Positions 1-39,172 of a stretch of 39,172 nt of DNA are shown piece by piece; position 1 is the stretch's first letter; every line of letters begins with the position of its first letter. The position numbers were made by a program, and so were the translations under genes. This stretch comes from an uncultured Anaerolineales bacterium (GTDB lineage Bacteria; Chloroflexota; Anaerolineae; UBA4142), in assembly GCA_903825565.1 (NCBI GenBank), contig CAIKBD010000494.1, positions 1 to 39,172 of the forward strand, read 5' to 3'. Below the pieces are notes generated by a model. That model saw only the letters and a list, made by a program, of their open reading frames with translations. It ran no database searches and had not been told where the DNA came from.

Positions 1-1
1 A

Positions 2-713
2 GTCTTAATGCCCTTGCGGGCGTTTTTGTTTTCTCTCGAACTACACGGCGTGATCGGATTTCATCGGAGCGGTCAGTCTTAATGCCCTTGCGGGCGTTTT
101 TGTTTTCTCTCCCGCCGTGTGCGATTCGCGGACGCATCAATCTGACAGAAGTCTTAATGCCCTTGCGGGCGTTTTTGTTTTCTCTCGAATATGCACGCGA
201 ATTCGTTGACTGCGAACTGGGGGAACGTCTTAATGCCCTTGCGGGCGTTTTTGTTTTCTCTCGTGAGTTGCGTTTCACGCAACTCAAACGCCGCCAGTAC
301 CGTCTTAATGCCCTTGCGGGCGTTTTTGTTTTCTCTCGCAAAACACAATCCCAGCAAACAGCGAATCAAAATGTCAGTCTTAATGCCCTTGCGGGCGTTT
401 TTGTTTTCTCTCTGTTCCAACCGCACTGGCGCACATGGGACCCGAAAGAGTCTTAATGCCCTTGCGGGCGTTTTTGTTTTCTCTCTAGACGACCCAATGG
501 TACAGGAATTGTTGACTGCTGTTACGTCTTAATGCCCTTGCGGGCGTTTTTGTTTTCTCTCCGTTTGCGCTTGTCTCCATTTGCACGGAGAACTCCATCG
601 CGTCTTAATGCCCTTGCGGGCGTTTTTGTTTTCTCTCGGAAGAACTCTTGTTTCTACGCGCCGTCGCGCGCAAAATCGTCTTAATGCCCTTGCGGGCGTT
701 TTTGTTTTCTCTC
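2..713 (-). CRISPR. CRISPR array, 10 identical 36-bp repeats, 9 spacers
   Basis: Ten identical 36-bp repeats start at 2, 76, 151, 227, 302, 377, 450, 526, 602 and 678. The nine unrelated spacers are 38, 39, 40, 39, 39, 37, 40, 40 and 40 bp long. On the plus strand each repeat begins GTCTTAATG, contains the 12-base hairpin GCCC-TTGC-GGGC and ends TTTTCTCTC. Read on the minus strand it ends ATTAAGAC, which resembles the ATTGAAAC-type 8-nt crRNA handle of type I/III systems. The array is therefore probably transcribed right to left, co-directional with cas1 and cas2, and the spacer at 638-677 would be the newest. The left end is cut by the window, so the array may be longer. No degenerate terminal repeat is seen, which agrees with the distal end lying outside. 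Confidence 0.97.
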
Positions 714-909
714 CCCCTACATTTCCCAAACCGATTCGCTCCAATTTCCTCGCTATTTCTTTACATCACGCTCCTTTTTCCCATCTCTGCCCCCCATTTC
801 CATCCAACCGCCGCAATCTCCACCCACCGCTCGCTTGCTCGCGCATCCCCCCCGCGCCTCGCCCCGTTTTCGCACCCCCGTTGCCCAGGGGTTCGCATTT
901 GCCAGCCGC
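714..909 (-). promoter_or_regulatory. CRISPR leader region
   Basis: This 196-bp stretch lies between the last repeat and the stop codon of cas2. It is strongly asymmetric: almost pure pyrimidine on the plus strand, so purine- and G-rich on the minus strand. No open frame here resembles a protein. Its position on the cas1/cas2 side, upstream of the array in the inferred transcription direction, makes it the leader. It is not AT-rich as many leaders are, and I see no clear -35/-10 pair, so the array may be read through from the cas operon. Confidence 0.6.
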
Positions 910-1185
910 CTAAACGATCAGCAGTTCCGGCTCCCGCGTCACACCCACCTTGCCAATCGCCTCCACCGCCGCGCGACATTCCCCGCACAGCCGATAAAAC
1001 CGCACATTGTCCTCCTCCGCTTTGATCAACCGATTCAGCCGCTTTCGCAGATCAGCATACTGCGCCGCCTCCAGATGCGCTTCGAACACACTCTTTTGCA
1101 CCCGCGCTGCATACCCCTCCAACAAATCGGCAATCTTTAACCGCCGCTTGTCATCGGGAATATCATAACTGATCACATAAAACAT
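910..1185 (-). CDS. cas2: CRISPR adaptation endoribonuclease-fold protein Cas2
   Basis: Cas2 forms the central dimer of the Cas1-Cas2 spacer integrase. The 91-residue product begins MFYVISYDIPDDKRR, the first beta strand with the conserved Asp (D8), and continues with the RVQKSVFEAHL segment typical of the second strand. Its length is normal for the family (about 90 residues). The frame stays open upstream to 1377, but that extension is translated heptamer repeat and part of antisense cas1, so the ATG at 1183-1185 is chosen. No Shine-Dalgarno is visible because a repeat block abuts the start codon. It is the last cas gene before the leader and array. Confidence 0.95.
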   Translation of the reverse strand: MFYVISYDIPDDKRRLKIADLLEGYAARVQKSVFEAHLEAAQYADLRKRLNRLIKAEEDNVRFYRLCGECRAAVEAIGKVGVTREPELLIV

Positions 1186-1298
1186 GTTTGGATCTCGGAT
1201 CTCGGATTGCCGGATTTTGGATTGTAGATTGCGGATTTTCGATGTACGATCCGGCGATCCGCGATCCCCCGATCCGCGATCCGCCGATCCGGCAATCA
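1186..1298. repeat. Heptameric tandem repeat block between cas1 and cas2
   Basis: This is a run of degenerate 7-bp units such as GGATCTC, GGATTGC, AGATTGC and GGATTTT that passes into GCGATCC/CCGATCC units. It fills exactly the space from the cas2 start codon to the cas1 stop codon, and the stop codon lies at its edge. Related blocks occur at 2295-2397, 2764-2850, 3351-3481 and 4197-4236. They resemble the short tandemly repeated repetitive (STRR) sequences known from cyanobacteria; that comparison is by pattern only. Confidence 0.9.
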
Positions 1299-2294
1299 CC
1301 GAAACAACAGCGGCATATAGTCCGGCGTCGCACGCTGAATACAATCCACGACGCCGCGCGCCTGCGCCAACACACACCGCCGCAACGCCAACCGCTCACC
1401 CTGGCGTGGATGCAAAATCGCCTCGTTCATTCGATTTTCATACTGCTGAATAAACTTGCGCTTGGCATCGTCCCCCATCACCACGGGGCGCGCCGCATCA
1501 CCCGGCGTAAAATCGCTCGGCGCAATTTGCCCGCCATTACACACCCACTGAATCACCCCATCCACCACCGCGCGAAATTCTTCCATCAGATCGAGCGCGA
1601 GACTGGGACGATTATACTCGACCGCGTGCAAAAAACCAGCATACGGATCCAACCCCGTCGCCTCCACCGCGCTCTGCGCCGCGCGCGCCAACAGCGTGTA
1701 GCCGAAACTGAGCAACACATTGATCGGATCCGTCGGCGGACGCCGCACGCGCTTTTCAAACTTCCACTCCGGCTTGAGCAAACGCCGCCACGCCCCGAAA
1801 TACGCCGCCGTCGCCGCGCCCTCCACACCGTTCAGCGCGTTGAGCGTCGTTGTGCGCGGCGTGCGCCCCAGCGCCTCACTCAACGCCTCCGCCGCCGAAG
1901 CAATCGCCGCGTCATTCCGTTCACGATTGTGCCGCAGTAACAACGTCCGCATGTTCGAAATTTTCCCGGCGACAATTCTCTGCGCCATCGTCAAGCCGAA
2001 CGCCGCCTCCTCCTGACAGCGATACTGCTTGCGCCGCAACAACACATGCGGCGTCGCCGAACCAACCAGCCGCCCGCAATAATCGCCGTCCTGCGTCAAG
2101 AACACCACATCAATATTTTCCGCAAGCAACAACTTGATCGCCGGCGTCGTCAACCCCACATTCCCCATCACCACAATTTCGCTCACGTGCGCCAACGGCG
2201 TAGACGACAGCTCCTTGTCCTGCTTGCTCACAATCAGCCGCCGCCCGTCATGATTCAATTTTGCGCCCTGCTCAATCAAATAAAGTGGAGGCAT
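1296..2294 (-). CDS. cas1: CRISPR integrase Cas1
   Basis: Cas1 is the metal-dependent integrase that inserts new spacers at the leader end. The 332-residue protein has the beta-rich N-terminal domain (about 1-90) and the helical catalytic domain. Expected metal ligands are visible: E158 in NGVEGAATAAYF, H223 in FLHAVEYNRP and E238 in LALDLMEEFR. Length is normal and no reverse transcriptase or Cas6 fusion is present. The start ATG (2292-2294) is abutted by a heptamer repeat block with no visible Shine-Dalgarno. It lies upstream of cas2, separated only by repeats. Confidence 0.97.
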   Translation of the reverse strand: MPPLYLIEQGAKLNHDGRRLIVSKQDKELSSTPLAHVSEIVVMGNVGLTTPAIKLLLAENIDVVFLTQDGDYCGRLVGSATPHVLLRRKQYRCQEEAAFGLTMAQRIVAGKISNMRTLLLRHNRERNDAAIASAAEALSEALGRTPRTTTLNALNGVEGAATAAYFGAWRRLLKPEWKFEKRVRRPPTDPINVLLSFGYTLLARAAQSAVEATGLDPYAGFLHAVEYNRPSLALDLMEEFRAVVDGVIQWVCNGGQIAPSDFTPGDAARPVVMGDDAKRKFIQQYENRMNEAILHPRQGERLALRRCVLAQARGVVDCIQRATPDYMPLLFR

Positions 2295-2397
2295 TTTGGA
2301 ATCTCGGATTGTAGATTGCGGATTTTCGATCTACGATCCGCGATCCGGCGATCCGCGATCCGGCGATCCGCGATCCGGCGATCCGCGCCCTGCCCGC
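2295..2397. repeat. Heptamer/15-mer repeat block upstream of cas1
   Basis: GGATTGT, AGATTGC and GGATTTT-type heptamers are followed by a cleaner 15-bp period, alternating GATCCGC and GATCCGGC. The block runs from the cas1 start codon into the 3' end of the neighbouring four-helix-bundle gene. There it is translated as the pentapeptide tail (G-S-P-D-R)n before a TAG at 2331-2333. Confidence 0.9.
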
Positions 2398-2747
2398 ATC
2401 CGCTGTTTCGCCGTCCGTCCAGTCGCCGTCATAATCGCGGTCAACTCATCCGCCTCTTTCAACAACGCATCAACCCGATTCGCTGGCAAGAGACTCGCTT
2501 CACGAATCATTTCTAGCCAAAACAACGACTCATCCGCCTCTTCTTCGACCACATTGATTTTATATACGAAATCTTTTTTCGACTTGGCGCGACACGCCGC
2601 GCGATAATTCGCGCCCACCGACGTGCCCGACCGCACCAACTGTTTACCGATCACTTCCCCCACGCGTGTTTCCGGCAATGCCGCAACCAGTTTGATTACA
2701 CGCAAAGCAAACTGTTTCGTCCGCTCCTTCATCTCCTGCTCGTTCAT
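2331..2747 (-). CDS. S23/IVP-type four-helix-bundle protein within the cas operon
   Basis: The 138-residue product matches the 23S rRNA intervening-sequence (S23) four-helix-bundle family: the Q-L-V-R-S-G-T-S-V-G-A-N-Y-R core at about 36-49, then KSKKDFVYKINVVEEEADESLFWLEMI. An exceptional Shine-Dalgarno (AAGGAGG) sits before the ATG. The true domain ends near residue 118. The last 20 or so residues are a Gly-Ser-Pro-Asp-Arg tail translated from the repeat block, so the original stop codon was probably lost or displaced. The family is helical and oligomeric with no enzymatic motif. Members occur in rRNA insertions and as stand-alone genes, and a related fold (Avd) serves diversity-generating retroelements. 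Its role between cas6 and cas1 is unknown. Repeat blocks lie on both sides. Confidence 0.85.
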   Translation of the reverse strand: MNEQEMKERTKQFALRVIKLVAALPETRVGEVIGKQLVRSGTSVGANYRAACRAKSKKDFVYKINVVEEEADESLFWLEMIREASLLPANRVDALLKEADELTAIMTATGRTAKQRMRAGRGSPDRGSPDRGSPDRGS

Positions 2748-2763
2748 TGCGCCCTCCTTTCAG

Positions 2764-2850
2764 TTGATTGTGGATGGCGGAGCGCGGATCGCGGATTTTC
2801 GATCTACGATCCGGCGATCCGCAATCCGCGATCACAAATCCGCGATCCGC
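2764..2850. repeat. Heptamer repeat block between cas6 and the four-helix-bundle gene
   Basis: This block uses the same GGATCGC/GGATTTT/CGATCCG unit family as the block near cas2. It covers the gap between the two genes and includes the TGA of cas6 (2832-2834), so the last residues of Cas6 are repeat-encoded. Confidence 0.88.
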
Positions 2851-3734
2851 CGCGCCTGTCCCATCCCCAGCGCCGTGCTCACGCCCACGCCGGCAAACAG
2901 CGCGAAATCCGCTAGCAGGTTGATGATCGAGAGCCAGTACCGATCATGATTCAGCGCGACGAACGTCACCTTGCCCACCGCGCCCGACTTGAGCGCGCCC
3001 GCGTCTTTGAACGGGGCGGCGTGCGTTTCGAGATCGAACCGGCTCACCGCGAGACACTCGGCGGCAAAGCGCCGCGTCTCGTCCGGCAAAGCGACCGGCG
3101 CAAACGCGTTCCACTTTTCCAGTAAACTGCCAAACACCAAATCGGGCAAGGGGAACAACTGCGCTTTGCCCGCCTGCTTGAACGCGGTTGGCGACGCGAA
3201 CTGCAAACCGATGCGCGACGCCGGCATCTCGCGCGCCAGCAACCATCGCGCCGACAACTCCTCGAACGAAGCCCGCGCCGCCCAGGATTGTTGCGCCGGG
3301 TCGCACGTCGCCGCCGTCACGTCGAACCGCACGCCGTCAAGTTCGATGGTGGACGGTGGATTGCGCGGATCGCGGGTTTCGGATTTTGGATCGCCGATGG
3401 CGGATCGTGGATTTTCGATCTCCGATCCGCGATCCGCAATCGGCGATCCCGCGATCTGCGATCCGCCGGTCCAAAATCCAAAATCAATGTCCTGGGTCAA
3501 CGCGGTGTAGCGCAACGTGTATGGCAATTCCGGCGACACCGCGCCGTTCCCGCGCTTGCCGATCAACGACGAGCAGGTGAACGGACGCGCGCCGTTATCC
3601 GCGTGCAAACGTTCCGCCAGCGCGGGATCGTGTTCCGCAATGGCGCGCAATAACGCGCTATGCGCCGCGCGCCCCAACGCCGGCGGCAGTCCGCACTTTT
3701 CACGCGGACGCAGGGTGAGTACCAGACTGATCAT
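2832..3734 (-). CDS. cas6: CRISPR repeat endoribonuclease Cas6 with a repeat insertion
   Basis: Cas6 cleaves the precursor crRNA within repeats. The 300-residue product has a first ferredoxin-like domain with H44 in RLHADNGARPFTCSSL, the usual position of the catalytic His. It also has the Gly-rich C-terminal loop AGVGVSTALGMGQAR that defines the family. The ATG at 3732-3734 is preferred over an upstream TTG (3746) because GGAG lies six bases before it. Between about residues 87 and 129 a heptamer repeat (3351-3481) is inserted in frame and translated as a degenerate seven-residue period (for example IADRGSE, IENPRSA). Without it the length is near 255. The insert lies between the first-domain strands and VRFDVTAAT, probably in a surface loop. 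Confidence 0.9.
   Translation of the reverse strand: MISLVLTLRPREKCGLPPALGRAAHSALLRAIAEHDPALAERLHADNGARPFTCSSLIGKRGNGAVSPELPYTLRYTALTQDIDFGFWTGGSQIAGSPIADRGSEIENPRSAIGDPKSETRDPRNPPSTIELDGVRFDVTAATCDPAQQSWAARASFEELSARWLLAREMPASRIGLQFASPTAFKQAGKAQLFPLPDLVFGSLLEKWNAFAPVALPDETRRFAAECLAVSRFDLETHAAPFKDAGALKSGAVGKVTFVALNHDRYWLSIINLLADFALFAGVGVSTALGMGQARRIADL
3351..3481. repeat. Heptamer repeat block inside the cas6 reading frame
   Basis: About 130 bp of degenerate GGATTTT/GGATCGC/CGATCCG-type heptamers lie inside cas6 and carry no stop codon in the cas6 frame. Because three heptamers make 21 bp, the product shows a seven-residue period. Confidence 0.9.
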
Positions 3735-3741
3735 TTCCAAC

Positions 3742-3818
3742 TCCAAGTCAGTGGCGAGTGATTAGTGGTCAGTGGTTAGAAAATACTGTCTCACTGTTTT
3801 ACTACCCACTATTCACTA
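3742..3818. repeat. Second-type heptamer repeat (GTGGTTA/GTGATTA)
   Basis: Units such as GTGGCGA, GTGATTA, GTGGTCA and GTGGTTA, then a looser CACT/TACT run, fill the gap between cas6 and csx15 and reach the csx15 stop codon (TAG, 3816-3818). A related block occurs at 22068-22148, far outside the CRISPR locus, so this is a genome-wide repeat family rather than a CRISPR element. Confidence 0.75.
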
Positions 3819-4196
3819 TCTCTTCATCCTCGCCGCATCCCGCACCGCTTGCACATTTAGCACCTCGGCAATTTCGTAACGCGGCGGCAATGCGCCGGCA
3901 ATCGGGCGCGTGCGCACGTGCGCCGGAAAATAGCCACACCGCCCGTGCAATTCCGCAAGCAAGACCACCGCCACAAAATTCAGCGCCGGCGGCACAATCA
4001 ACAGACTCGCCGTCTGCCATTCCTGGGACGACAACGCGCATTGATCCACCAGCGCGCCAATTTGCGGAACCAGGTCGGCTTGCGGATCAATCTGCGTTTT
4101 AACTTCGATCACGCGCGCGATGCGCTGACCGGTCAATTGTTCCACCCGCGCAATTTGTTCCGGCGCGAGCGGATGGGTAAAGTTGAGAAGGAGCAT
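3816..4196 (-). CDS. csx15: CRISPR type III ancillary protein Csx15
   Basis: The 126-residue product begins MLLLNFTHPLAPEQIARVEQ and carries the conserved SLLIVPPALNF strand, the HGRCGYFPAHVRTRP segment and the ending YEIAEVLNVQAVRDAARMKR, all typical of the Csx15 family. Csx15 occurs only with type III systems and is thought to bind or degrade cyclic tetra-adenylate. No nuclease motif is evident. The frame continues upstream to 4307 through a repeat block, but homology starts at the ATG at 4194-4196. As with cas1 and cas2, that ATG has no visible Shine-Dalgarno and is directly preceded by repeat sequence. Confidence 0.82.
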   Translation of the reverse strand: MLLLNFTHPLAPEQIARVEQLTGQRIARVIEVKTQIDPQADLVPQIGALVDQCALSSQEWQTASLLIVPPALNFVAVVLLAELHGRCGYFPAHVRTRPIAGALPPRYEIAEVLNVQAVRDAARMKR

Positions 4197-4236
4197 TTTG
4201 GATTTTCGATTTCTGATTTTGGATTTGGGATTTCGA
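4197..4236. repeat. Short GGATTTT-type heptamer block upstream of csx15
   Basis: Degenerate TGGATTT/CGATTTC/TGATTTT units directly abut the csx15 start codon. The rest of the gap to 4307 contains one hairpin (4259-4278) and no gene. Confidence 0.75.
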
Positions 4237-4258
4237 GTTCTATCATTGCGAACGTAGG

Positions 4259-4278
4259 GAACGCTCACCGTAGCGTTC
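4259..4278. other. Hairpin between can2-like gene and csx15
   Basis: Perfect 7-bp arms GAACGCT (4259-4265) and AGCGTTC (4272-4278) surround a 6-base loop. It lies just after the can2-like gene in the transcription direction and could weaken read-through or mark a processing site. No T-tract follows on the minus strand. Confidence 0.5.
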
Positions 4279-4307
4279 GATTGATTGAAACCGATTGAAT
4301 CATCCAA

Positions 4308-5195
4308 TCATTTGGATTCGCCCAAACTGGACTTGATGACTTGAATCAATTGGCGTTCTTCCGATGGCAACAGACTTTTGTATTGGCGTGCCGGAGCCGA
4401 CAATAAGGCAACGACCCGAATTTTACGCGCATCGGCAAGCGCCAACAAATTCGGCGTCAACAAACTGTCCACGATCAAAAAGCGTTCGGTGTACGTTCCC
4501 AGATATTTATTATCCGAAGCGATGACCAGTTGATCGATCCCGGCGCGTTTCTTGTACGTCATCTTCTGCCGCCCCGATTTGCATTCGACCACGCCGATGT
4601 GATTGCCGCGCCGCAAAACAAAATCCACCTCGAACGCATTGAAATCCACGTTCGCCAACACCTGATCGCACGCGGCGCGCAAAATTGGCTCGACCAATGC
4701 CTCAAACGGATCGCGGCGCGGCTCGACCTTGATTCGCCAATCCCACAAATTATGCGCGCGCAAATAATCCTCGCTGTGGATCAACGCGGGCAGATCGCGC
4801 GACTCGATCAATTTGAGCGCGTCGCCCGTGGATTGATAACGCATCAATTTTGCGGCGCGTCCTTCGGTTTGCAAATAGACGAACGGAATCGCGTGACGCG
4901 CGGCAACACGTTCCGCCGCCCACGCCATCGGCTTGGTCCCGCCGGTGAGATTCAACACCACATTCGAGTGAGTTTGCGTGGCGAGCCAATTTTCCAATTG
5001 CTGTTCAATCGCGGCGACATCGTACGACGCAACGGACAACAACGCCGTTGGTGTCGGATCGAGCAGTTGACGCAACCGTTCCGCAATCGGTTTGGTGCGG
5101 TCTGTGTGCGCCCACACGCACACGCTCGGCTTGAGCGCGCGCGCGACAAGCAAGTTGGGCATCGGCTGTTCGCCGACGAGCGAGAGGAGGATCAT
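4308..5195 (-). CDS. can2: CARF-domain nuclease, Can2/Card1-like
   Basis: This is a probable cyclic-tetra-adenylate-activated nuclease of the Can2/Card1 (DUF1887) type. The N-terminal CARF domain starts MILLSLVGEQPMPNLL and has the ligand-binding loop NLTGGTKPMAWAA at about 82-94. The C-terminal PD-(D/E)xK domain shows PFEALVEPIL (163-172), EVD (189-191) and the catalytic VECKSG (E204, K206). At 295 residues it is shorter than characterised Can2/Card1 proteins (about 370-380), so it is a compact version. The ATG overlaps the csx1 stop (ATGA, 5192-5195), indicating translational coupling. Expected activity is nicking or degradation of DNA and possibly RNA during infection. Confidence 0.85.
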   Translation of the reverse strand: MILLSLVGEQPMPNLLVARALKPSVCVWAHTDRTKPIAERLRQLLDPTPTALLSVASYDVAAIEQQLENWLATQTHSNVVLNLTGGTKPMAWAAERVAARHAIPFVYLQTEGRAAKLMRYQSTGDALKLIESRDLPALIHSEDYLRAHNLWDWRIKVEPRRDPFEALVEPILRAACDQVLANVDFNAFEVDFVLRRGNHIGVVECKSGRQKMTYKKRAGIDQLVIASDNKYLGTYTERFLIVDSLLTPNLLALADARKIRVVALLSAPARQYKSLLPSEERQLIQVIKSSLGESK

Positions 5196-6445
5196 GCTTC
5201 ACCCAACGGCAACGTGTCCAGTGTTTCGATATGTTGTTTGATTTGTTTAATCAGATCATCCGGCTTGCCCGGCTCATCGCGCATCCCGGCATGCAACACA
5301 TCATTGCGCGCGTCGGTCAGCGGGTTCCACAATGCCAACACGGTTTCTACTTGGGGAACGGCGGCAAGGAAAATTGGCGTGAATGGTTTTTCGGCTTGTT
5401 TAGCTTTGATGAAATCACTGGCCTCGGCGCCAACGACATGACTGATCCGTTCGCGCGCGTCGAGTTGCGTCGTATTCAGCACACCCAACTGAAACATCAC
5501 CCAGCTGACAAACCATTCGCGCGCCAGCGAAATGGCTTGCGCCCACAGTTCGCGCTCGGCATACCAATGAATCAGCGTTCGTTCAGTAAAGAGCATTTGG
5601 CGTACCTGTGTACGGACAGTGTCATTGGGTACCGCTACTTGTTCTAACGGTTTGTAGATTTCAATAACGTGTTCCAACAACAAACTGAATGGTTGCGCCG
5701 ATGCCGCGCGTTCCATCGCCGGGCGCGCGCGTTCCACGCGTTCGGACAATCCTGCCACTTGTTCCATCACCTGGCGTGGACGAATCAATTGCACACCTTG
5801 CGAAATCTTGGAGAGCGTGCTCGCGAGATTACCCAATGCGCCAATTTGGCGTAACTGTTCCGGATCGCCCTTCGCCGCCAGCGCCGAGGTCTTGCGTTGA
5901 CGTTCGACGAGGTTAGCCAGATAGCGCGCATCGCCAGTGCGATTAAAGCGGTCCGCCGCGTTTGCCCATTCGAGCAGAGCCAGCATCGGACTGAGATCGA
6001 ACATCGGCGTTCGACCTGGCGAGACAACCTTGCCCACGTCGAACGCGCCGTAAAGCACCGCACGCACATTCACATCCAGACCCGCGCGCAAGAACGCGGC
6101 GGCAAGCAAACCAATCAGCGGCGACGAACGCAACCCGTGTGTGATGTCAAACGCGACTTGGTCACGCGGTTGCACCGCGTTGCCGATACATTCAAAAATC
6201 TCCCACAGTTCGCGTTCGTTCGCGCCAAGTGGTATCGGCACAAACGTCACCGGCACAGAGACCGCCGCGCGCAACGAATCACCATGCGCGTCTTGGGCGT
6301 CTTTGGTCGCAAACACAATCAACTCGTCGGGACGCAAAAACGCGCACGAGGCGACCGGCGCGTAGCGCGCCGATTGCTCGCGCGTATCCAACACATACAC
6401 AGTTTCATCGTACCGCCCGGTGCCCAGAAAAGTCAGTAGTTTCAT
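5192..6445 (-). CDS. csx1: Csx1/TM1812-family CARF-HEPN ribonuclease
   Basis: This is a 417-residue cOA-activated RNase. The N-terminal CARF (TM1812-type) starts MKLLTFLGTGRYDETVYVL and has the conserved DITHGLRSSP loop at 100-109. The C-terminal HEPN domain contains the catalytic R-x4-H motif as RNDVLH (R380, H385). A helical linker separates them. The frame is open to 6670, but that extension is antisense to csm5 and homology begins at the ATG at 6443-6445. This start overlaps the csm5 stop (ATGA) and the gene's own stop overlaps the can2-like start. It sits directly downstream of the Csm interference genes, the usual place for a Csm6/Csx1 effector. Confidence 0.9.
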   Translation of the reverse strand: MKLLTFLGTGRYDETVYVLDTREQSARYAPVASCAFLRPDELIVFATKDAQDAHGDSLRAAVSVPVTFVPIPLGANERELWEIFECIGNAVQPRDQVAFDITHGLRSSPLIGLLAAAFLRAGLDVNVRAVLYGAFDVGKVVSPGRTPMFDLSPMLALLEWANAADRFNRTGDARYLANLVERQRKTSALAAKGDPEQLRQIGALGNLASTLSKISQGVQLIRPRQVMEQVAGLSERVERARPAMERAASAQPFSLLLEHVIEIYKPLEQVAVPNDTVRTQVRQMLFTERTLIHWYAERELWAQAISLAREWFVSWVMFQLGVLNTTQLDARERISHVVGAEASDFIKAKQAEKPFTPIFLAAVPQVETVLALWNPLTDARNDVLHAGMRDEPGKPDDLIKQIKQHIETLDTLPLGEA

Positions 6446-7536
6446 TGTGGTTTCAGCTCCACCTTCACCCAGCCGAGCGGCGCATAGGGCTTGGCTTCTT
6501 TGAGATTCATCACCGCGCGTTTGGAGCGCGGAAACGGATCGCCGGGTTTGCGCGGCGGCGAACCTGGCGCGGCGCGATGCATCCGAAAATCGGCGACGAT
6601 TTGCTCGAACAAGCGCGCGTCTTCTTGCAAGTGCGCGCCAAACGTTTTCGCGTCCCAGCCCGCGCCCCAACCGAGTTGCAACACCGCGCGATGCGCGCCG
6701 AACTTGACCTTTGCCAGGTCGCGGAAAAACTGGGCGATGCTCGCGCCATTATCCGCCGATTCGTACCACGCCGCAAGTTGTTCGATGCGCGCGCGGCTGT
6801 GCGCTTGCACGCGCGGCATCAACTCTTTCAACCAATGCTCGCGATTCGCAAAATGCAACTCGCGCTCGGCAAACTCGCTAAATAACACCTCGTCTATCGT
6901 CAGCGTGCCGTGAAATTCGATTTTCGTCTTGACCGCCTCCAACTCGACCGGCGACCCCGCGCCTTTTTTCGTCAACACCTGCGCGTTGACCAACATCATG
7001 CTCGCGTTCGCATTCGCCGAACTTGCCAAATCGGAAACGTGAAGCGCGCGCAACACATCATGATTCGGGTCGGGACCAAACAATTTGCGTTCGAGCGGTT
7101 GCCCCGCCCAACTTTTGCTTCGTCCAATCGTCGCGCGATCCAATCGCGGCTTGACTTCATCCCAACCCGTCCACGCGAGCGCAGTTCGCAACGCGCCTTT
7201 GAGCGACGAGCCGGGAATGTACGGTCGGTCATGCACGTCCTTGATAAACGATTTGACGCGCGCATCAATCTTTTTCGAGCGCGGCACGCCGGGCAAAATG
7301 TAACGAAAGAAATCGGCGTTTTTGAAATCGGCATCGTCTAGCAATTTACCCGGCAATCTGTACGTGCCTTGCCGATCAAGCAAGAATTTTTCCTTCGCTT
7401 GCAAGATCGCATCCTCATTCAAACGATACGTGCGCCCGTTGGAATGCGCCACGAAATCAAAGTCCTGCCTCAACTCATCGCTGTCGCCAATGTGCAAAGG
7501 CGTCAGTGTGTTTAGCGTAACAGCATAAACCGTCAT
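6442..7536 (-). CDS. csm5: Type III-A RAMP subunit Csm5
   Basis: Csm5 caps the 3' crRNA end of the Csm complex and helps recruit crRNA-trimming nucleases. The 364-residue protein has RAMP features: TLNTLTPLHIGDSDEL near the N-terminus, the conserved DRPYIPGSSLKGALRTAL motif at about 103-120 and the Gly-rich LQLGWGAGWDAKTF. The C-terminus, PLGWVKVEL, is characteristic of Csm5. Both ends overlap neighbours by four bases (ATGA), upstream with csm4 and downstream with csx1. Confidence 0.92.
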   Translation of the reverse strand: MTVYAVTLNTLTPLHIGDSDELRQDFDFVAHSNGRTYRLNEDAILQAKEKFLLDRQGTYRLPGKLLDDADFKNADFFRYILPGVPRSKKIDARVKSFIKDVHDRPYIPGSSLKGALRTALAWTGWDEVKPRLDRATIGRSKSWAGQPLERKLFGPDPNHDVLRALHVSDLASSANANASMMLVNAQVLTKKGAGSPVELEAVKTKIEFHGTLTIDEVLFSEFAERELHFANREHWLKELMPRVQAHSRARIEQLAAWYESADNGASIAQFFRDLAKVKFGAHRAVLQLGWGAGWDAKTFGAHLQEDARLFEQIVADFRMHRAAPGSPPRKPGDPFPRSKRAVMNLKEAKPYAPLGWVKVELKPQ

Positions 7537-8588
7537 TTTGTTTTACCTCCGGCAAACCCAATCGCGAGCGCGCGCCCGTTGCGCCAAACTGGATGATCCA
7601 GTCGAGATTTTATTTCCGAATCCGCCTCAGTTGCATACTTGGGTTGAACATCCACGATTTGTCCTGGCACCGCACGCGCGACCGCACCCAGCACCGCACC
7701 CTCGGCGATCATTCGTACCGTGCGGCGACGTTCCGGCTTGTTGCCCGGCGATTGCACCCACCCAGGAATCGTTTGAATCGCGTATGCCACGCCGTTGGTG
7801 AGCGCGGTCATTTCATCTTTTACCGGCAAGTAACGGCTCAATGAAACCCAGGATTTGCCATCGGCGTCCGGCAAATCGAGTGTACCGGTTTTTTCGATCT
7901 TGCACTGTCCGAATCCGACATTGCGTTCGCCGCCAATCCCGGCGTCGCCCAAATCGGCAAGCGCATCGTTGAGCAGTTGTTCGATTTCAGGATCGCGTTG
8001 CAACCAACGCACCGCGAACCACAAGCCGCAGTCCTTTTGAAACACGACGCGCCCGGTAAAATAGATTTGCGAGTTGGGCACCGCGCGACCGACTTTGACG
8101 CGCGGGCGTTTCTCAATCGTCCAGATTTTTTCATCCGCGCGCGCGTCTTGCGGCAATTGCTTTTTATCGCCGGGCGCAAGCAACACCGTGCCGCCTTGCA
8201 GTTTGTTTTCCGGCGTGAGCCAATTCGCTAACTCGTCGCCGGCAATCAGCGCATCAAAGATCGCGCGCGACACGTACTTGCACTTTTTCAAATCCTTGTG
8301 CTTGGGTGCGCCAGGTTTTGTTGGCTTGGGCAGTTCCAATGGCGTGGGAAACAAACACATGTCACCCGCGCGCGGAAACGCCGAGGACAAGACACACAGC
8401 GGCGCATCGGATTTAAGCGCGTTCACAAATCGTTCTGCCTCCGCCGCGCCGCGCAAAGCGACGATCCGCGCGACGATTGCCGCAAAGAGCGAATCGGACG
8501 CAAAATGCTCGCCGCTCTCTTCCTGCTCCAAGCCGTGTCTGCCCAAATGAAAACTCGTGCCGTTGATATACCACAGGTCGAGTTGCAT
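7533..8588 (-). CDS. csm4: Type III-A RAMP subunit Csm4
   Basis: Csm4 binds the 5' handle of the crRNA and contacts Cas10 at the base of the complex. The 351-residue product has the family's N-terminal signature (FHLGRHGLEQEESGEHFASDSLFAAIV), the Gly-rich loop GIGGERNVGFGQC and the C-terminal HPVWRNGRALAIGF. The ATG lies four bases after csm3, and the end overlaps csm5 by ATGA. A KPTKPGAPKHKDLKKCK basic stretch near 88-104 is a likely RNA-contact loop. Confidence 0.92.
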   Translation of the reverse strand: MQLDLWYINGTSFHLGRHGLEQEESGEHFASDSLFAAIVARIVALRGAAEAERFVNALKSDAPLCVLSSAFPRAGDMCLFPTPLELPKPTKPGAPKHKDLKKCKYVSRAIFDALIAGDELANWLTPENKLQGGTVLLAPGDKKQLPQDARADEKIWTIEKRPRVKVGRAVPNSQIYFTGRVVFQKDCGLWFAVRWLQRDPEIEQLLNDALADLGDAGIGGERNVGFGQCKIEKTGTLDLPDADGKSWVSLSRYLPVKDEMTALTNGVAYAIQTIPGWVQSPGNKPERRRTVRMIAEGAVLGAVARAVPGQIVDVQPKYATEADSEIKSRLDHPVWRNGRALAIGFAGGKTK

Positions 8589-8592
8589 AGGT

Positions 8593-9390
8593 TTATCCTA
8601 CTGGGATCGCATCTTGCGCCCACTTGATCAAATCATCGAATTTTTGTTTTTGATTGAGGGCTTGGACGCTGGCAAATTCCGTTTCAAATTGTTTTTCGTC
8701 GGCATACGATTTAGAGCCGCGCGCCGTGACATGCAAGTTCGCAAATTTAACTTTGCCGCTTCCGCGCGAACCTGCGCCGCCCAGATAATCGTCCTCGACT
8801 AACTGCAACGCTTCGAGCACGTACTGGAGCCGCGCAAAATCGGCGCGCTCGTAAATGCTAAACACGAATTCGGCGGGACCAAAGATCGCGCCCGCTGGCA
8901 CGCGCTCCAACGTGCGCGGCGTTGCCGCGCTCGTCACGCGATCAATCGCCACTTCGGTTTTGAGTTCGGCGAAGGGCAGATCGGCTTTGAGTTTTCCAAG
9001 ATCATTCGCGCTTTCGGGCGTCAATGCGACATCGCGCACCACGAGCAACGTGGATCCTGTCGCTTCCACTTCACCGGGCACGCCAAAAACGTGGCACACT
9101 GGGCAACCACCGTTCGCGTTGTAATCTTCCGGTTTCTTGCACGTGTGAATCGTTACTTGACCGATTTTGTTGTTTTGACGCAAGCCCAACGTTTTTTCGA
9201 TTTGCGAACGCATCTTGCCGCGCAAACTCGAACCGGGGATGTACGGTTGCTTGGTCAGTGGATTGCGAATCACCACCTTGTCCACGCCGCCGATTTCAAG
9301 CCCGACGGATGAGCCGCCAATGTGCAAGCCCGTTACGGCTTCGATATTGGTCTTGATAAAGATGCGTCCATAGAGTTTAATGTCTGACAT
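8593..9390 (-). CDS. csm3: Type III-A backbone RNase Csm3
   Basis: Csm3 is the repeated backbone subunit that cleaves target RNA every six bases. The 265-residue product has the IGGVDKVVIRNPLTK segment, whose Asp (D37) corresponds to the catalytic residue of known Csm3, and the PYIPGSSLRGKMR motif. A C-x(n)-CPVC cluster (HTCKKPEDYNANGGCPVC) is the usual zinc site. GAGSRGSGKVKF is the C-terminal Gly-rich loop. Of two in-frame ATGs, 9388-9390 is chosen because AAGGAGG lies six bases upstream; the ATG at 9396 would abut it. Confidence 0.95.
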   Translation of the reverse strand: MSDIKLYGRIFIKTNIEAVTGLHIGGSSVGLEIGGVDKVVIRNPLTKQPYIPGSSLRGKMRSQIEKTLGLRQNNKIGQVTIHTCKKPEDYNANGGCPVCHVFGVPGEVEATGSTLLVVRDVALTPESANDLGKLKADLPFAELKTEVAIDRVTSAATPRTLERVPAGAIFGPAEFVFSIYERADFARLQYVLEALQLVEDDYLGGAGSRGSGKVKFANLHVTARGSKSYADEKQFETEFASVQALNQKQKFDDLIKWAQDAIPVG

Positions 9391-9401
9391 GATCATCCTC
9401 C

Positions 9402-9794
9402 TTAATTTTTTCCGCCCTTGGCGCGGTGATAAGCGAGAATCGCTTCAAACAGATCAACGAAACGCGCAAAACGTTTGTCCAATTCGGCTTTGTCGTTAGC
9501 CGGCGATGCGAGGACTTGATCAATCGCATCGCCCAACACATCGCGCAAAAGACTCACGCTGTTGGCGCGCGCGGCTTGGTACGCCAGTTTGGGTTTGAGC
9601 ATACTCAAGCGGCGCACGGCATCGGGCTTGCCCCATTGTGCTTCAATTTGCCGTACTTCAGTAAAGATACTGCGAATCTGACTGCGGGTCAGATTTTGCA
9701 TGACGAGCGCATCGGCAGTTTGTTGCGCGAAGGTCACCAGTTCCGCGCCGCTGGCATCAGCGGTCATCACGATTTGCACTTTGGAATTTGACAT
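9402..9794 (-). CDS. csm2: Type III-A small subunit Csm2
   Basis: The 130-residue helical protein ends with the typical Csm2 pattern LDKRFARFVDLFEAILAYHRAKGG and contains LTRSQIRSIFTEVRQIE. Csm2 lines the inner filament of the complex next to the crRNA-target duplex. An AAGGAGG ribosome site precedes the ATG. It lies 11 bases after the NACHT-NTPase gene and 11 bases before the csm3 start, so the foreign-looking gene upstream has not disturbed operon structure. Confidence 0.92.
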   Translation of the reverse strand: MSNSKVQIVMTADASGAELVTFAQQTADALVMQNLTRSQIRSIFTEVRQIEAQWGKPDAVRRLSMLKPKLAYQAARANSVSLLRDVLGDAIDQVLASPANDKAELDKRFARFVDLFEAILAYHRAKGGKN

Positions 9795-9805
9795 ACGAAC
9801 CTCCT

Positions 9806-11872
9806 TTATGAAATTTCTAGTATCGGTTTACCATTTTCGATTCGAATCTGATTCAAGAGTCCAAGCACCGACTGCGTGGCAAGTCGAGCAATCCCCTGTT
9901 GCAAAACTTTGGTTCTTACCTCATCATCGTCTTTCCGCATAGAATAGGCATACTCGGCACAGAAATAGTGTCGTAGTAAATCGCAGAGGAACCGATAGTG
10001 TCGAGGGTAGGCATAGCGAATAAAACCAATATCCTCATTCCATTCACATGCCTGTCTCGTAATCCATCCTTTGCGTTCACATTCGAGATGATCGAAACCA
10101 CTCATTTCCCAATTGGACAACCACGCGGTTTCGTCGAGTTCGATTCGCGCCTGATCAGCAATTCGTTGTGCCTTGTCTCCGCTAACACGCTTTCGATTGA
10201 CTTCTTCTTTACGCATATATTCTGTGATTGCTTGCAGTGCCAATGCCAATTGAGGCGCAACCCACTTTTCACCGGGTTCGTCTAACTGGATTTCTGGGGC
10301 TGTAGACTCTCCTTCATTCGGAGGAACCTCGATATCAGGAACTTCGGCGTTCCCTTGTTGTGATAGATTGGGTTTTCGCATCTCTAATACTTGAACGCGA
10401 TCTCGATCATCTGAACTTTGATCCTGAGAAACGCTTGGATATAGTAATTGGATCAACCCATCCAGCGCACGTGGGCAGATTAATATGTCTAACAATCCTG
10501 GGTGATGTTGAATCCAATCCATGATTTTAGATTTGACTTCGCTTGCCTCTTCATCTTCTGGAATCTTACCTTGCAACAAGTAAAGCGACTCGGCGTGAGT
10601 TAATGCTTCAACATTAATGTTTACTGTTTCCGCTGAATTAAATGTTACCAACGCTGGACGTGATGTAACTACTGTTTGAACGTTGTTTGGCAGACGAAGT
10701 ATCCAGGACTCGAAATGTGGCGCAAACTCTCGTCTGTTTCTAATCTCGTCCACACCATCAAATAGAATAATCCATCTTGACCCAGGAATCATGAAAATCT
10801 GATCGAGTTTTGTGATCTCGGACTTGCCGGTCAATTTGACAATCTGCGCCACGATATCGTTTGCCAAATCATTGGGCGTGGCAAATGTTGCTCGAAGCGT
10901 CATGAAAATTGGCACTGGAATTGGTGGGACCACTTCAAGTTCATCAGCGATATTTGAAATTGTGTCTCTGGTCGTGGCACTCGGATCTAATTCTGCAAAC
11001 CGCTCCCGGTTTACAACGAGTTCTATATTATGCCGATAGGCAAGTGCGTACGCAATACGGTGTAATAAAACTGTTTTTCCAATTCCCGCTTCACCTTCCA
11101 CAACGACAATTCGTTTCCTCATATCCAACGATTGCATAACTGCATCAAAAGCAGTCATATTCAAATTACTAGCTCTTGGCTGGAATGTGGGCGAGAGGTT
11201 TTGTTTCTTCTCAAATTCACCCACTAGATGTGCATGAATAATCTCTCGCCAATCCTTTAATTCCAGATAAGCCACCCTATTCCATTGAAACAAGAATGGC
11301 ACTTCGGAGGATGCTAATCGTGCGGTCGCCGCACCCTTTCTGACAAACACATCTCCAGTATTAAATTGCTTGCCATCCTTTCTTTGGTGAAACTGTTTGA
11401 AAGCAAAGGGACGTGACGCAAGGGTTGGCTTGATCTCCAAATAAGAGACAAACACACCATCAACTTCAGCATATTGTAATGCCAGGTCTGGCACTTCTGG
11501 CGCAATCCAATGGGACAAGGCATCGTAAAAAACTTGTTGAACCCCATCCACCTGTTTTTCATGGATGCAGACGTTCGGGTTGTCCCAACCTTGCGGCTTT
11601 TTTCTGCCGGGAAACTGACCACGCACATCGTTCCATATTCGTTGACCTTGGTCCTTTTTGCCCACACCAAACAATATGAAACACTTTTGATTCGTGCGTG
11701 CGGCGATATTAGCAAATGCGATAACATCACGCGCAAATTCAGATGCATTATCATCATCGTCGAATTTGTATAAACGCGCTTTGAAATCCAAGGTGGGACC
11801 TTCGCGCCCTTTTTCAAATTGCATCACAAACCAATCAGCGTGGAACCCTTCTGATTTATCTTTGATTTGCAT
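9806..11872 (-). CDS. Schlafen/AlbA_2-NACHT NTPase embedded in the csm operon
   Basis: This 688-residue protein is not a known core Csm component. An N-terminal Schlafen-type AlbA_2 domain spans about 10-190: EGPTLDFK (24-31), EFARDVIAFANIA, FILFGVG (66-72) and the closing GDVFVRKGAATARLA. A STAND/NACHT NTPase follows: Walker A GEAGIGKT (260-267), Walker B WIILFDGVDEI (367-377) and the TSRP motif (403-406). A linker rich in Asp, Glu and Pro lies around 480-555. The helical C-terminal region (about 560-688) I do not recognise. The ATG at 11870-11872 has GGGAG upstream and lies two bases after the cas10 stop. Base composition is visibly more AT-rich than in cas10 and csm3-5, suggesting recent acquisition. 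Inference: an extra sensor/effector arm of the type III response. Confidence 0.87.
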   Translation of the reverse strand: MQIKDKSEGFHADWFVMQFEKGREGPTLDFKARLYKFDDDDNASEFARDVIAFANIAARTNQKCFILFGVGKKDQGQRIWNDVRGQFPGRKKPQGWDNPNVCIHEKQVDGVQQVFYDALSHWIAPEVPDLALQYAEVDGVFVSYLEIKPTLASRPFAFKQFHQRKDGKQFNTGDVFVRKGAATARLASSEVPFLFQWNRVAYLELKDWREIIHAHLVGEFEKKQNLSPTFQPRASNLNMTAFDAVMQSLDMRKRIVVVEGEAGIGKTVLLHRIAYALAYRHNIELVVNRERFAELDPSATTRDTISNIADELEVVPPIPVPIFMTLRATFATPNDLANDIVAQIVKLTGKSEITKLDQIFMIPGSRWIILFDGVDEIRNRREFAPHFESWILRLPNNVQTVVTSRPALVTFNSAETVNINVEALTHAESLYLLQGKIPEDEEASEVKSKIMDWIQHHPGLLDILICPRALDGLIQLLYPSVSQDQSSDDRDRVQVLEMRKPNLSQQGNAEVPDIEVPPNEGESTAPEIQLDEPGEKWVAPQLALALQAITEYMRKEEVNRKRVSGDKAQRIADQARIELDETAWLSNWEMSGFDHLECERKGWITRQACEWNEDIGFIRYAYPRHYRFLCDLLRHYFCAEYAYSMRKDDDEVRTKVLQQGIARLATQSVLGLLNQIRIENGKPILEIS

Positions 11873-11874
11873 TG

Positions 11875-14340
11875 TTATTTCTCCCGCAACCACAACTGCG
11901 CCCACCGCGCCGCGACGCCCCACTGTCCAATTTCGCGGTACTCGTTCGCGCTCAACTCGTCGCGGATGGCGAGCAATTCTTTCGCAACGTCGGGGTTACG
12001 GTTCTGTTCGCGTTTGGCGTCGCGAGTTAATTTGTACGCGCCCTGCCACATCCACTTGCCCCACACCGGTTTGAGTTTGAGTTTTTTGGACTGGCGCGCT
12101 TCGTCCTGTGCGAACTGGCGGAATGTTTGTAAAATCGCTTCGGGCGCACCCTCTTCGACAATCAGTTTTTCCAACCGCTCGAATTTCGCGCAAACCTTTT
12201 CAAACTCATTCCAGGTGTACGCTTGCCCCAAGAAATCAAACGCATTTTTGCCGTCCAATGCTTTCGCTTGCATCAACGCATCGTGCGCGTCCTTTGCGGC
12301 TTGGTACAACGGATACTTGCCGCCAATAAACGTCATCCCTGCGCTGAGATGCACGTCGGGATTGTGCCCGCAATAATCCGCCAAATCTTTTGCGATTTGT
12401 TGCGCCAGGTTTGGCACAATATCCCACGGCGCAATCAGAAACGCATCATCGCCGCCGGTGTACACCGTGTAGATCAACTCGGATTGTTCCGCGCAAATTT
12501 GCTTGACCCAGCCCTCAAAGAACAAGCCCAGTTGAAAGCTCAACGCCGCCATTCGTGAGAGAGTCGCAAGGTTTTCTTTATCCTTGTCTTTGTCTTTATC
12601 TTTTTCCTTTTCTTCACCAAACCCTTTGCTGAACAAATCGCCGACATTGTCCACGTCCATTCGCAGAACACCGAGGCGCGGAATGCCGTGCGACTTTTCC
12701 TGCAACTCGTCAAACGTCATACGCGGAATCCGCTTCACGGTATAGCGTGTCAGTTGCGCCGTTGGCACATCTTTAACGGTTGGAAATTTTTCGGCGTCGT
12801 CCAACGCCCACACAACCGCGCGTTCAGTTTTTTCTGTGAACGTGATCTCATCGCGCGCAGACGTGGCAAACTCGAACTGCATTCCAAAGGCGCGCAGTGC
12901 GTTCGTCGCATCAAGGCGTTTGGTATCCTGGGATTCGGAAAATCCCAACGCGATAAATTGGGCTGGCGTCAAGTGCGAACCCAGGTCGCCGAACGAATCG
13001 CACAGCGCGCAAATCTTGCCGCCGCTCTCATCGTCTTGGATTGGCGCAACATCTTCCGATTCTGTTCCGCACACCGCGCAAGTTTTTTCTTTGTTGCCGC
13101 CGTGCGCGATGGGCTCAAACACCCTGGGATACAATTCATCGCCCAGTTCGGTATAGCGTTTCTGTTTTGCCGCACCCAACACCAAGTGCATCGCATCCCA
13201 ATGCTCTTTGAATTTGCCGCGTTTGAAACCGGACGCAGGCACTGGGGTCGCACCCAGCGCGAGGTACAACGCCGCGCCGTGATGCGCCAACAATTTTTGC
13301 GCGACTGTGCGTTGGATGCGCGGTAATTCCTTTTGCGCGCTCACTGGCGCGAGTACGAAAAAGTTGCCGCCGCCAGAGTAGATGACGTTCGTGTACGGCA
13401 AGCCCAACTCGCGCAAGACAAAACGCAACACGGCTTCGGTCAACAGTTGCAGATAAAACGACCGCCCGCGCAGAGTGCGCGCCGCATCTTTGGCGGTAAT
13501 GGTGTAGATAAAATCTTGCACGCCGGAAATATCGCCGCCGATGAGCAAAGCGGCATCCTGATTCATTAACGCATCATCGCCCGGCAGTGGCTTGTTCTGA
13601 AAATCGCGTCGCACCGCGCCGAGCAAATCACTCACCGCGGTTTGATCCCAATCCGCAAGACACGCCGCCAACGCCGCTGTCATTCGCGCATGATCGTACA
13701 ACGACACATCCGGCACGGAATAGTAATATGCCGATGGCACACACCAGGTCGCGCGTTGCATCGCGCCCAACATATTTTCGAGATAGGTTAGCGGATCGGC
13801 GATGTTTTGTTTCGCGGCAGATTCGAGCGCATCGCGCAATTTGTCGTACGCCTCGCCTTGTGCTTGCGCGGGCGTTGCCTCTCGCGGAAAAAGCACGGCG
13901 TGATCTAATGCAAGCAATTGCAACGGCAAGTAGTTCTTGGCACGCGGTTCTCCGCCCTTGCGCAAAGCCACCCGGTCAAAAATCGTGACGAGTTGTTGCG
14001 GGGGTTGCTTTTCTTTGGTTTCAGCATCAGCTCGCTCGCCCGCGCTTAATTTGTCTGCCAGTTCAATCACCGTACTCAAGTGATTGTCGGTTGCAGGCGA
14101 CTTGGTGGAATCATGATGGTAGGTGCCCGGCAGTGCCGCCTCGCGATATTCTTTGGTGGGCAACAAATTGATAAAGCGTTCTGTCCACATGGCATGGACC
14201 GGTTGCCCTTTGCTCACCACATCACTGGGTGGATTCCACGGATCAACCCGTGCGCGTTGTAACACCTTGCCTACATCATGCAACAGCCCCGCCAGCGCGG
14301 CTTGCCATACTTGGTCTTGCAATTTGGATTCAGCACTCAT
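11875..14340 (-). CDS. cas10: Cas10/Csm1, cyclic oligoadenylate synthetase subunit
   Basis: This is the large type III-A subunit of 821 residues. It has an HD nuclease domain (LLHDVGK, H21/D22; YHHDS near 74-78), a first palm domain, a Cys4 zinc site (CAVC 421-424, CALC 444-447) and a second palm domain with DVDNVGD (562-568) and the intact synthetase motif GGDD (629-632). Both the DNase and the cOA synthetase therefore look functional. A Lys/Glu/Asp run (KEKDKDKDKDKE, 578-589) lies between the palm motifs. Of possible starts, the ATG at 14338-14340 is preferred because GGGAGG precedes it; an upstream TTG adds 13 residues. It is followed at two bases by the NACHT-NTPase gene. Confidence 0.96.
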   Translation of the reverse strand: MSAESKLQDQVWQAALAGLLHDVGKVLQRARVDPWNPPSDVVSKGQPVHAMWTERFINLLPTKEYREAALPGTYHHDSTKSPATDNHLSTVIELADKLSAGERADAETKEKQPPQQLVTIFDRVALRKGGEPRAKNYLPLQLLALDHAVLFPREATPAQAQGEAYDKLRDALESAAKQNIADPLTYLENMLGAMQRATWCVPSAYYYSVPDVSLYDHARMTAALAACLADWDQTAVSDLLGAVRRDFQNKPLPGDDALMNQDAALLIGGDISGVQDFIYTITAKDAARTLRGRSFYLQLLTEAVLRFVLRELGLPYTNVIYSGGGNFFVLAPVSAQKELPRIQRTVAQKLLAHHGAALYLALGATPVPASGFKRGKFKEHWDAMHLVLGAAKQKRYTELGDELYPRVFEPIAHGGNKEKTCAVCGTESEDVAPIQDDESGGKICALCDSFGDLGSHLTPAQFIALGFSESQDTKRLDATNALRAFGMQFEFATSARDEITFTEKTERAVVWALDDAEKFPTVKDVPTAQLTRYTVKRIPRMTFDELQEKSHGIPRLGVLRMDVDNVGDLFSKGFGEEKEKDKDKDKDKENLATLSRMAALSFQLGLFFEGWVKQICAEQSELIYTVYTGGDDAFLIAPWDIVPNLAQQIAKDLADYCGHNPDVHLSAGMTFIGGKYPLYQAAKDAHDALMQAKALDGKNAFDFLGQAYTWNEFEKVCAKFERLEKLIVEEGAPEAILQTFRQFAQDEARQSKKLKLKPVWGKWMWQGAYKLTRDAKREQNRNPDVAKELLAIRDELSANEYREIGQWGVAARWAQLWLREK

Positions 14341-14412
14341 TTGTTTTGCCTCCCAGTATTTTTCGCGTGGAGTAACCAATAGCCATTTTAACTGATTCTT
14401 GCCCCGCGCACA

Positions 14413-14467
14413 TCGGAAATACCTCCGAATTTGGACCAGAGATTTCTCTGATGCGCGCGTAGCGCAT
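14413..14467. promoter_or_regulatory. Cluster of three inverted repeats upstream of cas10
   Basis: Three perfect inverted repeats lie side by side in the 137-base gap between csx14 and cas10: TCGGA/TCCGA (14413-14428, loop 6), CAGAGA/TCTCTG (14437-14450, loop 2) and ATGCGC/GCGCAT (14451-14467, loop 5). The middle one has the compact symmetry of a dimeric regulator site. They could be operator sites for the neighbouring Csx14-HTH protein, or an mRNA structure separating csx14 from cas10. No T-tract follows, so they are not a classical terminator. Confidence 0.5.
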
Positions 14468-14477
14468 TTGTGTTACG

Positions 14478-15377
14478 CTATGTCGCGAACAAGGTTTTGA
14501 ACTTGTCGCGCAAGAAATGATAGTCGAGCCGCCCGCCCGCCGGCGTCTGCCATTCATTCCGACAATGATCCAGAATCGCCGTCTTGTGCGTGTCCACTGT
14601 TTTCAGCGTAATGTTGAGCGCTTCGGCAACTTGTTGCGGCGTCTGCCCGACGGCAAACAGTTTCAACACCTCGACTTGCCGCTCGGTCAAACGCTCGGTC
14701 ACGCGCCGACAACGCGCGCGCTCATCGGTTTCTACCCATTCGCGTTGCGTGTTCATGACGCGCGCGGGTGTTGCATCCACCAACGCGTGCAAGCCGGGAA
14801 AATACGCGCCCCAAGGCGAAATGGGAACCTGAATCAGCCGCACACCATCCGCCGGCGCGACGTGCATCACCGCGCCTTCATACGCGCGGCGGCGCAAGTC
14901 ATCCGGCGCGAACAAATGCCACAGCCGATCATTGTGATCGAAATGCAGCATCGCCGCGCTCATTGCCATCAGACCCATAATGCGCCGCCCGCCCGCGATG
15001 CACACATGCAACGCGTGTTGCTGATTCTTGAGTTGAGCGATCAGCCGATAGACGGCTTGCCAAGTAATTTCCGCGTCGGCGTCCGTGCGGATGTCGTGCA
15101 AGATGCCGGCTTCGTTGCCAATAGGCAGAGTGTGCAAGCGGATCGGTTCGCCGCCGCGCCCGGCATAGTGCGCGCCTGAGAACTCGCGCGTGAGTTGGTC
15201 GAGCGCTTTTTGGATGCGCAGATCGTCTGGCGCGAGATGCAAGACAACCACTTGCCGAATCGGTTCGCCTTGCTCCAGCAACCAGTCGAGCGCAAACGTA
15301 ACCACTTGGGCTTGACCGCCCATCGTCGTCACCAAAATTTTGGGGGAGGAAGATTCTGTGAGCATTTTGCCAGCCAT
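14478..15377 (-). CDS. csx14: Csx14 (NE0113)-like CARF-type protein with C-terminal LuxR-like HTH
   Basis: The first 200 residues match the NE0113/Csx14 family of cOA-binding, ring-nuclease-type proteins: KILVTTMGGQAQVVTFALDWLL, ALHVCIAGGRRIMGLMAMSAA, DRLWHLFAPDD and VRLIQVPISPWGAYFP. Residues 229-272 form a LuxR/GerE-type helix-turn-helix (RLTERQVEVLKLFAVGQTPQQVAEALNITLKTVDTHKTAIL). The combination suggests a regulator that senses cyclic oligoadenylate and binds DNA, or a ring nuclease targeted to its own operon. Start is ATG 15375-15377 or 15363-15365; neither has a strong ribosome site. Either overlaps the start of the divergent csx3 fusion gene. It would head the csm operon. Confidence 0.82.
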   Translation of the reverse strand: MAGKMLTESSSPKILVTTMGGQAQVVTFALDWLLEQGEPIRQVVVLHLAPDDLRIQKALDQLTREFSGAHYAGRGGEPIRLHTLPIGNEAGILHDIRTDADAEITWQAVYRLIAQLKNQQHALHVCIAGGRRIMGLMAMSAAMLHFDHNDRLWHLFAPDDLRRRAYEGAVMHVAPADGVRLIQVPISPWGAYFPGLHALVDATPARVMNTQREWVETDERARCRRVTERLTERQVEVLKLFAVGQTPQQVAEALNITLKTVDTHKTAILDHCRNEWQTPAGGRLDYHFLRDKFKTLFAT

Positions 15378-16557
15378 TCTGATTGGGGGCCCACCTCATG
15401 CGGGCAAATCGGTTTTGGCGTACAGTCTGTCACGCGCTTTGCGGTCGCGGCATGTGCCGCATTACGTGCTCCGCGCTTATCCCGATGGAGAAGGAGATTG
15501 GGCGAATCAAGCCGAACAAATACTTGTCCGCGCGATTCGCCTTAAAGGGTACGGTTCGCGCGAATGGGTCGCGCAAATCTGCCGCGACATTGCCCAGCGC
15601 CATTTGCCGCTCATCGTCGATCCCGGCGGCAACCCCACCGCTTGGCAAGAAGCCATTTTCGAACAATGCACCCATGCGCTCTTACTAATTCCGCGCTCCG
15701 CCGATGCGGCGCGCGAAACCTGGCGCACCCGCATCAAACGTCATGGCTTGAGTCTGATCGCCGATTTGGATTCCGATCTGGCTGGAAGCGATCAGCTAGA
15801 TGCCGGCGATCTGATTTTGCGCGGTACCCTTGCCGGCTTGGAACGAGGGCGCACGGCTTCGGGCGCATGTTTTGAGGCGCTCGTCCATCGGATCGCCCAA
15901 GTCTTTCAATACTCGGAAACGGAATTGCGCGCGCATCACCTGGGATTAGCGCCGGTTGAACTAGTCGTCGAACTGGAACGCTTGGGACGAACCCTGGACA
16001 CATTCGATACCGACGGTAATTGGATTCCCGCCAGTTTGGAACGCGTGCTGGATTATCTGCCGACGGCGACACCGCTCGGCGTGTATGGACGAGGACCCAA
16101 TTGGCTGTACGCCGCGCTTGCCGCGACCGCACAGCCGGCGCCCTTGTATCAGTTTGATGCACGGCTGGGTTGGATCGCGCCGCCGAAACTGAATAACGGA
16201 ACTGTGCCCGCCGATTCATCTTTGCAAGTCACACTGCACGAAACGCCGGATCAGACGCGCGTCGAATTCGTTGTGCGCGACGCGTACCTGGATTATACCG
16301 AGGCAAACGGACTAACTGTTCCGCTTTTGCCGCGGGACAAGGGCATTGTGCTCAGTGGTAAACTTCCGCTTTGGCTCTGGACAGCGTTAGCCCTGACATA
16401 CTTGGAGACGCCCTGGTTGGCGATCTATCAGCCCCAACTTGGCGAGCAAGCCATTGTCGTGCAAAGCGCCGCCGGCTCCTTGACACCCGGAGCGTTGATC
16501 GCTTCGTCTGCAACCCTGGCGGACAGAAAACAAAAAACGCCCGCCGAAATATCTTGA
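15358..16557 (+). CDS. csx3: P-loop ATPase/kinase-like domain fused to tandem Csx3-like modules
   Basis: This 399-residue fusion starts at GTG 15358, seven bases after GGAGGA. The N-terminal part is a P-loop domain (LIGGPPHAGKS, 9-18) with a kinase-like layout. Two Csx3-like modules follow: one around GVYGRGPNWLYAALA...YQFDARLGWI (241-283), the second around GIVLSGKLPLWLWTALA...IYQPQLGEQAIVVQS (339-380). Csx3 (Crn3) is a ring nuclease for cyclic tetra-adenylate, and Csx3-AAA fusions are known. In the second module the usual His and Asp around the conserved YDPRLG strand appear as Glu and Gln (ETPWLAIYQPQLG). The first module keeps the Asp (FDARLG) but shows no His before it. It may therefore bind rather than cleave cOA. 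It diverges from csx14. Confidence 0.8.
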   Translation: MSILPAILIGGPPHAGKSVLAYSLSRALRSRHVPHYVLRAYPDGEGDWANQAEQILVRAIRLKGYGSREWVAQICRDIAQRHLPLIVDPGGNPTAWQEAIFEQCTHALLLIPRSADAARETWRTRIKRHGLSLIADLDSDLAGSDQLDAGDLILRGTLAGLERGRTASGACFEALVHRIAQVFQYSETELRAHHLGLAPVELVVELERLGRTLDTFDTDGNWIPASLERVLDYLPTATPLGVYGRGPNWLYAALAATAQPAPLYQFDARLGWIAPPKLNNGTVPADSSLQVTLHETPDQTRVEFVVRDAYLDYTEANGLTVPLLPRDKGIVLSGKLPLWLWTALALTYLETPWLAIYQPQLGEQAIVVQSAAGSLTPGALIASSATLADRKQKTPAEIS

Positions 16558-16748
16558 TCGGGGCGGGCGTTTCAAAGATACTCCGCGTGCCTGAGATGCC
16601 CGCACTGGCATCCTGGGTTCTGTTCTCAGAAGGTTTATCACCACGAGTACCTGCAACTGGATAGTCGCTTTACGGGCTTGAAACGGCTCTTGGCTTGCTC
16701 GAAATATCTCGCGGGCTGGCAAAACGGCGCGAGGTTCTATCTGTGCTT
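16524..16748 (-). ncRNA. Putative small RNA of about 220 nt, class unknown
   Basis: The minus strand carries a promoter (TTGCAA 16777-16782, 16-base spacer, TATAAT 16755-16760) and, about 200 bases downstream, an intrinsic terminator (16535-16572), with no credible protein between. The predicted transcript has several hairpins: CTCGCG/CGCGAG near 5', TTCTG/CAGAA and GATGCC/GGCATC near 3'. Length and isolated placement would suit a 6S-like regulatory RNA, but I cannot match a conserved signature of 6S, SRP RNA, tmRNA or RNase P RNA. Transcription is convergent with csx3. Confidence 0.55.
16535..16572 (-). terminator. Intrinsic terminator of the minus-strand small RNA
   Basis: Arms AAACGCCCGCC and GGCGGGCGTTT (11 bp) surround a 16-base loop that contains the csx3 stop codon. 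On the minus strand the right arm continues into a T-tract (GTTTTTTGTTTTC), making a strong intrinsic terminator for transcription coming from the right. In the plus direction the run is interrupted (TTTCAAAG), so it is weaker for csx3. Confidence 0.8.
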
Positions 16749-16754
16749 GTGCCG

Positions 16755-16782
16755 ATTATACTCATGTCCGAAGCATTTGCAA
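16755..16782 (-). promoter_or_regulatory. Sigma-70 type promoter for the small RNA
   Basis: A perfect -10 (TATAAT, 16755-16760 on the minus strand) and a -35 TTGCAA (16777-16782) are separated by 16 bases. The -35 lies in a small palindrome (GCATTT/AAATGC, 16773-16788). The predicted start of transcription is near 16748. Confidence 0.65.
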
Positions 16783-16844
16783 AAATGCGCTTGCCGCTGG
16801 GTGGGCGTCACGCTTTCGGGTGCGGCACAGAAAATTGGATACAG

Positions 16845-16877
16845 ACGAGCGCGGATGATTTATTTCTCCGCGCTCGT
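16845..16877 (-). terminator. Terminator-like hairpin downstream of the GHMP kinase
   Basis: Perfect 11-bp arms ACGAGCGCGGA (16845-16855) and TCCGCGCTCGT (16867-16877) with an 11-base loop lie 43 bases after the kinase stop. No T-run follows the stem on either strand, so it may be a weak or factor-assisted terminator or an mRNA 3'-end protector. Confidence 0.6.
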
Positions 16878-16919
16878 TCGCGTCCAAGCAAATGAAATTT
16901 AGAGTCTTGAAATTGCTTG

Positions 16920-18362
16920 TCAAACCGCCAGTTCCACGATCCCGAATCGATCAGCGCCCACAGAAGAGCCGTCAAAAATGTACGGTTCACGGCCGGTCGC
17001 GGCGCGGAAATTGGCGACGACGCGCCGAAACGCCTCTTCGGATCTAGCGCTGGTCGTGCCTAAAATCGCGACAGTGCCGCCGGCGCCACCGCCGGTAATC
17101 TTTGCCCCGTACAACTCATTCGACTTGCCTTCGGCGCGCACCAGGTTCACGATCAAATCGGTTGCCTCCGAACCCAAGCCGCATTCGGTATAGCCCTGAT
17201 GCGATTCGTACATCAACTCGCCGAGCAGAGCCAGCGTGCGCGGCGTCAACGGCGTTTGCTTATTCAGCAGCAATTCGACAAACAAATGCACGCGATAATT
17301 TTCTTCGACGGCGTAGCGGGTGCAACCGCGCACGGGATAATCCACTTCGGGGCGGACCGGCGTAAAGGGATCGATGTGCACGGGATATTGCGCGGTGAAA
17401 TCCGCGCCGCGCATTTTCTCCGGCAAGCGGGTTTCGTACCTGGCGCGATACGTTGCTAGATCGAGATTTGCCAGGTACCCATTCCAGCGCGGCTCGGTGT
17501 AACGCGGGAGCGCGCCGGTGTCGTCATACATTGGCATCAAGTTTTCCCAATCGCAGATCAAGCGATACCCCATAAAAGTTGCGGCGCGTGCGGCTTCGTA
17601 CTCAATCCCCGCAACCGCGTGCCGGACACCGGAATCAATACCCCAGATGCGCATTGGCGTCGGCAGTTTAACGAGTGGCTCGGGCAGACACGGTTGACAC
17701 ACGAGCGGAACAAAATAATCTTGATCGCCCAGCACGACCGTGATTTGATCCATCACCCCGCTGGCAGATTGCGCGATGGCGTTCTCGACCCACTGCGTCC
17801 ACAGCGCCAGTTGCGGTCCTTCGATTTTGATGCCAAACGCCGCGCCAATCGCTTTCATCGCCGTGACTTCGAGCGCGGCGGAAGAGCTGACACCTTTGCC
17901 GAGCGGCACGTCCGATTCGAGCAAGATCGAAACGCCGCGCGTGATCCGTGTTGGGAATTCCTTCTTCAAAAGATAGAGTGCGCCGATCACATAAGCGATC
18001 CATTGTTTCTTGGCGTCAGCGTTGATGAAATCGCGGACTTGATCGAGCGAGCGCATCCCAGTGTCCGTCGCTAGATCGGTTAGCGAACATTCGACCAACG
18101 CGTGCCAGTCTTGCGCGTGCATTTGCGGATTGAGCAAACGCACACTCGCATCGTCGCGCCGTTGAACTGCCACGCGTGTCGCTTCGCGGATCGTTGTCTC
18201 AAAAACCAAGCCGCCCGTGTAATCGTCGTTGCCGCCCATCAAGTCGAGCCGACCCGGCGCGCGGCTGACATAGATGGGTTTGCCCGGCTGAAAAAACTTT
18301 TCCGCGCCGGTATTCGCGCGGATGGTCTCGCTGAATTGGGTAACGTCGGTGAGTTGGATCAC
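16920..18362 (-). CDS. GHMP-family sugar kinase (galactokinase/arabinokinase-like)
   Basis: The 480-residue protein has the three GHMP motifs: substrate loop SRAPGRLDLMGGNDDYTGG (33-51), ATP loop PLGKGVSSSAALEV (about 152-165) and C-terminal KITGGGAGGTVAIL. The L-M-G-G form of motif 1 resembles plant/bacterial arabinokinase more than classical galactokinase (L-I-G-E-H), so the substrate may be arabinose or another sugar. Start is GTG (18360-18362) with GGAGA eight bases before. It is downstream of deoR by 38 bases on the same strand, probably cotranscribed, and divergent from the sugar import and catabolism operon, which suggests a related pathway. Confidence 0.85.
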   Translation of the reverse strand: MIQLTDVTQFSETIRANTGAEKFFQPGKPIYVSRAPGRLDLMGGNDDYTGGLVFETTIREATRVAVQRRDDASVRLLNPQMHAQDWHALVECSLTDLATDTGMRSLDQVRDFINADAKKQWIAYVIGALYLLKKEFPTRITRGVSILLESDVPLGKGVSSSAALEVTAMKAIGAAFGIKIEGPQLALWTQWVENAIAQSASGVMDQITVVLGDQDYFVPLVCQPCLPEPLVKLPTPMRIWGIDSGVRHAVAGIEYEAARAATFMGYRLICDWENLMPMYDDTGALPRYTEPRWNGYLANLDLATYRARYETRLPEKMRGADFTAQYPVHIDPFTPVRPEVDYPVRGCTRYAVEENYRVHLFVELLLNKQTPLTPRTLALLGELMYESHQGYTECGLGSEATDLIVNLVRAEGKSNELYGAKITGGGAGGTVAILGTTSARSEEAFRRVVANFRAATGREPYIFDGSSVGADRFGIVELAV

Positions 18363-18400
18363 GATGGTTTCTCCATAATTGAAATAGATTGATGGTCTAG

Positions 18401-19180
18401 TTATACCACGATCACTTGAATCCCCGCCGCGCGAATTTCGTCGAGCAAAGCGGTGGGTGCGCCGGCATCGGTGATCAATTTCTGAATGTGGCTCAGTGTC
18501 ACAATTGATGTAAAACCCACCCGCCCCAGTTTACTCGAATCGGCGACCGCGATGACTTCGTGTGCCACTTCTGCCATGACGCGACCGACTTCGGCGATGA
18601 GCATATGCGGTGTGGTCAAACCGTGCGACAGGGTCAAGCCATCGCAACCGACGAATGCTTTATCAACCTGGATGCGGCGAAGGTTGGCAATCGTTTGCGG
18701 TCCGACGGTGGCTTGAAAATCAGGGAGCAAAATTCCACCGAGCAAATTCAAATGAATCGAGCTCCAGTTTTGCAGTTCGGCAATCACCGGCAAGGAATTG
18801 GTGACCACCGTTAATGGAGTTGGAACTGAATGATTGTGCGGCAAATGCAAAGCCACTTCGAGTACCGTTGTGCCGGAATCGAGGATGATGCTTTCGCCGG
18901 CGTGGACGAGCGCGGCGGCGGCAACGCCAATCCGCGTTTTTTCAGTTGGGTGCTCGCGCGTTTTGGTTTGGAAGGATTGCGGGGCTTGCGAACGTGCCGT
19001 TGCTACCGCGCCGCCGTGAATGCGGCGCAAACGATTTTGCGATTCGAGGATTTCCAAATCGCGCCGAATCGACGTGTCGGTCACGCGAAACGTACGCATC
19101 AATTCGGAGACGCGCACCGAACCTTGCTCTTGAACCTGTTGCGCGATTTTCAATCGGCGCTGGTGGGCGGTGAGAGGCAT
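18401..19180 (-). CDS. DeoR/GlpR-family transcriptional repressor
   Basis: The 259-residue regulator has an N-terminal winged HTH (QRRLKIAQQVQEQGSVRVSELMRTFRVTDTSIRRDLEILESQNRLRRIHGGA, about 7-60) and a DeoR C-terminal sugar-phosphate sensor domain with ILDSGTT, VVTNSLPV, GG and the VDKAFVGCDGL signature. ATG 19178-19180 fits the family start better than the GTG two codons upstream. It diverges from the ABC importer and precedes the GHMP kinase. The promoter is flanked by a long inverted repeat (19204-19213/19251-19260), consistent with autoregulation and control of the divergent operon by a phosphorylated sugar. Confidence 0.92.
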   Translation of the reverse strand: MPLTAHQRRLKIAQQVQEQGSVRVSELMRTFRVTDTSIRRDLEILESQNRLRRIHGGAVATARSQAPQSFQTKTREHPTEKTRIGVAAAALVHAGESIILDSGTTVLEVALHLPHNHSVPTPLTVVTNSLPVIAELQNWSSIHLNLLGGILLPDFQATVGPQTIANLRRIQVDKAFVGCDGLTLSHGLTTPHMLIAEVGRVMAEVAHEVIAVADSSKLGRVGFTSIVTLSHIQKLITDAGAPTALLDEIRAAGIQVIVV

Positions 19181-19203
19181 CTGCACTCTTTCTCATTTCC
19201 GAT

Positions 19204-19260
19204 GTTCTGATTTGCATTATATCATTCACCTTTTTTGCTGTCAACAGACAAAATCAGAAC
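19204..19260. promoter_or_regulatory. deoR promoter and inverted-repeat operator
   Basis: On the minus strand TTGACA (19239-19244), a 17-base spacer and TATAAT (19216-19221) form a perfect consensus promoter for deoR. It is bracketed by the arms GTTCTGATTT (19204-19213) and AAATCAGAAC (19251-19260), a 10-bp perfect inverted repeat with centres about 47 bp apart. This is the likely binding pair for the DeoR repressor, occluding its own promoter and lying just upstream of the divergent -35. Confidence 0.75.
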
Positions 19261-19268
19261 AAAAACGA

Positions 19269-19297
19269 TTGACATTCATAACATTTGATGCGATAAT
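19269..19297 (+). promoter_or_regulatory. Promoter of the ABC importer/sugar operon
   Basis: TTGACA (19269-19274), a 17-base spacer and GATAAT (19292-19297) give a near-consensus sigma-70 promoter. Transcription would start near 19304, just ahead of an AAGGAG ribosome site and the ATG at 19324. The right operator arm ends nine bases before the -35. Confidence 0.75.
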
Positions 19298-19323
19298 CGA
19301 ATTGTTCAAGGAGATCAGAGAGG

Positions 19324-20187
19324 ATGTCCTTTTCTTCCCGTCGTCCACGTCAAAACCTGTCCGCTTGGGCGGGCGTCGTCCCGTTTCTCGTTTTTTGCCT
19401 GGTCTTTGAAATCGTGCCAGTCGTTTTGTTGTTGCTGGGTAGTTTCACCGACAAGGCCGGCGCGTTCTCATTAAGCAATTACCAAAAGATCAGCACGCCG
19501 ATTTACGTCCGCTCATTTTGGAATAGCATCCAACTTTCCGGCATTACTGCGATCCTCGGCGCGATTTTTGGTCTGCTCATCGGGTATGCGATTTTCAATT
19601 TGCCCTCGCCGCGCCTCCGCGAAGCCCTGCTCGCGCTGTCCGACGTGACAACGAATTTTGCCGGCGCGCCGCTCGCGTTTGCGTTCATCGTGATCCTGGG
19701 TTCCAGCGGCGTCGTCACATTGGCGTTTGAACAGTACCTGGGACTCAAACTCTATCCGACGTTTAGCATCTATTCGTACTCGGGTCTCATTCTGGCGTAC
19801 CTCTATTTTCAATTGCCCCTGATGATTCTGTTGATCATCCCGGCATTTGCCGGCTTGCGGCGCGAGTGGTGGGAATCGGCGCACAACCTCGGCGCGAATT
19901 CGTGGCAGTACTGGCGGCGTATCGGTTTGCCGATTCTCACGCCGTCGTTGATTGCCGGCGTCGTCCTGCTTTTTGCGAATGCGTTTGGCGCATACGCGAC
20001 CGCGTGGACGTTGGGTGGCTCGAACATCACGCTCGTCACGATTCAGATCGCGTTCACCGTCACCGGCGAAGTGTTGCACGATCCCGGCGCGGGCGACGCG
20101 ATGGCGATGGTCTCCTTGCTCATCATGGGCGTGTGCATTGCGATTTATCAAGTGGCGAATAGTCGCGCGCGGCGGTGGGCAAAATGA
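19324..20187 (+). CDS. ABC transporter permease, PotB/iron-type (first pair)
   Basis: This is a six-helix inner-membrane permease of 287 residues. The first membrane segment is at about 14-38, and the cytoplasmic coupling (EAA) loop reads EWWESAHNLGANSWQYWRRIGLPIL. The sequence style places it with permeases for polyamines, ferric iron, 2-aminoethylphosphonate and sugar phosphates rather than the MalF sugar family. It is the first gene of the plus-strand operon, and its stop overlaps the next permease (ATGA). It is closely similar to the permease at 28688. Confidence 0.9.
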   Translation: MSFSSRRPRQNLSAWAGVVPFLVFCLVFEIVPVVLLLLGSFTDKAGAFSLSNYQKISTPIYVRSFWNSIQLSGITAILGAIFGLLIGYAIFNLPSPRLREALLALSDVTTNFAGAPLAFAFIVILGSSGVVTLAFEQYLGLKLYPTFSIYSYSGLILAYLYFQLPLMILLIIPAFAGLRREWWESAHNLGANSWQYWRRIGLPILTPSLIAGVVLLFANAFGAYATAWTLGGSNITLVTIQIAFTVTGEVLHDPGAGDAMAMVSLLIMGVCIAIYQVANSRARRWAK

Positions 20188-20993
20188 AAAAACAAAATTC
20201 GATCTTTTCGCTCGTGCTCATCGGCATCTTTGTTTTGTACATGATCATTCCGATCATTGCAACGTACATGTTCTCGATTGCGACGAAATGGGATGTTTCG
20301 ATTTTGCCGGAGGGCTACACGCTTGACTGGTACCAGACCGCGTTTGATCATCCCTACTTTAGCATCACGCTGACCAATTCATTTATCGTTTCGTTTTCCG
20401 CCGTGCTTGCCGGCTTGTTTTTTATCGTGCCAACGACGTATTGGGTTCACACGCGTGTGCCTTCCGCCAAACCGTTACTTGATTTGCTGATGATTCTCCC
20501 GTTTGGTATTCCGGCGGTTGTCTTGGCGCTCGCGTTGATTCGCGTGTACAATTTTCAGCCGGTTGCGCGCTCGCCGTTTTTGCTTATCAGCGGTTGCGTG
20601 ATTTTCTCGATGCCGTTCATGTACCGCCCCGTATCGAATAGCTTGATGGCAATCGACGTGCACACGCTGACCGAGTCGGCGCTGAACCTGGGCGCGAATA
20701 CGTTTCAGATTCTCGTGCGCGTGATCGCGCCAAATATTATGCCGGGAATTTTGAGCGGCGCGTTACTTGTCTTTGCGACTGTGTTTGCGGAATTTACCTT
20801 GGCGAATCTCATCACCGGCGCAAGTTTCAAGACTTTTCCCTTGTTGCTGGTCGAATTCACCAAGCGTGATGGACGTGTCGCCGCCGCGCTCTCGGTGATT
20901 TCGTTCACCGTAGCGTGGATCGCCTCGCTGGCGATTTTGTGGGTGAGCGGACGCGGACACAAACCAACGGAAGAAGTTGTCGCCGCGCATTAA
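20184..20993 (+). CDS. ABC transporter permease, PotC/iron-type (first pair)
   Basis: The 269-residue partner permease starts at the ATG overlapping the previous stop. It has about six membrane helices, beginning at SIFSLVLIGIFVLYMIIPII, and the coupling loop LTESALNLGANTFQILVRVIAPNIMPG. It forms the heterodimeric channel with the upstream permease. A GTG nine bases upstream is an alternative start. The ATPase gene follows after 12 bases. Confidence 0.9.
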   Translation: MKKQNSIFSLVLIGIFVLYMIIPIIATYMFSIATKWDVSILPEGYTLDWYQTAFDHPYFSITLTNSFIVSFSAVLAGLFFIVPTTYWVHTRVPSAKPLLDLLMILPFGIPAVVLALALIRVYNFQPVARSPFLLISGCVIFSMPFMYRPVSNSLMAIDVHTLTESALNLGANTFQILVRVIAPNIMPGILSGALLVFATVFAEFTLANLITGASFKTFPLLLVEFTKRDGRVAAALSVISFTVAWIASLAILWVSGRGHKPTEEVVAAH

Positions 20994-21005
20994 GAAGGAA
21001 TCACT

Positions 21006-22067
21006 ATGGCATACCTCGATTTGAAAAATGTTTCCAAACTTTTTGGCACAGTCGCCGCGGTCAAGGATTTCAATCTCGCGGTCGAAAAAGGCGAGTTCGT
21101 TTCATTGCTTGGTCCTTCGGGGTGCGGCAAGACGACGACGCTTCGCATGATTGCCGGGTTTGAAATGCCAGATGCCGGGACGATCACGCTCGCCGGCGAT
21201 GACATCACGATTGTCCCGCCGAACAAACGCGGCACGGGCATGGTCTTTCAAGCGTACGCGCTTTTCCCCAACATGACCGTGCGCGATAATGTGGCGTTTG
21301 GGCTTGAGGTAACGGGGCATCCCAAAGCGGAAATTGATGAACGCGTGCGCGAGATGTTGGCTATCGTGCGACTGCCGGATGCCGGCAAGCGTTATCCGCA
21401 TCAACTGTCCGGCGGTCAGCAACAGCGGGTTGCGCTCGCGCGGGCACTGGCGATCCGCCCGCGCGTCTTGTTGCTCGACGAGCCGTTATCGGCGCTGGAT
21501 GCGGTGGTGCGTGTGGCGTTGCGCGGCGAGATTCGCAAGATTCAACTCGACCTGGGAATCACGACAGTCTATGTGACGCACGATCAGGAGGAGGCGCTCT
21601 CCATTTCGGATCACGTTGTCGTGATGAACCAAGGTCTCATCGAACAACTAGGAACGCCGGAAGAGATTTATCGCCAACCCAAGACGCGCTTCGTCGCGGC
21701 GTTCATCGGCACGGCGAATCAGTTGCATGGCGTCGTGGTGGACCGCGCGCAGGTTCAGTTTGGCACGATGATGCTGCGCGCGCCGGTGCCATCGAATCTC
21801 AGCGCCTCGCATCAAGTCGTCGTGTTGGTGCGCCCGGAGAGCGTTACGATTCACTCTGCCGCGCCAAGTTCGAATCAGCAAAATGTTTTGGAAGGCACGA
21901 TTCAAACGATCACGTTCCTGGGACCGATCACACGCATCGCGGTGGATGTGAGCGGCACGCGCGTCGTCGCCGATGTGACGGCGGCAAATCGCGCCGCGCT
22001 GTCGCACAATCAGCCGGTGTGGCTCGCGTTCGATCCCGAAGCGTGTCAAGTAATGGCAAGTCAGTAG
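21006..22067 (+). CDS. ABC transporter ATPase, PotA/FbpC-type
   Basis: The 353-residue ATPase shows Walker A GPSGCGKT (36-43), signature LSGGQQQR (133-140), Walker B LLLDEP (154-159) and switch His H191, followed by a C-terminal TOBE regulatory domain (about 240-350). It is the only transporter ATPase in the window and presumably drives both permease pairs. An AAGGA site precedes the ATG. Confidence 0.95.
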   Translation: MAYLDLKNVSKLFGTVAAVKDFNLAVEKGEFVSLLGPSGCGKTTTLRMIAGFEMPDAGTITLAGDDITIVPPNKRGTGMVFQAYALFPNMTVRDNVAFGLEVTGHPKAEIDERVREMLAIVRLPDAGKRYPHQLSGGQQQRVALARALAIRPRVLLLDEPLSALDAVVRVALRGEIRKIQLDLGITTVYVTHDQEEALSISDHVVVMNQGLIEQLGTPEEIYRQPKTRFVAAFIGTANQLHGVVVDRAQVQFGTMMLRAPVPSNLSASHQVVVLVRPESVTIHSAAPSSNQQNVLEGTIQTITFLGPITRIAVDVSGTRVVADVTAANRAALSHNQPVWLAFDPEACQVMASQ

Positions 22068-22148
22068 GCAGTAGGCAGTAATCAGTATCCAGTATTCCGT
22101 TGAAACGTTGGTTACTGACCACTGACCACTGACTACTCACTACTGGGG
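22068..22148. repeat. CAGTANN / TGACCAC heptamer repeat
   Basis: Between the ATPase and aldolase genes lie units CAGTAGG, CAGTAAT, CAGTATC and CAGTATT, then TGACCAC, TGACCAC, TGACTAC and TCACTAC: two 7-bp repeat runs in inverted-like relation. This is the same family as the block at 3742-3818. Confidence 0.8.
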
Positions 22149-22153
22149 GTTTT

Positions 22154-22963
22154 ATGACTGGCGAACAAATTCGACTGAAACGATTATTTTCTTCGGGCAA
22201 TGTGGTTGTGGTCGCAGTGGATCACGGGTTGTACAACGGTCCGCTCGCCGGCTTGATCGATCTGCCGCACGTGGTGCAGAGCATCGTTGATGCCGACGCG
22301 ATCTTGATGTCGCCGGGGATGCCGGCGCACTGCGCCGATGTCTTTGCGCAACGCAACGCGCCATCGCTCATCGTGCGCTTGAACTGGGGCACGCAGTACG
22401 CCACGCAATGGCAATACGGAACCGCGCACAGCGTGCCGATGATTTCCGCCAGCGATGCGCTTGCATTGGGTGCGGACATTGCGCTGGCGGGTTTCTCGCT
22501 TCACACCGGCGACGAGCGGATGGACGCGGACAATATTGCTGTGTTGGCAAAGCACATTGTGGAAAAACGCGCCGCAGGTATTCCACTCGTCGGCGAATTT
22601 TATCCGGCAGGTGCCGAAGACCTTGCGCCGGAACAATTGCAAGAGCAAGTTGCCATCGGTTGTCGCATTGCCGCAGAACTTGGCTCGGACATGATCAAGA
22701 CGTTTTACACCGGTAAGGATTTCGACAAAATCGTGGCGGCGACGCCCGTGCCGATCTTTGGTCTCGGCGCGCGCAAGACGCCGCGCGAGATTGATGCGCT
22801 CCGGCTTGCCGCCGGTGAAATTCGTGCGGGTGCGCGCGGCGTGGTCTTTGGGCGCAACGTCGTCCAGGCGCGCGAACCGAAACGCTTTCTCGATGCGCTC
22901 AAAGAAGTTGTCAAAGCCGGCAAAGACCCTGAGCAAGTCGCGCAGAAATTCGGAATCGAATAG
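22154..22963 (+). CDS. Class I (DhnA/LsrF-type) aldolase
   Basis: The 269-residue TIM-barrel protein belongs to the DeoC/LacD/FbaB/LsrF group: AVDHGLYNGP near the N-terminus, GEFYPAG (147-153) and the Schiff-base lysine in DMIKTFYTG (K182), then FGLGARKTP. It probably cleaves a ketose phosphate made by the kinase next door. The gene follows the ATPase after a repeat-filled gap, with GGGGG before the ATG, and its TAG stop overlaps the start region of the FGGY kinase. Confidence 0.85.
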   Translation: MTGEQIRLKRLFSSGNVVVVAVDHGLYNGPLAGLIDLPHVVQSIVDADAILMSPGMPAHCADVFAQRNAPSLIVRLNWGTQYATQWQYGTAHSVPMISASDALALGADIALAGFSLHTGDERMDADNIAVLAKHIVEKRAAGIPLVGEFYPAGAEDLAPEQLQEQVAIGCRIAAELGSDMIKTFYTGKDFDKIVAATPVPIFGLGARKTPREIDALRLAAGEIRAGARGVVFGRNVVQAREPKRFLDALKEVVKAGKDPEQVAQKFGIE

Positions 22964-22965
22964 TG

Positions 22966-24468
22966 ATGTTGTTTCTGGGGATTGACGCCGGCACCACCTC
23001 GCTCAAAGCCGGCTTGTTCGACGAACGCGGCAACGCGCGCGCAATTGTCAACGAAGAATATTCGCTCATTACGCCATCGGCGGACGAAGCGGAAATCGAT
23101 CCGGCGGAATATTGGCGCGCATGTGTGAGCGCCGTGCGGCGTGTGCTGGCAAAGGCGAATGTGCGCCGTGAAGACATCGTTAGCATTGGCGTGTCGTCGC
23201 AAGGCGAAACGACGATTGCCGTTGATGTGCAGGGCAACGCGTTGCGTCGTGCGTTGGTGTGGCTCGACAATCGCGCTACGGCGCAGGCGCAGCAAATCGC
23301 CGCGCATTTCGATTTGAAACGCGTGTACGAAATCACCGGCGATCCGGAAATCGTGCCGACGTGGACTGCGTGCAAAATTCTGTGGCTCAAGCAAAACGAG
23401 CCGGAAATTTTCAGGCGGGTGCACAAATTTATCCTCGTCGAAGATTATTTGTTGCAGCGCTTGACCGGCCGCTTTGCGACGGATGGCGCGGTCGCGTGTA
23501 CCTCGATGCTGTGGGACATTCGCTGTGGCGGCTGGTGGAGCGAGATGCTCGACTTTATCGGCATCACCCCCGCGCAATTGTCCGAGCCCGTCGCGCCCGG
23601 TGGCATTGTCGGCACTCTGCGTCCCGATGCCGCGAGCGAACTCGGATTGTCGCCGAAGGTTCAAGTCGTCGCGTGTGGCATGGATCAAGCGGCGGGCGCA
23701 GTGGGCGCGGGAAATATTCGGCTCGGTGTGATTTCGGAAACGACCGGCGCGGCGCTCGCGATTCAAGCGACGATGCCCGCGCCACACTTGGATGCGACCG
23801 GTAAATTGCCGGTGTATGTGCACGATGCGCACGACTTGTTTCTGTTTGTGCCGGTGTGCAATACCGGCGGCATGGCATTGCGTTGGTTCCGCGATCAATT
23901 CGGGCAAGAGGAAATGCGAGTCGCACGCGAGCAGAATCGCGACGCGTATGATCGGCTTGGCGAACTTGCCCAGACGGTTGACCCAGGTTGCGAAGGACTG
24001 ACGATGCTTCCCCACCTTATGGGCGCGTTCAGTCCCGAGTACAACATGAACGCGCACGGCGTCTTTTATGGCTTTACTTTACGTCACACCAAAGCGCATT
24101 TCGCGCGCGCGATCCTGGAAGCGATTGCATTCATGCTCAAGCGGAATCTGGATTTGATGCGCGCGTTGGGCGTCGAGGTGCACGAAGTGCGCTCGACCGG
24201 TGGCGGCGCAAAAAGTCCGCTGTGGTTGCAGATCAAAGCCGATGTGCTGGGCTTGCCGGTCGTCACGCTGGAACAAGAAGACACCGCTGTGCTGGGCGAT
24301 GCGATTCTCGCGGCGGTTGCGTGCGGCGTGCACACAAACCTTGCCGATGCGTGCGCGGCGATGGTGCGCTTGCGCGGACGCATCGAACCGAACGTTGTCA
24401 CGCGCGCGGCATACGACGCGGCTTTTGCGCAGTACGTTTCGGTGTACGATCGATTGTATGGGCGATGA
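22966..24468 (+). CDS. FGGY-family carbohydrate kinase (xylulokinase-like)
   Basis: This is a 500-residue kinase with phosphate loop GIDAGTTSLKAGLFDERG at the N-terminus, VSSQGET, CGMDQAAGAVGAGN in the middle and the adenosine-binding STGGGAKSPLWLQIKADVLG in the C-terminal domain. Length is typical. Start is ATG 22966, or a GTG one codon earlier that overlaps the aldolase stop. The end overlaps the following gene by ATGA. By context it phosphorylates the ketose made by the isomerase encoded downstream; the exact sugar cannot be read from sequence. Confidence 0.9.
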   Translation: MLFLGIDAGTTSLKAGLFDERGNARAIVNEEYSLITPSADEAEIDPAEYWRACVSAVRRVLAKANVRREDIVSIGVSSQGETTIAVDVQGNALRRALVWLDNRATAQAQQIAAHFDLKRVYEITGDPEIVPTWTACKILWLKQNEPEIFRRVHKFILVEDYLLQRLTGRFATDGAVACTSMLWDIRCGGWWSEMLDFIGITPAQLSEPVAPGGIVGTLRPDAASELGLSPKVQVVACGMDQAAGAVGAGNIRLGVISETTGAALAIQATMPAPHLDATGKLPVYVHDAHDLFLFVPVCNTGGMALRWFRDQFGQEEMRVAREQNRDAYDRLGELAQTVDPGCEGLTMLPHLMGAFSPEYNMNAHGVFYGFTLRHTKAHFARAILEAIAFMLKRNLDLMRALGVEVHEVRSTGGGAKSPLWLQIKADVLGLPVVTLEQEDTAVLGDAILAAVACGVHTNLADACAAMVRLRGRIEPNVVTRAAYDAAFAQYVSVYDRLYGR

Positions 24469-25934
24469 TCTACATTAACAATCACGAAATTGTGCTCGAC
24501 GAACACGAGCGCCTCGAACCGTGGGCAAGTTATGATCGCGTGATTTGGCTCGCGATGAATTTCATCAAGCATTGCCCGCGCAATCCGCGCAACGATTTGC
24601 CGTGGTACATGCAATATTCGTGTTTCTGGACCGACCCGCTGCGTCCGACGATTTGGCCCGATAATCCCGCCGGCAAATTTGCTTGGGCGGTGACGACGCT
24701 CTTGAAATATTTTCCATACTTGGGCGACCGCGCATTCATCGATCTTACGCGCGCGATGCTGGATCGATTGCTGGCGTATCACACGCCGACACATTTCGAA
24801 TGGGGCGGAGTGCCGTATGCGTCGGCGCATCCTGGGACTGGAATTTATTTTGGCGCGCGTGCGGATGGCGAGTACGCCACCGAGCCGGACAAGATTGCGC
24901 AAGCGGCACGCGCCTACGTCGATTTCTACGAGCTGACCGAGGAGACGCGCTATCTCGATGCCGCACGGCATTGCGCCAAGGTGCTCGTCGCCAAGATGCG
25001 CGCCGGCGATGCCACCCACTCGCCGTTGCCGTTTCGCGTGGACGTGCGCGATGGGCGTGTGATCGAAGAATACACCGGCGACATGATTCAAGCGGTGCGT
25101 TTGTTCGACGCGCTGATTCGGCTGGGCGATGCCAAATACATTCACGCGCGCGATGCCGTGTGGAATTGGATTTTGCAATATCCAATGCGGAATGGCATGT
25201 GGAAGGGATATTTCGAGGACATTCGCCTCGACCCGGATAACGCGAATCGCGATCAACTCTCGCCGCTAGAAACGGCACGGTACATTTTGCAGAATCCAGC
25301 GCGAGATGCAAACTGGCGTGACGATGTCCCGCGATTGCTCGCTTGGGTGCGCGACAACCTGGGGGCAGCGCCATTCTACACCGCCACGCCGATCCACGAA
25401 CAGAAATTTTGTTGGCACGTGATGGGCAGTCATACCGTGCGGTACGCCTCGGTATGCGCGCTGTGGGCGGAAACAGCCGGCGATGCCAGTTATCGCGAAC
25501 GCGCGTTGCGTTCATTCAACTGGGCAACGTACATGGCAAGCGATGATGGCACGGTGACCGTCGGGATTGATCGACCGGATTATTACAACCAATGTTGGTT
25601 CACCGATGGTTATTTTGATTACGTGCCGCATTTCATTGACGGGATGGCGGCGCTGCCGGAAACTGCGCCGCGTGATAGCGATCATCTTTTGCGCGCGTCG
25701 TCGGCTGTGCAGGCGATTGACTATGCGCCGCTCAACATTCGCTATCGCACGTTCGATGCCCAGGCGAGCGAGACATTGCGGCTGACGTTCGAGCCGACGC
25801 GTGTGATCGCCGATGGCGTCGAGTTACCCAAGACCGAATTGATGGGCGATGAACCTGGGTGGAGTTTTGATTCGGCGTTGAACGTTATGCGCGTGCGACA
25901 TGCAAGTCGAAACATCGAAATAATTGGAAATTGA
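24465..25934 (+). CDS. Six-hairpin (alpha/alpha)6-like protein of unknown specificity
   Basis: The 489-residue product starts at ATG 24465, overlapping the kinase stop. It has no signal peptide, so it is probably cytoplasmic. Repeated helical pairs (AARAYVDFYELTEETRYLDAARHCAKVLV, AVRLFDALIRLGDAKYIHARDAVWNWIL, ASVCALWAETAGDASYRERALRSFNWATYM) are typical of (alpha/alpha)6-barrel glycosidases, lyases and epimerases. A small beta domain ends the protein. I cannot name the reaction; it may release or modify the sugar that feeds the pathway. The frame is open from 23988, but that part is antisense-like overlap with the kinase. Confidence 0.7.
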   Translation: MIYINNHEIVLDEHERLEPWASYDRVIWLAMNFIKHCPRNPRNDLPWYMQYSCFWTDPLRPTIWPDNPAGKFAWAVTTLLKYFPYLGDRAFIDLTRAMLDRLLAYHTPTHFEWGGVPYASAHPGTGIYFGARADGEYATEPDKIAQAARAYVDFYELTEETRYLDAARHCAKVLVAKMRAGDATHSPLPFRVDVRDGRVIEEYTGDMIQAVRLFDALIRLGDAKYIHARDAVWNWILQYPMRNGMWKGYFEDIRLDPDNANRDQLSPLETARYILQNPARDANWRDDVPRLLAWVRDNLGAAPFYTATPIHEQKFCWHVMGSHTVRYASVCALWAETAGDASYRERALRSFNWATYMASDDGTVTVGIDRPDYYNQCWFTDGYFDYVPHFIDGMAALPETAPRDSDHLLRASSAVQAIDYAPLNIRYRTFDAQASETLRLTFEPTRVIADGVELPKTELMGDEPGWSFDSALNVMRVRHASRNIEIIGN

Positions 25935-25957
25935 AAAATAAATCGGAGGGAGAGGTT

Positions 25958-27337
25958 ATGGCTATCAAACCGCAAGTCGGCGTACTCGTCACCGCGTTGC
26001 TTGAGGACGATTACAACAAAACCGCACACATGCGACCCGAAGCGCAAAAATTTGTGGATCGCATTGCGAGCATTGTCGGGCGATACGCGGATGTCGTCGT
26101 GCCCAAACTGATCGAGGAAGAAGATCAAGCGGCAGAAGCGGCGCAAATGTTCAACGCCGCCGGCGTGGATTTGATCGTCGCCGCGCAACCGGCATACACC
26201 AAAGGCATCATCCCCACGCGCGCATTTCTGGACACCACCGCCCCGGTCGTCGTGTGGAATACGCAACAGATTCGCTTTTTGCCGGAGAATGCCGATTTCG
26301 ATTTGATCATGGTCAACTCGGGTTTCGCCGGCGTGCCGGAAATGACGAGTGCCTTGACGCGCATCGGCAAAAAATTTTGGACGGTGACCAGCCACATCGA
26401 AGACCCGGCGGGCTTGCAAAAACTTGCCGACTGGATTGCGGCGGCGGGCGCAGTGCGTCGGCTCAAGACCGCGCGTATCGGTACGATTGCCGGCACGTTT
26501 GAAGGCGCGACCGATATGATGGCGGATCAACTTTCATTGCGGCGGCATGTGGGGCCCGTGTGCTGGCCCATCGAGCCGGAAACCGTAGCCGCGGCGATGG
26601 AAAAAATTTCGGACGCGCAGGTTCAAGCGTTGGTCAAGAGCGAATCGGCGCGCTATAAAATCGACATTGATGCGCCGTCGTTCGGGCGGTCGTGCCGGCT
26701 CGCACTGGCGCTGGAAAATGTCGCGCGCGAAAAGAAAATGGATTCGCTCGCGTCATTCGATTACATCTGGCTCAACATGCCGCGCGTCGGCATCATTGCA
26801 TCGTATGGCACCGGGCGTCTGTGCGAACTCGGCATTCCCACGACAACCGAAGGCGACATCGTTCATGCGACGGCGATGCTCGCATTACAGCAATTGTCCG
26901 GCGCGGCGACGTTCATCGAACCTTACGTCATTGATTTTGATCGCAATGCGGTGATTCTTTCGCACGACGGGCACGGCAACCCGGCGATGGCGGACGAGGT
27001 CGCGGTCAAGTCGAGCATTTATTACGAAGGTTTGCATGGTCGCGGCGCAGGATTCGAGTTTGCGTACAAGCCCGGCGCGGTGACATTGCTCTCGTTGATT
27101 TGTGTCGAAGACCATTGGCGTTTCGTGATCGCGGAAGGCGAATCGCTTGCGATCAAGCCGCGCCCGGTTGCCGCGCCGCAAATGTTGTTCAAACCCAAGA
27201 GCGGCGATATTCAAGCGTGGTGCGATGCTTGGCTGATGGCAGGCGGTCCGCATCACATGGGCTTGGCGTACGGAAATCTGGCAGGGCAATTGGAAAAGGT
27301 CGCCAAGTTACTCGGCATTGATGCTGTAGTTGTGTGA
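25958..27337 (+). CDS. L-fucose/L-arabinose isomerase-family protein
   Basis: The 459-residue protein resembles the FucI/AraA-like aldose-ketose isomerases: N-terminal domain MAIKPQVGVLVTALLEDDYNK, a middle segment FDYIWLNMPRVGIIASYG...PTTTEGDI and a C-terminal barrel ending HHMGLAYGNLAGQLEKVAKLLGI. The Glu and the His near the C-terminus are plausible metal ligands. Start ATG 25958 is chosen for its GGAGGGAGAGG ribosome site. With the kinase and aldolase it completes an isomerase-kinase-aldolase module. Confidence 0.8.
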   Translation: MAIKPQVGVLVTALLEDDYNKTAHMRPEAQKFVDRIASIVGRYADVVVPKLIEEEDQAAEAAQMFNAAGVDLIVAAQPAYTKGIIPTRAFLDTTAPVVVWNTQQIRFLPENADFDLIMVNSGFAGVPEMTSALTRIGKKFWTVTSHIEDPAGLQKLADWIAAAGAVRRLKTARIGTIAGTFEGATDMMADQLSLRRHVGPVCWPIEPETVAAAMEKISDAQVQALVKSESARYKIDIDAPSFGRSCRLALALENVAREKKMDSLASFDYIWLNMPRVGIIASYGTGRLCELGIPTTTEGDIVHATAMLALQQLSGAATFIEPYVIDFDRNAVILSHDGHGNPAMADEVAVKSSIYYEGLHGRGAGFEFAYKPGAVTLLSLICVEDHWRFVIAEGESLAIKPRPVAAPQMLFKPKSGDIQAWCDAWLMAGGPHHMGLAYGNLAGQLEKVAKLLGIDAVVV

Positions 27338-27357
27338 GCGTTCTCAAGGATGACTAG

Positions 27358-28080
27358 ATGTACCAGGGACTGACAATTACACCGCCCTTTTTTGAAATTG
27401 GACCCAAGGCATATTTGTATGGCGAGAAGATGCTTGCCCTTGCCAAACATGCCGACGCGTTGAGTGAAAAGTTCCAAGTCCAGATTATTGTTACTCCGCA
27501 GTGCGTTGATATTCGGTTGCTGGCGCAAGAAATGAAACGGGCGTTGATCTTTGCGCAACACATGGATGCGCTGGGAGTTGGCAGAGGTGTGGGGTCTGTC
27601 CTGCCTGAAGCGGTCAAAGCGGCAGGTGCCACAGGCGTCTTGCTGAACCACGCCGAAAAAAAATTACCCCTGGACGTTTTGCAACGCACCATCAAGCGTG
27701 CCGACGATGTGGGACTCGCAACCATCGTGTGCGCGGACAACCTTGAGGACGCGGCAGTGATTGCCAGGATGGAACCCAATATCATCATCGCCGAATCGCC
27801 GCAACAAATCGGAACAGGCAAGCGCGGAGATGATGATCAGCAAGCGATCACCCAGATCAACCAAATCGTTTGGGACATCAATTCCCAAATCCGCGTGCTT
27901 CACGGAGCCGGCATTAGTTGCGGGCAAGATGTTTACAATGTGATCGCTGGCGGTGCGCAAGGCACAGGTTCGACGAGCGGGATCATTCTGGCGAAGGATC
28001 CGTTTGCCATGCTCGAAGAAATGATCAGTGCGGTCCGCGCGGCGTGGGACATGCGGCGCGTCATTGATGCTGGAGGATAG
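27358..28080 (+). CDS. Triosephosphate isomerase-like protein
   Basis: The 240-residue TIM-barrel protein resembles archaeal-type triosephosphate isomerase: PKAYLYGEKMLALAKHAD at the N-terminus (Lys at the substrate position), GVLLNHAEKKLP with the electrophilic His, NIIIAESPQQIGTG with the catalytic Glu, and GAGISCGQDVYNVIAGGAQGTGSTSGI for phosphate binding. It would convert dihydroxyacetone phosphate from the aldolase into glyceraldehyde 3-phosphate. A related epimerase activity is also possible in such operons. It lies 20 bases after the isomerase. Confidence 0.8.
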   Translation: MYQGLTITPPFFEIGPKAYLYGEKMLALAKHADALSEKFQVQIIVTPQCVDIRLLAQEMKRALIFAQHMDALGVGRGVGSVLPEAVKAAGATGVLLNHAEKKLPLDVLQRTIKRADDVGLATIVCADNLEDAAVIARMEPNIIIAESPQQIGTGKRGDDDQQAITQINQIVWDINSQIRVLHGAGISCGQDVYNVIAGGAQGTGSTSGIILAKDPFAMLEEMISAVRAAWDMRRVIDAGG

Positions 28081-28083
28081 GCG

Positions 28084-28578
28084 ATGGCAGTGTATCACGA
28101 GTGCTTCAAAATCCAATCGGATAAAAGACCAACTTTCCATGACGTGACGGCGCAAGTGGAAGCCGTCCTACAGAAATCAAAGATCCAGAACGGAATCCTG
28201 CTCGTTTTTTCCCAGCATACGACGTGCAGTGTGCTGATTCAAGAAGCATCGGATGACGTCAATTACTGGGGCACGGAATTGTTGATGCAAGATTTGGTGA
28301 ATGTGCTTACGAAAATCATTCCCACCTGTCTGACTGAGGGTCAATACTTGCATCCCGGACCAAAGCATATCGAAGCGGCGGCGGGCAGAGATGAACTCCC
28401 TTCATGGTCACTGAATACGGATGCGCACCTCCGAAGTGTTATCATGGGGCGGTCGCAATCGGTTCCCGTTGTGGATGGTGGCATGCTCTTGGGTGAGTTT
28501 GGGCGGATCTATTTTGCCGATTTCGATCAGGTGCGGGCGCGGGAGCGGACCGTCCGAGTTCAAATTGTTGGCGAGTAG
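28084..28578 (+). CDS. YjbQ/UPF0047 family protein
   Basis: The 164-residue protein has the UPF0047 signature: ILLVFSQHTTCSVLIQEASDD, HPGPKHIEAAAGRDELPSWSLNTDAHLRSVIMGRSQSVPVVDGGMLLGEFGRIYFADFD. The conserved His residues suggest a metal or phosphate site; some homologues show weak thiamine-phosphate-synthase-like activity, but the physiological role is uncertain. It lies three bases after the TIM-like gene, with GGAGG upstream, and is probably the end of the catabolic part of the operon. Confidence 0.9.
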   Translation: MAVYHECFKIQSDKRPTFHDVTAQVEAVLQKSKIQNGILLVFSQHTTCSVLIQEASDDVNYWGTELLMQDLVNVLTKIIPTCLTEGQYLHPGPKHIEAAAGRDELPSWSLNTDAHLRSVIMGRSQSVPVVDGGMLLGEFGRIYFADFDQVRARERTVRVQIVGE

Positions 28579-28595
28579 TTGAATCGCTCGTACCC

Positions 28596-28627
28596 ACCGG
28601 TGCGACAAATCCATGTGCCGCACCGGT
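28596..28627. terminator. Hairpin after the YjbQ gene
   Basis: Nine-base arms ACCGGTGCG (28596-28604) and CGCACCGGT (28619-28627) with a 14-base loop lie 18 bases after the YjbQ stop. There is no T-run, so read-through into the second permease pair is possible. The arms also contain the self-complementary CACCGGTG twice, so a regulator site is another reading. Confidence 0.5.
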
Positions 28628-28687
28628 GCGCGCGGAATGTGCCGGCGATAGTCTGCGGATGATGGTATCGGGTAGGACAAGGCGCTC

Positions 28688-29554
28688 ATGACAAATCGCG
28701 TGCGTTCACGAAAATCGATCAAGGGACTCTGGGCGTGGCTCGGTCTCGTGCCGTTTTTTCTCTTTGGCATCGCCTTCGAGATCATCCCGGTGCTTACGCT
28801 TGCGCGTTCCAGTCTTACCGCGCGCGATACGTTCACGCTTCAGAATTTCGAGCGCGCGCTTACGCCCATCTTTATCGAATCGTTTCGCAATAGCATCCAA
28901 CTTTCCGCCGCCACCGCCTTCCTGGGCGTCGTGTTTGGCACGCTGGTCGCGTATGCGATCATCACGACGCGCAGTGTCTGGGTTCGCAATGCGCTGACCG
29001 CGCTCGCCGATGTGACGACGAACTTTGGCGGCGCGCCGCTCGCGTTTGCGTTTATCGTCGTTCTCGGTTCGACCGGCATCGTGACGCTGATTCTCAAAAT
29101 GATCGGGATCACTTTGTATCCCGATTTGTTTCGGATTTACTCGATTCAGGGACTCGCGGTTGCGTATCTGTACTTTCAATTGCCGCTAATGATCTTGCTC
29201 ATCATCCCTTCGCTTCTGGGATTGCGGCGCGAGTGGCGCGAAGCCGCGATCAACCTCGGCGCGTCGGCGGCGCAGTACTGGTTACGCGTCGCCTTGCCGA
29301 TCTTGTTGCCCTCGTTGCTGGGCGGATTCTTACTGCTGTTTGCCAATTCGTTTGGCGCATACGCCACCGCGTGGACGCTCACGGGTCCCGACGTGAATCT
29401 CGTCACGGTGCAGATCGCCGCGCTCGTGCGCGGGGAAGTGCAACTCGATCCCGCGCTCGCGGATGCGCTCGCGATGTTATCGCTGGCAATTATGACGCTG
29501 TGCATTGCCGGCTATCAGTGGCTCGGCGGACGCGCGCGCAAGGAGGGGCGGTGA
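28688..29554 (+). CDS. ABC transporter permease, PotB/iron-type (second pair)
   Basis: The 288-residue permease is clearly paralogous to the one at 19324, sharing DVTTNFGGAPLAFAFIV, YLYFQLPLMILLIIP and FANSFGAYATAWTL. Coupling loop: EWREAAINLGASAAQYWLRVALPIL. It overlaps the next permease by GTGA. No separate ATPase follows, so the ATPase at 21006 probably serves this pair as well. Confidence 0.9.
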   Translation: MTNRVRSRKSIKGLWAWLGLVPFFLFGIAFEIIPVLTLARSSLTARDTFTLQNFERALTPIFIESFRNSIQLSAATAFLGVVFGTLVAYAIITTRSVWVRNALTALADVTTNFGGAPLAFAFIVVLGSTGIVTLILKMIGITLYPDLFRIYSIQGLAVAYLYFQLPLMILLIIPSLLGLRREWREAAINLGASAAQYWLRVALPILLPSLLGGFLLLFANSFGAYATAWTLTGPDVNLVTVQIAALVRGEVQLDPALADALAMLSLAIMTLCIAGYQWLGGRARKEGR

Positions 29555-30363
29555 AAAATGATCGCGGCATCTGGCGCATTGTCGTTCTCACCCTGTTCCT
29601 GATGTTTATGATCGTCCCATTTCTCGCGACAGTGCTCTTTTCGATTTCGGTGCGCTGGGATCGAACGCTGTGGCCCGAAGGGCTGACGCTCGAATGGTGG
29701 GACAAGGTCACGAGCCGTTCCGCGTTTGAGACGACGCTGACCAATTCGTTCATCGTTTCCTTTGCGACGATGTTCGCCCTCGCATTATTGGTCACGCCGA
29801 CGGCGTACTGGGCGCACATGCGCGTGCCGCGCGGCAAGCCGTTCATCGAATTTTTGACAATCATTCCGTTCGGCATTCCCGGGGTTGTGCTCGCGCTCGC
29901 GCTGATCCGCTTTTATTCCCAAGTGCCCCTGCCGCTGATCAATACGCCGAGTATTCTCGTTGCCGCGTGCATGGTGATCGCGTTGCCGTTTATGTACCGC
30001 CCGGTCGCAAACGCGCTCGACGCGATTGACATTCACGGATTGACCGAAGCCGCGCAATCGTTGGGCGCCGGGTTGGGGCAGACATTGCTCCGCGTGATCG
30101 TGCCAAACATTATGCCCGGGATCATCAGCGGCTGTCTCCTCGTATTTTCGACCGTCTTCGCCGAATTTACGCTTGCGAACTTGCTCGTCGGCACGCGGTT
30201 CAAAACATTTCCGATCTATCTCGTCGAGTTCACGCGCTTTGACGGACGCCAAGCCAGCGCGCTGGCGGTGATCAGTTTCGTGATCGCGTGGCTCACGTCG
30301 CTCTTGATTATTTGGATCGCCGGCCGCGGCGGTCGCCCGGCAGAGTCGCTCGGCGCGCGGTAG
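29551..30363 (+). CDS. ABC transporter permease, PotC/iron-type (second pair)
   Basis: The 270-residue permease begins with GTG overlapping the previous stop, and AGGAGG lies eight bases ahead. It is paralogous to the gene at 20184 (TLTNSFIVSF, FMYRPVANALDAIDIHGLTEAAQSLGAG, VIVPNIMPGIISG, TVFAEFTLANLL). The longer open frame from 29233 overlaps the first permease in another frame and is not the gene start. Confidence 0.9.
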   Translation: MKNDRGIWRIVVLTLFLMFMIVPFLATVLFSISVRWDRTLWPEGLTLEWWDKVTSRSAFETTLTNSFIVSFATMFALALLVTPTAYWAHMRVPRGKPFIEFLTIIPFGIPGVVLALALIRFYSQVPLPLINTPSILVAACMVIALPFMYRPVANALDAIDIHGLTEAAQSLGAGLGQTLLRVIVPNIMPGIISGCLLVFSTVFAEFTLANLLVGTRFKTFPIYLVEFTRFDGRQASALAVISFVIAWLTSLLIIWIAGRGGRPAESLGAR

Positions 30364-30424
30364 CAAAATGATGGAGAATCGAAACGGACAGGAATTCAAG
30401 GAATGGGAGGTGATCGAAGGAGAA

Positions 30425-30545
30425 CAGTGATCGAAACTGTAAATCTGAAATCGAGAATCGCAAAATGGATGTTAGATGATCGGAGTTGGAAGTTTGTCCA
30501 TCCAACTTCCAATCTCTAATTTCCACGTTCCAATCTTCACAGGAG
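30425..30545. repeat. Heptamer repeats and hairpin before the binding-protein gene
   Basis: Units AAACTGT, AAATCTG, AAATCGA, GAATCGC and AAAATGG are followed by CCAACTT, CCAATCT, CTAATTT and CCACGTT, again 7-bp periods. Within them a 9-bp hairpin TTGGAAGTT (30486-30494)/AACTTCCAA (30504-30512) lies just before the AGGAGGAG ribosome site. It could stabilise the downstream mRNA and raise expression of the binding protein. Confidence 0.6.
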
Positions 30546-30550
30546 GAGAA

Positions 30551-32716
30551 ATGAAAACACGCATTTTCGTTTTGGGGTTGCTCATGATCCTAGCAATCAT
30601 TGCGGTTGCATGCGCACCTACCCCGGAACCGACCAAGCCACCAGCCCCGACTCAGGCGCCCGCGCCGAAACCCACGGACGCGCCCAAGCCAACTGCCGCG
30701 CCGAAACCCACGGATGCGCCCAAGCCGACTGCCGCGCCTGCGCCGGCGGGTCCTTCGCAAGCCATGCTGGACGCGGCGAAGAAGGAAGGACAGGTTATCA
30801 GTTACGGTATGTCGGATGATTGGGTTAATCTCGAAAACATCTGGAAAGCCGTCGAGAAAAAATATAGCGTCAAGCACACCGACACGGACATGACGAGCGC
30901 GGAACAGATCACCAAACTCCTTGCCGAAAAGAACGCGCCGGTGATGGACGTGGCGGACATCGGCTATGATTTCTTGGGCAAACTGCTTGAGAACAATCTG
31001 GCGATGCCGTACAAGAACGCGAACTGGGACAAGATTCCCACCGAATTCAAAGACGCCGACGGCAAGTGGGCGGTCGCGTACTGGGGCGCGATCAGTTTTC
31101 TCGTCAATACCGACATCGTGAAGAATCCGCCCCAAACGTGGAATGACTTGCTCAAGCCCGAATACAAAGATAAAGTGTGCAGTCGCGATCCGGCGGTCTC
31201 GACGTACGCAACGGGATCGGTGTTGGCTGCCGCGTACGCGAATGGCGGCGGTGAGGACAATGTCAAACCCGGTCTCGACTGGTTCAAGCAATTGCGCGAC
31301 AGCGGTAACCTGCGCGCGGGTGTCGTGCTGAACGTCGCCGCCGTGCAAAAGGGCGAATGTCCAATCTCGCTCGTGTACGATTTCGACGGATTCGCCAAGC
31401 GCGACGCGACCAAACTGCCGTTGCAAGTCATCATTCCGAAAGATGCTACCGTCGGTATGTTGTTCGCTGAGTACATCAACGCCGTCGCGCCGCATCCGAA
31501 CGCTGCCAAACTAACCCAGGATTTCCTCTTCTCGGATGAAGGTCAGATCATGTTCGCGCAAGGATATGCGCATCCTGGGCGCAAAGACGTGAAACTGCCG
31601 GACGACGTCGCGAAAAAGATGTTGCCCGAAAGTGCATACGGCAAGTTGTACTTCCCCAAGAGTCTGAACAGTTTCTCGAAAGCGATCAACGACATCGTGA
31701 GTGGCTGGAACACGATCAAGGGTGCCGCTGCACCAGCGCCGGCAATTCCGCAAGCGTTGATTGATGCCGCCAAGAAAGAAGGTACAATCACCTCCTACGG
31801 CTTGGCGGATACTTGGGTCAACTATGCCGGAATGTGGAAATTGATGGATTCCAAGTATGGCATCAAGCACAAAGATACCGATATGTCGTCGGGCGAGATC
31901 ATCGCCGCACTCAAAGCCGAAAAGAACGCGCCGGTCGCCGATGTGACGGATCTTGGTTTCAACTTCGCGCAGACGGTGTTGGATAACGATCTCGCGCAAC
32001 CGTACAAGAATGCATTCTGGGCGGACATTCCCGACTATGCCAAGGACAAGGATGGCAAGTGGGCAGCCGCGTACTGGGGCGCCATCGCGTTCACGGTGAA
32101 CAAGGACAAGGTCAAGAACGTTCCGCAAAAGTGGGATGACTTGCTCAAGCCCGAGTACAAAGACACCATTTGCATGAAAGACCCGCGCTCGTCCGCCACA
32201 GCAAACATGGTGGTGCTTGCCGCCGCAGTCGCCAAGGGCGGTGACGAAAAGAATACCAAGCCGGGCGTTGACTATTTCAAGCAATTGAAAGCGGCGGGCG
32301 CACTTCGTCCCATCACCCCAAGCACCTCTAACATCCAAAAGGGCGAATGTCCGATTTCACTGTCTTGGGATTTTGACGGTCTGGGCTGGAAGCGCGATCT
32401 GAAGATGAACCTTGATGTTGTGATTCCGCAAGATGGCTCGGTGGCAGGACTCTACATCCAGTTCATTGCCAAGAACGCGCCACATGCCAATGCCGCAAAG
32501 CTGTTGACTGAGCTCGAATTCTCGGACGAAGGACAAATCAACTACGCGAACGGATTCGTGCATCCAATTCGGTCAACCGTCAAGATTCCCGATGCGGTCA
32601 AGAGTCAATTCCCGCCGGATGATGCATACAAAGCCGTGAAATTCCCCAAGGATTTTGTTGCACTCGACGCCGCAGCGAAAGCAATCTCGGACGGCTGGGC
32701 GCAACTGGTCCAGTAG
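30551..32716 (+). CDS. Substrate-binding lipoprotein with two tandem binding domains
   Basis: This is a 721-residue lipoprotein. The signal peptide has lipobox I-A-V-A-C with C21, and the mature protein starts with a Pro/Ala/Lys/Thr linker to about 67 that is itself a tandem repeat (KPTDAPKPTAAP twice). Two homologous binding modules of the ferric/AfuA/PotD-like class follow (about 69-395 and 398-721). They share AAKKEG-ISYG, WVN, KYxxKHxDTDM, EKNAPVxDV, GKWAxAYWGAI, WDDLLKPEYKD and QKGECPISL. Single-domain length would be about 350. It presumably feeds the permease pair encoded just upstream. AfuA-type proteins can bind sugar phosphates, which would suit the pathway; that link is inference. 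Confidence 0.92.
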   Translation: MKTRIFVLGLLMILAIIAVACAPTPEPTKPPAPTQAPAPKPTDAPKPTAAPKPTDAPKPTAAPAPAGPSQAMLDAAKKEGQVISYGMSDDWVNLENIWKAVEKKYSVKHTDTDMTSAEQITKLLAEKNAPVMDVADIGYDFLGKLLENNLAMPYKNANWDKIPTEFKDADGKWAVAYWGAISFLVNTDIVKNPPQTWNDLLKPEYKDKVCSRDPAVSTYATGSVLAAAYANGGGEDNVKPGLDWFKQLRDSGNLRAGVVLNVAAVQKGECPISLVYDFDGFAKRDATKLPLQVIIPKDATVGMLFAEYINAVAPHPNAAKLTQDFLFSDEGQIMFAQGYAHPGRKDVKLPDDVAKKMLPESAYGKLYFPKSLNSFSKAINDIVSGWNTIKGAAAPAPAIPQALIDAAKKEGTITSYGLADTWVNYAGMWKLMDSKYGIKHKDTDMSSGEIIAALKAEKNAPVADVTDLGFNFAQTVLDNDLAQPYKNAFWADIPDYAKDKDGKWAAAYWGAIAFTVNKDKVKNVPQKWDDLLKPEYKDTICMKDPRSSATANMVVLAAAVAKGGDEKNTKPGVDYFKQLKAAGALRPITPSTSNIQKGECPISLSWDFDGLGWKRDLKMNLDVVIPQDGSVAGLYIQFIAKNAPHANAAKLLTELEFSDEGQINYANGFVHPIRSTVKIPDAVKSQFPPDDAYKAVKFPKDFVALDAAAKAISDGWAQLVQ

Positions 32717-32965
32717 ATAAATAATCGAATCAATGCTCGACAAAAATGCCGAATCAAATTGACTTGGTTCGGCATTTTTATGTGCGTTCAGACTGGATGT
32801 TGACTTGTTGCAAATAACCGATTGCCCAAGCAAACCGATTTCACCGAGGAGTCCAATCCACGTAGACGCTGAAACCTGTTCAATGTAGCGTTGGCTTTGC
32901 AAGAATGTCAACCGCTTGCTTCCGCTCAACATCATCCTCCAAGCAAGCCGCCGAGACAGTTTCAT
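32573..32965 (-). CDS. Uncertain small ORF with good ribosome site
   Basis: An ATG at 32963-32965 on the minus strand is preceded by GGAGG seven bases upstream and a plausible promoter (TTGTCA, 16 bases, TAAGAT) just before. The 130-residue product (MKLSRRLAWRMMLSGSKRL...) resembles no family I know. Its second half reads through the terminator and antisense into the binding-protein gene, so at most the first 60 or so residues could be original. Probably a decayed or truncated gene. Confidence 0.25.
   Translation of the reverse strand: MKLSRRLAWRMMLSGSKRLTFLQSQRYIEQVSASTWIGLLGEIGLLGQSVICNKSTSSLNAHKNAEPSQFDSAFLSSIDSIIYLLDQLRPAVRDCFRCGVECNKILGEFHGFVCIIRRELTLDRIGNLDG
32742..32779 (+). terminator. 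Strong intrinsic terminator
   Basis: Arms AAAAATGCCGAA (32742-32753) and TTCGGCATTTTT (32768-32779) with a 14-base loop follow the binding-protein stop by 25 bases. The AT ends provide a T-tract on both strands, so it may work bidirectionally. Confidence 0.88.
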
Positions 32966-33090
32966 TTTAAAACCTCCATTTCGATCTTATGAAAGAATTT
33001 CCGTATGACAACTCGAAAATTGAGTGCATGCCCATGCCATTGGGCGGGTTTACTCTTGGTCAAGTGGCTAGGTACGGAATTTTCCAGCAT

Positions 33091-33119
33091 TTGACAAACC
33101 ATTCTTCTCCATCTATCAT
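33091..33119 (+). promoter_or_regulatory. Promoter of the LuxR/MalT-type regulator
   Basis: TTGACA (33091-33096), a 17-base spacer and TATCAT (33114-33119) form a near-consensus promoter only 17 bases before the start codon. The transcript would have a very short leader without a clear Shine-Dalgarno. Confidence 0.65.
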
Positions 33120-33136
33120 CGCGTCATCAGATACTT

Positions 33137-35779
33137 ATGCCTGACCAACTCCTCGCCACCAAATTTTATATTCCATCAGCACGCGCCAATATCGTCAATC
33201 GTTCGCAACTCATCGAGCGATTGAATGATGGTGTGCAACACGGTCATCGCTTGACGCTTGTGTCTGCGCCCGCAGGATTTGGCAAGACCACGCTCGTTGC
33301 CAGTTGGCTCAACACCTCGGCGCCGATTGAGCATTTCAAAAAATGCTGGCTCGCGCTCGATGCAAACGATAACACGCCCTCTGCATTTGCCGCGTATTTT
33401 GTTTCTGCGCTTCAAACGATGCATCCGCAAATTGGCGGCGTCGCGCGCGCGGTAATCGAATCGGCGCAAGCGTCGCCGCTTGAAACGATTTTCGGCTCGC
33501 TCGTCAACGACCTTGCCGCATTGAACGAACAAATTATTTTCGTCATCGACGATTATCACACTATCACCAATCCCGATATTCACCGCGCGCTCGATTTTTT
33601 CATCGACCATCTGCCGCCCAATTTTCATTTGGTGATGACGACGCGTCAAGACCCGCCGCTGGCATTGTCCCGTTTGCGCGTGCGCGGACAACTCACCGAG
33701 ATCCGCGCCGCGCATTTGCAATTTTCGCAAATCGAGTCCGACGAATTTTTGAATCGCTTGATGGTGCTGGGTTTGAACAACGCCGATGTGGTGGCATTAT
33801 CGGAACGCACCGAAGGTTGGATTGCTGGGTTGCGCCTCGCCGCACTCGCGCTCGAAAACGAAAACGACAAGCACGAATTCATCAACGCGTTCACAGCGAG
33901 CAATCGTTTCTTGACCGATTATTTGCTCGACGAAGTATTGTCGCGCCAAGAACCGCAACTGTACGAATTCCTTTTACGCACCTCAATTTTGCACCGATTT
34001 TCTGCGTCAATGTGCAATAGCGTTGTCGGCGAAAACATCGGCGCGCCAATGTTGCGGCGACTCGAACAATCGAATTTGTTCCTCGTGTCGCTCGACCGCG
34101 AGCAACAGTGGTTTCGCTATCATCACTTGTTCGCGCAATTTTTGCAGATGCGATTGAAAGAATCAGAACCGCATCTCATCCCGACGCTGTATCAACGCGC
34201 GATAGATTGGTGCGTCGCGCAAGGGTTGGAACGCGAAGCATTGGCGTACGCGTTGGAATCGCACGATAATGCGCGCGCGGCTGAACTGGTCGAAAAATTA
34301 TCGCCCCATGTTTTGAGCACCGCGGGCGCATCCCAGGTTCTCGAATGGATGCAAGCTCTACCTGAAGCGTGGATTAAACAACGTCCGTATTTGTGTTTGC
34401 ATTATGCGTGGGCATTGTCGTTCGTCGCACAAATGACGCAAGCCGACGAATATCTCGCACTTGCCGAAACCTTGTCTGCTACAGAATCGAATGAACAAGC
34501 CAGGACAATCATCCTGGGTTATATCGCCGCGCATCGCGCCTATCTCGATTTTTTTCGCGGCGCGTATCAACACACTATCGAGAATGCACAATTCGCACTC
34601 GAACATATTCCGCGAAACGATGATGTGATTCGCGCGCGGACACTGACGTTGTTGGCACACGGCTTGCGTTATGCGGGCGATTTCGCCGCCGCAATTGACG
34701 CGCACGAACGCGCCGCGAGTGTGAGCGAAAAGACAGGCAACCTGTACACCGCAACATTCAACCTGGGTGGCTGGCAGGAATTGTATCGCGAGCGCGGACA
34801 GTTACGCCAAGCGATGGCGATATGCGAGCGCACCTTGGATTTTGTGCGGCGACGTGTTGGACGCACCGATATGCCTTTTTGCGGTTTCACTTTTTTCGAG
34901 ATGGGCGTTATCGAACGCGAATGGAATCATCTCGACCGCGCGCGCGAATACAGCGAGCAAGGTGAAAAACTCTGCCGCGAATGGCGTCAAGGTGATGCGC
35001 TCGCCATTGGTTTGATGGGCGCGGCATTTGTATATCAAGACCTGGGCGAGTCTGCCTTGGCGCAACAAGCGATGGAAGAGGTCAAGCAAATCATCGGCAC
35101 TATGTTTTCGGCGTGGGGCGCGGAAATGGCGAATGCATTCATCGCGCAACTCGATGTGGCGCGTGGCGATGTGGCATCGGCAAGTCGTTGGTTGCAAACG
35201 TGCGGGCTGTCCATTCACGACGAGATTCCATTCATTCGCCAGGATGACTATCAAGCATTTGCCCAGGTTCTAACGGTACAAGAAAAATTTGCGGATGCGT
35301 TGGTGGTGTGGGACAAGTTGTATCAACTGCTCAAATCGTCGGGACGCATCGGACGCTTGTTCCAAGTGGCATTGTGGCGCGCGCGCGCGTTGGCAGGCGC
35401 AGGTCGTCGCGCCGAAGCGCTTGATGCGTTGAAGGAAATGCTCGCGTTCGGTGAATCGGAAAATTTCGTGCGGTCATTCTTGAACCCAGGTCCAGTCATT
35501 GCCGATTTGTTGCGCGAACTGCCCGCAAGTGATTATCGCAATCGTTTGCTTGAAGCGTTTCCCAAATCGCCCTCGGCAAATCTAATCGAATCGCTCAGCG
35601 AACGCGAGTTGGAAATTTTGCGTTTGATTCAAGCAGGGTATTCCAATCAAGCGATTGCGGACAAGTTGGTCATTACGCTCAACACGGTCAAGAAACACAC
35701 GAGCAACCTCTTTGGCAAGCTCGGCGTCACGAGCCGCACGTTGGCGTTGGCGCGCGCGCACGAACTGGGTCTCCTCTAG
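33137..35779 (+). CDS. LuxR-family ATP-dependent regulator (MalT/LAL type)
   Basis: The 880-residue regulator has an N-terminal NTPase with Walker A APAGFGKTT (44-52) and FVIDDYHTI (Walker B) with TTRQDPPLALSRLR, a long TPR-like helical sensor region (about 350-800) and a C-terminal LuxR HTH (LSERELEILRLIQAGYSNQAIADKLVITLNTVKKHTSNLFGKLGV). This is the MalT-like STAND regulator architecture common in Chloroflexota and actinobacteria. The ligand is unknown. It stands alone between a terminator and a different gene group, so its targets may be the downstream flavodoxin cluster or elsewhere. Confidence 0.93.
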   Translation: MPDQLLATKFYIPSARANIVNRSQLIERLNDGVQHGHRLTLVSAPAGFGKTTLVASWLNTSAPIEHFKKCWLALDANDNTPSAFAAYFVSALQTMHPQIGGVARAVIESAQASPLETIFGSLVNDLAALNEQIIFVIDDYHTITNPDIHRALDFFIDHLPPNFHLVMTTRQDPPLALSRLRVRGQLTEIRAAHLQFSQIESDEFLNRLMVLGLNNADVVALSERTEGWIAGLRLAALALENENDKHEFINAFTASNRFLTDYLLDEVLSRQEPQLYEFLLRTSILHRFSASMCNSVVGENIGAPMLRRLEQSNLFLVSLDREQQWFRYHHLFAQFLQMRLKESEPHLIPTLYQRAIDWCVAQGLEREALAYALESHDNARAAELVEKLSPHVLSTAGASQVLEWMQALPEAWIKQRPYLCLHYAWALSFVAQMTQADEYLALAETLSATESNEQARTIILGYIAAHRAYLDFFRGAYQHTIENAQFALEHIPRNDDVIRARTLTLLAHGLRYAGDFAAAIDAHERAASVSEKTGNLYTATFNLGGWQELYRERGQLRQAMAICERTLDFVRRRVGRTDMPFCGFTFFEMGVIEREWNHLDRAREYSEQGEKLCREWRQGDALAIGLMGAAFVYQDLGESALAQQAMEEVKQIIGTMFSAWGAEMANAFIAQLDVARGDVASASRWLQTCGLSIHDEIPFIRQDDYQAFAQVLTVQEKFADALVVWDKLYQLLKSSGRIGRLFQVALWRARALAGAGRRAEALDALKEMLAFGESENFVRSFLNPGPVIADLLRELPASDYRNRLLEAFPKSPSANLIESLSERELEILRLIQAGYSNQAIADKLVITLNTVKKHTSNLFGKLGVTSRTLALARAHELGLL

Positions 35780-36006
35780 CGATACTACTTTCGAGTAATC
35801 GTTTCCCCTTTTTGTTTTTCCCAAGATTACACTTTTACGTCCTGACAAACCCGCGTGTGAATGTTACACTGCGGGCGTAATTTAATTTATAGATTATTCA
35901 TTCGGCTGTGCCGCACTAGCAGGCGAATGAAAATTTCACCGCAGAGGACGCAAAGAGCGCAGAGTTTTAATTTTTCTGTGTAATCTGTGGTTATTTTAAA
36001 GAGGTA
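35780..36006. promoter_or_regulatory. Intergenic region with possible promoter and 9-bp repeats
   Basis: No gene is seen. CTGACA (35842-35847), 17 bases and TACACT (35865-35870) make a moderate promoter for the flavodoxin group. A hairpin TTCATTCG/CGAATGAA lies around 35898-35932, and CCGCAGAGG, ACGCAAAGA and GCGCAGAG form a 9-bp period near 35940, a dispersed repeat type common in bacteria. Confidence 0.5.
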
Positions 36007-36663
36007 ATGATGCCCAAATTAACTCGCAGAGATTTTTTGAAACTGGTAGGCGCAGGCATCGGCGGGATAGTGCTCGCGTGTAGTGGACTCACGTTCGTTG
36101 CGACGCGTGAGCCAGACATCGCAATGCCGCAAAACACATTTGGAGGAAATACGAAAATGGCAAGCAAGGTTCTCGTCGCGTATGTGACCAAATCGGGTTC
36201 GACCGTGCAAGTCGCCGAAACAATCGGCAAAAGTTTAGCGGACAAGGGCGCAATAGTGGATGTGCGTCCCATCAAAGCGATTACGAATCTTGATGGATAC
36301 CAAGCCGTCGTTGTCGGCAGTGGCGTGCGCATCGGCAAGTGGTTGCCCGAAGCGGTCGAGTTTGTCAAAAAGAATCAAGCGAAATTAAATCAAGTGCCGA
36401 CGGCATTTTTCACCGTGCATTTGCTCAACCTCGATGAGAGCGAAGCGAGCAAGCAAGGTCGGCAATTGTACGCGGCGGACGCACGGCAGAGTGTCAATCC
36501 CAGGATTGAAGGTTTCTTTGCGGGAAAAATGGAATACGCCAAACTTTCCTGGCTCGAACGCTGGATGGCGCAAACGATGAAAGCGCAGGAGCAAGATTTG
36601 CGCGATTGGAACAAGATTGGCGCGTGGGCGCAATCGCTCGTGCCCAGTGTCGTGCAAGTGTAA
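36007..36663 (+). CDS. TAT-signal flavodoxin-domain protein
   Basis: The 218-residue protein has a twin-arginine-like signal (LTRRDFLKLVGAGIGGIVLACSG) and then a flavodoxin fold: VLVAYVTKSGSTVQVAETIGKSLADKG with the FMN phosphate loop, and AVVVGSGVRIGKWLPEAVEFV. The C-terminal part resembles the HemG/menaquinone-dependent protoporphyrinogen-oxidase flavodoxin group. An export signal on such a flavoprotein is unusual. The Ala-Cys in the signal could make it a lipoprotein anchored outside the membrane. GAGGT precedes the ATG; a second ATG is the next codon. Confidence 0.8.
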   Translation: MMPKLTRRDFLKLVGAGIGGIVLACSGLTFVATREPDIAMPQNTFGGNTKMASKVLVAYVTKSGSTVQVAETIGKSLADKGAIVDVRPIKAITNLDGYQAVVVGSGVRIGKWLPEAVEFVKKNQAKLNQVPTAFFTVHLLNLDESEASKQGRQLYAADARQSVNPRIEGFFAGKMEYAKLSWLERWMAQTMKAQEQDLRDWNKIGAWAQSLVPSVVQV

Positions 36664-36684
36664 TCACACTGAAAGGATGCTCTG

Positions 36685-37569
36685 ATGAAAGTCTCAACCA
36701 CTTTGATAGTGCTGGCGTGGGTAATTGTTTTGCTTGCCGCGCTCGCCGCAGGAGTCGGTGTGTTTTGGAATGATGCAGGCAAGCCGTTCGCGTTCACAAC
36801 CATTCACGGCGAAACGGTGCAACTTGCTGGACGCGGATTGTATCGTTACGATTCGACCTTGATTGCCGAAGGATTTCGAGACCAGGACATTTACATTCTC
36901 GCCGTTGGAATTCCATTGTTGATTCTCAGCGCCGTTCTCTATCGGCGTGGCTCGTTGCGTGGTGGATTGTTGTTGACGGGCTCACTGCTCTACTTTTTCT
37001 ACAACTATTTCTCGATGACATTCGGCGCGGCGTACAATAATCTCTTGCTCGTTTACATTGTGTTGATGGCGGCGAGTTTGTTCGGACTGATTTATGCGCT
37101 CACCTTGTTTGATGCGCGCGCATTCCCCAAACATTTTTCCGAACGATTGCCGCGCCGAGCAATTGCGATTTTCCTGATTTTCATCGGCGTCGCTTTTCTC
37201 ATTATTTGGGGCGGCTTGGATTTGATACCGACGACGCTCGCGGGCAAATTGCCTGCAACGCTGGGACATTACACGACAGTCATCACGTTTGGCATTGACC
37301 TGGGAATTCTCGCACCCGCGATGCTGATTAGCGGCATCTTACTTTTGCGTCGTGAATCGGTGGGTTATCTTTTCGCAACTGTCTTGCTCATCTTTACGCT
37401 GGTACTCAATCTCCAACTAGCGTTGATGGGCGTGATGCAATACCTGGCTGGCTTGATGAGCATCGGTCAATTTATCGGAATGAGCGTCTCGTTCGATTTG
37501 ATTGCGCTCATCGCGCTTGGGTTTACGATTGCGCTATTCCGCAATTTTTCGGAAACAGTAATTGCATAG
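36685..37569 (+). CDS. Polytopic membrane protein of unknown function
   Basis: The 294-residue protein has about eight hydrophobic segments (for example 6-28, 70-86, 93-110, 116-140, 158-176, 195-220, 230-256, 262-285) and an extracytoplasmic stretch near 30-65 (HGETVQLAGRGLYRYDS). I do not recognise a catalytic motif. It lies 21 bases after the flavodoxin gene and 15 before the next, so the group is likely one transcript. Confidence 0.85.
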   Translation: MKVSTTLIVLAWVIVLLAALAAGVGVFWNDAGKPFAFTTIHGETVQLAGRGLYRYDSTLIAEGFRDQDIYILAVGIPLLILSAVLYRRGSLRGGLLLTGSLLYFFYNYFSMTFGAAYNNLLLVYIVLMAASLFGLIYALTLFDARAFPKHFSERLPRRAIAIFLIFIGVAFLIIWGGLDLIPTTLAGKLPATLGHYTTVITFGIDLGILAPAMLISGILLLRRESVGYLFATVLLIFTLVLNLQLALMGVMQYLAGLMSIGQFIGMSVSFDLIALIALGFTIALFRNFSETVIA

Positions 37570-37584
37570 AATTGGAGAAATTCA

Positions 37585-38424
37585 ATGAACACTTGGAGGA
37601 ATCGAATGTTACAAATCTTGTTGATTGTTGTCGGTATCATCGCCACACTTGTATTTATCGGTTGGCTGGGTTTGCAAATTCAACCCAGTTCGTTTCCGAC
37701 GTTTGAGCAACGCTCACCCGAACTTAAAACTATTCCGTTGCCCAAAGGTTTGCCCGCACCCGTCGAGCGATACTATCGCGTCGTCTACGGCGAAAACATC
37801 CCTGCCATTACTTCGGTTGTCATCACGGGACGCGCGATGATGCGCCCCGTTGGACCAATAACGTTTCCCGCGCGCTTGCGTTTTACGCACATCGCGGGAC
37901 AAGCGTATCGCCACTATATCGAATTGACCTGGTTTGGCTTGCCTATCATCAAAGCGAACGAACGCTACATTGATGACAAGGGATTTATGGACATTCAGTT
38001 CATTGGCACAGATGAAGGCGAGAAAATTGACCAAGCCGCGAACCTTGCATTGTGGTGTGAATCCAGCAAGTTTCCCGCAATTTATCTCACCGACCCGCGC
38101 GTGCATTGGGAACCTGTAGACGATTCGACCGCGATTCTGGTTGTGCCGTTCAATCAAACCCAGGAACACATCGTCGTGCGCTTTGACGCGAAAACAGGAC
38201 TCATAACGTGGCTAGAATCAATGCGTTATCACGATTCCAAAAGCACATCGAAAGTGTTGTGGCTCAATCACGCGCTCGACCCAGAGATTCGCGATGGCAA
38301 ACCCGTGGAGCAACAAGGCGCGGTGATTTGGATGGACGATGGTATGCCGTGGTTTATTCTGACGGTCGAGGACACGGTCTTTAATGTGGACGTGCAAGAG
38401 TATATTCGCAAAACAGGATTGTGA
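37585..38424 (+). CDS. Membrane-anchored DUF6544-like protein
   Basis: The 279-residue protein has an N-terminal membrane anchor (MLQILLIVVGIIATLVFIGWLGL). A soluble domain follows with LPAPVERYYRVVYGENIPAITSVVITGRAMMRP, ARLRFTHIAGQAYRHYIELTWFGLPIIKANERYIDDKG and a C-terminal FDAKTGLITWLESMRY. This layout matches the DUF6544 family as I remember it; the function is unknown. Start may be ATG 37585, or ATG 37606 at the M of MLQIL. Confidence 0.75.
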   Translation: MNTWRNRMLQILLIVVGIIATLVFIGWLGLQIQPSSFPTFEQRSPELKTIPLPKGLPAPVERYYRVVYGENIPAITSVVITGRAMMRPVGPITFPARLRFTHIAGQAYRHYIELTWFGLPIIKANERYIDDKGFMDIQFIGTDEGEKIDQAANLALWCESSKFPAIYLTDPRVHWEPVDDSTAILVVPFNQTQEHIVVRFDAKTGLITWLESMRYHDSKSTSKVLWLNHALDPEIRDGKPVEQQGAVIWMDDGMPWFILTVEDTVFNVDVQEYIRKTGL

Positions 38425-38425
38425 G

Positions 38426-38632
38426 ATGCAGTACGAAATTTGTGTGGAAGGTCATTTGGACGAACAGTGGCAAGTGATGTTTGAAGGATTTGAAATCAAG
38501 CACACCTTCACGACCGACCATCATCCCATTACGATGCTGGTCGGTTCGCTCGCCGACCAAGCCGCGTTGTACGGCACGCTCAGCCGATTACGCGACCTGG
38601 GTGTTGCGCTCGTCAGTCTAAATCCAGTTTAG
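38426..38632 (+). CDS. Small conserved-type protein, 68 residues
   Basis: ATG 38426 follows the previous stop by one base. The product (MQYEICVEGHLDEQWQVMFEGFEI...ITMLVGSLADQAALYGTLSRLRDLGVALVSLNPV) has the pattern of small proteins often found beside membrane or stress genes in Chloroflexota: a beta-hairpin, then a DQAALYG-LRDLG helix and a final strand. Function is unknown. Confidence 0.75.
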   Translation: MQYEICVEGHLDEQWQVMFEGFEIKHTFTTDHHPITMLVGSLADQAALYGTLSRLRDLGVALVSLNPV

Positions 38633-39090
38633 CTGCAACTTGGTATCCTGCACACGTGCATAGTTTTTTTGACTTGGGCGCGACCTGATCGGCGCTGTCG
38701 CGCCTGGCTTCGCCGCAGGTGATCGTCGCGGGTTAAATGATATTCGCGCGCAAGTGTGATCACGCGGTCGTTGATGCGGTCGCGCACTTTCTGTTCGACT
38801 TGGCGATACAGCCATTTTTTGCGCCAGCGTAAGACATTCACATTTTCCTGCTGAACGCGCCGAGCAGTTTGCCAACGGACCGATTGAAACCAGTCACAAT
38901 CCTGGCATTGGTCAGCCCCAACGAGCCAATTGAGTCATGGGGGCGGCGGCACTTGCTTATTACGACGATGTAGTCCATAATTGGGTCACTAAAGTGGGTG
39001 AATTCGAATCGTTCGTGGCAGTTTTTTGTTGGACGTTTGCCCAAGCATGACCTTTGGACTCTTTACAGCGTAAGAATAAAATTGTGAGAA
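38633..39090. other. Stretch without a convincing gene
   Basis: About 460 bases hold no ORF with clear homology. A minus-strand frame (38629-38841, ending near the small gene) has a basic, helical product rich in Arg (VEQKVRDRINDRVITLAREYHLTRDD) that could be a gene remnant, but I cannot place it. A T-run near 38667 follows a CACGTGCAT palindromic stretch and might end transcription of the upstream group. Confidence 0.4.
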
Positions 39091-39093
39091 GAT

Positions 39094-39172
39094 GACTATG
39101 GACAAAATTAGTTCTGGAACAGGGCATCTCTTTTCCGATCCGAATGTCAGCGCCGCGCGCGAGTTTTTCAAA
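39094..39172 (+). CDS. Start of a gene truncated by the window edge
   Basis: From ATG 39094 (or the ATG at 39100) an open frame runs to the last base, giving MTMDKISSGTGHLFSDPNVSAAREFFK. GAGAAG lies upstream. Too short to assign. Confidence 0.4.

What the first reader, a model, noticed from the sequence alone, without database searches (positions are those of the whole stretch)
14478..15377. Csx14-type cOA-binding domain fused to a LuxR-like HTH
A NE0113/Csx14 domain (1-200) joined to a GerE/LuxR helix-turn-helix (229-272) heads the csm operon. This suggests direct transcriptional feedback by cyclic oligoadenylate on the locus: induction during infection, or shut-off after signal decay.
Basis: partly seen in the sequence, partly recalled or inferred. 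Interest (0 to 1): 0.72.

Follow-up and report, generated by a model that had tools for sequence, protein, structure and literature searches.

The report
cOA-sensing switch for type III CRISPR operon
This gene, whose architecture was predicted in 2014, looks like a bacterial transcription factor that reads the alarm molecule of a type III CRISPR system and switches on the CRISPR operon beside it; a conserved, precisely placed DNA site in front of that operon, apparently not described before, makes the idea directly testable.

Summary
I found a candidate operator: two 16-bp dyads (TCNGA-N6-TCNGA) 23 bp apart, then 22 nt, then a TAAAAT -10 box, in the gap before cas10. That puts the dyad centres near -42.5 and -65.5, the position of LuxR-type activators. 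The same layout stands before the next operon in 42 of 90 related loci (0.2 expected from shuffles), falls off sharply at other spacings, and is nearly absent from cas10 loci without this regulator. Most likely role: activator of the type III effector operon, gated by cyclic oligoadenylate (sign unproven). Ring cleavage is unlikely: the Crn1 catalytic Ser and Lys are replaced by invariant Gln and Arg. Not foreseen: the gene is almost always divergently paired with a P-loop/tandem-Csx3 protein (77/80 loci) lacking key Crn3 catalytic residues. CARF-HTH regulators are a known kind (Csa3; NE0113 predicted in 2014); the operator architecture and the obligate partner appear undescribed in the papers searched.

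The parts
14478..15377 (-). CARF(NE0113/Crn1-like)-LuxR HTH regulator, 299 aa
14436..14451 (-). distal operator dyad TCAGAGAAATCTCTGG (about -73 to -58, centre -65.5)
14413..14428 (-). proximal operator dyad TCGGAGGTATTTCCGA (about -50 to -35, centre -42.5)
14385..14390 (-). -10 box TAAAAT of the cas10/csm operon, 22 nt after the proximal dyad; no -35 consensus; predicted start near 14378
11875..14340 (-). cas10/csm1 with HD and GGDD cyclase motif; ATG 14340 after GGGAGG (the TTG at 14379 lies at or upstream of the predicted transcription start)
15358..16557 (+). divergent partner: SIMIBI-like P-loop NTPase with two Csx3 domains (PADLOC C3a67 'AAA-Csx3'); GTG start 15358 overlaps the regulator start by 20 nt
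6442..9794 (-). csm2, csm3, csm4, csm5
4308..6670 (-). CARF-HEPN Csx1/Csm6 (5192-6670) and Card1/Can2-type CARF-PDDEXK (4308-5195) effectors

Best explanation
The protein is a dedicated cOA sensor and transcription activator of its own type III effector operon. Two dimers bind tandem TCNGA-N6-TCNGA dyads centred near -42.5 and -65.5 of the cas10 promoter and recruit RNA polymerase to a promoter that lacks a good -35 box. Binding of cyclic oligoadenylate (probably cA4, since Card1- and Csx1-type effectors are encoded) in the CARF dimer switches this activity, most likely on, giving positive feedback during infection. It is not itself a ring nuclease. The head-to-head P-loop/tandem-Csx3 protein is a functional partner, probably a cOA-binding NTPase that tunes the regulator or the signal. 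Shown by sequence: domains, operator, spacing, conservation, partner linkage. Inferred: cOA binding, sign of the response, polymerase contact, role of the partner.
For: Domain and fold matches. The tandem dyad + 22 nt + TANNNT module scores >=14 in 42 of 90 loci against 0.2 expected in dinucleotide shuffles; counts peak at gap 22 (32 loci) and dyad spacing 22/23 (31 and 11), with 0 of 909 random windows. An exact four-half-site search of 400 phylum genomes gave four non-repetitive sites, all directly behind this gene, two of them outside the discovery set. Among cas10 loci lacking the regulator 1 of 21 scores >=14, a match without TCNGA half-sites. The module also sits before a second, Cmr1-led operon in L111 and before a more distant Cas10-type operon in L097, and in loci without the partner gene (L117, L128). 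Most first downstream genes are Cas10 or Cmr1. Crn1 motif I GTS is GGQ and motif II GRK is GRR, with Q22 and R132 invariant in 43 of 43 (PMC10018336). Cas10 has GGDD.
Against: No binding or expression data. The spacing rule was noticed before it was tested; shuffles and the genome-wide search mitigate this but loci share ancestry. About half of the loci, and six distant CARF-HTH relatives, do not show the module. For Csa3, the best-studied CARF-HTH protein, cA4 did not change DNA binding in vitro (PMC8699464, PMC8844856), so gating may need a partner or polymerase. Four Thermoflexia-type promoters have a good TTGAC -35, which a repressor could also block.
Confidence: 0.66

Rival explanations
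1. Same operator and regulator, opposite gating: the apo-protein activates and keeps the operon ready; cOA binding releases it and shuts the operon off (negative feedback).
For: Operator position fits an activator in either ligand state. Solution data on Csa3 suggested cA4-induced HTH rearrangement possibly incompatible with DNA binding (PMC8844856).
Against: Nothing in the sequence favours it; the in vitro DNA binding of Csa3 did not in fact change with cA4.
Confidence: 0.17
2. The protein is a repressor whose dyads flank or overlap the -35 region; cOA relieves repression.
For: Proximal dyad ends at -35; in L103, L109, L111 and L094 its last half-site overlaps a good TTGAC box.
Against: The dyads lie upstream of -35 and leave the spacer and -10 free; most promoters lack a -35 consensus (11 of 49 with >=4 of 6 matches), as expected of activator-dependent promoters; the -42.5 register is fixed at gap 22.
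Confidence: 0.11
3. The dyads are bound by another regulator and the CARF-HTH protein acts elsewhere or as a ring nuclease (RefSeq names a Rhodothermus homologue 'CRISPR-associated ring nuclease').
For: No direct binding data; Hoikkala et al. 2025 place Csx14 in the Crn1 ring-nuclease family (PMC12409355); annotation.
Against: The array is directly behind this gene in widely diverged lineages and nearly absent from cas10 loci without it; catalytic Ser11 and Lys106 of Crn1 are replaced.
Confidence: 0.06

Closest known systems
Csa3 (CARF-wHTH transcription factors of archaeal type I-A systems)
   Same: CARF sensor joined to an HTH; no ring-nuclease motif; palindromic sites before CRISPR genes; Foldseek match
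   Different: Csa3 has a MarR-like winged HTH, is archaeal and controls adaptation genes and arrays; here a LuxR/NarL-type HTH, bacterial -10 promoters, and the type III effector operon itself, with fixed activator spacing
NE0113 / Csx14 / CARF3 family (PF09623, TIGR02584, TIGR03642, PADLOC PDLC01855)
   Same: This is a member by Pfam and PADLOC; Makarova et al. 2014 already predicted that NE0113 proteins regulate transcription directly (PMC4012209)
   Different: Below the cut-offs of both NCBIfam models; the passages of that paper that I read name no operator, target or divergent partner
Crn1 ring nuclease (Sso2081)
   Same: CARF fold and sequence alignment
   Different: GTS to GGQ and GRK to GRR; fused HTH
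LuxR/NarL/FixJ-type class II activators
   Same: GerE HTH; dyad centred at about -42.5 (lux-box-like position, from general knowledge)
   Different: Sensor is a CARF domain; 5-bp TCNGA half-sites 11 bp apart, usually two dyads
Crn3/Csx3 (partner gene)
   Same: Csx3 fold (Foldseek 3wzg, 6yud); copy 1 keeps R46, D69, R71 equivalents
   Different: No H60 equivalent in either copy; tandem copies fused to a SIMIBI-like P-loop domain (closest to GPN-loop GTPase, FtsY, FleN) rather than clear AAA+

Membership tests
NE0113/CARF3 (PF09623) | Score above Pfam gathering cut-off over the domain | tested here: met
   139.2 bits against 23; PADLOC CARF3--CARF full length
Csx14 (TIGR03642) / cas_NE0113 ring nuclease (TIGR02584) | Score above NCBIfam curated cut-off | tested here: not met
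   54.4 against 90.35 and 38.7 against 80.65 bits
CARF ring nuclease (Crn1) | Motif I G-T-S and motif II G-R-K | tested here: not met
   GGQ and GRR; Q22 and R132 invariant in 43 sequences
CARF ring nuclease (Crn1) | Cleavage of cA4 | not testable with these tools
   needs pure protein
CARF-HTH transcription regulator (Csa3-like mode of action) | CARF plus DNA-binding HTH in one chain | tested here: met
CARF-HTH transcription regulator (Csa3-like mode of action) | Conserved operator before CRISPR-Cas genes | tested here: met
CARF-HTH transcription regulator (Csa3-like mode of action) | Binds cOA | not testable with these tools
   inferred from CARF fold and the conserved GGRR motif
Csa3 proper | Winged (MarR-like) HTH | tested here: not met
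   GerE/LuxR HTH; NCBIfam Csa3 model weak (19 against 60 bits)
Class II activator promoter (LuxR-like) | Dyad centred near -42 with poor -35 | tested here: met
   gap 22 peak; -35 matches mean 2.96 of 6

The most novel reading that the evidence does not exclude
A widespread chloroflexotal module made of two ring-nuclease-derived but catalytically lost sensors, a CARF-LuxR activator and a P-loop/tandem-Csx3 protein, reads cOA twice and sets type III CRISPR expression through one stereotyped class II promoter: a two-sensor transcriptional gain control on cOA signalling with no described equivalent.
Probability: 0.35. Interest if true: 0.85.

Novelty: new variant of a known kind. Interest (0 to 1): 0.68.

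Why it matters
It has been proposed for years that CARF-HTH proteins couple cOA to transcription, but for Csa3 cA4 did not alter DNA binding. Here a bacterial CARF-HTH has a clear predicted operator in a defined sigma-70-like promoter of the very operon that makes cOA, so signal-to-transcription coupling can be tested with simple reporters. It also warns that 'CRISPR-associated ring nuclease' annotations in this family may hide regulators, and it points to an uncharacterised, nearly obligate partner.

Tried and rejected
Partner as a working Crn3: H60 missing in both Csx3 copies. First idea that only csm operons are linked: rejected, both Csm1-like and Cmr2-like Cas10 and Cmr1 follow. Intrinsic terminator as a reason for the palindromes: none scored there. 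Consensus sigma-70 promoter scan of 14300-15500: none found, consistent with a missing -35. Genome-wide regulon in the own genome: one further one-mismatch site (C37), about what chance gives. Relatives in viruses and phages: none; on plasmids only Rhodothermus. Base/recognition-helix covariation (KTVD with TCNGA, STVN with TCAGC): visible but confounded by phylogeny, not used as proof.

Full report
Observation. The ORF exists on the minus strand and encodes a Cas_NE0113 CARF domain plus a GerE/LuxR HTH, both above curated Pfam cut-offs; PADLOC has a full-length model for it. The predicted structure is confident and matches Crn1, the Cad1 CARF and Csa3, and the response regulators StyR and FixJ. 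The surrounding locus is a complete type III-A system: CRISPR array (1-722), cas1, cas6, an unknown 163-aa protein, Card1-like, Csx1-like, csm5-csm2, a NACHT protein, cas10 with GGDD, the regulator, and a divergent Csx3 gene.

Family. 58 of 400 sampled genomes of the phylum hold a relative, and the 30 best are full length with HTH and a conserved C-terminal tail (W276, F293). A scan of one genome per species gave 80 loci, almost all Chloroflexota. Relatives were not found in viral contigs or phages; two Rhodothermus plasmids carry a distant one, in the one read directly before csm1, annotated 'CRISPR-associated ring nuclease'.

Partner. In 77 of 80 loci (and 38 of 40 of an overlapping set) a P-loop/Csx3 gene lies head to head with the regulator, the start codons usually 0-150 bp apart or overlapping. 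By my reading, all 42 sampled genomes with a strong regulator match have the partner, and nearly all strong partner matches have the regulator. The partner model has a SIMIBI-like NTPase and tandem Csx3 domains. Copy 1 keeps the R46/D69/R71 equivalents, copy 2 does not, and neither keeps H60, which is essential in AfCsx3 (PMC7371418).

Operator. Between the regulator stop and the cas10 ATG lie TCAGAGAAATCTCTGG (14451-14436) and TCGGAGGTATTTCCGA (14428-14413), then 22 nt, then TAAAAT (14390-14385). Taking the -10 box as -12 to -7, the dyads are centred at -42.5 and -65.5. A score that asks only for symmetry within each dyad, likeness between the two, and a TANNNT box 21-23 nt on finds the module at >=14 of 20 in 42 of 90 loci, against 0.2 in shuffles. 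Varying the spacings gives a sharp peak at gap 22 and dyad distance 22/23, and random windows of the same loci give 0 of 909. A search for four exact phased half-sites in 400 genomes gave, apart from simple tandem repeats, four sites, all directly behind a gene of this family, two of them not in the discovery set. cas10 loci without the regulator lack it: 1 of 21 scores >=14, with a match that has no TCNGA half-sites. In L111 a second full module precedes a separate Cmr1-led operon, and in L097 it precedes a Cas10-type operon 580 bp away. Some clades use other half-sites (for example TCAGC-N6-GCTGA in Chloroflexus/Roseiflexus) in the same geometry.

Mechanism. The register and the lack of a -35 consensus in most promoters argue for class II activation. 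Downstream first genes are mostly Cas10 (Csm1-like in 28, Cmr2-like in 26 of 72, overlapping sets) or Cmr1, so the target is the effector operon that makes cOA. The CARF pocket keeps GGRR but replaces the catalytic Ser and Lys of Crn1 (PMC10018336), so sensing without turnover is expected, as in Csa3 (PMC8844856). The sign of the cOA effect cannot be read from sequence; induction is my preferred reading.

Known and new. NE0113 proteins were predicted to be direct transcription regulators in 2014 (PMC4012209), so the principle is not new. I found no paper in the searched library describing the operator, the promoter register, or the Csx3 partner linkage; Makarova et al. 2020 on CARF classification was not available to read, and it may list the gene pair.

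Noticed in passing
9806-11923 (-): A 705-aa protein with Schlafen AlbA_2 and NACHT/STAND NTPase domains sits inside the csm operon between cas10 and csm2; the same arrangement is in L079 and weaker matches follow cas10 in L101 and L138.
   Followed up: partly
3816-4307 (-): A 163-aa protein without a Pfam match directly follows the Card1-like gene; homologues lie in many of the related type III loci, so it looks like an undescribed type III accessory protein.
   Followed up: no
1184-1301, 2293-2395, 2766-2867, 3354-3468, 4193-4248: Repeated GATCCGCGATCC-rich elements are scattered between cas1, cas6 and neighbouring genes (repeat families D3-D6); origin unknown.
   Followed up: no
L238 (Rhodothermus marinus pRMAR01) 4010-4915: A distant CARF-HTH relative directly before csm1, without a Csx3 neighbour, is annotated as a ring nuclease; motif I reads GEQ, motif II GRK.
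   Followed up: partly
L111, about 2.39 kb upstream of the regulator start: A second copy of the operator-promoter module faces a separate Cmr1-led operon, suggesting that one regulator controls two type III systems.
   Followed up: partly
L121, L122, L125, L131, L148, L057, L058: Six of the 72 first downstream genes are Csx15, apparently in the Thermoflexus-type loci, so the regulator's operon there may include a ring nuclease.
   Followed up: no
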